This document shows positions 1 through 64,000 of a stretch of DNA of 64,000 nt, in pieces (positions within the stretch are counted from its first letter, which is position 1; the number at the start of each line of letters is the position of its first letter). The notes below the pieces were generated by a model that was given only the letters and a program-made list of their open reading frames with translations, was not told where the DNA came from and made no database searches. The stretch is from Ktedonobacteraceae bacterium (lineage in GTDB: Bacteria > Chloroflexota > Ktedonobacteria > Ktedonobacterales > Ktedonobacteraceae), in the NCBI GenBank assembly GCA_035653615.1, contig DASRBN010000037.1, positions 125,736-189,735 of the forward strand. Reading direction: 5' to 3'. Position numbers and translations under genes: made by a program.

Positions 1-867
1 GAGCAAATCGTAACTCCATGCGATCGTATTGCGCAACGTGCGCTGGCGCGGCGGCAGATTGCGCGGCCCATCCGTTAAGATCGAGAGGCGATGTTCTAGC
101 CGCTGCAACAGCGTTTTTGGTGGCAGTAACTTGATACGAGATGCCGCGAGAACGAGAGCCAGCGGCAGTCCATCCAGGCGCACGCAGATCTCGGCAATCG
201 TTGCAGCGTTCGCTGAGGTGATCCGAAAATCTGGCTTGATCGCCTGGGCTTGCTGCATGAAGAGCGCCACCGCCTCATATTGCAAAAGTTCTTCGATAGC
301 CGGAAGGTGCTGGAGATCTGGCACTGCCAGCGTTGGCACAACATATTCATGCTCCCCATTGAGATGAAGCGCCTCCCGGCTTGTGACCAGGATGTTCAAC
401 TCAGGACAGCTCTCTAGCAGTTCTACTACGGAAAGGCTCGCCTCCACGACCTGCTCAAAATTGTCGAGCAGCAAAAGCAGCCGGCGGTTGCGCAAGTACG
501 ATTTCAGCAGGAGCGTACCCTTATGGTCGCCCGCCTCCACTTCCCACAAATCGAGGGTATGTGCGATGGTGGGGATGACCAGTTCAGGGTCGCTGATAGG
601 AGCCAGGGAAACGAAGAAGACGCCATCAGGGTAATCGGGCAAGAATTGGCCGGCGACCTCCAGAGCCAGGCGCGTCTTACCGACGCCGCCCGTCCCGGTC
701 AGCGTCAGCAGACGCACCTCTGCTCGCCGCAACAGTGTGCTGACAGTTGCTATCTCCGACTCACGCCCGATGAACGATGTGAGTTGTACCGGTAGATTGT
801 TTGGCGTTGCCAGCCCTGGTTCGGCAGGAGTGCGTCTCGTGGGAAGAAAGGATATATTGTCCTGCAT
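1..867 (-). CDS. NB-ARC/AAA-type ATPase regulator, 3' part outside window
   Basis: This frame stays open from an ATG at 867 to the window edge, giving 289 codons; the C-terminus is missing. An AGGGGG ribosome site lies just upstream of the ATG. The protein has a P-loop GTGGVGKT at about residues 58-65, a Walker B-like run LLLLLDNFEQV at about 132-142, a TSRE sensor-like motif, and the GLPLAL motif typical of NB-ARC/STAND ATPases. Before the P-loop is the phrase LTSFIGRE, common in the large AfsR/LuxR-associated ATPases of Actinobacteria and Chloroflexota. Such proteins usually carry TPR repeats and sometimes a LuxR DNA-binding domain further on, but none of that lies in this window. No N-terminal DNA-binding domain is present. 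Signal-dependent transcription regulator is the likely role, by family only. Confidence 0.85.
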   Translation of the reverse strand, partial: MQDNISFLPTRRTPAEPGLATPNNLPVQLTSFIGRESEIATVSTLLRRAEVRLLTLTGTGGVGKTRLALEVAGQFLPDYPDGVFFVSLAPISDPELVIPTIAHTLDLWEVEAGDHKGTLLLKSYLRNRRLLLLLDNFEQVVEASLSVVELLESCPELNILVTSREALHLNGEHEYVVPTLAVPDLQHLPAIEELLQYEAVALFMQQAQAIKPDFRITSANAATIAEICVRLDGLPLALVLAASRIKLLPPKTLLQRLEHRLSILTDGPRNLPPRQRTLRNTIAWSYDLL

Positions 868-904
868 ACACCCCCTATTGCTTTTCCATTTGACTTTTTC
901 GGAT

Positions 905-948
905 GTAACCGGTGGGTGGCCACCGGGGTTCGCCCCTACATGCCCATG
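905..948. repeat. Family D palindromic repeat, copy D1
   Basis: A short hairpin-forming element with GGTGGCCACC followed by GGGGTTCGCCCCTAC lies between the start of the ATPase gene and the 3' end of the HEAT-repeat gene. About 22 of 26 bases match the stretch inserted in lacD at 45238-45279 when read in the opposite direction. It may act as a terminator for neither or either gene; there is no T-run. Confidence 0.6.
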
Positions 949-1010
949 GAGAAGCGGCAGGAACCAGGCCCTTTCCCGACCTCCCGGCGGAGATTGAAAC
1001 GCGATCGAAA

Positions 1011-2684
1011 CTAAAAGTAAAAATCATCCTCCTCGGACAGAAGATTGAGCGGTGCCGGGAATGGGCCTGATTCCATCGCCTCGGCCATGAGACGAATAAA
1101 GCCGTTTTCGAGCGTATAATGCATCATGGCACGCAGAAATGGCTGCTGTTGTGGAGGCAGACCAGAATCAGGGTGCAGCGCCGATGCCGTCGCGCTTGCC
1201 AGGTGCGCATCTTTTGCGCGCCCGGCAAGCTGGAAAAGCATACCCTGGCGGCGCAGGCGAGTTTCATAGCGCAGGCGCCATTTGTCGTCTATCACTTTTT
1301 CAAGAGCTTCTGTGACGATAGCTTCTTGCTGCGCCTTCGAATCCTCGTCCGTTCGCCGTGGCGTCTTACGCTTGCGGCTACGAGAAGGATGCGTCTCGCC
1401 CTTGCTCATCAGGTAGGGATTGATGTAGGGTTTCACGCTGTCGAATGGGTCGAAGTACCAGGAATCGAATTCGCTGAGTTGATACAATTCGTCGCCATGT
1501 TGCGCGATCTTTTCCACCTCTATGGTGAAAGGGAGCGGCTCAAGCTTGATGGAAACGCCGGGGGCCTGCTTGTGCTGGAAGCCACCCTCGATCAGAGGGC
1601 GCCAGACGGTATAGGCAACGGGCACCTTATGGCGGGTGCGTTTATTGACCGCACGTGCCTCGCTAATCAAGGCGTAGCAGTACTCCAGCGAGACGCGGAA
1701 ACTACCGAAGCCCTGCCCCTCCATGCTCTCGATTAATTCTGTCCAGCGCTCGACCTCCATTTCATCTGTGCCATAGCAATCTTTGATGCCCCATTCGTCC
1801 TGGTAAAGGACGTTAACGCCTTTCAATAGTCCATCGGAGCGTTGCCAGGCGAGCATGATCATTTGAGTTCCCGCGCCATCGACAAAGCTGGCGCGTGCCT
1901 CATATAAAGGGAGTTGGTATTGATGCGCTTCAGCCATAGCCGCATCTTCCGCGCCCGGAATAGATTGCATGGTCAGGCGTCCTAAGACCGTGCGGGCCTG
2001 CTGCTTGATCTGGCGATTTGAGGCGCTGTTGAGCAGGTAATTCAACGCGGGAATGCTGCGGTTGCCTGCAACAGGCCCTAGCTGCTCAAGCGCGTCGATG
2101 GCCGCGGTGACAATTTTCGTAGACGTATTTTCTAGCATCGGGATGAGCAAATTGGCGGCGCGCGGGTCCTGGCTGTTTCCCAGCCAGTGGATGAAGCCCA
2201 GGCGACGCTCTACCGGCATCTTTTCAACATCTTCCAACACCGACTCAACGCCAAGCTCGCTCTGCCCTACCAGTTCGAGCAGGCGCATCTGCATTTGCAG
2301 CATGGCGGTTTCGGGATCGTTCAAATAGTCCATGATGCCTTCATCGGCCATCTCTGAACCCAGTTCTTTGAGAATGGGAGCCAGCGTCAACTTTGACAGA
2401 TCGCTGACGGTTGGATCGGCCACAAAATCTTCGAGTTCTTCAAGGTCAAAATCGGTGGCAAGTTCGGAAAGAATCAAGATGGCGGCTGAATGTGCCTTTG
2501 TGTCATTGGTGCGTAGTAAGTGCAATACCTTATCGCGTGCCCCATCCGTCCAATCTTCATCCAGGCGATCAAAATAATGGCCCAGTGTATCCGGGTCAAT
2601 ATCATCGCGGCGACTCATGGCCAGCAAGATGCTGTCAATGCTCTCCTGTGGAGGTCCTTTACCTCCCCGGCGTCCTCGTGCCAT
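1011..2684 (-). CDS. HEAT-repeat protein
   Basis: A 557-residue protein. The chosen ATG at 2684 has GAGGAA six bases upstream and opens with MARGRRGGKG; an in-frame upstream ATG at 2750 lacks a site. Residues of about 20-250 form successive helical pairs of HEAT/Armadillo type, with phrases such as HSAAILILSELA, KIVTAAIDALEQLGPV and QARTVLGRL. The second half is a mixed alpha/beta region that I do not recognise, with a Lys/Arg-rich segment (SRSRKRKTPRRTDED) at about 440-455. No signal peptide or membrane span is visible, so it should be cytosolic. It sits 99 bases downstream of the terminase-like gene on the same strand and may share its transcript. HEAT scaffolds bind proteins or nucleic acids; the partner is unknown. 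Confidence 0.75.
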   Translation of the reverse strand: MARGRRGGKGPPQESIDSILLAMSRRDDIDPDTLGHYFDRLDEDWTDGARDKVLHLLRTNDTKAHSAAILILSELATDFDLEELEDFVADPTVSDLSKLTLAPILKELGSEMADEGIMDYLNDPETAMLQMQMRLLELVGQSELGVESVLEDVEKMPVERRLGFIHWLGNSQDPRAANLLIPMLENTSTKIVTAAIDALEQLGPVAGNRSIPALNYLLNSASNRQIKQQARTVLGRLTMQSIPGAEDAAMAEAHQYQLPLYEARASFVDGAGTQMIMLAWQRSDGLLKGVNVLYQDEWGIKDCYGTDEMEVERWTELIESMEGQGFGSFRVSLEYCYALISEARAVNKRTRHKVPVAYTVWRPLIEGGFQHKQAPGVSIKLEPLPFTIEVEKIAQHGDELYQLSEFDSWYFDPFDSVKPYINPYLMSKGETHPSRSRKRKTPRRTDEDSKAQQEAIVTEALEKVIDDKWRLRYETRLRRQGMLFQLAGRAKDAHLASATASALHPDSGLPPQQQPFLRAMMHYTLENGFIRLMAEAMESGPFPAPLNLLSEEDDFYF

Positions 2685-2783
2685 AGCTTCATTCCTCACT
2701 GATGAGAGAGTTCGAGCATAGTGTGTATGTAAATTGCATGCCCAACGCATGGCATTGTACCACGAGAGGCCCCAATACGTCTA

Positions 2784-4304
2784 TCAAAATCTTCCTTCTT
2801 CCTCATACAATCTTCTGGGGCGAATCAGCGTCGATGTTGCCGGGGAAACGAGCGTTTGTAAGGCTTCCGTCAGCAATGCCAGGCTGATGAGAAAGTCGTC
2901 GTGTCCCTCGGCGGGATCAACATAAATATCTAATACTTCTGGCGCTGGTAGGCGATAACGGGCCTGCCGTAGCTGTTTCCAGACCTCATCGTAGATCGCG
3001 GGCGGAGCGCCTTGAGGAGCATACAGTTTAAGACGGCCACTGTTGAGCAATGAGAGCAGCGTGTAGGCCAGCCGCGATTTGCTAGGGCGCGTAAAGGTGA
3101 AAGGAATAACGCGCTCCTGACCAAGCCGGTTCGACAGCAGTGAAGCCAATCCCGCGCCAAGCCCGGTGGCATCTATTACCAGCGCGCGGATGCCCCAACG
3201 CTCGACCAACGCAAGAGTGGTCGCGTATTGTTCGAGATAAGGACGCCCTGTCCACCATTGATGATGCACAACATCAATGCATGGCAGGTTCAGTTCATTG
3301 TAGTAGACGTGGCCGATAGTAATGACCGTACTGTCTCGCCGCGAACCGGCAGGCGACGTATGGATAAGTATATCCCCGGCACTGCTGATTCCCGGCGCAG
3401 GACGTTCTTCGCCCGCGATATCCATACCCGCGATATACCAACCATCGCCACCAGGCGCATCTTCCCAGGCATGTGTTCCTTGCAGGAGCGTTCTCTGCAA
3501 CTCATTTAAGAAATAGCCCGCGCCGCTTAGCGGCCGGAGGAGGTATTGAGTCTGAATGGCCGGGTGATCTTCTCCCAAACGCGCGATTTCTTGTTCAACG
3601 AATGTGCGATAGGCAGGATTGATTGCCGCCAGCGTGCGCCAATCGTGTTCGAAATGCTGGCGCGCGCCTGTTCGCTGCTCCAACTCAAGATTCGCCGCGC
3701 GTTGCTGCGCCAGCAGGGTATGATCGGACCAGGCAGTACCATACAAGATTGTCGTGGCGTTGGCGACCGCAGCCATTGGTCTGAAGTCACGATCAAATTT
3801 CTCCGGTAGCACGTCTTGCGCCTCGTCTATTTCTAGCAGCAGGTCTGCCGTGGCACCTACGACGTTGCTTTCCGGCCCGGCTGAAAAAAACATGATCCGC
3901 GGCCCGGCATGGTTGCGCAGCAGGGCAGGATCGGCTGTGGGAGCAAGTCCGAGAATATAGCCATTGCTCGTCCAGATGCGATCGCGCGTGAATGGTGTAT
4001 CGAGCACGGAGAGCAGGCGCAGGCGGCTGGTAATGATTTGTGGCGTAAAAGTTGGCGCGGCTTTCACAATCGTGCCCCGCGGCATGCACGCGAGTAGATA
4101 GGCTTCGAGTACCGCCGATAGCTGGTTCTTGCCCGACTGACGAGCCATCATCACTGTGAATATTCTTCCCTTGCCGTCCAAAATGGAGGCGAGGATGGCC
4201 TCAGCGATCTCAAGCTGGTAGGGATACAGCGGTTTACCCAGAATATGCCGGGCAAAGCGGGCAATTGACGACGAGGAATGCTTCATGAGAAACCTGTCTA
4301 GCAT
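2784..4304 (-). CDS. Orphan phage-terminase-like ATPase/nuclease (TerL fold)
   Basis: 506 residues with both halves of a large terminase. The ATPase half has a Walker A-like ARQSGKNQ at 54-61 and a Walker B LLLEIDEAQD with acidic pair D160/E161. The C-terminal RNase H-like nuclease half has the expected acidic residues: D295 in GMDIAG, D378 in VIDATGLG and D469/D470 in GHDDFLISLAL. So both catalytic centres look intact. There is no portal, capsid, small terminase or integrase nearby; the neighbours are a HEAT-repeat protein and secreted propellers. It could be a domesticated prophage relic or a chromosomal homologue with another role. A second ATG six codons in (4286) has AGG six bases upstream and may be the true start. 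Confidence 0.8.
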   Translation of the reverse strand: MLDRFLMKHSSSSIARFARHILGKPLYPYQLEIAEAILASILDGKGRIFTVMMARQSGKNQLSAVLEAYLLACMPRGTIVKAAPTFTPQIITSRLRLLSVLDTPFTRDRIWTSNGYILGLAPTADPALLRNHAGPRIMFFSAGPESNVVGATADLLLEIDEAQDVLPEKFDRDFRPMAAVANATTILYGTAWSDHTLLAQQRAANLELEQRTGARQHFEHDWRTLAAINPAYRTFVEQEIARLGEDHPAIQTQYLLRPLSGAGYFLNELQRTLLQGTHAWEDAPGGDGWYIAGMDIAGEERPAPGISSAGDILIHTSPAGSRRDSTVITIGHVYYNELNLPCIDVVHHQWWTGRPYLEQYATTLALVERWGIRALVIDATGLGAGLASLLSNRLGQERVIPFTFTRPSKSRLAYTLLSLLNSGRLKLYAPQGAPPAIYDEVWKQLRQARYRLPAPEVLDIYVDPAEGHDDFLISLALLTEALQTLVSPATSTLIRPRRLYEEEGRF

Positions 4305-4443
4305 TTGAGGTTGTTAAGGTTCGGTCTAGCGATCCAGTTCTATGGAAGGAAAGGATGTAGAGGATATCTACAGGCGGCGGGGGATATAGCCGCCTGCTTG
4401 CTTACTAAGTATAGCATGCGATGGCGAGAAAATCAAGATGAAA

Positions 4444-4520
4444 GGGAACTGGTGATTGCCCAAAAGTAGGCTGGATGACGGAAGTCGGAGCCGCAACTTA
4501 TGGATAATCACCAGTTTCCC
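4444..4520. repeat. Long inverted repeat, possible terminator
   Basis: GGGAACTGGTGATT at 4444-4457 is repeated in inverted form as AATCACCAGTTTCCC at 4506-4520, with one bulged base, around a 48-base centre. It lies between the 3' end of the propeller gene and the start of the terminase-like gene. It could fold in the propeller transcript as a terminator or be a small MITE-like element. No other copy was noticed in the window. Confidence 0.5.
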
Positions 4521-4533
4521 CTGGCAGCACCTC

Positions 4534-5631
4534 TTATTGTTGTATCGCCTCGGCCAGCTTGTTGACGAACTCTTCGTCGAACCAGATGCGGTTCTGGCTA
4601 TCGACGTTCAGGCCGTCGTGCGGATGCCCGTTCGGCGTTGGCGTGTTGTATTCGGAGAACGAGCCGGTGCCGCTATCGGGGAAGGAGCCGAAGATGTTCT
4701 GCTCGGAGTCGTCGAACCAGACGAGGCCGTTGCTGTCGACGCTGATACCGGAGGCATGTTCGGCGCACGTCTGGCAGGCAATAGGATAGGCGTATTCTGT
4801 GACGCCATTGTTTGTGCCGGGCTGGGCAAGGCTGACCTGCAGTTCGCCGATCATACCGACGAAACCCTCTGTCCACCAGATATTGCCGTTAGGATCGATG
4901 GTGATCATGTGAGGAGTCAAGGCGGGGGGTGGATTGGTGCGAATCTTGTATTCTTCTATCTGCCCGCTTGAACTGACATATTCGCCGATCTGTGCCACCG
5001 CGCCGTTGTTTTCGGTGAACCAGATGTTGTTGGAGGCGTCGACGACGATGCCATAGGGCAGGCTGTTGGCAGTAGGGGTGGTATATTCGGTAAATTTGTG
5101 CTTTTTGGGGTCGAAACGCGCGATTTTGTTGGTGTAGTGTTCCGTTACCCAGATATATCCCTTGTGGTCGATAGCCAGGTCCCAGGGGCCAGAATTGGCG
5201 GTGGGCAGCGTCCACTTTTTGAATGTGCCGGTGCTGGGGTCCAGGCGACCAAGCGTATTGGTGTGGAACATAGGAAACCAGAGATTCCCGTTTTTATCAA
5301 AGGCCAGGAAGAGCGGCTGCCCGTAATGGGCCGGTAGCTGGTATGTTGCGATCCAACTCGAGGTGACGGGATCAAATTCCTCGATTTTGCCAGGAGGCGT
5401 ACCCGTGGGGCAATCTGGCTGGGGGTCGCAGCCAGGGACTGCCAACCAGACGTGGCCATTGCTGTCGAAAGCTGTCCCCCAGGGGTCTATGCCACTGGGG
5501 GTGTACCAATCCTGCGATAGAACCTGGGAAGGACGCAGGGCAAAAACCTGGCTTCCGCTGCTAAAGAACGTGACTCCAGCCAGGAGTACGGTCATTGATA
5601 AGAAACTAAGGAATAACTGTTTGCTGCGCAT
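4534..5631 (-). CDS. Secreted streptogramin-lyase-like beta-propeller
   Basis: 365 residues with an N-terminal signal peptide (MRSKQLFLSFLSMTVLLAGVTFF region, ending near an AxA-like SQVFAL). The rest is a run of propeller blades of the Vgb/SMP-30/NHL type, each with a DxxGNxWF-like strand: DSNGHVWLA, DKNGNLWFP, DHKGYIWVT, DASNNIWFT, DPNGNIWWT, DSNGLVWFD and DSQNRIWFD. Seven such strands fit a seven-bladed propeller. Vgb proper linearises streptogramin B, but most homologues in environmental bacteria have no known substrate, so an antibiotic-lyase role should not be assumed. It is a shorter paralogue of the next gene, which carries the same propeller plus extra domains. No good ribosome site is seen at the start. 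Confidence 0.8.
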   Translation of the reverse strand: MRSKQLFLSFLSMTVLLAGVTFFSSGSQVFALRPSQVLSQDWYTPSGIDPWGTAFDSNGHVWLAVPGCDPQPDCPTGTPPGKIEEFDPVTSSWIATYQLPAHYGQPLFLAFDKNGNLWFPMFHTNTLGRLDPSTGTFKKWTLPTANSGPWDLAIDHKGYIWVTEHYTNKIARFDPKKHKFTEYTTPTANSLPYGIVVDASNNIWFTENNGAVAQIGEYVSSSGQIEEYKIRTNPPPALTPHMITIDPNGNIWWTEGFVGMIGELQVSLAQPGTNNGVTEYAYPIACQTCAEHASGISVDSNGLVWFDDSEQNIFGSFPDSGTGSFSEYNTPTPNGHPHDGLNVDSQNRIWFDEEFVNKLAEAIQQ

Positions 5632-5702
5632 TGTACGCGGGTTGACCTTTCTAGAGAACCTGGCACCTTCTAGAGGTGCGATGGGCGACCACTATAGAGT
5701 GC

Positions 5703-5846
5703 GAATTATGGTTTTTCACAATATACTCCGGCAACGGACGCGGGGCCGATCAATCGGCGGTGGGCGCGATCAATCGGCCCCTACGGCGGAGCCGTAGTAT
5801 CGATTGATCGCCCGGTTGCAGGACTATTTTGTCGAAACTCATTATC
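5703..5846. repeat. Family A palindromic element, fullest copy A1
   Basis: The ends are imperfect inverted repeats (GAATTATGGTTTTTCACAAT from 5703 and GGACTATTTTGTCGAAACTC from 5821). Inside are GGGCCGATCAATCGG, GTGGGCGCGATCAATCGGCCC and a second hairpin CTACGGCGGAGCCGTAG. The same blocks recur at 16927, 31868, 36423, 42352 and 61074. No transposase is encoded, so this is a MITE- or REP-like element. It fills most of the gap between the two propeller genes. Confidence 0.75.
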
Positions 5847-5867
5847 CGGCACATGGTCGCCCCTACG

Positions 5868-8567
5868 TTAACTACCGGTATAACCGATTACGTCGCTGCC
5901 TCCAATGGAGCCGGCGGCGCTGAAGTACAGGGGCCGCTCGGCTACAATGGGGCCGGTGGATTGCACGAACATCGAATCCTCATAGCCCTGGGAATGATCT
6001 CCACTGTGATAGAGATATTTCAGTACATAAGAGTTGATGTTGACGGTGAGACGCGAATGGGCCACCACTGCTTGCGTGAAGGTGTAGGAGCGGCCATAGC
6101 CGTTGATAAGCGTGATGGTCGCGGTCTCATTGTTATTTGTTGGGTTTTGCAAAGTGAGCCACTCGATAAAACCGGGCGCTGTGTATCCTTCGGCGAACGC
6201 GAGAATACTGGCCTGAGCGGGTCCCGGCATACCGGTGACATCGGTGACGCCCGTCCCCGATTTGCCGCCAATGCTTAATTTGAAGAATTCCTCGCGCTCA
6301 ACGACGATTTTTGCTCCCGTTGAGCTGATATCGATTGAGACATCGCCGGGTTGGCTATGGGCGCTGACATCCCAGTTGGTCTGGCTCTGTGGGCCAACCG
6401 AAAGTGTTACAGTGTTGACCGAGCCGTTCGGATATTCCAGATTGATGCTGACATTGGCGGTATTGCTGGAGTCCAGGTTGGCGATGATCAGGTTTTCCTG
6501 AAAGCCCGGATCGACGTGCCCCTCGGCGAAGAGCCAGTCATTGTTGGGCGCAGACGCGCCAACCACTGAAGCGGCTCCCGATATATTGCCCGCCTGGCCT
6601 GCCGGGAAACTGTTGAAGTAGGTGGGCCGTTCGACGACTACTGGCTGGTCTGAGGTGACGACGGCGGCTACGAGCTGCGATGCTGGTGGTGGGGCAATTG
6701 TGCCTCTAGAACCTGCTGGAACGCTCGTTGTCTGAGGAGTGCCGTACACCTGCCCACCGGCATAGTACGTGGCCGTGACATGGGCCGTGCTGCCACCGGG
6801 CGGGTTCAGAATCGTGATGAACGAGTCGCTACCCTTGATGGTCGGCATATCGGCGAAGTAGAAACTGGTATTCAAATGGGTAGCGCCAATCACATCCGTG
6901 CCGCTACTGGACCCGAAGAAGTTGACGTAGTACAGGGGCCGTTCGACGACCACACCGCTGCATGACGAGGTATTGCTGACCTTGACGATGGTCGAGACAT
7001 AGTCCACGCTGCTCGAATTCTGAGCAATGCCCAGATCAGCATTGACCGACTCGGTATAGCGTGTATTTTTCGGAACCACGCGTGAAATATTGACGGGACT
7101 TTTGCCGGTCAAGAGGTAATCAAAGTTGATATTACAGGCATAGTTGGGATTGGGATTTTCCACCGTGAGCCATTCCTGGAAACCCTGACCAACTTTCCCC
7201 TCGGCGAAATACCAGGTCTGGCTGACCGGAACTTTACTCGGTGGTGGTGTTGGGGAGGGTGAAGGTGTCGACGACGGTGTATTTGTCGGGCTGGGTTGTG
7301 GCTGCGGGATGCCATTGTTTACGCCTTCGCCCAATTTCCTGGCGAATTCCTCAGTGAACCAGAGGTTGCCGTTCTTATCTACGGCCAGTCCATCATGGGG
7401 ATGCGCATTCAACTGGTATTGATCGCCATTATCAACCGTATACATGACGAAGTAGCCGCCACCGGGAACATAGGCACCAACACGGGCATTTTCGGCATCA
7501 TCGAACCAGACAGTCCCCTGTTTGTCTACTGCGATGCCGGAAATATGGGTATTGCAACTGGGTACACAGGAAGCCGGGGGCACAATATATTTGGTCACCC
7601 CATTGCTTGTACCTGGGGAAGCCTGGCTAATGACCAGTTTCCCAATTTCGCCGTCCGGTCCTTCCGTCCACCAGATATTGCCGGATGTATCATAAGTAAT
7701 CATATGCGGAGTATCGGCGCCGCCAGGAGGAGGATTGGTACCATACTCGTTAATGGTATTATTCTGCATGGTGCCACTGGAGGTAGGAATGAAGCTGGCA
7801 ATTTTGCTTACGCTGCTGCTATTTTCCGTAAACCATATCGCGCCTGTGCCTGGGTCGGGGCCGGTAATGCCATAGGGACGACTACCGCCGGTTGGAGTAG
7901 GAGTTTCGTGAAACTGCTGTGATGCAGGGTCGAATTCACCAATCTGATTGGCCCATTCTTCTGTGAACCAGAGGTGCCCATAGTGGTCAAAGACGAGGTC
8001 GAACGGGCTGGCTTGAGGTGTCGGTACCGTCCATTGATTCCAGGTTCCATTGCCGGGATTATATTCGCCGATGGCGTTGGTGATTGGTTCAGAGAACCAG
8101 ATATTGCCGCTGCCATCAATGGCGAGAAAGAACGGGCTGGAATATCCCGCCGGCAATGCGATATCCTTCAGCGGCTGGCTCCCAGAATTAAAGCCATTTG
8201 CGGCGTATTCAGTCAGTCTTCCTGTGGTGGAAGGAGGAGGATTGCAAATCGGCCATCCCCATACATAGGCATCACACTGGGGATCGGCAATCCATACATT
8301 GCCACCGGGGTCAAAGCTGACTCCCCAGGGGTTCATATCAGACTGTGGCAAGTAAACCTCGTTAATGGTTGGGTCGGCGTGCGCAGCTTTATGCGTCGCG
8401 ACCAGCACCAGCGAAAATACGCCAATGCTGGCGAGAACAAAAAAGAGAGCGAGAAAAAGACGCGTTTTCCCATTGAATGTATTGCCCAAAAAGAAGGAGA
8501 GGCCGGTCGCCTTTGCCCGGCGGTTATGACTGTTTCCAAGCATGCGATTTTCATTAACTCCTGACAT
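5868..8567 (-). CDS. Secreted propeller protein with FAEG-type repeat domains
   Basis: 899 residues. A hydrophobic stretch at about 37-57 followed by AHADP marks a long signal peptide. Residues of about 65-425 form a Vgb/NHL-type propeller with blades such as DPGGNVWIA, DGSGNIWFS, DHYGHLWFT, DTSGNIWWT, DKQGTVWFD and DKNGNLWFT. A Pro/Ser/Thr linker (SPSPTPPPS) then leads to four copies of a beta-rich module with the signatures WYFAEGKVGQGFQEWL, SFYFAD, WLFAEGHVDPGFQENL and LAFAEGYTAPGFIEWL, which resemble DUF5719. These modules are common in secreted Chloroflexota and Actinobacteria proteins and are probably carbohydrate- or wall-associated. A GGAG sits inside the 5' end of the frame, so an internal start (M9) is possible. 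Confidence 0.8.
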   Translation of the reverse strand: MSGVNENRMLGNSHNRRAKATGLSFFLGNTFNGKTRLFLALFFVLASIGVFSLVLVATHKAAHADPTINEVYLPQSDMNPWGVSFDPGGNVWIADPQCDAYVWGWPICNPPPSTTGRLTEYAANGFNSGSQPLKDIALPAGYSSPFFLAIDGSGNIWFSEPITNAIGEYNPGNGTWNQWTVPTPQASPFDLVFDHYGHLWFTEEWANQIGEFDPASQQFHETPTPTGGSRPYGITGPDPGTGAIWFTENSSSVSKIASFIPTSSGTMQNNTINEYGTNPPPGGADTPHMITYDTSGNIWWTEGPDGEIGKLVISQASPGTSNGVTKYIVPPASCVPSCNTHISGIAVDKQGTVWFDDAENARVGAYVPGGGYFVMYTVDNGDQYQLNAHPHDGLAVDKNGNLWFTEEFARKLGEGVNNGIPQPQPSPTNTPSSTPSPSPTPPPSKVPVSQTWYFAEGKVGQGFQEWLTVENPNPNYACNINFDYLLTGKSPVNISRVVPKNTRYTESVNADLGIAQNSSSVDYVSTIVKVSNTSSCSGVVVERPLYYVNFFGSSSGTDVIGATHLNTSFYFADMPTIKGSDSFITILNPPGGSTAHVTATYYAGGQVYGTPQTTSVPAGSRGTIAPPPASQLVAAVVTSDQPVVVERPTYFNSFPAGQAGNISGAASVVGASAPNNDWLFAEGHVDPGFQENLIIANLDSSNTANVSINLEYPNGSVNTVTLSVGPQSQTNWDVSAHSQPGDVSIDISSTGAKIVVEREEFFKLSIGGKSGTGVTDVTGMPGPAQASILAFAEGYTAPGFIEWLTLQNPTNNNETATITLINGYGRSYTFTQAVVAHSRLTVNINSYVLKYLYHSGDHSQGYEDSMFVQSTGPIVAERPLYFSAAGSIGGSDVIGYTGS

Positions 8568-8600
8568 TTAAGATGTGTGGTTTTTTGCCTGGCACCTATT

Positions 8601-8705
8601 CTGGTACCCTGATGGGGATAGGGACAAGCCGCAATCCCTACAGGGCTATCTATCCGGTGAGCCGAGAGGGACAGGGACAAGCCGCTGTCCCTACTGTCCT
8701 TACGG
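8601..8705. repeat. Family B repeat, tandem copy B1
   Basis: Two units of the motif GGGACAAGCCGC..TCCCTAC occur here, flanked by GGTACC. Each can fold as GGGAC(AGG)...GTCCC. Further copies are at 9418, 11068 (inside a gene), 48222 and 52634. The whole 270-base gap between the propeller gene and the receiver gene holds only this and an A+T-rich stretch that may contain the promoter of the propeller gene. Confidence 0.6.
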
Positions 8706-8837
8706 GCCGGACGTGTTGAAAAGGATTCATAATATCTCAAAAGATTATGCTTCATTGATGGGCTTGAGGCAAGACACGAAGGTATCAATATTTTGATCTA
8801 TTGGTTCTATATTTAGGGAGCAACCGAATCAAAGGCG

Positions 8838-9311
8838 TTAATGTATGAGGTATTGCTCCAATTTGGTGAGCAGGGCGTCTATTTGGAAAGGCTTGGCTAC
8901 CCAGTCACGAGCACCGGCAACCGCGCTGGCAGAACGAACACGGCTGTCGGCGGTCATGATAATAATGGGCAGTTGCGCATATTGCTCATTCTTGGAGAGT
9001 GTAGCAGCGATTTCATACCCTGAAAGTTGTGGCATCATTAAATCGAGCAGGATGACAGAAGGCAGCTGTTGAGGGCCTGCTTGTTCTAGAAATGGCAACA
9101 CTTTTTTACTATCCGATAAGCCTACGCCCGCGTGTTGCTCTGATTCGAGCAGGAACAATAAAACAGAAACGATGGCTTCGTCATCATCGACGATCAGCAC
9201 ATATGGAGTGTTGGGCGCTTGCGGCAATTCAGCATAGTGTTGTTCTTGCCTGGAGATGGAGAAAGCAAGAACGCCTGGCGCCTGGGCGTTCACCTGTTGT
9301 GGATCTGGCAT
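8838..9311 (-). CDS. Single-domain response regulator (CheY-like receiver)
   Basis: 157 residues; ATG at 9311 with GGAG ten bases upstream. After a 35-residue polar leader comes one receiver domain with the acidic pair in VLIVDDDEA, the phosphoacceptor Asp in ILLDLMMPQLSG, Thr in IIIMTADS and Lys in AKPF. There is no output domain, so it would act by protein-protein contact like CheY or Spo0F. No histidine kinase gene is adjacent. The gap on its 3' side is short and holds only A+T-rich sequence. Confidence 0.9.
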   Translation of the reverse strand: MPDPQQVNAQAPGVLAFSISRQEQHYAELPQAPNTPYVLIVDDDEAIVSVLLFLLESEQHAGVGLSDSKKVLPFLEQAGPQQLPSVILLDLMMPQLSGYEIAATLSKNEQYAQLPIIIMTADSRVRSASAVAGARDWVAKPFQIDALLTKLEQYLIH

Positions 9312-9417
9312 AGAGTTCTCCTATTCATCGGCATCCCACATACACTTTTGCATTACCCTATTATTATAACTCGGGAAGCAAGAGGTGATTGTAGAAATCC
9401 CCTGAAAGGAAAGAGCC

Positions 9418-9474
9418 CGGTGCCTGTCCTGGGACCCTGAAGGGGACAGGGACAAGCCGCTGTCCCCTCTGGGC
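9418..9474. repeat. Family B repeat, copy B2
   Basis: GGGACAGGGACAAGCCGCTG followed by TCCCCTCTGGG lies just after the stop of the surface-protein gene and could terminate its transcript. It is preceded by GGTGCCTGTCCTGGGACC, as in copy B1. Confidence 0.6.
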
Positions 9475-9487
9475 GAAGAGGCCTGGA

Positions 9488-11329
9488 TCATTTCTTGCGT
9501 CTATGGAGCACGCCTGCAATGCCAAGTAATCCCAGGGAGAGAGCATAACACGCGATCATGAGTAGTACTAAAGGATTGAACCCTGCCAGCGGTAAGGAGA
9601 ACGATGAAGCGGAACCACCGCTGTTCAAAGCATTTCCAAAGCTAGAGGCTCCTGAACTATTGGACCCATTGGAGGGTGTAGAATTGCCGCCGGGTGTGCC
9701 GGTTGGCGTCGGTGTGCTTCCCACGGTTGATGTCGGGGAGGGTGAAGGTGATGGTGAGGGCGGTACCTGTGTTGGTGAGGGCGAAGGTGCAGGTGATGGC
9801 GTGCTGGTTACGGTCGGCGTAATGGGCACAGGGGTCTGTCCAACCGGTGTCGGCTGCGTTCCACCGCCTGTTCCCCCGCTCGAACCGGTCGGAGTTGTGC
9901 CTGGCGTTGAGATTGTAGCGGGGGCTGTTGGTCCGGCCTTACCGAGAGAGGCAGCGTCGAGTACAATATCGACGGTCGCGACGTGATTGGTTTTGCTATC
10001 GCGAGCGACTATGATATTATGTCCGATATGCCAGATATCTCCGTCTCCTGTCCAGATCGTTACAGTGAAGGCCCCGTGAGCATCTGCCTGTGCGGTGAGA
10101 ACGTTCCCCTGTTGGTCCAGAAGTACTTGCGTTCCATTGTACGTAAAGGAGACTGTCCCATAGTGGCTGAAGCCCTGACCACGCAAATGGACAGGTTGGC
10201 CCGGCAGGAACGGACCCTTGTCGAGCAGATTTAAAGATAGGCCAGGTGTGGTTGTAATAGTCGATGCTGCCGTCGCCTGGGTAGTTGTCCCAGGCTGCCT
10301 GCTTACTACCCTCAAAGCGGTGCCACCGGGTAGAGATGGCGAAAACCAGTTCAAGCTGAGGGCTGTCAGCAGCAGGAGTGAACAGGTCACGATGATTAAG
10401 AGCAGCGTACCAAATAGCCAGAGTATAAATTCAATACGTCCGGGAAGCAGCAACCACCAACGCACGCGGTCAAGGGGATTGAGCGTGATGGTCTTGTGCC
10501 GCTTTTTTTTGCGCAAGGTAGGATCAGCTATCAGCCGGGCATAGGATGAATTTATGGCCTTGCCCGCCGTCCATGATGCCGTATCACCCTCTATTATCCC
10601 GCCTTCTGTGGGGGCGGAGTGGACGAGGGTCTGGGATGCTTGAGATCGCCCTACTGGAAACTCTATTGGGGCAAGGGTCTGGGACGCTTGAGGTCGCCCT
10701 TGTGGAACCAGGGCACGTGAATATCCGCCAACTCCTATATAAACGTCGGGAAGGGTGTCGATCTCCTCTATCGAGAGCTGGGACCGTTCCTGGAATTGTA
10801 CCGGCGAAAGTTCTGCAATCTCGGATTTGTCGAGTCGTAAAGAGACTGGTTGGTGGTGCGTAGCCGGTACTTGCGCGCCTGGTCGTGCAGGTGGAGGGGT
10901 CGTATCGATTTCATCGATGCGAGGCAGCCGGCGCGTCTGGCGAACGTTTGACGACGAGGTCACCTGCGGGAGCGTAGGTATTTCGGGTACCAGCAATGAG
11001 AGCGATGGCAGGCTGGTGCCAACTGCATAGTTTTCCGATTCGTATTCCCAGGTGGTTGAGGCAGGAGCCGGACAGGGACCAGCCGCTGTCCCTACAGAGC
11101 TGTTCGCAGCGCGAGCAATAGAGTCCTGCGAGGGGATGGGTGTGATCGGATTCGGGTGTTTTTTCAATGGCGCTGGCGCGGGTGAAGACAATTTCGACTG
11201 CCGTTGTTGTCCCTTCATTGCCCCTTTCGTATTTGAACGTGGCGGCTCGCTAGGGGGCGCATACACGGCAGGATCGATCCAGACGGATGTGCCGGTGGGA
11301 AGATTATTAAAGGGAGAAATATCTGTCAC
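9488..11329 (-). CDS. Membrane-anchored Pro/Ser/Thr-rich protein with IPT/TIG-like domain and sorting-like tail
   Basis: 613 residues from a GTG start with AGGTAGG upstream. Residues 1-295 are polar, Pro-rich and probably cytosolic. A strong membrane span lies at about 299-327. Beyond it, residues of about 345-460 look like an IPT/TIG-type beta-sandwich (GQPVHLRGQGFSHYGTVSF). A long Ser/Pro/Thr linker follows, and the protein ends with LPLAG (579-583), a hydrophobic span and HRRKK. That tail has the layout of a sortase signal, although LPLAG is not canonical LPxTG. No sortase gene lies in the window. The cytosolic half repeats phrases such as RPQASQTLAP and GRSQASQTLV. A family B repeat lies inside the coding sequence. 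Function unknown; an envelope sensor or adhesin is possible. Confidence 0.65.
   Translation of the reverse strand: MTDISPFNNLPTGTSVWIDPAVYAPPSEPPRSNTKGAMKGQQRQSKLSSPAPAPLKKHPNPITPIPSQDSIARAANSSVGTAAGPCPAPASTTWEYESENYAVGTSLPSLSLLVPEIPTLPQVTSSSNVRQTRRLPRIDEIDTTPPPARPGAQVPATHHQPVSLRLDKSEIAELSPVQFQERSQLSIEEIDTLPDVYIGVGGYSRALVPQGRPQASQTLAPIEFPVGRSQASQTLVHSAPTEGGIIEGDTASWTAGKAINSSYARLIADPTLRKKKRHKTITLNPLDRVRWWLLLPGRIEFILWLFGTLLLIIVTCSLLLLTALSLNWFSPSLPGGTALRVVSRQPGTTTQATAASTITTTPGLSLNLLDKGPFLPGQPVHLRGQGFSHYGTVSFTYNGTQVLLDQQGNVLTAQADAHGAFTVTIWTGDGDIWHIGHNIIVARDSKTNHVATVDIVLDAASLGKAGPTAPATISTPGTTPTGSSGGTGGGTQPTPVGQTPVPITPTVTSTPSPAPSPSPTQVPPSPSPSPSPTSTVGSTPTPTGTPGGNSTPSNGSNSSGASSFGNALNSGGSASSFSLPLAGFNPLVLLMIACYALSLGLLGIAGVLHRRKK
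11068..11097. repeat. Family B repeat inside a coding sequence, copy B3
   Basis: GGACAGGGACCAGCCGCTGT followed by CCCTAC matches the intergenic family B units almost base for base, but here it lies within the surface-protein gene at residues of about 78-88 and keeps the frame open. It falls in a low-complexity cytosolic region that can tolerate insertion. Confidence 0.7.
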
Positions 11330-11578
11330 TTTACCTACCTACTCTGATACTCCATCTTGTGGTTCACATCTACTGCAAATAAACGGAGTCCTGTCCGGTT
11401 TTCGGACGTGTGCCAGGAAGTACCATACTCGAAACTGTGGAAATATCCGCACGGTCAGGAAAAAATTTACAGGTAGATTGAGCGGTATTGATTAAAAACC
11501 AATTGGCGATCACCAATAGAAAGGCTATTGATGGAATTTCATGTAAAAATCTTTGATTGCCGCGTGGTCCTATCATTA

Positions 11579-11594
11579 TGGCATAGTTCTTGCA
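11579..11594 (+). promoter_or_regulatory. Sigma-54-type promoter match upstream of the sigma-70 family gene
   Basis: TGGCATAGTTCTTGCA fits the -24/-12 consensus TGGCAYR-N4-TTGCW exactly, with GG and GC the required 10 bases apart. It lies about 160 bases before the sigma factor start. The gap from 11330 to 11755 is divergent between two genes and otherwise holds A+T-rich sequence and no evident hairpin. Many Chloroflexota lack RpoN, and no RpoN gene or bEBP is in the window, so this may be chance. Confidence 0.3.
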
Positions 11595-11755
11595 CTAAAT
11601 ATGCGTAGGGGGGATAAACCGGAAAAAAATCCGGGTATTCGGGTTGCCTGAATCAATCCCCACGGTTACCAATTCACGGAAGTATGTGGATGTGTACGAA
11701 TCCGCTGGCCGGTATGTACACAAAGAGGAAAAGTAGGTAGAAGGAGATGAATTCT

Positions 11756-12703
11756 ATGGTAGCCATTGCAAAAAGGGCAGATTCTGATTCAGATTTCAAG
11801 TGGTTGGAAGAGGAAGATGATGCAGCACTTTTCAATGAAGAAGACGAGGATGATGAGGTTGAGACTGCTGGTGACAATATGGTGGATAATGCCATTCGCC
11901 AGTACCTGGCGGAGATCGGGCGTTATCCTCTCTTGACGGCGGAGCAGGAGATGAGCCTGGCGCGACGTGTAGCGGAGGGCGATATGGAGGCGCAACAGCG
12001 ATTGGTAGAGGCAAATCTGCGCCTGGTGGTAAGTATTGCTAAACGCTACAATAATCACGGTATTGGCCTGCTGGACCTGGTGCAGGAAGGAAATCTGGGC
12101 CTGATCCGCGCCGTGCAAAAATTTGATGCAGATCGAGGATTCCGTTTCAGCACGTATGCGACATGGTGGATTCGGCAGGCTATCAGCCGGGCGGTGGCCG
12201 AGCATACGCGCACGATCCATGTACCGGTACATGTCGTTGAAATGATCTACAAAATGAAGCGCATCACGCGCCAGCTCTATCAGGAGTTGGGGCGTGACCC
12301 GCTGCCCGAGGAGATCGCAGCCGCGGCCCGGCTGACTAAGGAGCGGGTAGTAGAGCTGCAAAATATGGCAGAGACACCTATCTCTCTGGATGCCCCCCTT
12401 ATCGACGATGAGCAATACCACCTGGCCGATACACTGGAAGATACGAGTACGACGGCACCCGCCGACGCAGCTACTCACCAGGCCCTGCGCGCGCAGATAT
12501 CCTGCGCTCTCGAAACCCTCAATGCGCGCGAGCGGCAGGTGATCGAACTGCGCTACGGCCTGCAGGATGGCTATTGCCATACGCTGGAGGAACTGAGCGC
12601 CTTCTTCAAACTGACGCGCGAACGCATCCGCCAGATTGAGGTAAAGGCGCTACGCACGCTGCGGCAACCCATCCAGGTCCGGCTGCTGCGCGATTTCGCC
12701 TAG
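11756..12703 (+). CDS. RNA polymerase sigma factor, RpoD/SigA family without region 1.1
   Basis: AAGGAG sits nine bases before the ATG at 11756; the ATG at 11747 directly abuts it and is too close. The 315-residue product starts with a very acidic stretch, then region 1.2 ([14 protein letters not shown]), region 2 with the core- and -10-binding segment ([16 protein letters not shown]), region 3 ([12 protein letters not shown]) and region 4 with its helix-turn-helix ([23 protein letters not shown]). All determinants for -10 and -35 recognition are present, so this is a group 1 or group 2 factor. The length is short for a housekeeping SigA, so a group 2 (stationary or stress) role seems more likely. 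Its last 18 codons overlap the 3' end of the convergent permease-GGDEF gene. Confidence 0.9.
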
Positions 12704-15505
12704 CACACAGTTCTCATCTTGCTCGCTCAGGACACTGAGGAATGCCTCTACGACGGCCGCGTCGAACTGCTTGCCCGCACAGGCAAGCAGTTCTTTCCTG
12801 GCCTCGCTGACCGGCATAGCCTTGCGATATGGCCGCGTTGAAACCATCGCATCGTAGGCGTCCACGACCGCGAGGATGCGCGCGCTCAGGGGAATTTGCT
12901 CACCGGCAAGGCCGAGTGGATAGCCTTTCCCGTCCCAGCGCTCATGATGGGCCGCGACGATGGTGGCGAGGTAGTCGAAGATGCCGCCCACCTGTTCCAA
13001 TATCTGGCGGCCAATTTCCGGGTGGCTGCGCATCACGCTCCATTCTTCCTCGGTCAATGGGCCTGGTTTGTGCAGGATGGCGTCGGGAATGCCAATTTTG
13101 CCGATATCGTGCAGCAGCGCGCCCAGGCGAATCAGGTGCAGCTCTTCATCGGGGCGCTGCAATTTGCGCGCTGTGGCCTCGGCGAGCTGCACGATGCGAT
13201 GCGCGTGCGCGTTTGTTCTACGATCATGTGCCGCGGCCGCGGCGGTAAGGGCTTTTACGCCCACTATTTCCGTCGTATGCCTGTCGTAAGGGACAAGTTC
13301 GGTTCGCGCAATGGCCGGGCGGTCAGTCTCGACATCCGCCACACAAACGCGATTCCTTCCCGTATGTTTGGCGCGGTACATACCCTGATCGGCGCTCTCG
13401 ATCAAGGCTTCGCGTGTGGTGCCATGCAATCCGTATACCGCTATCCCTATACTGGCGGTAATGGCTATTGGCACGGGAACCGGGGTATCTTCAGATTCCC
13501 AGAGGCAAGGTTTTGCGCTGATCGAGGCCAGCAGGCGTTCGGCAACCTGATTTGCCGCGAGCAAATCCGCTCCGGTGAGGATGATAGCAAACTCCTCTCC
13601 GCCGTAACGTCCGGCGAGGTCTTCGAGGCGCAAGGTGTTGCGCAAACGGGTGCCAACTTCGCGCAGGATGGCATCGCCTGCGCGGTGTCCCCAGGTATCG
13701 TTCACACGCTTGAAATGATCGAGGTCCACAAACAGGATGGCGAATGAATCCTGCGAGCGCTGGCAGCGCGATACTTCCTCGTTGATCCTGCTCATCACGG
13801 CGCGATGGTTGGGCAGTCCTGTGATCGGGTCAGTGATGGCGGCGCTGGCCTGCTCGCGATAGAGCCTGTCTAGCTCGGAAACCAATAGCTGCTGCTGCTG
13901 CACCAATATTTGCTGCTCATTGTAGGCCTCTTGCAGCCTGGCGCGCAGGGCAATTTCGCGGTCATTGAGGCGGCGCTGCTCATTCAGCATGGCGTTGACG
14001 CGCGGTAGTTCGCCTACAATCCATCCAAGCGCGAGCGCAACGGCAGTGATGATTATTACCAGGATGGCCCAGCGTTGATCAGGGATGAGCGTGGGGAGCC
14101 ATGATTGGGATATGGTGGCCCAGATGCCGGTACAGGAGGCAATAGTACCAATCGCTACCATACTCAAGAGCAGCAATCCCTGCCTGATTGAAGTACGCAT
14201 GCGTCGTCTGTGACGCAGAACAAGCCAGGGGACAAGCAGGAACATCTGGATGACCGAGAAGACCCAGACCACCGTTGTAGCCGCCTGCAACAAATTGTAG
14301 ATTTCAAAGGCCAGTTCGGCAGGTGGGATGATGTACTCGAAGATGCCTGGAATAGCCACGAAAGAAAGAATTGTCACTATCGCTACAACGGTCGCCTGGG
14401 CGATGATGCTATTGATGGGAACACCACGGCGGTTCAGTTTTGCTAGCCGGCCCGGTAAGCGACGATCCGCGGCAAGGACTACCAGCAGACGCGAGAATAG
14501 CAGGATATAGACGGCCACCAGGGCAATCTGGCTCAGTGCCAGCACTACCGAGACGATGCTGGCGGCAGTTGAACCAAGGGTGATATTGATGGCCTGCACA
14601 TTTGATATCATTGCTCCCGATTGACCCGGCGGTACGATGGCCATAATGCCAAATGTGCCGAGTATATAGGCAGTAAAAGAGATGCCGGTTCCCCACCAGA
14701 CGTAGCGGCTGGCCCGTTTGAAGCCTGCTTTGCCACCATGTATCTCATTCCCCATGATGATGGGGATATTAGCGCCAAGCAAAGCCAGTACAATCAGTCC
14801 ATAGAGGCCAGAATTCGACATCGCCGGGCCCCAGGCAGCAGGTATATTGAGCGCTAGAGTTGCCTGGTGGCCGCTCTCCAGCCACCAGATTCCGGTCGCT
14901 CCGATCAGCGCGAAAACCGCCAGGTAAAGGGCGGTAAGAGCCAGCAACAGCCGTTTGACCCATGTTAAGGGGAAGCAGTTTATCGCAGTGGCGACAATCA
15001 GCACCAGCATCGTTGCCAGGCACTGCTGCGCGGGAGCAGTAAACCATGTGGGGGCAAGATACTGCACGAAGACAATACAGGCCTCTACTACCGAAACAAC
15101 TGCCAGCACGCCGGGCAACCAGGCGCAAAAGGCAAAGAAAAAACACCACCTGGCCCCAAGAACGCGCTTTGCCCACAGGTAAGGGCCGCCCTCACCGGGG
15201 AAGCGCAGCGCGAGCCACCGTGTGAAGAACGCGCACGGCACGAGGAATGTCAGCAGGCCAAGCGTCCAGTAGAAAAAAGCTGCCGGGCCCGCGAACTGAA
15301 CACCATTATTGTTATTGACAAACAGGACGGTCAGGATCATGAAGACCGACAGATCGCGCAGTCCCAGCACAGCAGGCAATCGTTGGTCGCCCGATTCCGC
15401 AGTAAACGTAATCTCGCCTTGCTCATCTCGATTATCCGGCGTGCTTGCATCTCCCGAAAACCCTGTGGCAGGCATGGATGCCTGAGATGTCGAGTTCGCA
15501 GCCAT
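12650..15505 (-). CDS. Amino-acid-permease / GGDEF / HD-GYP fusion protein
   Basis: 951 residues; ATG with GGAG eight bases upstream. Residues of about 40-500 are an APC-superfamily permease with roughly 12 membrane spans ([20 protein letters not shown] near the start, [16 protein letters not shown] in the classic APC position). A coiled coil (about 505-560, rich in Gln/Glu/Leu) leads into a GGDEF domain with GGEEF at 635-639 and an intact RxxD inhibition site RLED at 626-629. An HD-GYP domain follows with HD at 799-800 and [11 protein letters not shown] at 853-863. Both c-di-GMP synthesis and hydrolysis residues are therefore present. By design it could couple amino-acid transport or binding to c-di-GMP level. 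The 3' end overlaps the sigma factor gene by 54 bases tail to tail. Confidence 0.9.
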
Positions 15506-15848
15506 AGCTATTGCTCCATATATGCTTCAAGCCATTATCATAAGATCGCGCAAAGTTCACACTCGCGCCCTTACATCGTGCTATCGGCACATGGGAGTAC
15601 TATCAATAGAGCAAGCAGGCGGCATAGATGAAAACAAATGTGACAGGCTTCCCCTACTCACAGGCGGTACTTTCCAGCAGTGCGGTCACTTTTTTTCTGG
15701 ATGTTCGTTTATGAAATATGGAGTATTGCTTGCTATAACAGAAGTGGCGAGCGGAAGAAGATGATAGTGCGCGGAAGTATCCAGCACATGCTTGCCCCCA
15801 CATGGATGCATTCCCGGTATCCATTCAGGTGATAGAGAGGTATAGCTG
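15506..15848. other. Divergent intergenic region, 343 bases
   Basis: Separates the start codons of the permease-GGDEF fusion and the mannosyltransferase. It must hold both promoters. An A+T-rich run with TTGCTTGCTATAACAG near 15730 could be part of a plus-strand promoter, but no well-spaced -35/-10 pair stands out. No repeat family member or hairpin was seen. Confidence 0.4.
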
Positions 15849-17702
15849 ATGTTGATTAAAAATAAGGTTGAGCAGGCGGTGTCACCCGGCACATCCCTGG
15901 CGGAGAGACCTGGCCGGGCTACGGGCGAGCTGCTATTTGGCACGCTGATGTTTGTTTGCGCGGTCGCCTTTGTAATCTCTATCCTGTTCCTGCTTGCTCC
16001 TCTCTCAGAGTTGTCATCTCCTCTTTCTCAATGGCCATTGAGCAGGCTGCTATCAGGGGCGGCATTGTGGGTGTTCGGTCAACTCCACCTCTTTCTGAAC
16101 CTGCAAAAGGGGCAACTGGGAGTAGATACGGTATCCTTCCTGATCCTGCTCTCGGTTACTTTTGTCATCTATGGCCTGTGTGCCTTGCTTATCTCTTTAC
16201 GAGCGCCTGAACACAAAAATAATCGCTGGCTGCTCCTGGTATGGTTGACGACGCTGCTAGCAGGATTTCTCCTGATGCTCGAGGGTGCATCACTTTCACA
16301 CGATGTTTTCATATATACCGGCTATGGCCGTTTGATGCTTGTCTATCACGTTAATCCCTATTTTGTGCCACCAGATCAATTTCCGCACGACCCACTGTAC
16401 TATCTGAATGGCTGGACAAATTCTACTGCCGCCTATGGTCCGCTCTGGCTGCTCGTCTGCGCGGTAAGCGAATTGTTCGGCGGAACCGATCCTATACGCT
16501 ATGTCCTCTTCTTCTGCTCGCTCGGCCTGGCAGCGCACTTAGTGAATACGCTGCTGGTCACAAACATATTGCGAGCAATGGGCCGTTCGCGGCGTACTAT
16601 TCTGCTCGGCACGCTGCTCTATGCCTGGAATCCGCTTGTGCTTTTTGAGGCCAGCAATGGTGGTCACAATGATATTTTCATGATTATCTTCATCTTGTCA
16701 GGCATTCTCTTCGCCGTTCGCGCCGAGCAGAGGGGTCAGATGCGGCTCGGGGATTACGTTTTGCCGGTCGTGGCCTTTACATTGGCGGCGCTGGTGAAGT
16801 TTACTCTCGCCCCGCTTGTGGTGCTATTTATTGTTCTGCTGGTCTTCTACCGCCTGCGCCAGATTTCATGGCCGTTCTCTCACCAGGATGGTCAATTGCC
16901 GGGCACGATGAGTCGGTCATCACAGGGGGCCGATTTATCGGCCTCGCGTCCATTACCGAAGTATTCCGTTAAAGTGCATAATCGGCCCATACAGGCGGTG
17001 GGCGATGCCCTTTTAGCGATCAGGACAGATGCGGCAACAAAGGAAGCGACCAGGCAGGTGTTGGGCGCGGCAATTTACGCGAGCATTATCAGTGCGGTCG
17101 TGGTGCTGCTTTTTTATGGGCCTTTTTTCATCGGCCATAATGTTCATAGCATTATCCAGAGTTTTACCTCGCCGCCCTCCTCAACAGGGGCGCATAAGTC
17201 GATGCTGGATGCCGCGCAGAGGTGGCTCGCTGGCCATCCCTTACCGCATAACACGCTACAGTACCAACTGAGCCATGAATTGAGCAGCCACAAGGTATGG
17301 ACTCTTATTAATGTTGTGGTATTGGCGCTGGGGATGCTGGTAGGAATGGTGTGGATGTGGAAGGCGCCGCAGGTACGCACATTTGTAATGGCGTCGCTGC
17401 TGGTATTGGAGGCATTTCTGCTGGTTGCGCCGTGGTTCCTGACATGGTATGTTGCATGGCTGGTAGCCCTGGCGATTGTATGCTTGCCGGTGTCGTATGA
17501 TCCTAAAGGACGCGCATTGCTGGCGTTCGCGCTGGTATTCTCGGCATCGGCCTTCTTGCTCTACTTCTACAATGGCGCCCCTCCTGGCTATATATGGAAC
17601 CCGCTAAGCTGCGTCGTGACATATGGCCCGCCGGTGCTGGCCTGCCTGATTTTCCTGGCATTGCCTTTTATACGACGCGTTGGGCAATATGCAGCGACAT
17701 AG
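15849..17702 (+). CDS. Polytopic GT-C glycosyltransferase, MptB-like mannosyltransferase
   Basis: 617 residues with about 12-13 hydrophobic spans; GAGAGG precedes the ATG. An Asp in the first long loop (D152 in LSHDVFIYTGYGRL) followed by the substrate-loop phrase HVNPYFVPP and AAYGPLWLL is typical of polyprenyl-phosphate-mannose-dependent alpha-mannosyltransferases (MptA/MptB, DUF2029 relatives). Also typical is YAWNPLVLFEASNGGHND. The enzyme would move sugars from a lipid carrier to an extracytoplasmic glycan. Residues of about 360-386, in a loop, come from an inserted family A repeat that keeps the frame. It stands alone, with a D-amino-acid aldolase-like gene 34 bases downstream on the same strand. 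Confidence 0.8.
   Translation: MLIKNKVEQAVSPGTSLAERPGRATGELLFGTLMFVCAVAFVISILFLLAPLSELSSPLSQWPLSRLLSGAALWVFGQLHLFLNLQKGQLGVDTVSFLILLSVTFVIYGLCALLISLRAPEHKNNRWLLLVWLTTLLAGFLLMLEGASLSHDVFIYTGYGRLMLVYHVNPYFVPPDQFPHDPLYYLNGWTNSTAAYGPLWLLVCAVSELFGGTDPIRYVLFFCSLGLAAHLVNTLLVTNILRAMGRSRRTILLGTLLYAWNPLVLFEASNGGHNDIFMIIFILSGILFAVRAEQRGQMRLGDYVLPVVAFTLAALVKFTLAPLVVLFIVLLVFYRLRQISWPFSHQDGQLPGTMSRSSQGADLSASRPLPKYSVKVHNRPIQAVGDALLAIRTDAATKEATRQVLGAAIYASIISAVVVLLFYGPFFIGHNVHSIIQSFTSPPSSTGAHKSMLDAAQRWLAGHPLPHNTLQYQLSHELSSHKVWTLINVVVLALGMLVGMVWMWKAPQVRTFVMASLLVLEAFLLVAPWFLTWYVAWLVALAIVCLPVSYDPKGRALLAFALVFSASAFLLYFYNGAPPGYIWNPLSCVVTYGPPVLACLIFLALPFIRRVGQYAAT
16927..17006. repeat. Family A element inserted in frame in the mannosyltransferase gene, copy A2
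   Basis: GGGCCGATTTATCGGCCTCG followed by CGTCCATTACCG matches, in reverse orientation, 27 of 28 bases of copy A4 at 36455-36483. Further on, CGGCCCATACAGGCGGTGGGCG resembles the other half of the element. It encodes a polar loop (GADLSASRPLP region) between membrane spans. Confidence 0.75.
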
Positions 17703-17736
17703 CTTCTCCCTCCATATGCTACAATATTCCTGAGAT

Positions 17737-18945
17737 ATGATGAAAGACTATGCCTACTACAAATCGGTATTTGGTAACCGCCCGATGCCGCTTGCCTATG
17801 TTGATCTTGATCTGCTCGAGCAAAACATACGCCAGGTGATCGCCCGGGTCAGGGGAAACGAGGGAAAAACGGGAAAGTGCGTGCGGCTGGCATCCAAGTC
17901 GCTGCGCTGTGTTGCCATTACGCGGCGCATCCTGGCGTCCGATCCATGTTTTCAAGGCTTGATGTGCTTTACGGCCAGGGAAGTTGTGTACATGGCGAAG
18001 CAGGGCTTCGATGATCTGCTTCTCGGCTACCCGGCTTATAACGAGCAAGATATCGCGGCGATAGCGCGCGAGACGGCAGAGGGGGCGCATATCACGTTGA
18101 TGGTTGATTGTCTCGAACACGTGGAGCAGGTCGAGAAGGTGGCCCGGCAATATGGCGTGCGATTGCCGTTGTGCCTGGAAGTCGATATGTCGCTAGATGT
18201 GCCTGGCCTTCATTTTGGTGTCTGGCGGTCTTCTTTACGCACGGCTGAGCAGGCGCGACCGGTGGTCAGGCGGATTGTAGCGTCCGACCACGTGTGGCTG
18301 GATGGCTTGATGGGCTATGAGGCGCAGATCGCGGGCGTAGGCGATAATTTCGTGGGGCAAACAATCAAGAATACGCTGGTGAGACAGTTGAAGCGGCGCT
18401 CAATTCGTGAGGTTGCCACAAGGCGGGCCGCGCTGGTTGAGATGATTGGCTCATATGGGGTAGCGCTGCGTTTCGTGAACGGTGGTGGAACGGGCAGCAT
18501 CGACAGCACGCGAGCAGAAGATGTGGTGACGGAGATCACGGTGGGATCCGCGTTCTACGCTCCGGCTCTCTTCGATAACTACCGCAATTTCCGCTACCAA
18601 CCTGCCGCGGGCTTCGCCATTGAGATCGTGCGGCACCCGCAGCCAACCATCTACACGTGCCTGGGTGGTGGTTATGTTGCTTCCGGCTCTGCTGGCCCCG
18701 AGAAGCTACCCCAACCCTATTTGCCACAAGGGGCCGCGCTTGAGGCGCTCGAAGGAGCAGGCGAGGTGCAAACGCCTATACGTTACAATGGGCCGGTAGC
18801 GCTTGCAATCGGCGATCCTATATTCCTGCGCCATAGCAAGGCCGGCGAGCTTTGCGAGCGCTTTACGCATTTGCTGCTTGTCCAGAACGGAGCGGTCGTG
18901 GACGAGGTAACGACTTATCGCGGCGATGGGCAATGTTTTCTGTAG
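17737..18945 (+). CDS. Fold-type III PLP enzyme, D-threonine aldolase / D-serine dehydratase-like
   Basis: 402 residues. The N-terminal half is an alanine-racemase-type TIM barrel: PLAYVDLDLLEQNI, then RLASKSLRCVAITR with the PLP-binding Lys, and GGGTGS for phosphate binding. The C-terminal beta domain ends with metal-ligand-like residues as in DSD1/D-threonine aldolases. Family members cleave D-threonine or deaminate D-serine-type substrates. The tandem ATG start has only a weak ribosome site. Directly downstream, overlapping in coordinates only if the longer start is used, lies a lactone oxidase-type flavoprotein; this aldolase/FAD-oxidase pairing is frequent in Actinobacteria and suggests a shared pathway of unknown substrate. 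Confidence 0.8.
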   Translation: MMKDYAYYKSVFGNRPMPLAYVDLDLLEQNIRQVIARVRGNEGKTGKCVRLASKSLRCVAITRRILASDPCFQGLMCFTAREVVYMAKQGFDDLLLGYPAYNEQDIAAIARETAEGAHITLMVDCLEHVEQVEKVARQYGVRLPLCLEVDMSLDVPGLHFGVWRSSLRTAEQARPVVRRIVASDHVWLDGLMGYEAQIAGVGDNFVGQTIKNTLVRQLKRRSIREVATRRAALVEMIGSYGVALRFVNGGGTGSIDSTRAEDVVTEITVGSAFYAPALFDNYRNFRYQPAAGFAIEIVRHPQPTIYTCLGGGYVASGSAGPEKLPQPYLPQGAALEALEGAGEVQTPIRYNGPVALAIGDPIFLRHSKAGELCERFTHLLLVQNGAVVDEVTTYRGDGQCFL

Positions 18946-18982
18946 TCGTTCCTTTCACCCCACTGCAAAGGAGAAAAAACGG

Positions 18983-20365
18983 ATGGCTCTAAGCAATAGA
19001 GAGGCCTCACGCCCGGCACGCTGGCATAACTGGTCGGGGTCCGTTCGCGCTGCTCCACGGCAGATCGTGAAACCGGGCAGCATCAACGGGCTGGTGCATA
19101 TGATCGAGCAATTTGGGCGCGAGGGACGGCAAGTGCGGGTGGTTGGTTCTGGCCATTCATTTACGCCGCTGGCACAGACCGGCGATGTGTTGATGTCGCT
19201 GGATAATCTGCAAGGGGTTGAGCAGGTCGATACCGAGCATGGCAGGGTAACGGTGCTGGGCGGAACGAAGCTGAAGTACCTGGGCGATGTGTTGTTCGCG
19301 CATGGGCTGGCGCAGGAGAATCTGGGCGATATCAATGTGCAGAGTATCGCCGGTGCTATCAGCACGGGTACGCATGGCACCGGAGTGCGCTTTGGCTCGC
19401 TGGCGACGCAGGTTGAAGGATTGACGCTGGTCACAGCTTCCGGGGAGCTACTGGAATGCTCGCCCGAACAGAATGCTGATATATTCAAGGCGGCGCAGGT
19501 ATCGCTGGGCACATTGGGGGTGATTGCGAAGGTGACGCTGCGGGTAGTGCCTGCCAAGCGCCTGCATTACGTGGGCCAGCGTAAGAAGCTGGCCGATTGC
19601 CTGGATCACCTGGAGCAGTATAAGCAGGGGAATTCGCACTTCGAGTTTTTCTGGTTCCCCTATACCGAATGGGTGCAGGCCAAATTCCTGAATGAGACGG
19701 ATGAGCCGGCGAGCAAGAATACCCTGTGGAGCACCTTCAATAAGATCGTGCTGGAAAACTGGGTCTACTGGCTACTTTCGGAATGCTGCCGCCTGGCTCC
19801 TGGACTCTCGAAGACGGCGTGCCATATTTCAGCGGCCAGCATTTCGCATATCGACGAGATCAACTACAGCCACTTGCTCTACTCAACGCCGCGCATGGTG
19901 CGTTTTCAAGAGATGGAGTACAATATCCCGGCAGAGCATACGAGGGCAGTTATCACGGAAATTCAGGAGTGCATCAACCGCGAGCAATTTCAGGTTCACT
20001 TTCCAATGGAGTGCCGCTTTGTCCACGCGGATGATATCTGGCTCAGCCCGGCCTACGAGCGCGATTCGGCCTATATCGCGGTGCATATGTACCGTGGCAT
20101 GCCTTACAAATCTTATTTTGAGCACATCGAGGAAATTTTCCGCCGCTACGACGGCAGGCCGCATTGGGGCAAAATGCACACGCGCACAGCAGGGGAACTG
20201 GCGGCGCTCTACCCGCGCTGGCATGATTTCCGGCGTATCCGCTCCAGGCTCGATCCACAGGGCATGTTTCTCAACGATTACCTGCGCAAGCTGTTCGATG
20301 CTGGTGGGCCTATACCTGAAGATGTCGCGCCGACCCAGCAAGATGATGCGATAAGTACGGATTAG
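18983..20365 (+). CDS. FAD-linked oxidase, D-arabinono-1,4-lactone / L-gulonolactone oxidase family
   Basis: 460 residues from the ATG at 18983, which has AAAGGAG nine bases upstream; a longer frame from 18926 overlaps the previous gene and lacks a site. The N-terminal half is a PCMH-type FAD-binding domain: VRVVGSGHSFTPLA, then SIAGAISTGTHGTG, where the His-containing THG segment binds FAD. The C-terminal half is the ALO domain ending in the family signature HWGKMHT, close to the HWGK motif of aldonolactone oxidases. It oxidises a polyol or aldonolactone with oxygen or another acceptor. Same strand and tightly linked to the aldolase-like gene upstream. The transcript likely ends at the large hairpin at 20407-20506. 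Confidence 0.88.
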   Translation: MALSNREASRPARWHNWSGSVRAAPRQIVKPGSINGLVHMIEQFGREGRQVRVVGSGHSFTPLAQTGDVLMSLDNLQGVEQVDTEHGRVTVLGGTKLKYLGDVLFAHGLAQENLGDINVQSIAGAISTGTHGTGVRFGSLATQVEGLTLVTASGELLECSPEQNADIFKAAQVSLGTLGVIAKVTLRVVPAKRLHYVGQRKKLADCLDHLEQYKQGNSHFEFFWFPYTEWVQAKFLNETDEPASKNTLWSTFNKIVLENWVYWLLSECCRLAPGLSKTACHISAASISHIDEINYSHLLYSTPRMVRFQEMEYNIPAEHTRAVITEIQECINREQFQVHFPMECRFVHADDIWLSPAYERDSAYIAVHMYRGMPYKSYFEHIEEIFRRYDGRPHWGKMHTRTAGELAALYPRWHDFRRIRSRLDPQGMFLNDYLRKLFDAGGPIPEDVAPTQQDDAISTD

Positions 20366-20406
20366 TTGTTTTCAAGGTCAATTACGCTAGCGATTCCCAA
20401 AAAGTT

Positions 20407-20506
20407 GGCGAGAGATTCTTCGCTGCGCTCAGAATGACATGCTCCCGGAGATACCTGGCTGTCTCCGGGAGCATATCATTCTGAGCGCAGCGAAGAATCT
20501 CTCGCC
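20407..20506. terminator. Long hairpin from family C repeat (copy C1), bidirectional terminator position
   Basis: GGCGAGAGATTCTTCGCTGC onward is mirrored by GCAGCGAAGAATCTCTCGCC, making a stem of about 45 bp with one visible mismatch and a ten-base loop. It lies between two convergent genes (FAD oxidase and HD nucleotidase), the right position to stop both transcripts. The core TCATTCTGAGCGCAGCGAAG is shared with copies at 21.2, 29.7, 36.6, 44.4, 49.3 and 53.7 kb. Confidence 0.7.
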
Positions 20507-20567
20507 CAATATCGTCCAGCCGTCCCGATTTCAGCCCACTGGCACACTTTTGTGGAAGCACCGGCCA

Positions 20568-21146
20568 TTACAGATTCATCGCTGCCAGGAAATCGCTGAC
20601 CGTTTGCCGCTCGATGTTTGTTTTCTCGGCATATTTCAGGATTTCCTCTTTTTGCCGTGCATACATCTGCTTGATCAGCTCGCTCTTAGATGGGTCGATG
20701 CCTCTTGGTGAAGACTGGCCGATTTCGTAGAGAAAGCCGATCATGTCCAGTAATTTCAGTTCATCGTGCAGTTCCTGGTCTTCTTCAATGCCAAATGCTT
20801 GCAGGATATCGTTCTGAATGGAGTCGATGGCCTCTTTGACGGCAGCAGTTTTGAAAAAGGGCAGGATATCTCCGATGACGGCCTCATGCACATCGTGCAT
20901 TAATGCCAGCGTGACGAGGCGGTCGCGTTTTTCCTGTGGGTAGGAATGGAACACCGACCAGTAGAGCACCAGGAAGGCGACGGCGACGGTATGCTGCCCG
21001 ACATTCCAGGTGCCAAAGCCGGAAACGCTATAGACCCTGGGAATGTTGAAGATATTCATCAGGAAATCCAGGTTGGGATTCTTCGAGACGTGTCCCAGCA
21101 TGCCCTGGGGCGTAAAAATGTTTTCGTAGTCAATGTGTTCGTCCAT
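20568..21146 (-). CDS. HD-domain 5'-deoxynucleotidase, YfbR-like
   Basis: 192 residues; the ATG at 21146 has CTGGAG six bases upstream. A longer in-frame extension to 21266 runs into a family C repeat and is not credible. HD-domain metal ligands are visible: His in VGQHTVAVAFL, the HD pair in LALMHDVHEAVIGDI, and a later Asp in KLLDMIG. The pattern ALxHDxxEaxxGDIxxxxK is that of YfbR-type dNMP phosphohydrolases, which trim dNMP pools. Middle residues DSIQNDILQAFGIEEDQEL are helical as in the family. Cytosolic. It stands as a single gene. Confidence 0.8.
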   Translation of the reverse strand: MDEHIDYENIFTPQGMLGHVSKNPNLDFLMNIFNIPRVYSVSGFGTWNVGQHTVAVAFLVLYWSVFHSYPQEKRDRLVTLALMHDVHEAVIGDILPFFKTAAVKEAIDSIQNDILQAFGIEEDQELHDELKLLDMIGFLYEIGQSSPRGIDPSKSELIKQMYARQKEEILKYAEKTNIERQTVSDFLAAMNL

Positions 21147-21170
21147 GCTATTCTCCAGGAAAGGCCAATG

Positions 21171-21323
21171 ATGAACTCTCACCATCAAAATCGGTAAGCA
21201 CCCCTCTGGCCATGTCATTCTGAGCGCAGGGAAGAATCCCGGTAGGCATCGACGCAGATTCTTCACTGTGTTCAGAATGACATGGCCAGAGGATATTTAC
21301 CGTTTTTGGTTGGTTAAATTCAT
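21171..21323. repeat. Family C MITE-like element, copy C2
   Basis: It starts with ATGAACTCTCACCATCAAAA (TIR at 21171-21198) and ends near 21323 with the inverted TTACCGTTTTTGGTTGGTTA. Inside is a hairpin of CATTCTGAGCGCAGGGAAGA and its complement. The left TIR matches 26 of 28 bases of the right TIR of copy C4 at 36658-36685. It fills much of the 363-base gap between the HD gene and the oxidoreductase. A TATAAT at 21454-21459 in the remainder has no good -35. Confidence 0.75.
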
Positions 21324-21509
21324 AATCGGCCACAGATTTGTTTGCAGTGTCGCTCTGTATCTATTCTTTTTCATATCCGCGCACATGGCTATTATACATG
21401 GTTCTTGCGGCATCGTAAGCCATCCAATCCTCTCCTACCCCGGAATAAAACGGTATAATTTTTACATAGCCACGGATCTATTTTATAGTCAACGAAAGGA
21501 TTTATTCGC

Positions 21510-22457
21510 ATGGCGATGGATTTTGGTATTATCGCGCCACAGGGATGGCGCCTGGATTTAGTGAACATTTCCGACCCGGTGGAAGCGTATGAAGCGATGA
21601 CGCGCGTGGTGCGGGAGGCCGAATCGCTTGGCTTTGTCTCGACCTGGCTCTACGACCATTTTCATACTATCCCCGCTCCAATGCAGGAAATAACGTTCGA
21701 GTGCTGGACGAGTTGCGCGGCCCTGGCCCGCGATACGCAGCAAATCCGTATCGGCCAGATGGTGACGTGTAACAGTTATCGCAATCCGGCGCTACTGGCA
21801 AAGATGGCCAGCACCGTGGATGTACTCAGCCATGGCCGGCTTATACTGGGCATTGGCGCCGGCTGGTATAAACACGAATATCTCGCCTATGGCTACCCCT
21901 ATCCAGGCACCCACGAGCGATTGCAGCGTCTGAACGAGGCCGTTCAGATTATCCTGGCTATGTGGACGCAGGAGGAACCGACATTCGAGGGAACATACTA
22001 TTCGATTCGAGGAGCCATCAATCAGCCCAAAGGAGCGCAAAAGCCACATATTCCCTTATTGATCGGCGGAGGTGGTGAAAAGGTGACACTCAGGCTGGTC
22101 GCGCAATACGCGGATGCCTGCAACATCGGCGGAGACATACCGACCATCAAGCACAAACTGGATGTCCTCAAGCAGCACTGCGAGGAGGTGGGACGGGACT
22201 ACAACTCAATCCGGCGCACGACTTTGATCGATTATTGCGCCATCGCCAGCACAGAGGAGGAGGCTATCGCGAAACTGACGCCGGACGAGCGCCAGAACCT
22301 CGATGAGTTGCTCCCGGAATCCCTGATTGGCACTCCTGCGCAGATTCGCGAGCGCCTGCGGGAATACGAAGATGCGGGGATACAGGAGATCATTGTGCGC
22401 TTCGTTGATGCCGTGCAGTTGGATTCGATACGAATGTTTGCGCGGGAGTGCATGTAA
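21510..22457 (+). CDS. LLM-class F420-dependent oxidoreductase
   Basis: 315 residues; AAAGGA precedes the ATG by nine bases. Luciferase-like TIM barrel features include AESLGFVSTWLYDHF at about 38-52, RIGQMVTCNSYRNPALLAKM, and VDVLSHGRLILGIGAGWYKHEYLAYG, the best-known signature of the F420 branch of the family. IPLLIGGGGEKVTLRLVAQYADACN is the second conserved block. Such enzymes pass a hydride between coenzyme F420 (or FMN) and an organic substrate; the substrate is not evident here. The gene is single and is followed by two convergent MFS genes. Confidence 0.88.
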   Translation: MAMDFGIIAPQGWRLDLVNISDPVEAYEAMTRVVREAESLGFVSTWLYDHFHTIPAPMQEITFECWTSCAALARDTQQIRIGQMVTCNSYRNPALLAKMASTVDVLSHGRLILGIGAGWYKHEYLAYGYPYPGTHERLQRLNEAVQIILAMWTQEEPTFEGTYYSIRGAINQPKGAQKPHIPLLIGGGGEKVTLRLVAQYADACNIGGDIPTIKHKLDVLKQHCEEVGRDYNSIRRTTLIDYCAIASTEEEAIAKLTPDERQNLDELLPESLIGTPAQIRERLREYEDAGIQEIIVRFVDAVQLDSIRMFARECM

Positions 22458-22481
22458 TTCGCATTGCCATCAAAATCTAAC

Positions 22482-23708
22482 TTACAGCCGTCCCAGCCTG
22501 CGCATCTCAGGCCAGATCAGGGCAACCGCCAGCACCACCAGTACCGTCCCGATGCCGCCCGCCGCGACTGAGATGACGGGGCCGAATAACTGCGCGGCCA
22601 GGCCGGACTCGAAGCCGCCCAGTTCGTTCGAGGCGCCCACGAATAGCGTATTGACGGCGGCAACGCGCCCGCGCATGGAGTCCGGAGTGCGCGTCAGCAG
22701 CAGGGTGCTGCGAATGACGACGGAGATATTGTCAAGGCCGCCCAGCAGGAACAGCATGAGCATGGAGAGCCAGAACGAGGTGGAGATGCCGAAGATGAAG
22801 GTGGCGATACCGAAACCCGCCACGGCCAGCAAAAGCGTAAGGCCGGCCTTTTTGAAAGGCGGGATATGGGCAAGCGAAAGGGAGATGCAGACCGCGCCTA
22901 TCGAGGGCGCTGCTCGCAACCAACCCAGGCCGGTTGGCCCGACGCGCAGGATGTCCCTGGCGTAGATTGGCAGCAGAGTGGTCGCGCCGCCCAGCAGGAC
23001 GGCGAAGAGGTCGAGCGTGATGGCAGCGAGGATGACCTGGCTTTTTTTGAGGAATCTGACACCTTCCAATAGCGAACCGGTGGTCGTTGTTTCAGCCGGT
23101 AGCGGCACCTGCCTTTTCACGGTGATGGGTAAAAGCAGGATGGCATACAGCAGGGCGGCTGTGGCGTTCAGCGCATAGACGAGCGTCGCGCCGCCGCTTA
23201 CCGCGATGACGAATCCGCCCAGGGCCGGTCCAAGCACGGCGGCGAGCTGCCAGGAACTACTCGACCACGTGGCGGCACTGGCGAACACGTCCTCAGGCAC
23301 AATCTGCGGGATCAGCGTCGAGCTGGCGGGATTGCCAAATGCGACGCCGCAGCCAATCAACAGCAGGCAGGCGTAGATCAGGAGCAGCGGACCATGCGTA
23401 AAGGAGAGCATGGTTAATCCGATGGAGGCCAGGGCCAGCAGAATCTGCGTGACAATGACGATGCGCTTGCGGTTGAAGCGGTCGGCGAGCTGACCCGCGG
23501 GAAGCGCAAGCAGTATGACGGGAATGATCTGTACCAGCCCGACCCATCCGAGCGCCAGGGCGGAGCCAGTACGCTGGTACAATTCCCAACCGATGGCGAC
23601 ATTGATCATCTGCTCGCCGATGGTGGCGATGAACGTGCCAATGAATAAGAGCCGGAAAGAGCCGAAGCGCAGGGCGCGATAGGGATCGTGTTTTGTTTTA
23701 TGATGCAT
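22482..23708 (-). CDS. MFS exporter, 12 spans
   Basis: 408 residues with 12 predicted spans and the loop 2-3 MFS motif GQLADRFNRKRIV, here in the form common in EntS/DHA3-type exporters. FRLLFIGTFIATIGEQM at the start and GRVAAVNTLFVGASNELGGFESG late in the protein are typical of DHA3 drug or siderophore exporters. It overlaps the upstream MFS gene by 11 bases, so the two are translated from one mRNA. No ribosome site is clear at the ATG, in keeping with translational coupling. The 3' end faces the oxidoreductase gene 24 bases away. Confidence 0.85.
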   Translation of the reverse strand: MHHKTKHDPYRALRFGSFRLLFIGTFIATIGEQMINVAIGWELYQRTGSALALGWVGLVQIIPVILLALPAGQLADRFNRKRIVIVTQILLALASIGLTMLSFTHGPLLLIYACLLLIGCGVAFGNPASSTLIPQIVPEDVFASAATWSSSSWQLAAVLGPALGGFVIAVSGGATLVYALNATAALLYAILLLPITVKRQVPLPAETTTTGSLLEGVRFLKKSQVILAAITLDLFAVLLGGATTLLPIYARDILRVGPTGLGWLRAAPSIGAVCISLSLAHIPPFKKAGLTLLLAVAGFGIATFIFGISTSFWLSMLMLFLLGGLDNISVVIRSTLLLTRTPDSMRGRVAAVNTLFVGASNELGGFESGLAAQLFGPVISVAAGGIGTVLVVLAVALIWPEMRRLGRL

Positions 23709-25263
23709 GCTGCGACTGATTCATGTGGCCTTGCACATTGTTCTGGCCAGGCTCCGCGGGTGCGGGAACGGACTCAGCGATCGCGCGCAGGCTGACACGG
23801 GCATAGAAGCCACCGGCCATAGCGAGCAGGCCCATGAAGGTGAAAACGGTGTCGATGGGGCCAAATGTGATGCCGAGCAGACTGGCATGAAAGCCTTGCA
23901 AGACGGTGCTGACGAAGTAACCGGCCAGTACAACGGAGACGAGGGCGGCAAGGCGACCAATCGGGTTGATGACAGCCATGACGCGGCCCACGTACTCGCG
24001 AGAGGTACCATGCAAGGCCAGAGGCCCGGCGGTGACGATGATGGCGGTAGTGGAGACACCGAAAAGGAAAGCTGCTCCCAACGCGATAGGGAAGTTGCTC
24101 ACATGCGACATGAGGATGACGAACAGGCCAGATGTGATCAGAGAGACCCACAGAAGCCGGCTCAGACCGATGCGCTGTCCAATGAGGGTGACCAGCAAAG
24201 CGCCCACTATGGCTCCGACGCCAAAGTCCGCGCCGAATAATCCATAGTCGCTGGCAGGCGCATGCAAATTCTCGGTGATAAAGAAGTAGCCGAGAGATTG
24301 CAGGGCGCCAAAGCCGAGCCAGGTGAGGACCTCGGCGACCAGGATGGTGCGCAGGACGCGATGGTTGATGACGTAGCCCAGGCCATCGAGAAATTCGCGG
24401 GAAAAATGTCCGGCCTCGCCCGGCGCAAGGCTGTGGGCCGATGGCGGCGCCTGGATTGCAAAGATGGCGAAGAGGACGATCATGAATGAGCAAGCATCGA
24501 GTACTAAAGCCCAGGCGACGCCGAGGCCGAAGACAAGCGCCGCCGCTACAGGCGGGCCAATGATGATTGAGAGTCCCTGGATAGCCTGGCTTGTCTCCAG
24601 CGCCTGGTCTTGCTTCTGCTCAGGGACGATATCCTTAATCAGCGCGAACTGTGCGGGGATGAAGAATTGGGCGAAGATGGTGAGTGCGACTACATCAATG
24701 TAGACGGCAACAATGCGCCAGAAATTCTGAAACTGCTCGCTCCCCACAAAAGGAAAACGGATATTGAGGGCCGCCAGCACGAGCATAGTGGCGACAATTG
24801 CTTGCAGCATGGCCATGATGATCATGGTACGCCGTTTATCCCAGCGGTCTACAAAGACGCCTGCTATGGGGCCGACGACGATCTGTGGCAGGGCGGCTGC
24901 CAGGACAACACCGCTGACGGCAAGCGGCGCCCAGGACTGACCAGCCGCGAGATAAGAAGCTATCCAGAGCACAAGCGCGGTATCCCAGGCGTAGTCACCA
25001 ATGCTGGAGATAGCCTGCCCCCACCACATCAATGCAAAGTTGCGGTTAATAAATGCGGCCAGGAAGAGGCCCTCCAGGCGCCGTTGTACAGTCTTTACTC
25101 TGGGTGTAGGTGGAGGCTCTAGCGGCGGAAGCGGGGACGTATACCGTATGGGTGCGCCAACAGGTCTGTAGGGCAGGCGACCATTCATCCAGCGATGTGA
25201 TTTGTGCGGTCTATTGCGGCCCTTCTCGTGCTGCCTGTTCTGCTCCCTGGGCGGGGTTGCCAT
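23698..25263 (-). CDS. MFS exporter with basic N-terminal tail
   Basis: 521 residues from an ATG at 25263 with GAAGGAG eleven bases upstream; a longer start at 25308 lacks a site. A polar, Arg/His-rich tail of about 70 residues precedes 12 membrane spans. The MFS motif appears as GVFVDRWDKRRTMI after span 2, and GRVMAVINPIGRLAALVS near span 10. Family is again DHA3-like, homologous to the gene downstream. Two adjacent exporters of the same family may form a heteromeric pair or reflect duplication. The cargo is unknown. The C-terminus has a polar tail (SVPAPAEPGQNNVQGHMN). Confidence 0.82.
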   Translation of the reverse strand: MATPPREQNRQHEKGRNRPHKSHRWMNGRLPYRPVGAPIRYTSPLPPLEPPPTPRVKTVQRRLEGLFLAAFINRNFALMWWGQAISSIGDYAWDTALVLWIASYLAAGQSWAPLAVSGVVLAAALPQIVVGPIAGVFVDRWDKRRTMIIMAMLQAIVATMLVLAALNIRFPFVGSEQFQNFWRIVAVYIDVVALTIFAQFFIPAQFALIKDIVPEQKQDQALETSQAIQGLSIIIGPPVAAALVFGLGVAWALVLDACSFMIVLFAIFAIQAPPSAHSLAPGEAGHFSREFLDGLGYVINHRVLRTILVAEVLTWLGFGALQSLGYFFITENLHAPASDYGLFGADFGVGAIVGALLVTLIGQRIGLSRLLWVSLITSGLFVILMSHVSNFPIALGAAFLFGVSTTAIIVTAGPLALHGTSREYVGRVMAVINPIGRLAALVSVVLAGYFVSTVLQGFHASLLGITFGPIDTVFTFMGLLAMAGGFYARVSLRAIAESVPAPAEPGQNNVQGHMNQSQHAS

Positions 25264-25533
25264 GCTGGTTGAATCTCCTTCTAGCGAATTTGCCGCGTAT
25301 CCGGGCAAGGGAAGTCGTAGCGCTTATTGTTAACTCCACACCGGGGGCAGCAATGGCAATTCCCCAACTCTTTCGGAAAATGGGAAGCTTTCCCTACCAT
25401 CTATCCCACCAGCAGGGAAATTCTCCTACTTAGGGTACAGGAGTTATAAGAGCATGTCACATTGCTCTTATTCTATCACACAATTGTTAAAAATCATTAG
25501 GGACAATGGGCCAGGGCGCCTGCCGCATCGTGA

Positions 25534-25539
25534 TATAAT
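25534..25539 (+). promoter_or_regulatory. Extended -10 promoter for the SDR gene
   Basis: TGATATAAT is a perfect extended -10 (TGn plus TATAAT), about 31 bases before the SDR start; the -35 region is poor, as is usual for this promoter type. The rest of the 306-base gap 25264-25569 is A+T-rich and must also hold the promoter of the MFS pair, which I could not pin down. Confidence 0.5.
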
Positions 25540-25569
25540 GCGCCATAACATCAAGTTAGGAGCGCAACT

Positions 25570-26370
25570 ATGAGGGATTTTCATGCACGCTATGGTCCAT
25601 GGGCGGTGGTTGCCGGGGCTTCACAGGGCCTCGGCGCTGAATTTGCGACACAACTGGCCGTGAAAAAACTCAACCTCTTCCTGATTGCGCGGCGCAAAGA
25701 TGTATTAGACGAACTCGCTGCGAAATTGCAGCAGGATTACGCGGTAGAGGTCAGAACGTTAGAATTGGACCTGGCGCGTGAGGATGCCGGTTCGGTAGTT
25801 GAGGCGGCTACGAGCGATATCGACGTGGGCCTGCTGGTGTACAACGCGGCCCTCTCTAAGATTGGCCCATTCTTAAATACTTCACTGCAAGACCACCTGG
25901 ACGAGATCGCCATCAATTGCCGCGCCCCCATGACGCTTGCTTATCTTTTTGGGCAGAAGATGCAGCAACGTGGTCGCGGTGGAATTGTGCTGTTGTCTTC
26001 GCTCAGTTCCTCGCAAGGCTCGGCATTGATTAGCAGCTATACGGCAACCAAGGCCTATAATCGACTACTGGCCGAGGGTTTGTGGGAAGAACTACGCGGG
26101 CAGGGTGTCGATGTCATGGCCTGCTGCCCCAGCGCGGTTAGCACCCCCAATTACCTCGCGAGCGCGCCCCGCTCAGGTCGCATATCGGCCTCAACGATGA
26201 CACCTGCCGAAGTGGTGACTGAAACGCTGGCGGCGCTTGGAAAACAGCCGCTCATTATTCCCGGTTGGAGTAATCGCATGGCGAATATCGTTATGCAGCG
26301 CGTCCTTCCCCACAAGATGGCGATTAAGCTGATGGGCAGGGTAATGCGAGGCATGTACCTCAAGCCCTGA
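25570..26370 (+). CDS. Short-chain dehydrogenase/reductase
   Basis: 266 residues; TTAGGAG lies ten bases before the ATG. Rossmann-fold SDR with the NAD(P)-binding GASQGLGAEFA at about 17-27 and an Arg-Arg pair (IARRKD) that favours NADPH. NAA appears in VYNAALSKIG, and the catalytic Ser/Tyr/Lys are in LLSSLSSSQGSALISSYTATKAYN. Substrate not known; this subgroup includes 3-oxoacyl and steroid-type reductases. The sequence after the catalytic block has a lid region ending in a helical C-terminus with several basic residues, possibly membrane-peripheral. Single gene with its own extended -10 promoter. Confidence 0.85.
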   Translation: MRDFHARYGPWAVVAGASQGLGAEFATQLAVKKLNLFLIARRKDVLDELAAKLQQDYAVEVRTLELDLAREDAGSVVEAATSDIDVGLLVYNAALSKIGPFLNTSLQDHLDEIAINCRAPMTLAYLFGQKMQQRGRGGIVLLSSLSSSQGSALISSYTATKAYNRLLAEGLWEELRGQGVDVMACCPSAVSTPNYLASAPRSGRISASTMTPAEVVTETLAALGKQPLIIPGWSNRMANIVMQRVLPHKMAIKLMGRVMRGMYLKP

Positions 26371-26544
26371 ACGGACAGTTATATATTTTCTTTTCCCAGC
26401 ACTATGCCAATCACGCTCGTATATTACTCTAGTTCATGCTGCTCTTAAACATCTTGAATGCACCAAAAAGATATCCTTTATTGCGAAAGAAAAAGGACAT
26501 AATGAACCTTCTTGAACGTGAGCATTATCGTTTGCCCTAAAACC

Positions 26545-26573
26545 TTGACTTTCATTCAACCTGTCAGTATACT
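26545..26573 (+). promoter_or_regulatory. Sigma-70 promoter of the LacI-type gene
   Basis: TTGACT, 17 bases, TATACT: near-consensus -35 and -10 with ideal spacing. The predicted start point, about 26580, falls at the edge of the first palindromic operator, so binding there would block initiation. This lies in the 306-base gap between the SDR and the LacI-type gene. Confidence 0.75.
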
Positions 26574-26580
26574 TGTTCGT

Positions 26581-26612
26581 AAGCGATTACGGAAGCGCTT
26601 CCGTAATCGCTT
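26581..26612. promoter_or_regulatory. Perfect 32-bp palindromic operator O1
   Basis: AAGCGATTACGGAAGC followed at once by its exact reverse complement. The centre GGAAGCGCTTCC is a classic LacI/GalR-family operator core with the central CG. It covers the predicted transcription start of the LacI-type gene, so autoregulation is likely. Confidence 0.75.
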
Positions 26613-26624
26613 ATCAAGGGTCGC

Positions 26625-26644
26625 TTTCGGAAGCGCTTCCGAAA
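26625..26644. promoter_or_regulatory. Second palindromic operator O2
   Basis: TTTCGGAAGCGCTTCCGAAA, a perfect 20-bp palindrome with the same GGAAGCGCTTCC core as O1. The two centres are 38 bases apart, so two dimers or one tetramer may bind. It lies in the leader, 32 bases before the start codon. Confidence 0.75.
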
Positions 26645-26676
26645 ACGTTGTCACTACTCGTTCAGGATATTTGTCT

Positions 26677-27768
26677 ATGCGTAAGAAGCCAACAATTGAC
26701 GATATCGCGCGCCTGGCCGGTGTATCACGGACGACGATCTCGCGTGTCTTGAATCATAAGCCGGATGTAGACCCGGCGACGCGGGAGCGTATTTTGCGCA
26801 TTATAGCGGAACAGAACTTCGTTCCCAGCACAGCTGCTTCCGGGCTGGCAGGCGGGCGCAGTCGATTGATCGGCATGCTCATACCGGCCTGGGCATGGTG
26901 GATGATCTCAGATCTTGCTCCCGGCATCATCGAGTATATCAAGCAAACACCATACGAACTGGTGCTCTACAGCATTAATGACGAGGATATCGAGAGAGAT
27001 CGCAGCGAGGTGATTAATCGCCTGCTGGCAACCCAGTTGACGGCCGGACTGCTGGCGATCTATCCCGCGCGAGCTTCCCAGCATTTGACGCGCCTCTATA
27101 AGCAGGGATTTCCCGTTGTGATTATTGATGACCAGCAGGAACAGGTCACTCCATGGGTTGGAGTCGACAATAGCGGGGGCGCCTATACTATGGTTCGTCA
27201 CCTCATCGGGCTTGGGCACCGGCGTATCGCCCACATCCTGGGGCCAGCAGATTATCTTGTGTCGCATGATCGTTATAATGGCTACCGCCAGGCCTTGCTT
27301 GAAGAAGGTATCGAGCCTGATCCCGAACTGGTGTTAGCGGGGGATTTTCTGCCCCAATCAGGGCGAGCTTGTGCCGAAAAACTCTTCGCGCTGCCACCGG
27401 AAAAACGTCCTACCGCCATTTTTGCCAGCAGCGACCAGATGGCCTATGGTGTGCTGGCCGCGGCTGAAGTGTATGGACTGTCGGTGCCGGGAGATATCGC
27501 TGTTGTCGGCTTTGACGATGATCGACCTTCGGCGCATACGCGGCCACCGCTGACGACCATCCGGCAGCCCTATTTTGAAATGGGCCAGCGCGGGATTGAA
27601 TTATTGTTATCCATGATTGAGGCGCAAACGGGGACGAGGGCGGAGCAAGCTCAGGCCTCTACTGTTCGTATTTCACTTCCTACCCGCCTTGTAGTGCGTG
27701 AATCGTGTGGGGCAACGCTCGAAAATGAATTTTCGACATCATCTGGTAAACCGTTCCTGTCCAAATAA
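26677..27768 (+). CDS. LacI/GalR-family sugar-responsive repressor
   Basis: 363 residues from the ATG at 26677, preceded by AGGA. The longer open frame from 26512 would translate the promoter and operators and is rejected. The N-terminal helix-turn-helix PTIDDIARLAGVSRTTISRVLNHKPDVDPATRERI is followed by a hinge helix (STAASGLAGG) and a periplasmic-binding-like effector domain with GGAYTMVRHLIGLGHRRIAHI and DIAVVGFDDDRPSAHTRPPLTTI. It should bind GGAAGCGCTTCC sites just upstream and release them on sugar binding. It heads the group of ABC uptake, GH4 and kinase genes, which it probably controls. Confidence 0.92.
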   Translation: MRKKPTIDDIARLAGVSRTTISRVLNHKPDVDPATRERILRIIAEQNFVPSTAASGLAGGRSRLIGMLIPAWAWWMISDLAPGIIEYIKQTPYELVLYSINDEDIERDRSEVINRLLATQLTAGLLAIYPARASQHLTRLYKQGFPVVIIDDQQEQVTPWVGVDNSGGAYTMVRHLIGLGHRRIAHILGPADYLVSHDRYNGYRQALLEEGIEPDPELVLAGDFLPQSGRACAEKLFALPPEKRPTAIFASSDQMAYGVLAAAEVYGLSVPGDIAVVGFDDDRPSAHTRPPLTTIRQPYFEMGQRGIELLLSMIEAQTGTRAEQAQASTVRISLPTRLVVRESCGATLENEFSTSSGKPFLSK

Positions 27769-27896
27769 ATCGTGCGTTTGGGTCCGCTAGCCTGTTCATC
27801 TGTCATTGCTGCTGTTGCCGCCAATCCGCGGTCGGCTTTTTACGGTCTATGCAAGAGGAAGGTATATGCGTGACCTGTTCATCCAGGAGGTTTTCG

Positions 27897-29591
27897 ATGA
27901 CTCTCAATCCATCCCTCGTGACAATACTAAAGACAAGAAGGAGCATGGTGCCCCTATCGTTCTTGCTGATCCTTACCATCGTCGTTACGGCCTGCGGTGG
28001 CTCGCAATCGCATGGATCACATGTGCAGAGTCCTCTATCGATTGTAGCGAACACGGGCGGCGATTTCACCCGCAACTCCAACCCCTATAATAACAGCCTC
28101 TCTACCTTCTGGTCGCGGGGACTGATCTACGAGACGCTGCTTTTTTTCAACAGCGCGGATAATAGCGTCAAACCATGGCTGGCAAGCGCCTACAAGTATT
28201 CAAGCGATGCCACCAGCGTGACGTTCACCTTGCGGCAGGGAGTGAAATGGTCGGATGGGCAGCCGTTCACGAGCGATGATGTTGTATTTACGCTGAACCT
28301 GCTCAAGAAATATCCGGCCATGGATTACAATGGCATCGATTCATCGATCAAGAGCGTGACCGCGCCAGACGCGAGTACCGTTGTTGTAACGTTTACCTCG
28401 CCCAATGTTCCCATCCTGTGGTACCTGGGTGGGCAGACCTGGATTTTGCCCAAACACACGTGGTCTACCGTCAAGGGTGATCCCAGCCAGTTCGCGGACC
28501 CGAATCCGGTGGGCACGGGGCCATACCTGTTCCATACATTTACGCCGCAGTTGGTGACCCTGGTCAAGAATCCGAATTTCTGGCAGCCGGGCAAGCCGCA
28601 GGTGAACGAACTGGAATTCCCGGCTTTCGATTCCAACGACAGCGCCGAACTGGCGCTGGATCGCGGCACCGTTGATTGGGCCGGCCTCTACATTCCCAAC
28701 ATCCAGCAGACGTACATCAATCGCGACCCGGCGCACAATCATTACTGGTTCCCGCCCAGTGATATCGTGGTGCTGTATTTGAACACGGCGAAATATCCGT
28801 TCAACCTGCTGCCGGTGCGCCAGGCCATCAGTTCGGCGATTGACCGCGAGCAGATATACAAGGTTGGAGAAAATGGCTATGAGCCACCGGCCAGTCCCAC
28901 CGGATTGCTGCTGCCGCAGAGCAAGAAGTTTCTCTCGCCCTCCTATGCCAATATGACGTTCACAGTCGATACCAACAAGTCGATTTCGCTGCTGGAAGGC
29001 GCGGGGTTTACGATGGGTTCCGATGGCATCTTTGCCGATAAGAGCGGCAAGAAGCTGTCTTTTAATATCGATGTTGTGACCGGCTATACGGACTGGATTA
29101 CGACGTGCCAGATCATTGCGAGCGATCTGAAAGCCGTTGGCATCAAGGCCAATGTGAATACCATCTCGTATGATGCCTACTATAATGCCTTGCAGGTGGG
29201 CAACTTCGATATGGGGATTTCCTGGACGAATCCTGGTCCATCGCCATACTTTTTGTACTATGGATTGTTGAGCAGCCAGAATACGGCTCCTTTAGGGCAG
29301 GCCGCCAATTCCAACTGGGAGCGCTGGAAGGATGCCACTACCGACAATATGCTGAATATCCTTGCTACATCGCTCGATTCGGCCATGCAGCAGCAAGCCT
29401 ACGATACGCTACAGCAAATCATGGTGACCGAGCTGCCAAGCATTCCGCTGGTGAATGAGCCATACTGGTACGAATATAGCACGGCGCACTTTACAGGCTG
29501 GCCAGACCAGAAACACCAGTACGCGGAACCCTCACCATATCAATTCCCGGATGGAGAGATCGTGCTTTTGAATCTGCGTCCGGTTGATTGA
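27897..29591 (+). CDS. ABC transporter substrate-binding lipoprotein, family 5 (DppA/OppA-like)
   Basis: 564 residues from the ATG at 27897, with CAGGAGG six bases upstream. A lipobox LTIVVTACGG at about 26-35 marks cleavage before Cys and lipid anchoring on the outer face of the membrane. The SBP family 5 signature is clear in TFTLRQGVKWSDGQPFTSDDVVFTLN and the PVRQAISSAIDRE block. Family 5 receptors bind peptides, but in sugar operons of Chloroflexota, Thermotogae and Archaea many bind oligosaccharides. The context (LacI regulator, GH4 glycosidase, kinase) supports a glycan ligand. Two permease genes follow, after a family C repeat; no ATPase gene is in this cluster. Confidence 0.88.
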   Translation: MTLNPSLVTILKTRRSMVPLSFLLILTIVVTACGGSQSHGSHVQSPLSIVANTGGDFTRNSNPYNNSLSTFWSRGLIYETLLFFNSADNSVKPWLASAYKYSSDATSVTFTLRQGVKWSDGQPFTSDDVVFTLNLLKKYPAMDYNGIDSSIKSVTAPDASTVVVTFTSPNVPILWYLGGQTWILPKHTWSTVKGDPSQFADPNPVGTGPYLFHTFTPQLVTLVKNPNFWQPGKPQVNELEFPAFDSNDSAELALDRGTVDWAGLYIPNIQQTYINRDPAHNHYWFPPSDIVVLYLNTAKYPFNLLPVRQAISSAIDREQIYKVGENGYEPPASPTGLLLPQSKKFLSPSYANMTFTVDTNKSISLLEGAGFTMGSDGIFADKSGKKLSFNIDVVTGYTDWITTCQIIASDLKAVGIKANVNTISYDAYYNALQVGNFDMGISWTNPGPSPYFLYYGLLSSQNTAPLGQAANSNWERWKDATTDNMLNILATSLDSAMQQQAYDTLQQIMVTELPSIPLVNEPYWYEYSTAHFTGWPDQKHQYAEPSPYQFPDGEIVLLNLRPVD

Positions 29592-29628
29592 TTGTTGTTT
29601 CTCTGACCATCCTGGTGAGGACGTGCTG

Positions 29629-29857
29629 ATGAATTTTACCTTTCAAAATCGGTCATTTGAGCCGCCCAGGCCGTGTCATTCTGAGGGCAGCGAAGAATCT
29701 GGGTACGGCGAGGTGCAGATTCTTCGCTGCCCTCAGAATGACATGCATCATCGATGTCTCCCGATTTTCGAGAAGCCTTTACGCTAGTGCATGAAGTTGG
29801 GAATCTCAGAATGACATGCATCATCGATGTCTCCCGATTTTGCCCGGTAAAATTCAT
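29629..29857. repeat. Family C MITE-like element, copy C3, with an internal duplication
   Basis: It begins ATGAATTTTACC.. with CAAAATCGG and ends with the inverted CCGATTTTGCCCGGTAAAAT at about 29834-29857. The centre holds GTCATTCTGAGGGCAGCGAA paired with its complement, then a second partial copy of the right side (GAATGACATGCATCATCGAT twice). It separates the binding-protein gene from the permease gene inside what should be one operon, so it may lower downstream expression. It accounts for most of the 334-base gap. Confidence 0.78.
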
Positions 29858-29925
29858 CAAGATGGGCGGGTCTTCCTCAATTCGGTTGACAACAATTATC
29901 AGGGACATTTTAGAAAGGTAGTCAC

Positions 29926-30912
29926 ATGCGACACCTGCTGCGGCGTATCGGCTTTTATCTGGTAGCGTTGTGGGCTTCGGCCACGCTGAACTTTATTATT
30001 CCGCGCCTGGCGCCCGGCAATCCTGCCGAGACCTTGATGGCGCGGCTGCGAGGAAGAGTTTCTCCCCAGGCGCAACACGCGTTGGAAATTGCCTTCGGTA
30101 TTAATCATGACCCATTGTGGTCGCAATATTTCCAATACCTCAATAACCTCTTGCATGGGAACCTGGGAGTGTCGATCACCTATTTTCCCACGCCCGTAGC
30201 GGTGGTAATCAGCCAGGAAATACCCTGGACGCTGATGCTGGTGGGCATTTCGCTGGTCATCAGCTTTGTAATCGGATCGCTGATTGGCGTTCTCGTAGCC
30301 TGGCGGCGCAATTCGGGCCTGGATAGCGTACTTTCCCCGCTGTTTACCTTTCTCTCGGCCATACCCTATTTCTGGCTGGCCCTGATTTTGCTGTACCTGC
30401 TTGGCTATGTGCTGAACTGGTTTCCCATCAATGGTGGATACGACACAGGCTCGACCGTTCCGGCGTGGAGTCCCGATTTTATCTCCAGCGCCATTCAACA
30501 TGGATTCCTGCCCGCATTCACCATCGTCATCAGTTCGATTGCCGGGTGGCTGCTCGGTATGCGCAATACGATGATCACCACGCTTGCCGAAGATTATGTG
30601 ATGATGGCTGAAGCGAAGGGACTTTCGCAGCGGCGAATTATGATGATGTACGCGGCGCGCAATGCTATCCTGCCCAATATTACGAGCTTCGCGCTCTCAC
30701 TTGGCTTTGTAGTGAGTGGCGCGCTTTTGACCGAAATCGTTTTCTCGTATCCTGGGGTTGGTTACGCGCTCTACCAGGCCGCCGAGAATCTTGATTACGC
30801 CTTGTTGCAGGGCCTCTTTCTGATCATTTCTATCGCGGTGCTGGGCGCGAATTTCCTGGCCGATCTGCTCTATGTCGTGCTTGATCCGCGGGTACGCCTG
30901 GGAAGTTCATAG
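29926..30912 (+). CDS. ABC transporter permease, DppB-like
   Basis: 328 residues; AAAGG precedes the ATG by seven bases. Six membrane spans. N-terminal signature RLAPGNPAETLM (the family's PGDP-like loop) and the ATPase-docking EAA loop EDYVMMAEAKGLSQRRIMMMYAARNAILPN, followed by GALLTEIVFSYPGVGYALYQAA. It forms the transport channel with the DppC-like partner encoded 17 bases downstream. Cytoplasmic ATPase subunits must come from elsewhere in the genome, since no Walker-type ABC ATPase lies in the window. Confidence 0.9.
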   Translation: MRHLLRRIGFYLVALWASATLNFIIPRLAPGNPAETLMARLRGRVSPQAQHALEIAFGINHDPLWSQYFQYLNNLLHGNLGVSITYFPTPVAVVISQEIPWTLMLVGISLVISFVIGSLIGVLVAWRRNSGLDSVLSPLFTFLSAIPYFWLALILLYLLGYVLNWFPINGGYDTGSTVPAWSPDFISSAIQHGFLPAFTIVISSIAGWLLGMRNTMITTLAEDYVMMAEAKGLSQRRIMMMYAARNAILPNITSFALSLGFVVSGALLTEIVFSYPGVGYALYQAAENLDYALLQGLFLIISIAVLGANFLADLLYVVLDPRVRLGSS

Positions 30913-30929
30913 AAGGAGAGATAAATACA

Positions 30930-31874
30930 GTGAGCATTCAGACGCAAGAGGTGAGCATACCGCCTTCTCCGGAAGTGAATGTTTTTTCCTCACAGGTACA
31001 TGCCCTGCGCGATTTGTGGCGCTTAATTACGATGAACCGCAAGGTGGCTTTCGGGCTGGGGATCATCATATTCTTTGTGCTGGTCGCTATTTTCGGGCCG
31101 ATTATTTTTCGGCAGGACCCCAACGCTTTCAGCGCCGATATCCTCTCTCCGCCCTCGGCAAAGCACTGGCTGGGCACGACGCAAACGGGCCAGGATGTGT
31201 TCTTGCAAGTCGTAGTGGGAACGCGAGTCTCGCTGATCCTCGGATTTGCCACCGGCATCATTGCCACCATCATTTCCGTAGTTGTAGGTCTTGCGGGTGG
31301 TTATTTCGGCGGCTGGATTGACGATGTCCTCTCGCTGTTTACAAATATTTTCCTGGTGCTGCCCGGGCTGCCGCTGGCAATTGTGCTGGCCGCATTTTCA
31401 CCCCAAAAAGGCCCGCTTACGATAGGATTCGTCACGGTCATCACGGGCTGGTCGTGGGGCGCGCGGGTGCTGCGCTCGCAGACGCTTTCGATGCGCAGCC
31501 GCGATTTTGTGGAGGCTGCGAAGGCCGGCGGCGAGTCATCGATGCGCATCATCTTTTTTGAAATTCTGCCCAACGAAATCGCGATTGTAGCGGCTGAACT
31601 TCTGGGCACCATCATCTATGCCATCCTCGCGGAAACCGGGCTGGAATACCTGGGCCTGGGAGATGTCACTACCGTTAGCTGGGGGACGATGTTCTACTGG
31701 GCGGGCAATAACGACGCTATTCTGCTGGGCGCGTGGTGGTGGATCATTCCGCCGGGTCTGTGCATTGCAGTACTGGGAGCCGGGCTGGCCTTTATTAATT
31801 TCGGTATCGACGAAATCGCCAATCCGCGTCTGCGTAAAGAACCCAAAGCAAAAAAGTTGAAAAAACGCCCGTAG
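30930..31874 (+). CDS. ABC transporter permease, DppC-like
   Basis: 314 residues from a GTG start with AGAAGGAGAG upstream. An N-terminal OppC-type leader (LWRLITMNRKVAFGLGII) and HWLGTTQTGQDVF precede six spans. The EAA loop is SRDFVEAAKAGGESSMRIIFFEILPNE, followed by IIYAILAETGLEYLGLGD, all typical of family members. Pairs with the DppB-like permease. Its last codons and the TAG stop overlap a family A repeat (copy A3), giving the Lys-rich KKLKKRP tail. The downstream GH4 gene begins 68 bases further on. Confidence 0.9.
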   Translation: MSIQTQEVSIPPSPEVNVFSSQVHALRDLWRLITMNRKVAFGLGIIIFFVLVAIFGPIIFRQDPNAFSADILSPPSAKHWLGTTQTGQDVFLQVVVGTRVSLILGFATGIIATIISVVVGLAGGYFGGWIDDVLSLFTNIFLVLPGLPLAIVLAAFSPQKGPLTIGFVTVITGWSWGARVLRSQTLSMRSRDFVEAAKAGGESSMRIIFFEILPNEIAIVAAELLGTIIYAILAETGLEYLGLGDVTTVSWGTMFYWAGNNDAILLGAWWWIIPPGLCIAVLGAGLAFINFGIDEIANPRLRKEPKAKKLKKRP

Positions 31875-31917
31875 GCCCCAATTGATTGCGGGCACCGCCG
31901 ATTCATCGGCCACAATT
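31868..31917. repeat. Family A element overlapping the dppC-type stop, copy A3
   Basis: CCCGTAGGCCCCAATTGATT followed by GCGGGCACCGCCGATTCATC GGCC aligns with the reversed core of A1 and A5 (CCGTAGGGGCC..). The TAG within CCGTAGG is the stop codon of the permease gene. Confidence 0.65.
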
Positions 31918-31942
31918 GAAAAAGAAAGGCTAAAAACAATCT

Positions 31943-33241
31943 ATGGCACGCATAAAACTTGCCTACATTGGCGGCGGCAGCACGCGCGCCGCCGGTACCA
32001 TGGCTTCATTTGTGCAGCAGGGAGAGAATTTCAATGGCTCCGAAGTCGTGCTGATCGACCTGGATGAGGAGCGCCTGGAGATTGTACGGACCATCGCGCA
32101 AAAGATGGCACGCGCCAGGGGCCTGGACCTGACCTTTACCACAACAACGAACAGGCGCGCAGGATTGCAGGGATGCGACGCAGTGTTGACCAGTTTCCGC
32201 CCGGGTGGATTCGAGGCACGCTACCTTGACGAAAGCATTCCACTGAAATATGGTGTGATCGGGCAGGAAACGCAGGGGCCTGGCGGCTTCTTCATGGCGC
32301 TGCGAGCGATTCACGTCATGAAGAGCATCATCAAAGACATGGAGGAGGTGTGTCCCAACGCGCGATTATTCAACTACACCAATCCCATCAATATCGTTTC
32401 GGAGGCTGTGACGCATCATACCACTATTTCAACCATTTCATTGTGCGAGGGACCGATTAACGGCAACCGCGATTTTGTGGAAATGGCCGGTCTTGACCCT
32501 GATAAGCTAGACGCCGTATCAATCGGATTGAATCATGGTTCCTGGACGATACGCCATTTGTACGACGGGCAGGATTTCATGCCCATATTGCGCGATGCCC
32601 TTGAGGAGATGTTGCGCAATCCAGAAATACCGCGCGAAGAACTGCGCCTGGCAGTGCTTGCCTGTATGATGGATTCATTGCCGAGCCATTATTTCCAGTA
32701 CTACTACTTCAAAGACGAGATTCTGGCGGAATTGCAGGCCAGGCCGACCACGCGGGCGCAGGATATTATGGCCGGCGTGCCGGACTACTGGGCGCACTAT
32801 CGCGAGCAGGCCGCGCAGGATGTGCCCGAACTGAACCCGGCTCGCTCGCGGGGAGGCCTCAACGAACTGGAACTGGCGATTGATGTGATGGATGCCATTT
32901 ATAATGACCGCAAGGAGGTCTGGTATGTAAACGTACCCAACCGGGGCGCACTGGCGGACTTCCCCGATGACCTGGTGGTCGAGATGGTGGCATACGTGGA
33001 CCGCAACGGTGTCACGCCCCTGGTGCAGGGTCACATGCCGCGCCACGTGGTCGGGCTGGTAAAGATGCTGGGCGAATACCAGGCGTTGGCGGCGGAGGCG
33101 GCATGGAGCGGCACGCGCAGGGATGCCATCCGCGCCCTGGCAAGCAACCCGCTCATCTTCTCGCTGCACAAAGCAGAAGCGATTTACGACGCAATGGCTG
33201 CCGCGCACCGGCAATATTTGCCTGAGCGGTTGTTACATTAG
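31943..33241 (+). CDS. Glycoside hydrolase family 4, NAD- and metal-dependent
   Basis: 432 residues; AAAGG upstream of the ATG. The N-terminal Rossmann motif is IGGGSTRAAG at about 7-16. GH4 hallmarks follow: GPGGFFMALRAI, the substrate loop LFNYTNPINIVSEAV, the metal-binding Cys in SLCEGPINGN, and the metal His in IGLNHGSW. GH4 enzymes cleave alpha- or beta-glycosides, with or without a 6-phosphate, by oxidation at C3. The Asn-Tyr-Thr-Asn-Pro motif is compatible with several subgroups, so the sugar cannot be fixed. It sits between an ABC importer and a BadF-type sugar kinase, so it likely acts in the cytosol on imported glycosides. Confidence 0.9.
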   Translation: MARIKLAYIGGGSTRAAGTMASFVQQGENFNGSEVVLIDLDEERLEIVRTIAQKMARARGLDLTFTTTTNRRAGLQGCDAVLTSFRPGGFEARYLDESIPLKYGVIGQETQGPGGFFMALRAIHVMKSIIKDMEEVCPNARLFNYTNPINIVSEAVTHHTTISTISLCEGPINGNRDFVEMAGLDPDKLDAVSIGLNHGSWTIRHLYDGQDFMPILRDALEEMLRNPEIPREELRLAVLACMMDSLPSHYFQYYYFKDEILAELQARPTTRAQDIMAGVPDYWAHYREQAAQDVPELNPARSRGGLNELELAIDVMDAIYNDRKEVWYVNVPNRGALADFPDDLVVEMVAYVDRNGVTPLVQGHMPRHVVGLVKMLGEYQALAAEAAWSGTRRDAIRALASNPLIFSLHKAEAIYDAMAAAHRQYLPERLLH

Positions 33242-33251
33242 GAGATCACGC

Positions 33252-34298
33252 ATGGATTATGTCTTAGCCGTCGACGGGGGGAATACGAAAACTATCGCAT
33301 TGGTCGCGGCTCTTGATGGAACTATTCTGGGAGCGGGGCGGGGAGGCTGTGCCGATATCTACAACGCCGCTGTAGGAAGCGATTGGTCCGATAGCGCCTC
33401 GGCTGCTATGGCGAATGTTGAATACGCAGTGACGAGCGCGCTGCAGGAGGCGCAGGTGAAAGCATCTGACCTGCTGACGGCCGTGTATAGCATGGCCGGT
33501 GCCGATTGGCCAGAAGATTTTGTCTATATTCGCGCGGCCATGCAGGAGCGTGGATTTGGTCGCACGATCCTGGTGCAGAACGACGCGCTGGGCGCTTTGC
33601 AGGCGGTCTCACCCGACGCCACCGGCGTGTCGGTTGTGTGCGGAACGGGAGCCGGAACGGGAGCGCGTTCGGCTGATGGGCGCGTATGGCATTCCAGTAT
33701 GTGGCAAAACCAGGTTCAGGGCAGTTCCATGCTGGCTCACAAGGCGCTCGATGCCCTCTATCGTTCAGAACTTGGTATCGAGCCACCAACAACACTGAAA
33801 CCGCGCTTCCTCGAATTTTTCGGTCTCAACACGGTCGAGGAAATGCTGCACCTGTTTACGAGTCGCGAAAAACGGGCGCCAGATCGTGTTGATCGGCTAA
33901 CGCCAATTCTGCTTGATGAGGCGCAGGCCGGTGATATCATCGCCACGCAGGTGGTGCGCGAACATGGCCTCGCGCTTGGCGATTTCGCGCAGGCCGGGGC
34001 GCGTAAAGTAGGCATAGAAGGGACGCCATTCACGCTCGTCCTGGCCGGAGGCGTACTGCGCCATCCCTCAACGATTCTGGCCGACGCCATTATTGAGCGC
34101 GTGCGCACGACTTCACCTGATGTAAAGCCTGTGCGCAGTCGCTTTGAGCCGATTATCGGCGTCCTGTTCACGGCATTAGAGGCGGCACAGGTCGCCATCG
34201 ATGATAAAGTGCTGGAGAGGCTGGTGCCAACTATCCCCGACCCGGCACTCTTTGTAACGCGGCATGATTTCCCGGCGTTTGAGGCCGGGAACGTGTGA
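33252..34298 (+). CDS. BadF/BcrA-type ATPase, N-acetylglucosamine-kinase-like
   Basis: 348 residues from the ATG at 33252, with AGGAG nine bases upstream overlapping the GH4 stop; a longer frame from 33123 lies inside the GH4 gene. The ASKHA fold is evident: phosphate-1 loop AVDGGNTKTIALVA at the start, phosphate-2 region VVCGTGAGTGA at about 130, and adenosine loop LVLAGGVLRHP near 277. This family includes NAGK, MurK and glucosamine kinases. Coupling to GH4 and a LacI regulator favours phosphorylation of a released amino sugar or hexose. It ends the operon; the next gene is on the other strand. Confidence 0.85.
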   Translation: MDYVLAVDGGNTKTIALVAALDGTILGAGRGGCADIYNAAVGSDWSDSASAAMANVEYAVTSALQEAQVKASDLLTAVYSMAGADWPEDFVYIRAAMQERGFGRTILVQNDALGALQAVSPDATGVSVVCGTGAGTGARSADGRVWHSSMWQNQVQGSSMLAHKALDALYRSELGIEPPTTLKPRFLEFFGLNTVEEMLHLFTSREKRAPDRVDRLTPILLDEAQAGDIIATQVVREHGLALGDFAQAGARKVGIEGTPFTLVLAGGVLRHPSTILADAIIERVRTTSPDVKPVRSRFEPIIGVLFTALEAAQVAIDDKVLERLVPTIPDPALFVTRHDFPAFEAGNV

Positions 34299-34315
34299 AA
34301 TATCGTTATATCCGG

Positions 34316-34744
34316 TCAGCCAATCTTATAGGTTACCAGCCCTTTGGCGACCGGATTCCCCGATGCACTCTTGACCTCGACATCCAGGTAGACCAGGTTG
34401 CGCCCGCGTCGCAATACTGAGGCAGTTGCCTGCAGGTCTTCTCGCTCAGCCGCCGCGAGATAGGCTACCGTTAGATTAACAGTAGTGCCGCGAAGCTTCG
34501 CCGGAATCTCGGCATCCGACCACGCTGCCACCATGGCCGCGGTATCGATGAGCGAGGCAATCACTCCGCCATGTACGACTGTTCCGATAGTCACAAGCGA
34601 ATCCGCGAACGGCAGGAATACGGTAGCCCGGCCAGGCTCGATTGAGGTAAGTTGCATTCCCAGGTGCTTCACGTATGGCGAAGTGGGGAAAAACTGGCGA
34701 ATAAAGTCCGCGCCGGAGCGCGGCGACTCCATCGAAGTACTCAT
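34316..34744 (-). CDS. PaaI-type hotdog thioesterase
   Basis: 142 residues; AAAGGAG lies six bases before the ATG at 34744 (an earlier ATG at 34750 abuts the site). A hotdog-fold core is visible in ATVFLPFADSLVTIGTVVHGGVIASLIDTAAMVAAWS, with the Gly-Gly-x-x-x-x-x-x-Asp motif HGGVIASLIDTA that carries the catalytic Asp in PaaI/YbgC-like 4HBT enzymes. Likely hydrolyses acyl-CoA thioesters in the cytosol. Stand-alone; the family A-free gap before the sialidase gene holds a promoter on the other strand. Confidence 0.85.
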   Translation of the reverse strand: MSTSMESPRSGADFIRQFFPTSPYVKHLGMQLTSIEPGRATVFLPFADSLVTIGTVVHGGVIASLIDTAAMVAAWSDAEIPAKLRGTTVNLTVAYLAAAEREDLQATASVLRRGRNLVYLDVEVKSASGNPVAKGLVTYKIG

Positions 34745-34835
34745 TTTCATCTCCTTTTATCCAATACACTACATTCTGGTCGGTCTTTTCCTAAATTATG
34801 CAGGAAAAACCGGTTAAAATATAGCCTGTATTCCC

Positions 34836-34864
34836 TTGCTACTGAGCAAGCGTGGTAATATTAT
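34836..34864 (+). promoter_or_regulatory. Promoter for the sialidase-like gene
   Basis: TTGCTA, 17 bases, TATTAT, predicted start near 34871, some 77 bases before the ATG. The -35 lies in an inverted repeat CTTGCT-act-GAGCAAG-like that could bind a regulator. Confidence 0.5.
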
Positions 34865-34947
34865 ATAGTAGCAATCCGCGCGTCTCCTCTTCTCTGGATT
34901 GCTGGGGGAAATATGCTTGTCATGTAAAAGAAAGGGCAAGGTAACAT

Positions 34948-36381
34948 ATGGCAGTCTTATCTCGCTTTCGATGGTCTATTCGCCTGGCAACAATCCTTAC
35001 TTTGATGGCCCTCATTCCATCGCTCGCGTTCGCTGCCTCAGCGAATGCTTCATCAAGCCCACAACATGAGAGCCTGGTACAGATGAGCAGCGACCCGTTC
35101 ACGAACAGCAACAGCCAGCACGCGACTGAGGTCGAACCCGATGTCTATTCCTACGGGCAGACGGTGGTCGCGACTTTCCAGCAGGGGCGTTTTAGTACCG
35201 GCGGCGCCTCGGATAATGGCTGGGCCACCTCACATGATGGGGGCAAGACCTGGGTGCATGGCTCGCTCCCCGATCTCACTATCTACTCGGGTGGCAAGGC
35301 GTATCACCGCGCCAGCGATCCTGTGGTCGTCTACGACGCCAGACACAAGACCTGGATCATCTCCAGCTATATCTTCGACGAAATTGCCAACCCCAACGCG
35401 GTCGCCGTCAGCCTCTCCAAAGATGATGGATTGACCTGGAGCAAGCCTGTCATCATCGTGCAAAATTCGACGGGCATATTTTTCGATAAAGATTGGATCA
35501 CCTGCGATAACACACCGAGCAGTCCCTACTACGGGCATTGTTACGATCAATGGGACACCTTCATCAATAACAAGCAATACAACCTTATCCAGGTGAGTAC
35601 CTCTACGGATGGAGGATTAACCTGGAGCAAGCCGGCAACTACCGCCGATAAGGCCAACGGCACGGGCGGCCAACCCGTGGTTCAGCCGGATGGCAGAGTC
35701 ATCATCCCCATTTTAGGGGAAACACCAAAAATCTACTATGTGGCTTCCTTCATCTCCACCAATGGAGGCAAGAGCTGGAGCAAGCTGATCAAAGTTTCGT
35801 TCCAGAAAGTGCTGCCCGAAGAGCCAAGGATGCGCACCAACTATGGCGACCCCACCGCGGCTATCGATAGTTCCGGCAAAGTCTACCTCATCTGGAACGA
35901 TTGCCGCTTCGAAAAAGGGTGTACCGCCAATGACCTGGTCATGACCACCTCGACCGATGGTCTGACGTGGACGCCCGTCGCGCGCATCCCCATCGACCCT
36001 ATCGGTAGCGGAGTCGATCACTTCAATCCGGCCATAGCAGCGAGAACATTCAACGGCAGCACGCACCTGGCGCTGACCTATTATTACTTCCCGGATACCA
36101 ACTGCTCCGTCTCCACCTGCAAACTTGATGTTGGCTTTATCTCATCAACCGATGGCGGCAAGACGTGGCAAAATAAAGAGCAGCTGGCAGGTCCAATGAA
36201 GCTTGACTGGCTGGCAAAGACCACGCGCGGCTATTTCGCTGGCGATTACATCGGAACAACAATATTGCCCGATGATGATGCCCTTCCCGTGATCGAAGTT
36301 GCCACGCCGCCGAGCGGTGGCCTTCTCCACGAGGCCACCTACACGACACCAGAAGATGCGCTGTCGTTGTCTGGAGTGTAA
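34948..36381 (+). CDS. Secreted BNR-repeat sialidase-like protein
   Basis: 477 residues with a signal peptide ending SLAFAASANA at about 35. At least five Asp-box (BNR) motifs follow: SHDGGKTWVH, SKDDGLTWS, STDGGLTWS, STNGGKSWS, STDGLTWTP and STDGGKTWQ, indicating a six-bladed beta-propeller of the exo-sialidase superfamily. The Arg triad of true sialidases is not clearly seen, so another glycosidase or binding role is possible. It is exported and probably acts on extracellular glycans. Own promoter upstream; repeats of families A and C fill the following gap. Confidence 0.82.
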   Translation: MAVLSRFRWSIRLATILTLMALIPSLAFAASANASSSPQHESLVQMSSDPFTNSNSQHATEVEPDVYSYGQTVVATFQQGRFSTGGASDNGWATSHDGGKTWVHGSLPDLTIYSGGKAYHRASDPVVVYDARHKTWIISSYIFDEIANPNAVAVSLSKDDGLTWSKPVIIVQNSTGIFFDKDWITCDNTPSSPYYGHCYDQWDTFINNKQYNLIQVSTSTDGGLTWSKPATTADKANGTGGQPVVQPDGRVIIPILGETPKIYYVASFISTNGGKSWSKLIKVSFQKVLPEEPRMRTNYGDPTAAIDSSGKVYLIWNDCRFEKGCTANDLVMTTSTDGLTWTPVARIPIDPIGSGVDHFNPAIAARTFNGSTHLALTYYYFPDTNCSVSTCKLDVGFISSTDGGKTWQNKEQLAGPMKLDWLAKTTRGYFAGDYIGTTILPDDDALPVIEVATPPSGGLLHEATYTTPEDALSLSGV

Positions 36382-36422
36382 TTTGCGGGATTAACAAACG
36401 TATTGGACAAGCATGTGGGGTC

Positions 36423-36500
36423 GATAATGGATTTTGACAAAATAGTCCAACAATGGACGCGAGGCCGATCAATCGGCCCCTACGTGGCTTCGCCGCGGGG
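36423..36500. repeat. Family A element, copy A4
   Basis: Left end GATAATGGATTTTGACAAAA, as in the inverted right end of A1, then TAGTCCAACAATGGACGC and the palindrome GGCCGATCAATCGGCC. The right part is degenerate. With C4 it makes up the whole 329-base gap 36382-36710, in which no other feature is seen. Confidence 0.7.
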
Positions 36501-36544
36501 CCGATGTTGGATTTTTATCAATCGGTCATCCGACTCGGCCTTAT

Positions 36545-36685
36545 CATGTCATGCTGAGCGAAAGAAGCCGGAGCCCTGAGCGGAGCGAATGGGGAAGAAT
36601 CTCGGTCTTCCGGGGCCAGATTCTTCGCTCCGCTCAGAATGACATGACTTATTGATGCTTACCGATTTTGATCGTGAAAGTTCAT
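36545..36685. repeat. Family C MITE-like element, copy C4
   Basis: Centre ATGTCATGCTGAGCGAAAGA paired with TTCTTCGCTCCGCTCAGAAT. The right TIR at 36658-36685 (CTTACCGATTTTGATCGTGA onward) matches the inverted left TIR of C2 at 26 of 28 bases. It lies just before the 3' end of the DUF1697 gene. Confidence 0.75.
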
Positions 36686-36710
36686 AAACGCCCCTTGCGG
36701 ATTCGCCGCG

Positions 36711-37247
36711 TTACATCATTTTCTGCAATTGGAGTACGGTATTCCAGTTTCGGGCTGTGCCGCTGGTCTTCAGCTTTTTCTCTAGCAAGGTGTTGGTCAG
36801 TTTTGAACGTCCCTGGCCGTTGGGATAATAGATATATAGCTCCTGTCCGATTAAGTAGTACTCTTCGGGGCCTGTATACGCTTGTCGCAGGTCTTCCAGG
36901 GCAGAGCTTTCGGGGCGAGATGACAGAAACAGCACGACCGTCCATTTCGATTCTTTCTCCGGCTGATCGTGAAAGGGATTGTTTATGATAATCTCACTTA
37001 GCTCAGTAGCAGATCGAACCATGACTCTGGCCCGAAAGCCGAATCGCTGGGCAAAGCTTTCCTCAATTTGGGCGGCAAGTTGGGCCAGGTCGATATCTTC
37101 TCCGCTGAATGCGACGTTTCCGCTCTGGATGTAGGTGGCCACATCTCGCAGGCCCAGCGATTCGTGCAGGGCTTTGAGTTCATCCATGCGTACCGGATGG
37201 TTGCCACCGACGTTGATACCGCGGAAGAGTGATACAAACCTGGCCAT
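36711..37247 (-). CDS. DUF1697 family protein
   Basis: 178 residues from the ATG at 37247, with AAGGGAG six bases upstream; the ATG two codons earlier is too close to that site. The N-terminal signature ARFVSLFRGINVGGNHPVRMDELK and VATYIQSGNVAF are hallmarks of DUF1697, a small cytosolic alpha/beta family found across bacteria, with a Ferredoxin-like fold and unknown function. The C-terminal TARNWNTVLQLQKM is also characteristic. It lies 12 bases downstream of htpG on the same strand, so it may be co-transcribed with that chaperone gene. Confidence 0.88.
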   Translation of the reverse strand: MARFVSLFRGINVGGNHPVRMDELKALHESLGLRDVATYIQSGNVAFSGEDIDLAQLAAQIEESFAQRFGFRARVMVRSATELSEIIINNPFHDQPEKESKWTVVLFLSSRPESSALEDLRQAYTGPEEYYLIGQELYIYYPNGQGRSKLTNTLLEKKLKTSGTARNWNTVLQLQKMM

Positions 37248-37259
37248 GTACATACTCCC

Positions 37260-39140
37260 TTAAAGTTGTGCCAGCAGGTCGTTGAGGCGCTTGACGAAGT
37301 TTACGGGGTCATCCAGCTTTTCGCCCATGCTGAGAACCGACTGGTCGAAGAGGATGTAGGCCCAATCGCTGAAACGCTTCTCATCGCTTTCATCCTTCAA
37401 TTTTGTGATGATGGGATGGTGTGGATTGATCTCCAGGATGGGCTTGTCATGGGGCACCGGTTGTCCGGCAGCTTCCAGCATGCGGGCGAGACTGGGATCG
37501 ATGCTATATTCATCGATGACCAGGCAGGCAGGTGAGGTGGTGAGGCGATTGGTGGTACGCACGTCCTTGACCTTTTCGCCCAGCACCGTCTTGATACGCT
37601 CAAGCAAGCCTCGGGCTTCATCCGCGGACTTCTTTTCTTCCTCTTTTTCCTGCTCGTTTTCCAGCTTCGACAGGTCGATCTCACCGCGCGAGATGGATTG
37701 CAACTGCACGCCGTTAAACTCGGTGAGTTCGGGGATGACGAAATGATCGATAGGATCGGAAAGCAACAGCACCTCGACGCCCTTCTTTTTGAAGATTTCG
37801 AGCAGCGGGCTATCTTTCGCGGCGGCATAGCTGTCGGCGATGAGGTAGTAAATCTTGTCCTGGCCCTCTTTCATGCGAGAGACATATGTTTCGAGCGAGA
37901 CATCCTGCGTGGCATCGGCTGACGCGGTCGAGGCGAAGCGCAGCAATTTGGCAATGGTTTCGCGATTGGCCGTATCTTCCATCAGGCCCTCTTTGAGCAC
38001 GCGGCCAAATTCTTTCCAGAACTGCGCGTATTTTTCCTTCTCGCCGGTTGCCAGGTCGGAGAGCAGGCCCAGGACTTTCTTGGTCGCATTGTTGCGCATC
38101 GTATCGATCAACCGGTTATGCTGCAACAATTCGCGCGAGACGTTCAGAGGGAGGTCGCTGGAGTCGATGATGCCGCGCACGAAGCGCAGGTACCTGGGCA
38201 TCAGCTTCTCGGCGTCGTCCATGATGAAGACGCGGCGCACATAAAGCTTGACACCATGATGAAATTCGCGCGTGTAGAGATCAAATGGCGCGTGAGCGGG
38301 GATGTAGAGCAGCAGGATGTACTCTTGCGTGCCCTCCATGCGGCTATGGACATAGGCCAGGGGATCTTCGAAATCATGCGAGATGTGCTTGTAGAATTCG
38401 TTATATTCCTGCACGCTGATCTCAACCCGCGGGCGCGTCCACAAAGCCGAAGCGCGGTTGACCACCTCGTCCTCATCCTTACCTTCTCCCTCGGCCTTCA
38501 TGACGATGGGGAACATGATATGGTCGGAGTACTTGCGAATAATCGAGCGCAGGCGATAGGCGCTCAGAAGTTCGTCTTCGCCCTCGCGCAGGTGCAGGAT
38601 GACATCCGTGCCGCGCGTGGGCTTTTCGACGGTTTCCAGCGTATACTCACCCTGGCCATCAGATTCCCAACGCACGCCCTGATCCGCGCTCAAACCGGCG
38701 CGGCGCGTTATCAATGTGACATGGTCGGCGACGACAAAAGCGGAGTAGAAGCCGACGCCGAACTGCCCGATGAGGTTGGCATCCTTCTGCTGGTCGCCGG
38801 TCAACGACTGGAAAAACTGGCGCGTGCCCGAACGTGCGATGGTGCCGATGTTCTCTACCACCTCGTCGCGGCTCATGCCGATGCCATTGTCAGAGACTGT
38901 GATAGTACGCGCATCTTTGTCATAGGAGACGCGAATTTTGAAATCATTGTCATTTTCATAAAGTTGCGGGTTGGAGAGCGCGTCGAAGCGCAGGCGATCA
39001 ATGGCGTCCGAGGCATTGGAGATCAACTCGCGCAGGAAGATCTCCTTATTGCTATAGAGCGAGTGGGCCAGCAGGTTGAGCAATTGCTGGACTTCGGCCT
39101 GAAAGCCAAGTGTTTCCTTGTGTGTATCCGTTGTCATCAT
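37260..39140 (-). CDS. htpG: Hsp90 chaperone HtpG
   Basis: 626 residues, the normal length. Tandem ATGs at 39140 and 39137 follow GGGAGG by four and seven bases; either may start. GHKL ATPase domain: [21 protein letters not shown] (catalytic Glu and Asn), VSDNGIGM, and [11 protein letters not shown]. Middle and C-terminal domains follow, with [19 protein letters not shown] and the catalytic-loop Arg. No MEEVD tail, as expected for bacteria. Cytosolic folding chaperone. Two inverted repeats in the region upstream could be heat-shock operators. The Glu/Lys-rich stretch [17 protein letters not shown] at about 510-525 is a normal linker. Confidence 0.97.
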
Positions 39141-39215
39141 AACACCTCCCAATTCCAAATGATGCAATTTTTGATTTTCAATGTAAAAATATGTCTAATG
39201 CGTGATGTTGGTATG

Positions 39216-39258
39216 TTGCTGCCCCGCTTAAGGCAGCAAAGTACGACGCGTGTCGTAC
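39216..39258. promoter_or_regulatory. Two inverted repeats upstream of htpG
   Basis: TTGCTGCC-ccgctta-spaced-GGCAGCAA at 39216-39239 and GTACGAC-gcgt-GTCGTAC at 39241-39258 lie side by side, about 80-120 bases before htpG. Neither is CIRCE (TTAGCACTC-N9-GAGTGCTAA). They may be operators of a different heat-shock regulator or fold in the leader. Confidence 0.45.
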
Positions 39259-39340
39259 AGATGAAAGCTGTTAAAAGCAGAGGTTGACGCGATTCATTAT
39301 ACCAAAAAATTTGAGAATGATAAAGGAGTTCAAGGGTTGG

Positions 39341-39730
39341 CTAGTTATGTTCTGACGCTCTACGATGATACATTAGTATGCTTTCTTGCTCAACACGGTC
39401 AGGATAGATCGTGGTAATCAGGCCGGAGAGTCGATCTTGATAGGTATGAATAGCTTGAAGTGTACGCTCAATTTGCTGAGAACGGGGCATCCTCACAAGC
39501 CCAAGTCGAAGCCAGATGAGTCCATGGGTTTGATGATTCTCTTTAAGGACGTGCTTCTGAAAGTCTTTATCATTGGTGAGGATGATAGCTCCTTCCCGCC
39601 ATGCCAGGCGAAGCAGAGCAATATCATCGAGCTCACGGTTTCTCTCGGCTACCCATAGCACATCATGCCCATCTGCACGTAGGCGATCAATGATGCCTCG
39701 ATCAATGTTCACATCTGCTAGAAACGTCAT
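39341..39730 (-). CDS. DUF5615 PIN-like toxin
   Basis: 129 residues. Acidic residues in the PIN-like pattern are present: D7 in FLADVNIDRGII, D in DVLWVAERN..DDIALL and DKDF in ILTNDKDFQKH. This is the arrangement of the DUF5615 family (Mut7-C-like PIN nucleases) that pairs with DUF433. The start codon overlaps the stop of the upstream DUF433 gene by four bases (ATGA), so the two are coupled. Likely an RNase toxin of a type II module. The 3' gap up to htpG holds no further gene. Confidence 0.85.
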   Translation of the reverse strand: MTFLADVNIDRGIIDRLRADGHDVLWVAERNRELDDIALLRLAWREGAIILTNDKDFQKHVLKENHQTHGLIWLRLGLVRMPRSQQIERTLQAIHTYQDRLSGLITTIYPDRVEQESILMYHRRASEHN

Positions 39731-40008
39731 GAGATGGCGCGCTCTTTATCATCTGAGAAGTCAGGAGGATTGGCAGCGAGCCGTGCAGCGTACTCAATTG
39801 CGGCAGTAATATCTTCAGGTGCCAGGAAAGGGTAGGCATCGAGCAAATCGTCACGGGTATAGCCACTGGCAAGGTTTTGGAGAAGAACCTCAACACTCAG
39901 ACGGGTGCCCTCTATCACCGGCTTGCCATAGAGGATACCTGGCTTACTCACAATGCGAGGATAGAGTTGCCGAGTCTGGCCGGTATTCGTGTTCCCATTG
40001 TTGTTCAT
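39727..40008 (-). CDS. DUF433 antitoxin
   Basis: 93 residues from the ATG at 40008 (GGAGG eight bases upstream); an earlier ATG at 40023 lies within the site. The helical, winged-HTH-like core RIVSKPGILYGKPVIEGTRLSVEVLLQNLASGYTRDDLLDAYPFLAPEDITAAIEYA is the full DUF433 signature (KPxIxGTRisV). DUF433 proteins bind their own promoter and neutralise the DUF5615 toxin encoded next, with a four-base overlap. Promoter region is short (about 65 bases to the aminotransferase stop). Confidence 0.9.
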   Translation of the reverse strand: MNNNGNTNTGQTRQLYPRIVSKPGILYGKPVIEGTRLSVEVLLQNLASGYTRDDLLDAYPFLAPEDITAAIEYAARLAANPPDFSDDKERAIS

Positions 40009-40073
40009 TGCTATCTCCTCCATACCTTTCCCCTCCTACTCTACACGGTCTCAAGAGTTTTGTCAAATTCTTT

Positions 40074-41243
40074 TTAGCGTGGTCGTAACCACGCCAGTCG
40101 TTCTTTCACTGCGCCCAGCATTTCGTCGCTTTTGCAGAAGGCGAAGCGTACATAGCCCTGGCAGATATGCGCGTGTTCCTGGCTGTAAAATGACTCGGGT
40201 GGGATGCAGGCCACGCCGATTTCTCGCGTGAGATAGCGTGTGAATTCAAGCGGGGTTCCGGCAAATATATCCGAGTAGTTGGCCATCACGAAATAGGTTC
40301 CCTCTGGAACGCAATACTTCAACCCCGCGCTGTCGAGGGCAGAGAGCATCAACCGGCGCTTTGTTTCATACATGGCGCGAAATGCCTCGAAGTAGGAATC
40401 AGGCAAATTAAGCGCGTAGGCAATCGCTTCCTGTGAGGGATGATGTACGGCGAAGGTGATGAATTGATGGGCGCGCGCTACACCATCGATCAGATCGGGC
40501 GGTCCTGACACCCAGCCAATCTTCCAACCTGTCGCGCTGAACAACTTCCCGGCGCTGCTCACCGTCACGGTACGCTCAAACATACCTGGAAGCGTGGCTA
40601 TTGGGATATGCTGCGCGGGCGCGAAGACCAGGTGTTCATAGACTTCATCGGCGATGATTGTAACATCATGCTCAATACAGAGTTCAGCAATTTGACGTAA
40701 TTCCTGCTGTGTAAAGACACGACCGCTGGGATTTTGTGGTGTATTCAAGATCAACGCGCGTGTTTTATTGCTAAAAGCCGCCCGCAATTCATCAAAGTCA
40801 AATATCCATGTTGGGGGATGCAGGGGCACGCAGATGGGCACGGCGTTTGCCATAAGAATGTCTGGTACATAGGAATCGTAAAATGGCTCGATGACGATGA
40901 CCTCATCGCCAGGGTCGACCAATCCCAGAATGGCGGCGAAGATGCCCTCGGTTGCCCCCGATGTGACCACAATCCCATGCATAGGGTCGATATCCAGGTC
41001 GTAGAAGCGCGCGGCATGATCAACAATGGCCTGGCGCAGCGAAGCGGTGCCGGAACCTGGCGCGTACTGGTTATATTGCCCTGCCTGGGCAGCCTCTATC
41101 AGGTGTTCGACGATATCTGGCGGCGTATCAAAGTCGGGTTTGCCCTGCCCCAGGTTCAGCGCGTTATATTGTTGTGCCAGCATATTTATTTCGGTGAAGA
41201 CCGTTGTGCCAAACGTGGCTACGCGACGAGCAGAAGTAGACAT
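40074..41243 (-). CDS. Class I/II PLP aminotransferase
   Basis: 389 residues; GGGGAG seven bases before the ATG. Fold-type I aminotransferase: NLGQGKPDFDTP near the start, VVTSGATEGIFAAI, NTPQNPSGRVF for PLP ring stacking, IIADEVYEHLVF with the PLP-pairing Asp, and the Schiff-base Lys in SSAGKLFSATGWKIGWVSG. The closest characterised relatives are methionine/kynurenine and glutamine aminotransferases (YbdL, KAT). Cytosolic. It follows the amidohydrolase gene on the same strand after 76 bases; no clear pathway link. Confidence 0.92.
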   Translation of the reverse strand: MSTSARRVATFGTTVFTEINMLAQQYNALNLGQGKPDFDTPPDIVEHLIEAAQAGQYNQYAPGSGTASLRQAIVDHAARFYDLDIDPMHGIVVTSGATEGIFAAILGLVDPGDEVIVIEPFYDSYVPDILMANAVPICVPLHPPTWIFDFDELRAAFSNKTRALILNTPQNPSGRVFTQQELRQIAELCIEHDVTIIADEVYEHLVFAPAQHIPIATLPGMFERTVTVSSAGKLFSATGWKIGWVSGPPDLIDGVARAHQFITFAVHHPSQEAIAYALNLPDSYFEAFRAMYETKRRLMLSALDSAGLKYCVPEGTYFVMANYSDIFAGTPLEFTRYLTREIGVACIPPESFYSQEHAHICQGYVRFAFCKSDEMLGAVKERLAWLRPR

Positions 41244-41319
41244 GAATAGCTCCCCCTGTTCAAAGAATGTACAGTCTTAGCTGAGTTGTCTTTAGTGTAC
41301 CACAGCAAGTCCTGGAATG

Positions 41320-42309
41320 TTAGCCAGCGTTCTCCAGCTTCAGCACTCGCTCAGCGTTCAGGTGACTGATTTTTTCCTTATCAGCCGGGCTGATGGACAG
41401 GTTATCTAGAAAGGCTCGCCCTTGCTCGTTCCGGCTGTATGGATAATCGACGGAGAAGATAATGCGGTCAGCGCCCATGATCTGCAGGGCAAGCAGGAAC
41501 GGGGGCCCGGTGAAGAAGCCACTGGTAGTGATATAAAAGTTTCGCAAAAAATAGTCGGACACGGGATGCTGCAAATTCTTTGCCACCGCTGCCAGCCGGT
41601 CGTTGATGCGAACGAACATAAACGGGATCATCTCCCCCATGTGCCCGATGATGATTTGCAAGTTGGGCAAGCGGTCGAATATGCCGGAGAGTACCAGTCT
41701 CAGCGCATGGATAGCGGTTTCGGAGTGCCAGCCCCAGGCGCTGGTTGCTAACACATAGTTTACTGCCGGATCGAAACCGGAATAGTAGATTTCTCGCACA
41801 GGCGCGGGTGGCACGCCCGGATGAATATAAATGGGCACATCAAGCGCGACCGCGCGCTCAAGTACCGGCAAAAAAGCGGGATTGTCCAGGAATTGACTAT
41901 TGATTGTGCCACTGATCATGGCTCCTTTTAAACCGAGATGGCGTACCGCTCTTTCCAGTTCGTCAGCAGCAGCTTCCGGCATGGTCATGGGCAGCGTGGC
42001 AAAACCGGCAAAGCGCGTGGGATGGGCGGCGATGGCGGTAGCGAGTTGATCATTTGCCTGCCTCGCCAATTTTATAACCTCTTCTTTTGATAATGATCCG
42101 ATTTCTAGCGCCACCTGAGAAATTACCTGCAGATCAATGCCACCCGCATCCATGTCCTTCAGGCGAATTTCGCCAAGGTCAGCAAGCTTTGCCGGTAGAT
42201 CACTGGCGAATGCCGGGTTTGAGGCGCTTGCGCCCGTCGAAGCGTTTCTCTGCGTTGCTTCTCTAAACCCATTAGCCATGAAATGTTCTTCGATTGTGAT
42301 GGTGCGCAT
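41320..42309 (-). CDS. Amidohydrolase-2 family decarboxylase/hydrolase (gamma-resorcylate decarboxylase-like)
   Basis: 329 residues; GGAATGGAG precedes the ATG. The metal-binding residues are in the order of the ACMSD/gamma-resorcylate decarboxylase branch: TIEEHF at 5-10, YIHPG near 170, IIGHMGEMIPF near 215 and the catalytic Asp in SVDYPYS near 280. All four positions are filled, so the metal centre looks intact. Reactions in this branch are non-oxidative decarboxylations or hydrolyses of aromatic or lactone substrates. It is the last gene on the strand of the amino-sugar cluster and could be co-transcribed, though a family A element separates it from the PfkB-type gene. Confidence 0.85.
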   Translation of the reverse strand: MRTITIEEHFMANGFREATQRNASTGASASNPAFASDLPAKLADLGEIRLKDMDAGGIDLQVISQVALEIGSLSKEEVIKLARQANDQLATAIAAHPTRFAGFATLPMTMPEAAADELERAVRHLGLKGAMISGTINSQFLDNPAFLPVLERAVALDVPIYIHPGVPPAPVREIYYSGFDPAVNYVLATSAWGWHSETAIHALRLVLSGIFDRLPNLQIIIGHMGEMIPFMFVRINDRLAAVAKNLQHPVSDYFLRNFYITTSGFFTGPPFLLALQIMGADRIIFSVDYPYSRNEQGRAFLDNLSISPADKEKISHLNAERVLKLENAG

Positions 42310-42351
42310 GCTCCATTCCTTTCCGGTCTTTGTGACCTTTGACAGAAGATG

Positions 42352-42425
42352 AGTTTGAGCAAATTAGTCCGGCAGCGGACGTGGGCCGATGAATCGGCGG
42401 TGGGCGCGATCAATTGGCCCCTACG
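42352..42425. repeat. Family A element supplying the PfkB-type stop, copy A5
   Basis: AAATTAGTCCGGCAGCGGAC, GGGCCGATGAATCGGCGGTG and GCGCGATCAATTGGCCCCTA run in the order of A1. On the minus strand GTAGGGGCCAATTGA gives the last residues Val-Gly-Ala-Asn and the stop of the PfkB-type kinase. Confidence 0.75.
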
Positions 42426-43405
42426 GCTGATACCCTGACCCTGTGTTTGAGCCGCTCCACGTCTTCGCGCTGTAAGATGCCTGCTCCCAGCCGTAGTGTG
42501 TTGGCCGCGCCACAGGCTACAGCCTGCGCAAGAGCGTGCTCGAGTACATCCACTTCAAGCGAGGCTTTAGTCAGCGATGCGATTCCTTTTTCGCCGAGAG
42601 CGTGGTACAGTTCGGTGATGAAACCGGCGATGAATGCGTCTCCGCTGCCGATTGGTGAAAGCGGTTCTGGTACATGTACCCTCGCTTGCCAGGTGCCAAC
42701 CCTGCTTACTAGTATAGCACCCTGCTCGCCGCGCGTGACGGCAACGATATGCGCTCCCATCTGCCGCATGCGTTGTGCGGCACGTACGATATCTTCAACC
42801 TCGCGCACCTCGTGTCCGGCGAACCGCGCCAGCTCGGTTGCATTAGGTTTGACCAGCAGGGGACGAGCGGCGAGTGCCGGTAGTAGTCCCTCGCCGCTGG
42901 TATCTAGAACAGCAGGTAAACCGGCCATATTCGCGAGCCGGAGCAGTGGCACATAGTAATCGTCAGGCAGGCCCGGTGGCAGCGAGCCGGAAAGCACGAC
43001 ACAGCTTGCATCCGCCAGTAGTGTTTCGAAGAGGTCCAGGAATGACTCGGCTTCCGCAAGCGAAATGGTTGGTCCTGGCTCATTGATCTCTGTCACTCGA
43101 TGATTCGGCTCTTCGACAATGGCATTGCAGGTGCGCGATTCGCCTCCAATAGGCGAAAAGGTTGCATTGATACCGGACCTCGCCAGCCCATTTTTAATGA
43201 ATTCGCCAGCCGGTCCTCCGGCCAGGCCGGTGACATGAACCGGCACTCCAAGGGTATGCAGGACGCGGGCGACATTGATGCCCTTGCCGCCGGGCAACTT
43301 TAGAACGCTATCGGCCTTGTATGACTCCCCCAATGTTAAAGGAGTAGAAACGGTGAGTGTGGTATCGATGGCGGCATTCAAGGCGACAGTAAGGATATAG
43401 GACAT
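42410..43405 (-). CDS. PfkB-family sugar-phosphate kinase (1-phosphofructokinase / tagatose-6-phosphate kinase type)
   Basis: 331 residues; CTGGAG seven bases before the ATG. The ribokinase-like fold is clear: N-terminal VALNAAIDTTLTV, LPGGKGINVARVLHTLG, and the C-terminal SPIGSGDAFIAGFI with the catalytic Asp. NPAID-like opening and GGKGxNVA place it in the FruK/LacC branch, which phosphorylates C1 of fructose-1-P or tagatose-6-P. The neighbouring LacD-type aldolase favours tagatose-6-P. The last residues (VGAN) and stop come from a family A repeat. It follows the small SIS gene by 19 bases. Confidence 0.88.
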   Translation of the reverse strand: MSYILTVALNAAIDTTLTVSTPLTLGESYKADSVLKLPGGKGINVARVLHTLGVPVHVTGLAGGPAGEFIKNGLARSGINATFSPIGGESRTCNAIVEEPNHRVTEINEPGPTISLAEAESFLDLFETLLADASCVVLSGSLPPGLPDDYYVPLLRLANMAGLPAVLDTSGEGLLPALAARPLLVKPNATELARFAGHEVREVEDIVRAAQRMRQMGAHIVAVTRGEQGAILVSRVGTWQARVHVPEPLSPIGSGDAFIAGFITELYHALGEKGIASLTKASLEVDVLEHALAQAVACGAANTLRLGAGILQREDVERLKHRVRVSAVGAN

Positions 43406-43424
43406 GACATAACTCCAGGTACTA

Positions 43425-44336
43425 TTACAGGATCACGGCTCGTGTCAGATGCCGTGGGGCCGCGGGGTCGACGCCAAGCGCCTGCGCCTTGCGAAGCGCG
43501 AAAAGCTGGCTCTGGGCGACCGAGATGAGCGGGTCAATCCCTGCCCATTGCACAGTTGCACCCGTTTTGCGCACATCCGCAATTACGGCGGCGCTGGCGG
43601 CATCTTCAAGCAGGTCGAAGCACCATACGAGCGTGTTTTCACCGGCGCAGGCGATGGGACCATGGCGATAGTCGAGGGTCTGGTGGGATTCGGGAACGAG
43701 TAAGGCCGTCTCCTGAACGTTGAGCGCGGCGGTACAGGCAAGTCCATAGCGCCACGCCCTGCCAAGGTAAACGATATGGTCAAATCGCAGCAAGGGGGAT
43801 GGATCAAAGCTCGTAAGCGCCTGCTCCATACGTTCAGGCAACTCGTCGAGGGTCAGGAAGCCATGGCCAGCAGCACCGGCAATCAATACGCGCAGCGCTT
43901 CTACGGCTGCAACGATAAAGCGTGTTTGGATGACGCCCTCTTCGGCGGCGAATTCCAATGTCAGGGTCAGATCGGCATGCGCTTCTGCCGGCGAGTCTTT
44001 CTGCCCCGTCAGCAAGATGCAGCGTGCTCCTGTTTCGTGCGCCCGTTGCAAGGCATGCACCAGTTCGGTCGTCTCGCCCGTGCGGCTGATGGCGATATGT
44101 GTCCAGTTTGGGCGCGGCAGGTAGTCGGATGGAATGATAGCCTGCCCTGCCGCGTGGCGTTCCTGTTCGTAGAACGCGGCCATGGCCATGGAAACACAAT
44201 AAGATGAGCCGCTGCCAAGGAAGACCACCGGGCCGTCCAGCAGTGGAGCTATCGCGTCCCGCTGTTCCTCTACGCGTGCATGTGCCTGGCGCAAGATGCT
44301 GGGAATGCTGCGAATATCCTGTTCTATAGTTGCCAT
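43425..44336 (-). CDS. SIS-domain sugar isomerase/deaminase, AgaS-like (short form)
   Basis: 303 residues. Two tandem SIS domains as in the isomerase half of GlmS. The first has VVFLGSGSSYCVSMAMAAF and IAISRTGETTELVHAL, and the second IVYLGRAWRYGLACTAALNVQETALLVPESHQTLDYRHGPI, with the Glu/His loop (DYRHGP) that opens the ring. Homologues convert amino-sugar phosphates to keto-sugar phosphates. It forms a tight pair with the PfkB-type gene. A second, longer SIS protein occurs in the same cluster, so one may use GalN-6-P and the other GlcN-6-P. Confidence 0.85.
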   Translation of the reverse strand: MATIEQDIRSIPSILRQAHARVEEQRDAIAPLLDGPVVFLGSGSSYCVSMAMAAFYEQERHAAGQAIIPSDYLPRPNWTHIAISRTGETTELVHALQRAHETGARCILLTGQKDSPAEAHADLTLTLEFAAEEGVIQTRFIVAAVEALRVLIAGAAGHGFLTLDELPERMEQALTSFDPSPLLRFDHIVYLGRAWRYGLACTAALNVQETALLVPESHQTLDYRHGPIACAGENTLVWCFDLLEDAASAAVIADVRKTGATVQWAGIDPLISVAQSQLFALRKAQALGVDPAAPRHLTRAVIL

Positions 44337-44390
44337 TTGTTTTATCCTGTATATTTCCTGTGCTATCAGCTATCAGTGATAAAGGTCGAT

Positions 44391-44551
44391 AGCGAGCTTA
44401 AACAATCAAAATCAGTAAGAATCGGCTACTCATGTCATTCTGAGCGCAGCGAAGAATCTCTACAGACCCCGGCAGAGATTCTTCGCTGCGCTCAGAATGA
44501 CACAGCGAGGAGCGCGTGGATTGCCGATTTTGGTTGTTCAAGTTTATTCGA
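44391..44551. repeat. Family C MITE-like element, copy C5
   Basis: ATCAAAATCAGTAAGAATCGG near the left and CCGATTTTGGTTGTTCAAGT near the right are the TIRs. The centre is CATTCTGAGCGCAGCGAAGA, a short loop, and its complement. It lies inside the amino-sugar gene run, between lacD and the short SIS gene. Confidence 0.75.
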
Positions 44552-44559
44552 GGGATTTG

Positions 44560-45666
44560 TTATCCCTTGAGCGAATAAAAATTGGGGGTGTCTACGACCT
44601 CGATACGCTCTTTTCCACCGTAGAAATCCCACCAGGGTTTCGCACCTTTGGCGAGGGCCGAGTTTACGCCCTGGATATTATGCACGCCCTGACTTTGCAG
44701 CCATTTGCGCAAGGCGTCTGGGCCTTGCTTAGCGTAGATTTCGACGCCATCAAGCCATGTTGCGCGACCACAGAGTACGCCGGAGTAGGGTGTATTCGCC
44801 TCAGCAGCAAGTTCGAGCGTCTCCAGAAAAACCTCATTGCTGACGCCGGCGCTGAGGTAGATGAACGGCAATCGAGAGGCCGCAGCTGCCTGCTGGAAGT
44901 ACTGCTTTGCCTCCTCGCGGCTATAGGCTACCTGCCCGCCGGTGTTCGCTCTACTTCCCTCGACATAGCGCATATTCACCGGCACTTCGACTTTCAGTAC
45001 ATCGATACCATACTGTGGTTTCGAGAACTCCTGCATGTATTTAATCACCTTAGAGGGTTTGACGCGGGCAAACTCCAGGCTCTTTTCGTCACCAATTTTG
45101 TCGCTGTACGCCAGTATTTCCAGGAAAAACGGCGCTTCATATGCGGAACATTCCGCTCCTACCCGCTCAATCAGGGCCTGTTTTATGCTGTTTATCTGCT
45201 CATCATCGTCAGGGTCATAATACAATAAGACCTTGATAGTAGGGGCGTACCCTGGTGGTCGCCCTTCCCCAATTCCCACATTCGCCCCGGCAGCAAGCAA
45301 TCGCCTGACCGACCAGAGTGGAAGCAATGCTGGCAGGCGGCCTCGTATATTGGGATCGTAGCCGGTTTCCTCGTAGGCAAGCAGGACCCCGACGCCCTGG
45401 GCACGGCGCTTCACCGCCTCCAGCCCGTATTCGGGGTCCAGCAATATGGCGCTGGCATATGGCGTAAGCACCTCCGAGACCAGCACCTTAAACTCGCTTA
45501 ATTGGGCTTCGCTGGCCGGATGCCCCTGCGCCTTTGTTATGTAGTTGCGCAATGAGCCGCGTTGATCCATTGCCAGGGCCGCTATAACTCCACGTTCATT
45601 GGCAAGCGCATTGATACCATCGAATTTTCCGCGCGGCATGCGTATTCCGGTCTGTATGTCTGGCAT
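44560..45666 (-). CDS. lacD: Tagatose-1,6-bisphosphate aldolase
   Basis: 368 residues from the ATG at 45666, with GAGGAAGGA upstream. Class I aldolase of the LacD family: ALAMDQRGSLRNYI, ASAILLDPEYGLEAV, LLLAYEETGYD-like, the Schiff-base Lys in DVLKVEVPVN, and PFIYLSAGVSNEVFLETL plus GVLCGRATWLDGV. It splits tagatose-1,6-bisphosphate into DHAP and glyceraldehyde-3-P. Compared with Staphylococcus LacD as remembered (GANAVKFLLYYD), this protein has an extra segment of about 13 residues (VGIGEGRPPGYAPT, 130-143) between GAN and IKVLLYYD. That segment is encoded by a family D repeat. Confidence 0.9.
   Translation of the reverse strand: MPDIQTGIRMPRGKFDGINALANERGVIAALAMDQRGSLRNYITKAQGHPASEAQLSEFKVLVSEVLTPYASAILLDPEYGLEAVKRRAQGVGVLLAYEETGYDPNIRGRLPALLPLWSVRRLLAAGANVGIGEGRPPGYAPTIKVLLYYDPDDDEQINSIKQALIERVGAECSAYEAPFFLEILAYSDKIGDEKSLEFARVKPSKVIKYMQEFSKPQYGIDVLKVEVPVNMRYVEGSRANTGGQVAYSREEAKQYFQQAAAASRLPFIYLSAGVSNEVFLETLELAAEANTPYSGVLCGRATWLDGVEIYAKQGPDALRKWLQSQGVHNIQGVNSALAKGAKPWWDFYGGKERIEVVDTPNFYSLKG
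45238..45279. repeat. Family D repeat inserted in frame in lacD, copy D2
   Basis: AGTAGGGGCGTACCCTGGTG followed by GTCGCCCTTCCCC matches D1 (905-948, reverse complement) at about 22 of 26 bases. It adds about 13 residues before a conserved barrel strand and leaves the frame open on both sides. Confidence 0.7.
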
Positions 45667-45752
45667 ATATTCCTTCCTCTCTGCTACTGTCAAGACAGCC
45701 GCAAGGGTCGCTCCTACCCTCTCCGTCCGAGAGTAATACGTGGCTTATCATG

Positions 45753-46877
45753 TTAAAGGGTACGTGTGACCTTTGTCAGCCCGCGCGGCTGGTCGGGATT
45801 GAGTCCTTTAGCGAGCGCAACGTATTGGGCAAAGAGCTGGCCCGGCACCATATAAGCGATCGGTGCCAGCAATTCGGCCACATTTATGTTCGCGTTTCTG
45901 GTTGCCGCGCCTGTTTGTTGTGCCTCGCCGCCTTCTATAGCCGGCAGTTTGAGCAGGATCGAGTTCGTGGCTGCCTCCAGTAAACGCTCCTCTTCGGTAA
46001 TCACCATGCAGTCCGCGCCGCGCTCATGCAGCAATTGCAACAGTTCGAGCGATTCATCGACCGTCCTGCCGGGTGGGGCAAAAAGGATGACGGGCAATCC
46101 GCGCTCGATCAACGCCGCCGGACCGTGCCGGAAATCGGCGGTGGAGAATGGCGTGGATACGATGTAGCAGGTTTCTTCCAATTTCAGCGCCGTTTCGCGA
46201 GCGGTACTATACTGGAAGACGCGACCCAATACCACGCAATCGCGCGCGAATACGTAACGCTCGGCCAGTCGCGCAATGTGATCTTCGCTTTGGAGCGCGG
46301 CTGTCACAAGATCAGGAATTTGTTGGATGCCATGTCGCAGGACTTCGCCGCCCGGCAGGCTCGCCGCCAGCATCGCAAGCACGGCGCAAGTGGTGGTGTA
46401 GGTCTTGGTCGCGGCTACGCTGCGTTCGAGTCCAGCATGGCAGAGCAAGGTATGCTGGGCAGTTTTTGCCAGTGACGAACCCTCGATATTGGTGATGCCC
46501 ACGGTAAGCGCTCCCGCCTCGCGCGCACGCTCAACGACCTGTACGATGTCGGTCGATTCGCCAGACTGCGAAATGCCGATCACCAGCGCATGCTCAAGCC
46601 GCAGCGAGGCCCCATAGAGCGTGAATAATGAAGGTGTCGCGAGAGCCACGGGAATGCCGTTGAGATACTGGAAAAGATATTGCCCATACAGGGCAGCATG
46701 ATCTGAAGTTCCGCGGGCGGCGAGTAGAATCACATCTATGCCGCGTTGCCTGGCCTCCTGAGCGACCCGACTTACTGGATCGCCTGTATTCGCCAGCGCG
46801 CGACGGACGGCTTCCGGCTGTTCCCGAATCTCGTTCAGCATATGCGTGCGTCCCTGGAGACGTGGTTGCTCCTGCAT
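45753..46877 (-). CDS. SIS-domain aldose-ketose deaminase, NagB-II / AgaS-like (long form)
   Basis: 374 residues; AGAGGAG seven bases before the ATG. Tandem SIS domains with the GlmS isomerase signatures: LLAARGTSDHAALYGQYLFQ, ALVIGISQSGESTDIVQVVERA, and the second-domain YIVSTPFSTADFRHGPAALIERG. The catalytic loop ends with LNPDQPRGLTKVTRTL, the exact C-terminal signature of GlmS-like isomerases (NPDxPRxLxKxxxT). No glutaminase domain, so it works in the deaminating direction, GlcN-6-P or GalN-6-P to keto-sugar phosphate plus ammonia. It follows nagA by 17 bases. Confidence 0.9.
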   Translation of the reverse strand: MQEQPRLQGRTHMLNEIREQPEAVRRALANTGDPVSRVAQEARQRGIDVILLAARGTSDHAALYGQYLFQYLNGIPVALATPSLFTLYGASLRLEHALVIGISQSGESTDIVQVVERAREAGALTVGITNIEGSSLAKTAQHTLLCHAGLERSVAATKTYTTTCAVLAMLAASLPGGEVLRHGIQQIPDLVTAALQSEDHIARLAERYVFARDCVVLGRVFQYSTARETALKLEETCYIVSTPFSTADFRHGPAALIERGLPVILFAPPGRTVDESLELLQLLHERGADCMVITEEERLLEAATNSILLKLPAIEGGEAQQTGAATRNANINVAELLAPIAYMVPGQLFAQYVALAKGLNPDQPRGLTKVTRTL

Positions 46878-46894
46878 TGATATACTCCTCTATA

Positions 46895-48202
46895 TCATCT
46901 CGCTTCGCTCAATAAGCGGTTTTGCCTGCTTCCCGACCTTGTGCTGCGAAGGTCTTCTCCCTCGCTATTGCGGCTGTAAGCAAGCATACCACGTGTCCAG
47001 GTGTGCTGCACATATCCCTGCTCATCGAGCGCTACGAGGTCCGCGTCGGCACCGGGCATAATACTGCCCTTGCGAGGGGTAAGGCTGGCAATCCGCGCGG
47101 GCGTTTGTGTTGCCATACGTATGGCTTCGGCCCATGGCAATCCGACAAGATTTACCATGTTTCTGACAGCGCGATCAAGCATCAAAATGCTTCCGGCAAG
47201 CGAACCGTTTTCCAGGCGCGCGGCTCCGTCGCGTACCGTCACTTTGCGTCCCACAAATTCGTATTCCCCTTCCGGCAAACCGGTAGGGGCTGTGGCATCG
47301 GTGACAAGCGCGACATCCCGCGCGCCGCGCGCGAGAACCGCCAGTTTGAGCATGGCGGGATGCACGTGGATGGCGTCGGCGATGATTTCTGTCGTTGCCC
47401 GGTTATCTGTTAACAGCGCGCCCGGTGCGCCCGGTGCCCGGTGTTCAATGGGCGGCATCGCGTCGTATAGATGCGTAGAATGGCGAGCGCCTTCATCAAT
47501 CGCGCGGATGGTTTGATCGTAGGTCGCCATCGTGTGTCCGATACTTGCGATAATGCCCATGCGCACCAGCGCTGCCAGGAATGCATCGGACTCGTCTTCC
47601 TCCGGCGCGAAATCGACGATGCGAATGCTGCCGCGTCCGGCTTCTACCAGTTCCTCCATCTCGGCAGGGTCAGGCTTGCGAATCGCGGCCTCGTATTGGG
47701 CGCCCTTCTTTTTTCGACTGATGAATGGGCCCTCCAGACGCAGGCCTGCGATCTCAGCAGCTATAGAAATTGGCCGGCGTTCGATTCTTTCGGCCAGCTC
47801 GCGTACTCGCCGCATTGTCCCGGCGCGGTCAATCGTTGCGATGGTGGGAAAGAACGTCGTTACACCCGTTTGCGGAAGTTTATGCGCCATTCCCTCCATG
47901 TCGCCCTGGGTGCCAGTGGTAATGTCATGCCCATAAAAGCCATGCGTGTGCAGGTCGATATAACCCGGCGCCAGCCTGTATGAACTCAGATCAACGACTT
48001 CTACCTTTGCATCTGGCCATTGCTCTCTAATGCTTTTCCTCGCGGCGGCTACGTCCGTCCCTCGCCAGATAGCGCGAATGCTCGCCCCTTCAAGCACGAC
48101 TGCCACCGGCCCTGCTATCTCTTCAGGCGTATAGAGCTTTCCCGCCACCAGTATTTGCGATGGTGCATTCAAGCCGGCTTCTTTATGTATGGTATCTGAC
48201 AT
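46895..48202 (-). CDS. nagA: N-acetylglucosamine/galactosamine-6-phosphate deacetylase
   Basis: 435 residues; AAGGGAAG precedes the ATG. Amidohydrolase barrel with YIDLHTHGFYGHDITTG (metal His residues), LRLEGPFISRKKKGAQ (metal Glu), SIGHTMA, HSTHLYDAMPPIEHR and the catalytic Asp in VTDATAPTGLPEGEYEF. All residues for GlcNAc-6-P deacetylation are present, and GalNAc-6-P (AgaA activity) is equally possible. It lies between the ROK kinase and the NagB-II-type SIS gene, giving kinase, deacetylase and deaminase in reaction order. Confidence 0.93.
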   Translation of the reverse strand: MSDTIHKEAGLNAPSQILVAGKLYTPEEIAGPVAVVLEGASIRAIWRGTDVAAARKSIREQWPDAKVEVVDLSSYRLAPGYIDLHTHGFYGHDITTGTQGDMEGMAHKLPQTGVTTFFPTIATIDRAGTMRRVRELAERIERRPISIAAEIAGLRLEGPFISRKKKGAQYEAAIRKPDPAEMEELVEAGRGSIRIVDFAPEEDESDAFLAALVRMGIIASIGHTMATYDQTIRAIDEGARHSTHLYDAMPPIEHRAPGAPGALLTDNRATTEIIADAIHVHPAMLKLAVLARGARDVALVTDATAPTGLPEGEYEFVGRKVTVRDGAARLENGSLAGSILMLDRAVRNMVNLVGLPWAEAIRMATQTPARIASLTPRKGSIMPGADADLVALDEQGYVQHTWTRGMLAYSRNSEGEDLRSTRSGSRQNRLLSEAR

Positions 48203-48221
48203 GATGATCTTCCCTTGAAGC

Positions 48222-48258
48222 TGGGTACAGGGACAGGCACAAGGCGCTGTCTCTACAG
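48222..48258. repeat. Family B repeat, copy B4
   Basis: GGGTACAGGGACAGGCACAA followed by GGCGCTGTCTCTACAG is a diverged family B unit between nagA and the ROK gene. It overlaps the last bases of the ROK frame, whose stop is at 48253. Confidence 0.55.
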
Positions 48259-49248
48259 CATTCCCTCTTTCATCTCTTTATCTTTATTCCAGTTGAGTTC
48301 GTTGCGCGATATGCCGAGTGCTAACCAGGCGCTGAGAGCCGCTCCAAGGTAACCCGCGTCATTGCCCAGCGCTGCCGGAAGCACCGGCGGTACCGGCTCG
48401 AAACAGATCTCCCTGGCAAGCACAGCCTTCAACGGTTCAAATAGCATCTCCCCGGCATCAGCCATCCCTCCACCAATCACAATGCGCTCCGGGTCCAGGA
48501 GCGTGACGTAGTTGGCAAGTCCCAGGCCCAGGGCCTCGACCGCCTCACTCCAGACTTTCCCGGCTACCTCATCTCCCTGCTTTACACGCTCCGCCACATC
48601 GCGAGTAGTAACGTCGTTAGAGCAACCTGTGCGGTCACGGTAACGCTCTACTACCGCCGAGGCCGAGGCCAGGGTTTCCAGGCAGCCATGTCTGCCACAG
48701 GAACATTCGGGACCATCCGGTTGAATAACGATATGCCCAAACTCGCCCGCGGAACCATGCACTCCCAGATACGGCTCTCCGCGCAAGACCACGGCGGCTC
48801 CAATCCCTGTACCAAGCGTCACCAGCATGTAATCATCGCTGCCTCGCGCGGCTCCTATCAATCTCTCGGCAACGCTGGCCGTGCGCACATCATGCCCCAC
48901 GACCGCCTTCACCCGCAAACGCTCCTCTAATAAGCGACGCAGGGGCACATCCTTCCATCCCAGGTTGACAGAGAGCAAGGCGACACCGCTCTTCTCATCT
49001 ACCAGCCCGGGCACCGCTACACCTGCGCCAACCACTCGCTGATCTCCCTCCATTTCACCGGCTACCTGGGAAAGATCAGCGGCAAAGTCCAATATCGCCG
49101 CAACGACCGCCTCTGAACCTCGCCGCCTTTGCGCGGAGCGGCGCTCTTTTTTGTAGATATGGCCCTGGCGATCAATCACCGCGCCCTTGAATTCTGTTCC
49201 TCCTACATCAATGCCAATCACAAGCTCATCCGTACCGGTGGTCGCCAT
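48253..49248 (-). CDS. ROK-family hexose/amino-sugar kinase
   Basis: 331 residues from the ATG at 49248, with GGAGG eight bases upstream; an ATG five codons earlier lies in that site. Phosphate loop VIGIDVGGTEFKGAVID at the start; LGTGIGAAVVLRGEPYLGVHGSAGEFGHI holds the catalytic and sugar-binding residues. The ROK zinc motif is CSCGRHGCLE, and an adenosine-binding IVIGGGMADAG follows. ExGH with E and H in GEFGHI is the sugar-specific motif. Likely phosphorylates GlcNAc, GalNAc or glucose at C6 for the NagA step. Its C-terminal KDKEMKEGML is partly repeat-derived (copy B4). Confidence 0.9.
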   Translation of the reverse strand: MATTGTDELVIGIDVGGTEFKGAVIDRQGHIYKKERRSAQRRRGSEAVVAAILDFAADLSQVAGEMEGDQRVVGAGVAVPGLVDEKSGVALLSVNLGWKDVPLRRLLEERLRVKAVVGHDVRTASVAERLIGAARGSDDYMLVTLGTGIGAAVVLRGEPYLGVHGSAGEFGHIVIQPDGPECSCGRHGCLETLASASAVVERYRDRTGCSNDVTTRDVAERVKQGDEVAGKVWSEAVEALGLGLANYVTLLDPERIVIGGGMADAGEMLFEPLKAVLAREICFEPVPPVLPAALGNDAGYLGAALSAWLALGISRNELNWNKDKEMKEGML

Positions 49249-49279
49249 CGTTTTTCCCTCCATACCTGTTTCAAGTCAT

Positions 49280-49375
49280 CCGGGCCTTACGTATCGATGA
49301 TCCGTGTCATTCTGAGCGCAGCGAAGAATGACACGGCCTGGGTCGCTCAGATTATTGATTTTGACGGTTAAAAAT
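49280..49375. repeat. Family C fragment, copy C6
   Basis: GTGTCATTCTGAGCGCAGCG and a short complement GAATGACAC, then GATTATTGATTTTGACGGTT as the right TIR remnant. The centre is deleted. It sits between the MFS sugar transporter and ROK genes. Confidence 0.6.
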
Positions 49376-49430
49376 CATCCAGGGTGCTTCCATGATACGA
49401 TAGTTCGTGCGTGTTGTCATGGCTGGCTCA

Positions 49431-50828
49431 TCAATCCGACCATTTTCCTCCATTTTCCCAATAGCCCCGGATAGCCTCCAGTGGCCTTCCTTTGGTTTCC
49501 GGCGCCAGCCAGAAGACGAAAAACCACGCGATCACCGCGAATGCCAGCAGGATAAGGAAGGTGACCACCCCTCCAAGCGATGTCAGCGCGCTCAGGAAGA
49601 AGAAGGCGATGATCGCATTCGCCACCAGGTCGGCGGTCAGCATCATAGAAGCACCCAGCGTCCGCAATTGAGCCGGGAAGCTTTCCGACGAATAAACCCA
49701 CACCATCGACCCGAAGCCAAAATTGAAGGCCGCCGTGAAGAAAAGAATGCCTACAAAGCCCAGGATGGAAAGCGCGCCCGTGAACCTGCCGAATCCGAAA
49801 ATGACGGCGAGCAGAATATCGGACAGGATCATGACCAGGATACCGGTAAGCAGCGTCGGTCGTCTCCCCAGCCGGTCAACAATGGAGAGCGCGATGATCG
49901 TTGCGATAAGCGAGGCGATCTGCACAAATCCTGGCAGGATGAGCAACGAGAAATTGCCCTTAAAGCCCATGGCCTGGAAGATGAGCGGGCTATAGAAGAC
50001 GACGGCATTGATGCCGGTAATCTGAATCAGGAAGCCCAGGACAAGCACAAACAGGGTGGCCTTGGAGAACGGAGGCTTGAACATGTCAACCAGCCGCCCG
50101 CCCTGCTCGCGTTTCAGATCATCCTCCAGCTCATCTACCTCCCTTTTCGCCGTCTCTACAGGCTCGATCCTCGACAGCGTATCCAGCGCCTTCTGGCGAC
50201 GCCCTTTCATGACATACCAGCGCGGTGTATCGGGCAAAGGCAGTAGCAGGAAAAGTACGATCAGCGAAGGCAACGCGGCCAGCCCCAGCATGATGCGCCA
50301 GTGACCGCCGGCAGCAAGGCCAAAGTCGATAAAGTAGGCAATGAGAATGCCGAAAACGGTGGCCAGCTGGTACATCACGACCAGGCGCCCACGCACCGAC
50401 GCGGCAACCGATTCCGCGACAAAGATCGGCGCGGCTATGACGGAGAGTCCGATCGTTATGCCCAGGAGAAAGCGCGTAATATCCAGCCAGATCAGGCCGG
50501 TAGCAAATGCGCTTAGCAGCGCAAAGATAGCATAGGCAGTCGCGACTATGACCATCGTCGCTTTACGCCCAATAGCGTTAGCAAGCGGCCCACCGAGCAA
50601 GGCTCCGGCAATTGATCCCAGTACAACGACCGTCGTAATCGACTCTACTAGAAAAGTGCTGTTCAGGTGAAACTCCGTCGGAATAAACAGCAGCGCCCCG
50701 GAGATATTGCCCAGGTCATAGCCGTAGATAATGCCGATAATGGCCGCGGCTATAGCGACCAGCAAATTGCGATTCGGATTTACCGTAATCGCCTTTGTGG
50801 TAGCGGAATGGGGGTGTAATAGCGACAT
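49431..50828 (-). CDS. Sugar-porter MFS importer
   Basis: 465 residues; AAGGAG seven bases before the ATG. Twelve spans with all sugar-porter marks: GYDLGNISGALLFI in span 1, GPLANAIGRKATMV loop, R-x-G-R-R in DRLGRRPTLLTG, YSSESFPAQLRTLGAS, and the C-terminal PETKGRPLEAI. It would import a hexose or amino sugar by proton symport. It is the first gene of the amino-sugar run on this strand; the ROK kinase follows after 182 bases. The palindromes in the divergent region upstream may be its operators. Confidence 0.9.
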   Translation of the reverse strand: MSLLHPHSATTKAITVNPNRNLLVAIAAAIIGIIYGYDLGNISGALLFIPTEFHLNSTFLVESITTVVVLGSIAGALLGGPLANAIGRKATMVIVATAYAIFALLSAFATGLIWLDITRFLLGITIGLSVIAAPIFVAESVAASVRGRLVVMYQLATVFGILIAYFIDFGLAAGGHWRIMLGLAALPSLIVLFLLLPLPDTPRWYVMKGRRQKALDTLSRIEPVETAKREVDELEDDLKREQGGRLVDMFKPPFSKATLFVLVLGFLIQITGINAVVFYSPLIFQAMGFKGNFSLLILPGFVQIASLIATIIALSIVDRLGRRPTLLTGILVMILSDILLAVIFGFGRFTGALSILGFVGILFFTAAFNFGFGSMVWVYSSESFPAQLRTLGASMMLTADLVANAIIAFFFLSALTSLGGVVTFLILLAFAVIAWFFVFWLAPETKGRPLEAIRGYWENGGKWSD

Positions 50829-50894
50829 TTTGGACTCCTTCTAGTGATAGGTGTGGAAAACTCTTCTATCCCAACGCAAAAAAGTACCTGCTCT

Positions 50895-50954
50895 ACTTCA
50901 ATGAAGTTCCAGTTTGTCCCAACCATTTGTGTAACTTCCCGTTAAAGGTTACAC
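50895..50954. promoter_or_regulatory. Palindromic sites between the sugar transporter and trehalose genes
   Basis: ACTTCAATGAAGT (50895-50907) is a perfect 6-1-6 palindrome; GTGTAAC-N12-GTTACAC (50929-50954) is a second inverted repeat. They lie 67-126 bases before the transporter start, in a 265-base divergent region. Such sites would suit a GntR- or DeoR-type regulator, none of which is encoded nearby. Confidence 0.4.
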
Positions 50955-51093
50955 GTAATCGCTTGGTAACAAGTGGACTGCGCTATATGAGAAGGCTTGC
51001 CGGTCTTCCCTGGAGTATCCGATACACTTTACGTACTCAATCCGTATTAGCAGTATAGGTATTGTCTGTTCCATCGAAAGGACGAATTTCGCT

Positions 51094-52626
51094 ATGCCAG
51101 CCCAGGTAAGCAGTCCAGCATCCCCTCAAACATCGAGGCATCAGATACACGCAAAGAATGTCATCATTGCTACTAATCGCGGCCCCGTAGAATATTATTT
51201 GAACAAGGACAGGACGTTGAAGTATAGAAGAGGAGCGGGCGGCGTAGTGACGGCCTTGATAGAGGCGCTGCACTCCACGGATGCGGTCTGGGTTGCGCTG
51301 GCAAAAACTGAGGGAGATCGCGAAGTCGCGAAGCAGGCAGGGGATAAACGATTTCAATCTCCGCTGCCCGGCAAGAATCTGGAACTACACTACGTCAACG
51401 TGCCAAAGAGTGTCTATCATAACCATTATGATGTCATCAGCAACCAGCTGCTCTGGTTCCTCCAGCATTACCTTTTAGATGCCACTTCTGGCTTGCCGCC
51501 AGTCGAAAGATTGCTTTCCACCTGGAATCATGGGTACGTCAGGGCAAATCAGGCCATTGCGGACGCCATATGCGCTGAGATCGAACGCGAGCAATCATCA
51601 TCGACGGCGCTGTTGCTGCATGATTACCATCTCTACCTGGTTCCCGCCATGATACGCACTCGCGTGAGAAGCTGCCAACCAGTCGTGATGCAGCAGTTCA
51701 TCCACATTCCGTGGCCTGAGCTTCGTTACTGGCAATCGCACCTGCCCACTGACATCACATCGGCTATTTTCAACGGCTTACTCGGCAATGATATCATTGG
51801 TTTCCAGACAAGGCGCGACGCGCTGAATTTTTTGGAAGGCGCTGTTGCATTGTTTGAGGATGCGAACATAAGCATCGATAAGGGCACCATTAGCCGGCAA
51901 GGGCATACCAGCGTGGTACGTGACTACCCTATCTCCATCTCTGTTTCTGAGGAACGACGCCTTGTGCAGAGTCAGGCAGGTAAACGAGCTGCCCATCATA
52001 TCCAACCCTTGCTTGGCGAGCAGACTATTATGCGCGTGGACCGTATCGAGCCAACCAAGAATATTATAGTCGGCTTTCAGGCCTACGAGCACTTACTCAA
52101 GCAGCATCGTGAATTACAGGGAAAAGTTAACTTCCTGGCCTTTCTGGTGCCTTCGCGTGAATCACTGCGCGTGTATCAGGATTATAAAGCAGAAATTCTC
52201 AAGCTCGTCGACGATATTAACCGGCAATTTGGCCGGAAAGATTGGACGCCCATCCATGCCTTTGTAGAGAACGATCGCACGCAGGCCCTTGCTGCCCTGC
52301 AATTTTATGATGTGCTGCTGGTGAATCCGATCATTGACGGCATGAATCTGGTCGCGAAAGAGGGGCCGGTTGTCAATTCGCGCGACGGTGTGCTGGTGCT
52401 TTCACGTACCAGCGGCGCATTCCAACAATTAGGAGATGCCTCTATTCCCGTTTCACCCGCCGATACGCCAGAAACGGTGGAAGCCCTTTACAAGGCGCTG
52501 ACGCTTCCATCAGAAGAGAGACGGCGTCTATCGACACTGGCACGCCAGCAGGTGGAACGCGACGACCTGAATAGCTGGATTGAGCAGCAGGTGCGCGATA
52601 TCAACGCGGTCATTCGACAACGCTAA
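51094..52626 (+). CDS. otsA: Trehalose-6-phosphate synthase (GT20)
   Basis: 510 residues; AAAGGA upstream of the ATG. GT-B fold of family 20: ATNRGPVEYY at the start, LLHDYHLYLVPAMIR, FIHIPWPELRYWQSHLP, GNDIIGFQTRRDALNFL, RIEPTKNI with Arg and Lys of the phosphate site, and VNPIIDGMNLVAKEGPVVN for UDP-glucose. It joins glucose from UDP- or GDP-glucose to glucose-6-P. Active-site RLDYTKG is changed to RIEPTKN, and the usual PLRDGMNL to PIIDGMNL, so acceptor or donor preference may differ. No otsB phosphatase gene is adjacent. Cytosolic. Confidence 0.88.
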   Translation: MPAQVSSPASPQTSRHQIHAKNVIIATNRGPVEYYLNKDRTLKYRRGAGGVVTALIEALHSTDAVWVALAKTEGDREVAKQAGDKRFQSPLPGKNLELHYVNVPKSVYHNHYDVISNQLLWFLQHYLLDATSGLPPVERLLSTWNHGYVRANQAIADAICAEIEREQSSSTALLLHDYHLYLVPAMIRTRVRSCQPVVMQQFIHIPWPELRYWQSHLPTDITSAIFNGLLGNDIIGFQTRRDALNFLEGAVALFEDANISIDKGTISRQGHTSVVRDYPISISVSEERRLVQSQAGKRAAHHIQPLLGEQTIMRVDRIEPTKNIIVGFQAYEHLLKQHRELQGKVNFLAFLVPSRESLRVYQDYKAEILKLVDDINRQFGRKDWTPIHAFVENDRTQALAALQFYDVLLVNPIIDGMNLVAKEGPVVNSRDGVLVLSRTSGAFQQLGDASIPVSPADTPETVEALYKALTLPSEERRRLSTLARQQVERDDLNSWIEQQVRDINAVIRQR

Positions 52627-52633
52627 TTTTTCT

Positions 52634-52667
52634 GCAAGGACAGGGACAAGCCACAGTCCTTACGGTA
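52634..52667. repeat. Family B repeat, copy B5
   Basis: CAAGGACAGGGACAAGCCAC followed by AGTCCTTACGG lies between the convergent ends of otsA and the PrsW-like gene and can fold as a short hairpin. Confidence 0.55.
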
Positions 52668-53528
52668 TCAGGCTACCAGTTGCTTTTGCCGTATAATAGC
52701 TCCCCGGTATAACACGCCCAGGACGACCAGGCCAATCACACCCAGGATCAATGATGTAAGCGGGATAGGAAAGCCGGGTGGAATCGTGAAGTAGATCGTC
52801 ACCGGTAGTCCGTCCCACAGCGCGTGCAGGATGGAGACGAACAGGTAGGCCAGGATCACTCGCCACGTAATGTGAAAGTGACGCGGTCCGCTCTCGTGAA
52901 ACACTGTCGCACCCAGAATACCTGTCCAGACTCCATGACCAAAAGGCGCCAGTAGACCTCGCAGCACCGTCGAGCTGATCGAGGCGCTGATATGCCCCTG
53001 GCTGATAAGCAGCGCGGTAAAGGCATAGCCGGTACTTTCCAGGGCCGCAAATCCCATACCAACCGCTCCTCCCAGCAACAGCCCGTCCATCTGCGAAGTG
53101 TGAGGTATCTTGCGCGCCAGGAAGATCACCGCCAGAATCTTACATCCCTCCTCGATCAATCCAACCAGCAATGCTCCCTCGAAGGAAAGGCCCTGCGTCG
53201 GGTTCGCCGGCGCCGGTACCACCAGCGATTCGATAACCGTGGCCCCCAGTATACCCAGCACTCCCCCGATGCCAAAACTTGCCGCTATTGTATCTATCGA
53301 AAGTGAACTGATATGCTGGTGATCGTACAGGAACGCTACAAAGACCACCGGCACCAGGAAATTTCCAATCAAGATCACCGTCGGAAACAGGTTAGGGTCG
53401 CCGCTCCACAACAGGATCACGGATGCGACGATAAAAAGAAACACCCCAATTACCAACGTGCGCAGCCATCTCCAACCCCGATACACCGGCTGCGGTTGTG
53501 GCTGTGGCGTCCACGTATTTTGATGCAT
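52668..53528 (-). CDS. PrsW-like intramembrane metalloprotease
   Basis: 286 residues from the ATG at 53528 with GAGG six bases upstream. Seven or eight hydrophobic spans. The PrsW family marks are present: Glu-Glu in LVGLIEEGCKILAVIFLARK at about 140, GMGFAALESTGYAF, and late His residues in PFGHGVWTGILGA and SILHALWDGLP. PrsW proteases cut membrane anti-sigma factors in some bacteria, but many homologues have unproven roles. A window-linked anti-sigma factor was not seen. It converges on otsA. Confidence 0.82.
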   Translation of the reverse strand: MHQNTWTPQPQPQPVYRGWRWLRTLVIGVFLFIVASVILLWSGDPNLFPTVILIGNFLVPVVFVAFLYDHQHISSLSIDTIAASFGIGGVLGILGATVIESLVVPAPANPTQGLSFEGALLVGLIEEGCKILAVIFLARKIPHTSQMDGLLLGGAVGMGFAALESTGYAFTALLISQGHISASISSTVLRGLLAPFGHGVWTGILGATVFHESGPRHFHITWRVILAYLFVSILHALWDGLPVTIYFTIPPGFPIPLTSLILGVIGLVVLGVLYRGAIIRQKQLVA

Positions 53529-53672
53529 AACCATCCTCAGCGTCTATCTATTCACCAGGCCCAGGGCTTCAATCATACCTCGCGCCCTCGAACCCGCTCT
53601 ACAATACTACGTATCTGGTACGCACTTGAGGAACATTGTAATACGGTATGCCTTCAGGGCTAACGACCCCTC

Positions 53673-53735
53673 CATTCTGAACTGGTGCCCTGTCATTCTG
53701 AACTGATGCCCTGTCATTCTGAGCGCAGCGAAGAA
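53673..53735. repeat. Family C fragment plus 21-bp tandem repeat, copy C7
   Basis: CATTCTGAACTGRTGCCCTGT occurs twice in tandem (53673-53693 and 53694-53714) and runs into CATTCTGAGCGCAGCGAAGA. The last part encodes the final residues and TGA of the DedA gene on the minus strand. Confidence 0.65.
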
Positions 53736-54373
53736 TCTAACGGCTCCGGCATTTCCTCCTCCGCTTTCTTCTCCAACCGCTCCTCGTTGCGGCGCACGAC
53801 GAAAAAAGAGACGATAATGAAGATGGCACCCAGCGCCAGTAATGCATAGCCAACAGGGCCGGTGAAGCGGCGTATGTTATCCCCCAGGTAGTAGCTCCCG
53901 ACGCCATAGATGGTTGCCCACACAATTCCTCCCAGGGCATTAAAAAGGAGAAATTGTGGCCAGCGCATGCGATTGACTCCTGCCAGAAACGCGGCCCAGG
54001 CGCGCAGAATCGAGACGAAGCGTCCGAAAAAGACGACTTTGGCGCCATGCTTGTGAAAGAGATATTGCCCCACTTTGAGCTTGCGTTCATCAAGCCGAAT
54101 ATAACGCCCGTAGCGGCGCAGCAAGCGATAACCGCCCTCTCGCCCGACCCAGAAGCCCGCGTTATCGCCCAGAATGGCTCCGGCAGCCGCTGCCGCAATC
54201 ACAAAGATGATAGAGAGGCGATGTGTTGTGCCGGCGTAGATGGATGCAAAGATCAACATCGTTTCACCAGGGAAAGGGATGCCTGTACTTTCGATTGCTA
54301 CGAAGACCAGCACGGCCCAGTAGCCGTAGCTCGCAAGGAAATTCCCAAGGTTATTTGTAATAAAATGAAACAT
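53714..54373 (-). CDS. DedA-family membrane protein
   Basis: 219 residues with about four to six spans. Family signatures: FPGETMLIFASIYAG, GAILGDNAGFWVGREGG, the re-entrant loop FGRFVSILRAWAAFLAGVNRM and FLLFNALGGIVWATIYGVGSYYLG. DedA/DUF95 proteins are lipid scramblases or transporters; some recycle undecaprenyl phosphate. The final seven residues (DSSLRSE) and stop are supplied by a family C repeat, so the native tail may have been replaced. The start has only a weak ribosome site. Confidence 0.9.
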   Translation of the reverse strand: MFHFITNNLGNFLASYGYWAVLVFVAIESTGIPFPGETMLIFASIYAGTTHRLSIIFVIAAAAAGAILGDNAGFWVGREGGYRLLRRYGRYIRLDERKLKVGQYLFHKHGAKVVFFGRFVSILRAWAAFLAGVNRMRWPQFLLFNALGGIVWATIYGVGSYYLGDNIRRFTGPVGYALLALGAIFIIVSFFVVRRNEERLEKKAEEEMPEPLDSSLRSE

Positions 54374-54385
54374 CTATCTATAATT

Positions 54386-54423
54386 GGGCGGGAGGGCGAC
54401 CACAAGGGTGCGCCCTCCCGCCC
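54386..54423. repeat. Strong hairpin, family D-like
   Basis: GGGCGGGAGGGCG and CGCCCTCCCGCCC form a perfect 13-bp stem with a 12-base loop; the loop sequence ACCACAAGGGTG links it to family D. It lies just upstream of the DedA gene on the minus strand and could act as a leader hairpin or transcription block. Confidence 0.6.
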
Positions 54424-54614
54424 TGCCTTTCATGCGATACCCTATGATTCCATTTTCTCTACTCTACATGAAGGTATACGTATTACTACCCCCGAGCGTA
54501 GCATAATCAGATTGGATTTTTATGATGGCGGGTCGTGTCATTCTGACAACAAAATGGAGTAAAACAGGCGGCGGAACTCTTTCACCGACCAGCTAGCAAC
54601 GCGACTTCCTCGCA

Positions 54615-54644
54615 TTGACACAGGTCTTCTTAATCGGGTAGAGT
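54615..54644 (+). promoter_or_regulatory. Promoter of the second amidohydrolase gene
   Basis: TTGACA, 18 bases, TAGAGT, about 60 bases before the ATG. The 330-base gap 54374-54703 also holds the hairpin at 54386 and a short family C fragment (GTGTCATTCTGAC) at 54536; nothing else is evident. Confidence 0.5.
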
Positions 54645-54703
54645 AAAAACAGCAAATTCGCCATTGTGGATTGCCTGCCAGGAAGGGCAGAAAGGAATGG
54701 ATC

Positions 54704-55660
54704 ATGGCATTCAGCGCGTCTCCTCGCCTGATCGACTTTCATAGCCATTACTACGATGCCGCATGGTATCCGTCTGCTTCACCGCGCGGGCCGGCCAATT
54801 TGCTGCGTGCATGGCCATTGCTGACCGATATACACGCGCAACTACAGGCTATGGACGAGGCGGGCATTGATGCGAAGGTGCTGACTGCTCCTGGTAGCGT
54901 ACTGCTGGCTCCTGGCGAGCCGTTACCCATCTCCCTGATGCAGCGTATCAACGATCATTTTGCCGGACTGGTTGCCGCGGATCCTGAGCATCTGCTGGCC
55001 CTTGCCACCATCGATGCGTTTCATGGTGACGCCGCCGCCAGCGAGGTGGAACGAGTCGTACAAACGTTGGGCATTCCCGGAATTTGCGTGGATTGCGCGC
55101 GCGGCGACCGCTACCTTGACGCGCCTGAAGCACGCCCATCTCTGGAAACTGCCGCAGCGCTCGGCATTCCGGTCTTCGTCCACCCCGTCAGCCCTGTTGG
55201 TCTGACTGAGCGGCTGGCACGCATGGGTCATACCGGCGTCCTGCTCGCGCGTGGGACCGAGACCGCCGCGAGCATACTTGCTCTCTTGCGTAGCGGCATC
55301 CTCGATGAGCTTCCCCAGTTGCGGATAGTAATTCCTATGATTGGCGCTGCCGCGTTGCTCTTCGCGGGCATTGCTAACCAGGATTATGCAAGTGATGGTT
55401 GGCAAGGTGGGCCACCAGGTGAATCGCGCAAGCGCCTGTATGTAGATACGATGGGCTATGACTCCGCGTCGATCCGCTTCGCCGTGGAGTTGCTGGGAGT
55501 GGAGCATGTCATCAATGGCAGCGACTGGCCGATCATGCCCATCGCACCACGACGGCAGGTCGAGCATACGCTGACCGCGACGGGCCTCACGGAAGATCAG
55601 CAGGCAGCAATTATGAGCGGCAATGTATTGCGCCTGCTAACTCTCCAGCATGTGCTATAG
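54704..55660 (+). CDS. Amidohydrolase-2 family protein with a substituted metal-site His
   Basis: 318 residues from the ATG at 54704 (AAAGGA seven bases upstream); an earlier ATG at 54671 lacks a site. LIDFHSHYYDAAWYP gives the first HxH metal motif, IPVFVHPVSPVG the next His, and INGSDWPIMPIAP the catalytic Asp. The third metal or acid-base His, normally in a PHxGG block (GHMGE in the paralogue at 41320), is replaced: the sequence reads LRIVIPMIGAAALLF. The enzyme may thus use a different chemistry or be inactive. ACMSD/amidohydrolase-2 relative of the 41320 gene. Ends 24 bases before the unknown operon on the other strand. Confidence 0.82.
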   Translation: MAFSASPRLIDFHSHYYDAAWYPSASPRGPANLLRAWPLLTDIHAQLQAMDEAGIDAKVLTAPGSVLLAPGEPLPISLMQRINDHFAGLVAADPEHLLALATIDAFHGDAAASEVERVVQTLGIPGICVDCARGDRYLDAPEARPSLETAAALGIPVFVHPVSPVGLTERLARMGHTGVLLARGTETAASILALLRSGILDELPQLRIVIPMIGAAALLFAGIANQDYASDGWQGGPPGESRKRLYVDTMGYDSASIRFAVELLGVEHVINGSDWPIMPIAPRRQVEHTLTATGLTEDQQAAIMSGNVLRLLTLQHVL

Positions 55661-55683
55661 AAGCTAAGGGATTAAAGTTGAAC

Positions 55684-56331
55684 TCAGCTTTCCGGCAAGG
55701 GGTCTTTTTTAGCTTTGAACTTCAGGGGCTTTTTGTGAGAATGCGATTCAGATACTTTATCTTGCAATGATCCTTCTATTTGACCGAGCAGTATTTCAAC
55801 GTGATGCTGCGCTTCTCTCCATTCCTGAAGGAGATAATCCAGCTTTTGCTGGATTTCCATCTGCTTTTGCTGCGCTTGTCTGGGGGTGTTTTGTCTGCTA
55901 GACGTGAAGACTAAAATAAGGAGATGTAGCTCATGCAAAAATATATCAATCCGGTGCAGTGATTTCACCAACGGATAGCGCAGCGGGCAGACAACGAGAG
56001 GAAGCTGGTCGCTCATATTCAAAAATCCGTAGAAATCCTGGGTCAGTTTGCTTATGATATCTAGCTTTTCAAGCAAACGTTCACATTGATCAGGCCAGAT
56101 ATTCTTCCTATGCGTAAATAGCTCACGTGCATTTGCCATTGCACTCTGCATACCGGCAAGCTTTGACCAGTGCATCTGTATTAGTTCATGGACCTCAATG
56201 AGCGCGAGCATTCGCGTTTCAGGCCATCGCCCTTTTACTAATGTGCCCATTTGTTTAGCCATTTTCCCCGCCTCTTCGTTGAAAAATAGATCACGTGTTC
56301 CAGTGTACCCGATGAAAACATCATTTGTCAA
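55684..56331 (-). CDS. Helical protein of module B, island gene 6
   Basis: 215 residues of unknown function. It begins with a TTG five bases after the stop of the coiled-coil gene, or possibly at an ATG at 56262 that has a better site (GAGGCGGGG). The central region matches the C-terminal half of the 57880 gene product: ARELFTHRKNIWPDQCERLL with ARNLFGDMQKVIYPDKCKRL, then LPLVVCPLRYPLVKSLHRID with LPLVSHPSRLQLAEVLHHLD. This defines a helical 'module B' of about 130 residues. The C-terminus is polar and Lys-rich. No transmembrane segment or catalytic motif was found. Module B alone may be the ligand or regulator of the two-module protein. Confidence 0.6.
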   Translation of the reverse strand: MTNDVFIGYTGTRDLFFNEEAGKMAKQMGTLVKGRWPETRMLALIEVHELIQMHWSKLAGMQSAMANARELFTHRKNIWPDQCERLLEKLDIISKLTQDFYGFLNMSDQLPLVVCPLRYPLVKSLHRIDIFLHELHLLILVFTSSRQNTPRQAQQKQMEIQQKLDYLLQEWREAQHHVEILLGQIEGSLQDKVSESHSHKKPLKFKAKKDPLPES

Positions 56332-56336
56332 GTTTC

Positions 56337-56768
56337 TTAAATAAGAAACTGTCCTAATGCCTCTTCGAGCGCATCACTACATTTGTTCCGGCTCTTACGT
56401 AATTCACGAACGGCTACTGGTTTATCCTTCACCTCTATCCTTTCTTGTCGAAGATCATCGAACAAGCTCAACATAACCTCCACCTCACCAATTGCCTCAT
56501 CTACCTTTTCTACTACAGCATCTTGCGAATCGAGAAACTGATCCCTCTTTGACTTATTTCTAGGGTCCTTGACCCCTTTCAGTACTACGTCAAGGTCATT
56601 TTTCAGTGTCTCTAGATTTCTCTCCTTCTCTTCGGCGTTTCGTGCGTCAGCTTCAGGTAGTTCTTTCTGCACTTTTTTGAGCATCTTCTTATAATCCAGC
56701 AGTTTTTGGCCTTCTGCTGAGCTTTTAGGGTCCGGTACATTTTTGCGTCCAGGGCGTGATGGTGGCAC
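56337..56768 (-). CDS. Charged coiled-coil protein, island gene 5
   Basis: 143 residues from a GTG with GAGGG nine bases upstream. Nearly all helix: a basic leader (MPPSRPGRKNVPDP) then Lys/Glu heptads (LDYKKMLKKVQKELPEA, LETLKNDLDVVLKGVKD, VDEAIGEVEVMLSLFDDL). No known family was recognised. It has a promoter of its own at 56870-56897 and is followed after five bases by gene 6. Small, very charged helical proteins of this kind often act as inhibitors or linkers; that is only a guess here. Confidence 0.55.
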   Translation of the reverse strand: MPPSRPGRKNVPDPKSSAEGQKLLDYKKMLKKVQKELPEADARNAEEKERNLETLKNDLDVVLKGVKDPRNKSKRDQFLDSQDAVVEKVDEAIGEVEVMLSLFDDLRQERIEVKDKPVAVRELRKSRNKCSDALEEALGQFLI

Positions 56769-56869
56769 AACACTCTACCCTCAATATAGCATGGTAGCAA
56801 TGATTTTTCACAACTACCGCTCCGCATAGGCCAAGCACATGTATACAATGTATTTATTGCCAGTTAGTA

Positions 56870-56897
56870 ATTATACATATTTTTTATAACGGTTCAA
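56870..56897 (-). promoter_or_regulatory. Internal promoter for island genes 5 and 6
   Basis: Reading the minus strand: TTGAAC, 16 bases, TATAAT, predicted start near 56863. The -35 overlaps the stop of gene 4. Between the start point and the GTG is an inverted ACAT-N7-ATGT (near 56837-56852) that could be an operator. The gap is strikingly A+T-rich. Confidence 0.65.
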
Positions 56898-57880
56898 ATG
56901 ATTGAAGTCTGAGAATGCCCCTGAGTTGTTTGTTCATTGGCTCCGGCAAGTTGGGCATCGCTTTCAGCTGGGAAGTCAGCACTGTTGAAGGATCTCATCA
57001 ACTTTCTCATTTTATCAAAATTCTGCGCCAATTCGTTGAGAGTTTGATAAACATCTTGCCGTTTCGTGATTGTTTTGTTCGTTGTTGTATGGCTATCGGG
57101 ACAAAAGGTACTGGTCGCGCGCATCACCTTTTTTAACAATGCATCAAGGTGATGTAACACTTCCGCAAGCTGAAGGCGAGATGGATGAGAGACGAGTGGA
57201 AGATGCTCTGTTCTATCTATTACATGAGAGAACTTTTGAACAAGCGTAGCCGTGTTACTTAGTGACTTGATGAGACGCTTGCACTTATCTGGATAGATGA
57301 CTTTTTGCATATCGCCAAACAAATTACGGGCATCTTTCACTTTTCGCAATTCGTCCATAAGATCTGCGCAATATTTATTGATCAGTAGTATATCCCCGTG
57401 TTGCCTGGTCTCAGGGATATTGGGTTTATCACTGATCGCAGGACCTATGACGACAGGAGAGGGAACCTGCCCTAACACCGGCCTGGCTATAGAAATAGGA
57501 GTGTGCTGCCCGGCAAGCTTCTCTTTCTCATGGGTAGTAGAAACTTGTGCGGCAAGGGAATTAATAGCTTCCTCAACCTCTTTCAACAGTTCTTCCAAGC
57601 GCGAATGGCGCTCATCTTCCTTATCTATGAAGCCAGCTATTAATACTTGTATAAAAGTTACCAATACGGCCTGCTTCCCATGTCTTCCCTTCTCTAACAG
57701 AAATCTGATAGTTTTTATTACCCGATCTTCCTTACTATGGGCTTCAGGCAGAGAATATTGAAAAGCCTTCAGTTCTTCAATCTCAAAGACGCCAACCAGC
57801 TCATCGTGCGAATCGAAGACATCACAGTTAAGAAATTCTTCTTTACAGCGTACGAAAAGAGTTGTAGACAAGCTTATCAC
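56894..57880 (-). CDS. Two-module protein: adaptor (EAD-like) plus module B, island gene 4
   Basis: 328 residues from a GTG at 57880, six bases after GGGAGG; a TTG at 57886 overlaps the previous stop but abuts the site. Residues of about 20-100 align with the protease's N-terminal domain: CDVFDSHDELVGVF with DDVFLYPDELRTIF, LPEAHSKEDRV with LPEASSLDRRV, then LLEK with LAEK and DERHSRL with DDRHERL. After a linker, residues of about 170-300 match gene 6. So it could bridge the protease (adaptor to adaptor) and gene 6 (module B to module B). No enzyme motif is seen. The function is unknown. Confidence 0.65.
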   Translation of the reverse strand: MISLSTTLFVRCKEEFLNCDVFDSHDELVGVFEIEELKAFQYSLPEAHSKEDRVIKTIRFLLEKGRHGKQAVLVTFIQVLIAGFIDKEDERHSRLEELLKEVEEAINSLAAQVSTTHEKEKLAGQHTPISIARPVLGQVPSPVVIGPAISDKPNIPETRQHGDILLINKYCADLMDELRKVKDARNLFGDMQKVIYPDKCKRLIKSLSNTATLVQKFSHVIDRTEHLPLVSHPSRLQLAEVLHHLDALLKKVMRATSTFCPDSHTTTNKTITKRQDVYQTLNELAQNFDKMRKLMRSFNSADFPAESDAQLAGANEQTTQGHSQTSII

Positions 57881-57882
57881 GA

Positions 57883-58089
57883 TCAACCTCCCGGTGCCTC
57901 ATAATATCTGAGTATTTGTTGTGAAAGCTGTACCGCGTCTTTATAGTCACGCACCGAGTCCAGGAGTTCTTGTTGGGTGTTCACTCCCAGTAGCTCTTTC
58001 CATGTATTCGGTAGCTCCTCGTCGCCGAAAGATTCTTGAGTTGTCTGGGGTAATAGATGATCATACACCTCAAGATGAGCGGTACGCAC
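57883..58089 (-). CDS. Small acidic helical protein or C-terminal part of the 266-residue protein, island gene 3
   Basis: Sixty-eight residues from a GTG at 58089, preceded by AGGA. The same frame is open all the way back to the TAG that ends gene 2 (58165), giving 93 sense codons after that stop. So genes 2 and 3 are in one frame and separated by a single TAG. The sequence before the GTG (YILGRVNQYANEEHGYLLKE) also looks like protein. Gene 3 could therefore be an independent small gene or the tail of a longer gene 2 split by a nonsense mutation or read through. The TGA is overlapped by the potential TTG of gene 4. Confidence 0.5.
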   Translation of the reverse strand: MRTAHLEVYDHLLPQTTQESFGDEELPNTWKELLGVNTQQELLDSVRDYKDAVQLSQQILRYYEAPGG

Positions 58090-58164
58090 AATATCCTGTA
58101 TTTCCTTCAGCAGGTAGCCATGTTCTTCATTGGCATATTGATTGACCCTGCCAAGGATGTAACG

Positions 58165-58965
58165 CTAATTATTGAGCGCGATATTGCGCTCGCGTGCATC
58201 GCTCGCATCGGCTAACAGGGCAATTTCTTTGCCCGCTTGCAGTATTTCCCACCATGTCTGGCCGCGAGCATTCTCACTGCCCCTGCGGCTGCACACCTGC
58301 ACTTCAATTACAGCGTAAGAAAGTCGTTTGAGTGAATGACCGCCTTTATCTGTCAAATTCCCATTCGCATCTATACGAAGCGAACTGGGCCAATCCTCAT
58401 TGCTTTGTGAGCCTATAACGGTATAGTAACCGGCCTTGAGATTAGCCAGGTTCAGGTCCATTTTCAATGAGAAAAGGCTATGTTGACTGCCCTCCCCTAG
58501 CAAATTACTGAGCAGCCGCCCAACAATCTCACTCACTTTGACAGCTACCGCCCAATCCGCGGAAATAAGCGACAACTTGGAAGTGAGACCTGCTGCGCTC
58601 ATCTTGTCTAGCAGGTCTTTGATCGGCGTATCTTGCACAACTGTATAATCCAGCGTGACATGCAACCAGTCAGTCGTACGGGCAGGCAACCAATCGGTCA
58701 AATTAAAACTTAACCCCAGGCGACAGGGGACATTCTTTTGCAAGGTAGTGACCTGATACACACTGCGCACAGCCGGTGATTTAGACTGAAAAGAACTTTC
58801 TACCGATGAACTGATGGTGATAACACCAGGCTTGATTAACCAGCCGGCATCAAAAAACGCCTGAGCATCATGCAGCTTGACGAGGAAATAGCTGTTGTCC
58901 GGGTCTAAAGCAAATGGAGGGGGAGGTTGTTCTGGGTATTGAAGGGAGCCGACTCCTGTTGGCAT
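58165..58965 (-). CDS. Unknown beta-rich protein, island gene 2
   Basis: 266 residues; AAAGGAG lies seven bases before the ATG, inside the end of the protease gene, and only three bases separate the two genes, so translation is coupled. No family was recognised. The N-terminus is Pro-rich (YPEQPPPPFALDPDNSYFLV); much of the rest predicts as beta strands with alternating hydrophobic residues (VITISSSVESSF, LHVTLDYTVVQD, LISADWAVAVKVSEIVG). No signal peptide or transmembrane span. Directly after a protease in an operon, it might be the substrate, a chaperone or a structural partner. It ends at a TAG followed by an open frame (gene 3). Confidence 0.6.
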   Translation of the reverse strand: MPTGVGSLQYPEQPPPPFALDPDNSYFLVKLHDAQAFFDAGWLIKPGVITISSSVESSFQSKSPAVRSVYQVTTLQKNVPCRLGLSFNLTDWLPARTTDWLHVTLDYTVVQDTPIKDLLDKMSAAGLTSKLSLISADWAVAVKVSEIVGRLLSNLLGEGSQHSLFSLKMDLNLANLKAGYYTVIGSQSNEDWPSSLRIDANGNLTDKGGHSLKRLSYAVIEVQVCSRRGSENARGQTWWEILQAGKEIALLADASDARERNIALNN

Positions 58966-58968
58966 ACG

Positions 58969-60069
58969 TTACTCCTTTGCGTTCTGTGCAGCCATAATTT
59001 CATCATAGAGGTCCGGTTTGCGTTCTCTCAATTCGGACAGAATAGGCTCGAGCAGGGTTCCTTCGCGTAAATGAGCAGCCTTATTTTCCCCATTGTGCAG
59101 GGCGACCACGCGCCAGTTGAAGCGGTTAAATACGGGCGCGCCCGATGTGCCCGGCTCGGTCGGTGTCCTGTAAAGAATGCGCCCCGGTAGTGGAGATAAT
59201 CGCTCGAAGGTATCGACCGACATCTGCTGTTCCTGTCCTAATGGATGTTGAATAATGTAAAGGGCGGTTTGAACCGTAAGAGGAACATGTATATCCAGGC
59301 GCAAATAGCCGCGTGAAGCTAGCGGGTGATCCTCGCGATCTCGTAAACGTATGAGAGCAAAATCGAGTTTCTTTGTATCGATGCTGGGATACAGCAAACG
59401 ATCCACTCCATATTGGATACCCCTGGCAACAGTAGTGTAATCAAAGGTGAAGAGGGTTGTGGCAAGTTGAGCCTGTAGATCGGAAAGTTCGAGCGGTGGG
59501 TCTAACTCCAATGGCGAAGCTTTAGCAGCCTCGATCACATGCCAGCAGGTTATGGCCAGCGTGGGGGTAATGAGCCAGCCGGTACCGGTAGTTCGGCCCT
59601 CTAACACGCCCTTACGAGACCGTCGTAGATCGATGCGAGCAACTGAGCGAGCGCAGGCCAACATTTTTTCCGCGTCGGCTACCGGAAGCATCTGAGCGGA
59701 TATAGGGTTAGCTTCAAGGTTTGTGGCTTCTGCGGTTATCGAGCGGAGTCGATTTAACCATGCGAATTGGCCGGCCAGGGTTCTTAACCGTTCGTGGCGA
59801 TCATCATCAGGGGGATAACGCTCGGTGAGGATCGTTAACAGAATAACCAGCGCATTTTCGCCATTCGCTCGATACTTCTCAGCAAGATATCCTATGACGA
59901 GACTGACGCGCCTGTCCAGAGAAGAGGCTTCAGGGAGACCAGCGCGCCATAACCTCAATCGTTCATCTAGAAAAATAGTTCGTAGTTCATCGGGATAGAG
60001 AAAGACATCATCACAATCCTCAAGAACCCTTTTTAAGGAGAAGAGAAGTGTACCTGGAATACCGGCCAT
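58969..60069 (-). CDS. Trypsin-like serine protease with N-terminal adaptor (EAD-like) domain, island gene 1
   Basis: 366 residues; AGGAGG five bases before the ATG. Residues of about 8-100 form an all-helical domain (FLYPDELRTIFLDERLRLWRAGLPEAS..RV..VIGYLAEKYRANGENALV..LLTILTERYPPDD) resembling the effector-associated domains (EADs) that link effectors in bacterial conflict systems. Residues of about 140-350 are a chymotrypsin-fold protease with the triad H177 (TCWHVIEA), D236 (KLDFALIRL) and S309 (EPGTSGAPVF). No signal peptide, so it is cytosolic. The same adaptor recurs in gene 4. Cleavage of a partner on signal seems likely; the substrate is unknown. Confidence 0.82.
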   Translation of the reverse strand: MAGIPGTLLFSLKRVLEDCDDVFLYPDELRTIFLDERLRLWRAGLPEASSLDRRVSLVIGYLAEKYRANGENALVILLTILTERYPPDDDRHERLRTLAGQFAWLNRLRSITAEATNLEANPISAQMLPVADAEKMLACARSVARIDLRRSRKGVLEGRTTGTGWLITPTLAITCWHVIEAAKASPLELDPPLELSDLQAQLATTLFTFDYTTVARGIQYGVDRLLYPSIDTKKLDFALIRLRDREDHPLASRGYLRLDIHVPLTVQTALYIIQHPLGQEQQMSVDTFERLSPLPGRILYRTPTEPGTSGAPVFNRFNWRVVALHNGENKAAHLREGTLLEPILSELRERKPDLYDEIMAAQNAKE

Positions 60070-60138
60070 TTATTCCTCCTGATGTCTCGTCCACCCCCCA
60101 TAGCAAAAATCGATTAAGGCTTGCTCCCCAGTACTACT

Positions 60139-60167
60139 ATCATATGATTTTATTTTTGCTGTGTCAA
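60139..60167 (-). promoter_or_regulatory. Promoter of the protease island
   Basis: TTGACA, 17 bases, TATGAT on the minus strand: perfect -35, near-perfect -10, ideal spacing. Predicted start near 60132, about 63 bases before the protease ATG. It shows that the island is its own transcription unit, divergent from the class II aldolase gene. The open frame that also runs through this region is therefore unlikely to be a gene. Confidence 0.75.
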
Positions 60168-60363
60168 TAGGAACTTTACTTTCCTTTCTCATTACTTGTA
60201 TCTTCCATTGATACAAAAACTGTATACCGTGACGACCGTTTTCCAAATTCCGAATAAGAGAGTCCTGAGTAATGTACAATAGTGCCAGGCCCAATTTAAT
60301 ACGCTCTTTTTTGAAACATCCAGTGTTTCGGATATTTTTTCTTCTCAAAGAAAGGAACGCACT

Positions 60364-61035
60364 ATGCACTCGAGCTACAGCGAACAGCGAGCGCAAATTA
60401 TTCAGGCCGCGAATATGCTCTTCCATGCAGGCGTGATGTCGCACAGCGGGCATGGCAATTTGAGCGTGCGCCTGCCCGAAGAGGGACAGATGCTGCTGAC
60501 GGCAACCGGCCACATCGAGCACCTGACGCCTGAGCAACTGACCGTGATCACCTTTGATGGCGACCCGGTCGAGGGCGATATCGACCCGGTAGCGCGGGAG
60601 ATCGTCGGTATGCACTCGTGCGTCTACCGCCTGCGCAGCAATGTTAACGCCGTTATTCATACACACTCGCCACACGTGACGAGCTTCGCGCTCGCCAATA
60701 AAGCACTGCCATGCGTATATGAAGCCTTCCTGCGCTTCGGCATTACCGAGGATATCCCCGTAGCACAGTGGGCGCCGCGCGGCTCAGAGGAATCGGTCGC
60801 CAACATCGTGCAGCAGCTTGAGCGGCATCCCACCGTACCCGCCGTCCTGCTTGGCAATCACGGACTGCTGGCTTTCAGCCGCGATCCGCTCACCGCCGCC
60901 CAGCTGATCATCATTATGGAGGAAGCGGCGCAACTGACGCTCGAGGCACGCGCGCTCGGCGGTGAAAAGTCCCTGCCCGCCGATGCCCTTGAGCGCGAGC
61001 GCAAGCATATGCAGCAATTTGGGTCGGCGCAGTAG
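60364..61035 (+). CDS. Class II aldolase/adducin-type protein (AraD/FucA-like)
   Basis: 223 residues; AAAGGA eight bases before the ATG. Class II aldolase fold with SHSGHGNLSVRL (the Gly-Asn-x-Ser phosphate loop), the zinc-ligand pair HTHSPHVTSFA near 100, and a third His in LLGNHGLLAFSRD near 162. These are the three metal His of L-fuculose-1-P aldolase and L-ribulose-5-P epimerase. The substrate is not fixed by sequence. Cytosolic; the next gene, an acyl-CoA synthetase, is on the same strand 134 bases away and beyond a family A repeat. Confidence 0.88.
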   Translation: MHSSYSEQRAQIIQAANMLFHAGVMSHSGHGNLSVRLPEEGQMLLTATGHIEHLTPEQLTVITFDGDPVEGDIDPVAREIVGMHSCVYRLRSNVNAVIHTHSPHVTSFALANKALPCVYEAFLRFGITEDIPVAQWAPRGSEESVANIVQQLERHPTVPAVLLGNHGLLAFSRDPLTAAQLIIIMEEAAQLTLEARALGGEKSLPADALERERKHMQQFGSAQ

Positions 61036-61073
61036 GGCAATCACGCAGCGCCAATCGTGGCCTATGGCGCGCT

Positions 61074-61127
61074 CGTAGGGGCCGATTCATCGGCCCCGTA
61101 GTCCAATTATTTGTCATAGTTCATTAC
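61074..61127. repeat. Family A element, copy A6
   Basis: CGTAGGGGCCGATTCATCGG followed by CCCCGTAGTCC and ATTTGTCATAGTTCATTA: the core palindrome and one end of family A. It separates the aldolase and acyl-CoA synthetase genes and has no visible promoter elements beside it. Confidence 0.65.
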
Positions 61128-61169
61128 CGCTGATCCCCAAGGATTAGCCATCCTATAAAGGAGCTAGCG

Positions 61170-63308
61170 ATGAACCCGCCTGTATCCATTACCACCGAAC
61201 GGCTGCGGGCATTCTTCCATCCTCACAGCATCGCGCTAGTGGGCGCCACGGACAGGTCGCGCTGGTCTATCAATACCTATCAGAATCTCAAGGCCTTCGG
61301 CTATACCGGCTCTATCTACTGCGTCAATCCGAATTACGAGGTGGTACACGGGGAACCCGCGGTGAAACGACTCGGCGATATACGCGAGGCGGTAGATCTC
61401 GCTTTCATCATGGTGCCGACGCGGCAGGTTTATCCTGTACTTGAAGAAGCCGCCGCTGCCGGTATTTCCAATGTTGTGATCCTGACATCCGGGTTCAGCG
61501 AGATGGGGTCGCAGGGACAGGTGTTAGAACAGCGCATCCTGGACTTCGCCCGCCAGCAGCATATGATCGTGCTGGGGCCAAATGGGAACGGATTCGTCAA
61601 TGTCGCCGCCCAGATTCTGCCGTATGGCCTGCCCGTTCAACCACCGCTCGTAAAAGGCCCTGTCGGCGTCGTTTTGCAGAGCGGCGCGCTGGCAAGTTCT
61701 GTGATAACGCTCGCCCAGGCGCGGCATATAGGCCTGAGCCTGCTCGTTTCGATGGGTAACGAAACCATGATTTCGGCCATGGATATCATGAACTACCTGG
61801 TCGAGGATGAAGAGACGCGAGTCATCGCCGTTTTCCTGGAAACCATCCGCCATCCTGCCATCTTCAAGCGCATCGCCCAGAAAGCGTTGGAGCGCGGCAA
61901 GCCGGTAGTGGCGTTGAAGGTCGGACGGAGCGAGATCAGCGCCCGCGCCGCCAAAGCTCACACCGGCGCGCTTGTTGGCAATGATGCCATTCATGACGCG
62001 ATATTCCGCCAACTGGGCGTCATTCGTGTAGCTTCCTTAGAGGATTTGCTTATCACTGCCGGACTTTTGGGATATAGCCGCCCAATCTCTGGCCGGCGCA
62101 TGGGACTGGTGACGCCATCGGGTGGGGCCTGCGATATCCTGGCCGACCGTGCCGGAGAAGAGGGCATCCAACTACCGGACTTCGCCCCTACAACGGTGCA
62201 GCGGCTGCGCCAGGTTTTGCCGGAGTTCTCGACCATCCACAATCCCCTGGACGTTACCGGCTATATCGTTGTTGACCGTACCTTGCAGCAACAGGCTCTC
62301 AAAGTAGTGATCGAAGATCCTCACCTTGACTTCATCGTCTACCTGTCCGAGCCACCGCGCGTGGAACCTCCACCATCCCAGCTTGAATCGTACCTGGAAC
62401 AATACAAAGCGCTGGGCGAGCTGACCCGCCGGTCGCGCATCCCCATCATCGTGATGAGCAATACCAGTATCGACCTGCCGCCATTTAGCCGTTTCATCGC
62501 TGATACCGCGGACATCCATTTTGCCGGCGGTATGGAACACGGCATGACCGCGCTGGGTAAAGCCCTGTGGTGGTACGAAACACGCCAGCAGGCATCTATA
62601 CAACCTCAAGAACAGCAAGATGTCTTATCTCCTCTTCCTTTGCCTGCGGTGCCCTCGGGTAACTGGTCCGAGTTCGCCGCCCGTCAATTCTTGCAAGCGC
62701 AAGGCATTCCCGTTGTGCCTGGTACGCTGGCAAACGACGCTGAGGAAGCAGTGCGGGTTGCACAAAGCTATGGATTTCCGGTAGCATTGAAAATCCAGGC
62801 TCCTGATATCCAGCACAAAACCGATCTAGGTGGTGTCCTGCTCAATCTTGCGAACGAAACGCAGGTGCGCGAGGGCTTTGCGGCAATTATGAACTCTGCT
62901 GCTCGCTACAGCAAAGCAATCGAAGGTATACTCGTTAGCCCCATGCGCCCGGCAGGAATAGAGTTGCTCGTTGGCATCCTGCATGATCCGCTATGGGGGC
63001 AGGTGCTGGCTACCGGCCTGGGTGGTATCTGGGCCGAGATTTTCAAGGATACGAGCGTGCGCGTTCTGCCCGTCTCAAAAAGCGAAATCCGGCGCATGCT
63101 ATTCGAGCTGCGCGGTGCGCCCTTGCTGCAAGGCACACGAGGACAACCACCCGTCAACATCGAGAAGCTGGTCGATATCATTTTCCGCATTACGCAGATT
63201 GCACAGAGATTAGAGGGAAAATTGGAAGCGTTGGAGATCAATCCACTGCTGCTTTACGGGGAGAATATCGAGGCGGTGGATGTGCTGCTGACGTGGCAGG
63301 CGAAGTAA
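61170..63308 (+). CDS. ADP-forming acetyl/acyl-CoA synthetase, fused alpha and beta subunits
   Basis: 712 residues; AAAGGAG precedes the ATG by six bases. Order of domains: CoA-binding Rossmann (IALVGATDRSRWSINTYQNL), succinyl-CoA-ligase-like domains (VGVVLQSGALASSVITLAQ), the phospho-His segment AAKAHTGALVGNDAIHDAI, and from about 490 an ATP-grasp beta domain (YGFPVALKIQAPDIQHKTDLGGVLLNL, with GIELLVGILHDPLWGQVLATGLGGIWAEIFKDTS). It makes ATP from acyl-CoA plus ADP and phosphate, or the reverse. Fused forms are found in Archaea, Chloroflexota and some protists. The Rossmann loop GATDRS is the NDP form. Cytosolic. Confidence 0.92.
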   Translation: MNPPVSITTERLRAFFHPHSIALVGATDRSRWSINTYQNLKAFGYTGSIYCVNPNYEVVHGEPAVKRLGDIREAVDLAFIMVPTRQVYPVLEEAAAAGISNVVILTSGFSEMGSQGQVLEQRILDFARQQHMIVLGPNGNGFVNVAAQILPYGLPVQPPLVKGPVGVVLQSGALASSVITLAQARHIGLSLLVSMGNETMISAMDIMNYLVEDEETRVIAVFLETIRHPAIFKRIAQKALERGKPVVALKVGRSEISARAAKAHTGALVGNDAIHDAIFRQLGVIRVASLEDLLITAGLLGYSRPISGRRMGLVTPSGGACDILADRAGEEGIQLPDFAPTTVQRLRQVLPEFSTIHNPLDVTGYIVVDRTLQQQALKVVIEDPHLDFIVYLSEPPRVEPPPSQLESYLEQYKALGELTRRSRIPIIVMSNTSIDLPPFSRFIADTADIHFAGGMEHGMTALGKALWWYETRQQASIQPQEQQDVLSPLPLPAVPSGNWSEFAARQFLQAQGIPVVPGTLANDAEEAVRVAQSYGFPVALKIQAPDIQHKTDLGGVLLNLANETQVREGFAAIMNSAARYSKAIEGILVSPMRPAGIELLVGILHDPLWGQVLATGLGGIWAEIFKDTSVRVLPVSKSEIRRMLFELRGAPLLQGTRGQPPVNIEKLVDIIFRITQIAQRLEGKLEALEINPLLLYGENIEAVDVLLTWQAK

Positions 63309-63508
63309 AAAAGCTCATAATCGCAGACATCGCAGGCTCAAACTGTAACCGGCCTCACAAGAAAAATGTGAGACATATCACAAAAATTGCAAAGAATCTC
63401 TGCTACAGTAGTACTGGATGTATCCTTATAGGTATTACCATTGAAAAAATCTTTATGCTTAAGTCCTTTTACTATGTCTGATCACATCAAACAGAGGAAA
63501 TACTCTTA

Positions 63509-64000
63509 ATGAAAACAACTCCATCATCTTTTCGACGCTCATTCCTGGGTATCGGCCTTCTTGTATTGCTCTTCCTTATTCCTGCGCTCGCGGCTTGTAG
63601 TGGCAATGCTGGCAAGGGCAGTACGCCAGCCTCAAAGGGTACCACTAATGGCACCGGGAGTACGACTTCCACTCCAACACCCGCTGTTCTCCTGGGTGTG
63701 CAGGCATGTCCTGGCGCCACCAAAAATCCTGCTTACTGGAATCCCTTTATCCTGGCACAGAGTGGCACGTACAAAGTAGAAAGCGTCAATTGTGCTAACC
63801 TGATGGGAACTCCTACGCTTCAGGCCCTGGTAACGGTACGGCATAGCAACGATGGCTCTATGCTGGATGTCTACGTGTTTAATAATATCAGCAGTTCCAG
63901 TCCCACGCGCGTCTTTCAGTTGCTGGGACTCGTCCAGGGCAAGGCGAAGATCAGCGGTTATAACACCGTGCTGACCGCGTCCGCGGACGAGCTTTCCGCG
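63509..64000 (+). CDS. Lipoprotein, N-terminal part only
   Basis: Frame open from an ATG at 63509 (GAGGAAA upstream) to the window edge, 164 codons. A signal peptide with lipobox IPALAACSG at about residues 23-31 gives lipid anchoring, then a Ser/Thr/Gly linker (SKGTTNGTGSTTSTPTPA). A globular part starts at about 60 with Cys residues in VQACPG and VNCANL and the phrase SYNNISSS-like VFNNISSSSPTRVFQL. No family recognised. The 200-base gap upstream (63309-63508) is A+T-rich and presumably holds its promoter. Confidence 0.75.
   Translation, partial: MKTTPSSFRRSFLGIGLLVLLFLIPALAACSGNAGKGSTPASKGTTNGTGSTTSTPTPAVLLGVQACPGATKNPAYWNPFILAQSGTYKVESVNCANLMGTPTLQALVTVRHSNDGSMLDVYVFNNISSSSPTRVFQLLGLVQGKAKISGYNTVLTASADELSA

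Follow-up and report, generated by a model that had tools for sequence, protein, structure and literature searches.

Two neighbouring genes in a small operon of a Ktedonobacteraceae bacterium share a helical module, here called module B, which forms the tail of one protein (gene 4) and stands alone in the other (gene 6). What is this module, and what does a pair of copies do in an operon that also encodes a protease? We addressed this question in a window of 64,000 nt, the whole stretch of DNA that was analysed (contig DASRBN010000037.1; coordinates given for the operon are window positions), and in genomes across the phylum Chloroflexota. A sequence-only reading had offered a bridge, a sensor/inhibitor pair or a recent partial duplication as possible meanings of the shared module. 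In our estimate there is a probability of roughly 60% that the B tail, the gene 5 product and the stand-alone (solo) B are the small all-helical core of an EAD-organised, abortive-defence-like conflict system (EAD, effector-associated domain), to which the protease docks through bDLD1-bDLD1 contact.

A protease operon with two copies of module B

The operon is a run of minus-strand genes (Table 1) flanked by two plus-strand metabolic genes, for a class II aldolase (60364-61035) and an amidohydrolase (54671-55660). The promoter-like site agrees with the consensus in 11 of 12 letters, and the count of such sites in the region barely exceeds that in shuffles.

Table 1. Features of the operon, in window positions
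Feature	Position	Strand	Remark
Promoter-like site (TTGACA, 17 nt, TATGAT)	60139..60167	-	Upstream of protease gene; consensus match only
Effector gene, bDLD1 (residues 2-90) and trypsin-like peptidase (residues 162-324)	58969..60069	-	Pfam
Accessory gene, family unassigned, in-frame TAG at end	58165..58965	-	Not in other trio loci
93 more open codons past the accessory-gene TAG, same frame	57886..58164	-	Final stop overlaps gene 4 start
Gene 4, 330 aa, bDLD1 (residues 4-107) and module B tail	56894..57886	-	Pfam, BLASTP
Module B tail copy (core), in gene 4	56969..57382	-	Solo-only profile E 1.5e-19
Gene 5, small helical-bundle protein, conserved middle position	56337..56768	-	Weak sequence link, E 0.21; pLDDT 82
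Gene 6, 215 aa, stand-alone module B	55684..56331	-	BLASTP, profile
Module B solo copy (core), in gene 6	55762..56184	-	Predicted four-helix bundle, pLDDT 88.9, pTM 0.78

In the protease, Pfam recognised both bDLD1 (PF20689, E 1e-10) and the peptidase domain (PF13365, E 6e-16; 59.9 bits against a cut-off of 27.6). The motifs TCWHV, LDFALIRL and GTSGAP, at residues 174, 235 and 307, are those expected of an intact His-Asp-Ser triad. PF20689 (bDLD1/EAD3) scored 42.4 bits in the protease and 41 bits in gene 4, the curated cut-off being 25, and the two N-termini matched each other (E 7e-13). A scan of the five genes of the window operon found no MoxR, vWA, VMAP, iSTAND, GTPase or other recognised NTPase, and neither an NLR-like ATPase nor a gasdermin; no nuclease was found beside the protease. 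We therefore rejected two candidate assignments: the vWA-MoxR ternary system, for which the operon lacks both the MoxR ATPase and the vWA protein, and the CARD-NLR/bacterial gasdermin system, for which it lacks the required ATPase and gasdermin.

The accessory gene between the protease and gene 4 stops at a TAG after 266 residues, whereas its relatives at two loci (L060 and L061), which sit outside any trio of the kind described below, measure 394 and 391 aa. The 93-codon extension bears no significant similarity to these relatives. Judged from its sequence, the gene looks interrupted, and the operon may be partly decayed.

The two copies are homologous but differ widely

The two pairs of sequence strings that had first drawn attention to the module were both located on the minus strand, in genes 4 and 6, and the match reaches far beyond them and far above chance. 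Residues 154-290 of gene 4 align with residues 33-171 of gene 6 at 61.6 bits (BLASTP, E 6e-16), and the local alignment score of 142 compares with a mean of 34 (sd 5.5) for shuffled sequences, none of 1000 shuffles reaching it (z about 20). The C-terminal half of gene 4 had been said to equal gene 6; homology is borne out by the E-value, equality is not, since only 42 of 140 positions (30%) are identical. Similarly, the interval 55684-57380, put forward as the module pair, does hold both copies but also encloses gene 5 (56768-56337), which is unrelated to module B by profile comparison (probability 0.7%).

At the nucleotide level, no similarity was found between the two window copies: their DNA alignment score equals that of shuffles, and their third codon positions are 27% identical, which is background. 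Thus, the copies do not stem from a recent duplication.

Module B is a rare family of predicted four-helix bundles

When 47 genomes of the class were searched with the gene 6 module, seven besides that of the window proved to hold relatives. Across 400 genomes of the phylum, a profile detected module B in 13 in all; the system is rare. A class search added one further genome, G425. Homologues therefore exist beyond the window pair, and across Chloroflexota loci the module occurs both alone and fused to effector or adaptor domains, the pattern that the sequence-only reading had named as support. When left out one at a time, stand-alone B proteins recovered one another at E-values from 6e-7 to 2e-26, the best non-B frame having an E of at least 0.2. 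Scans with Pfam, NCBIfam and PADLOC gave no model above cut-off for module B or gene 5; the Pfam scan, EAD and bDLD models included, covered gene 6, the tail of gene 4 and three further solo B proteins, and none of them reached the cut-off of any family. Searches for occurrences beyond the phylum were likewise negative: neither gene 6 nor gene 4 had a tblastn match on plasmids, and a contig collection scanned with one solo B yielded only that protein's own locus, in Candidatus Chloroploca asiatica. A match on an Acaryochloris plasmid was rejected as a trio, being a phosphorylase within a longer hypothetical protein with no trio annotated alongside.

The module had been described as helical, with about 130 residues. 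In agreement, AlphaFold2 run on 17 sequences predicted a four-helix bundle of about 130-140 residues with a mean pLDDT of 88.9 and a pTM of 0.78. Foldseek with this model gave no match at E ≤0.001, and among the solved structures listed the module resembled generic bundles only (designed proteins and FAT, vinculin and chemoreceptor domains). The overall fold of B is like that of the FAT, vinculin and chemoreceptor four-helix bundles, and that of gene 5 partly so. The Z values (VIA) of about 12-14 over about 125-140 residues against the FAT/vinculin type are nevertheless no larger than helical bundles without any relationship would be expected to give, and designed bundles scored equally high or higher (Z 13-17).

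A conserved three-gene unit

The order found in the window, a larger gene with a B tail (hereafter X-B tail), a gene 5-like gene and a stand-alone B, recurs as a trio at 15 loci in 14 genomes, 9 genera and 4 families. These 15 include L012, where the contig ends within the larger gene, and L044, where the B tail is not recognisable and the order is otherwise kept. The B tail is C-terminal on the larger gene except at L015, where it is N-terminal. A tails-only profile was mostly not significant in leave-one-out tests; the tails were therefore tested with an independent solo-B profile and with a profile of solo plus confident tails. The solo-only profile found the tails of the window (1.5e-19), L015 (5e-9), L049 (1.4e-6), L017 (6e-6, whole protein), L014 (4e-4) and L013 (8e-4). 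When 838 open frames were ranked with the combined profile, the predicted tails of L013, L016, L042 and L043 were the next four matches (E 0.0026-0.013), followed by a frame at E 0.28. Solo B accompanied the B tail in every case where the contig permits, and the tail profile search found no genome with a tail and without a solo. Moreover, tail and solo of one locus are more alike than in permuted pairings (27 of 40,320).

One reading of such a pair is antitoxin-like: solo B would occupy gene 5 or the B tail and hold the effector off until its loss or titration sets the effector free. The homology between solo B and the tail, their locus-specific similarity and the constant presence of solo B where the contig allows all suit an inhibitor. 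An inhibitor of the antitoxin type, however, needs no third conserved helical partner between the two copies, and we consider this sensor/inhibitor arrangement unlikely, though it deserves to be kept in view. A local partial duplication devoid of functional meaning is hardly credible. It would accord with the window tail, which resembles the solo of its own locus (z 21) more than it does any other tested B, but the same two slots recur across the families of the phylum, and the window copies combine absent DNA similarity with third codon positions at background. The recent partial duplication suggested earlier fails on these grounds.

Nor does the tree show a single clean division into solos and tails of ancient date: it is poorly resolved, and its starred branches force at least two changes of label; the solo and tail of L015, for example, pair at 95/89. 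The tree is compatible with repeated local duplication, conversion or co-evolution alike, and some local homogenisation or co-evolution can be seen in it.

Gene 5 is far more divergent. Several relatives were recovered in leave-one-out searches, the window copy at an E of only 0.21, and the equivalence of window gene 5 would follow from its position and its predicted helical bundle (pLDDT 82). At L049, gene 5 is duplicated in tandem.

Effectors fused directly or sharing matched EADs

EADs have been defined by three features: one copy resides on a core component; further copies reside on effectors, often in the adjacent gene, and are more alike than distant copies; and the same effectors are sometimes fused directly to the core component (Kaur et al. 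2020, PMC7159879; also PMC8195603). bDLD, EAD1, EAD7 and EAD8 are among the domains listed there as effector recruiters (PMC7159879, PMC8195603). The first gene of the trio bears such a domain at five loci: bDLD1 in the window, EAD7 at L015 (under the Pfam cut-off), EAD1 at L016 and L044, and EAD8 at L049. In four of the five, an adjacent effector carries the same EAD; within-locus BLASTP matched bDLD1 with that of the trypsin-like protein in the window (E 5e-12), EAD7 with that of a caspase at L015 (9e-17), EAD1 with that of a trypsin-like protein at L044 (6e-9) and EAD8 with that of a phosphorylase at L049 (2e-37). Elsewhere the first gene is itself fused to an effector, a trypsin-like domain at L043 and, by its GSSGAP motif, at L013 (gene cut by the contig end), or a nucleoside phosphorylase at L014 with five close relatives and at L042. 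The feature of direct effector-core fusion is thus present as well, as trypsin-B and phosphorylase-B proteins. Indeed, all three EAD rules hold if the trio of B tail, gene 5 and solo B is taken as the core. The bridge proposed by the sequence-only reading is accordingly the best fit, the B-tail protein bearing either an effector or an EAD of the kind present on the neighbouring effector.

Only two bDLD1 domains occur in the genome of the window, on the protease and on gene 4 of this operon, and only two EAD1 domains in genome G023, both within its trio locus; from these counts, EAD pairs look private to their loci. At L016 no second EAD1 was found anywhere in the genome, and a TIR-caspase is nearby; a transposase-like frame and a short kinase-like frame lie between the TIR-caspase and the trio (5648-11287). 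L016 looks like a decaying system whose EAD1 is partnerless.

Several loci show further domain arrangements. Next to the trio of L015, the TIR protein (6815-7594, minus strand) and the caspase (8213-10174, plus strand) have a further N-terminal domain in common, which spans about 90 residues (27% identity, E 8e-7); Pfam does not recognise it, and it may be one more adaptor domain. At L014, a second phosphorylase protein (7700-9031, minus strand; counterparts at L017-L019, L050 and L051) lies divergently to the phosphorylase-B trio; a TIR-like N-terminus was read in it by eye, and Pfam finds the phosphorylase only. On the B-tail protein of L049 (8012-11028, minus strand) the EAD8-like domain is tandemly repeated, the repeats being 66% and 60% identical to that of the phosphorylase. 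In genome G030, two bDLD1 domains flank a large NLR/STAND-like gene (L078; 4523-5404, plus; 5462-9148, minus; 10039-10335, plus); we rejected them as parts of a trio, one being a TIR-like fusion and one nearly alone, on a contig other than that of the G030 trio.

Restriction-type genes are neighbours at three loci: HsdM at L013, a ResIII/EcoEI-type R protein with an HsdS-type protein at L042, and DUF499 with DUF1156 adjoining the L043 trio. They are an indirect sign that would point to a role against invaders. The trio might instead be a constitutive scaffold or chaperone that stabilises or localises enzymes of ordinary physiology or development. All three of its proteins are small helical bundles without a catalytic or sensor domain, and the window operon lies between metabolic genes, as such a role would allow. 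We consider it quite improbable: trypsin-like proteins, caspase, phosphorylase, nearby TIR genes and EADs belong to the predicted repertoire of conflict systems (PMC7159879, PMC8195603), the effectors are swapped between loci, and the restriction-type genes adjoin three of them.

Relation to known systems

The loci resemble EAD-organised conflict systems in the matched EADs on core component and adjacent effector, in the direct effector-core fusions and in the repertoire of peptidases, TIR proteins and phosphorylases. A bDLD1-trypsin protein has been reported as the neighbour of a bDLD1-iSTAND core (Kaur, Burroughs, Iyer, Aravind; PMC7159879, PMC8195603). They differ in that the EAD-bearing core component is here a B-tail protein accompanied by gene 5 and solo B, with no recognised NTPase in the operon, and in that B and gene 5 match no model in the libraries scanned. 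The antiphage system of CARD-NLR and gasdermin (Wein et al. 2025), as far as PMC13236601 relates it, is similar in that a death-fold adaptor links a sensing part to an effector and in its operon organisation and exchangeable effectors; relative to that account, the window adaptor is bDLD1 and not CARD, and the core consists of helical bundles. In the protease-activated effector modules of PMC12799240, trypsin-like and caspase proteases are likewise interchangeable among unrelated defence cores, but there the protease has a pro-nuclease as its partner, and the fusions are to parts of Hachiman, AVAST or Lamassu. In the literature searched, supplementary tables aside, the trio is not described.

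A model for the trio

Homology, gene order, matched domains, effector swapping and predicted folds together suggest how the system may work. Most probably, the B tail of gene 4, gene 5 and solo B assemble physically. Given the matched domains and the EAD principle, we infer that the N-terminal bDLD1 of gene 4 recruits the adjacent trypsin-like protease by bDLD1-bDLD1 contact. Because trypsin-like domains and phosphorylases are fused straight to the B tail at other loci, the tail would be the side on which effectors dock, and the EAD pair would be a bridge. At rest, the core would keep the effector inactive or apart; a trigger, for example phage infection, would alter the core, the EADs would gather the effectors, and proteolysis would harm or kill the cell. 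Within the core, solo B might serve as a partner, a sensor subunit or an inhibitor.

In favour of this model we count the conserved order, the swapped X, the matched EADs, the private pairs, the recognition of tails by solo profiles and the restriction neighbours. The weak link of window gene 5 (E 0.21), the partnerless EAD1 of L016, the unrecognisable tail of L044, the 13 of 400 genomes and the perhaps broken accessory gene count against it. More tentatively, and at odds a little short of even, we propose that the trio is an undescribed NTPase-free sensing and activation core of three proteins, made of helical bundles only, and that in Chloroflexota it governs interchangeable death effectors, held directly or by whichever matched EAD pair (bDLD1, EAD1, EAD7, EAD8) a given lineage employs.

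If the model is true, EAD-organised conflict systems gain a core without a recognised NTPase, whereas most of the described cores of such systems set the trigger threshold by ATPase or GTPase switches. The loci amount to a natural swap experiment, in which one trio is combined with trypsin-like proteases, a caspase or phosphorylases through any of four adaptor domains or none. The compact operon of the window, with its private matched bDLD1 pair, would allow a direct test of the homotypic role that has been proposed for bacterial Death-like domains.
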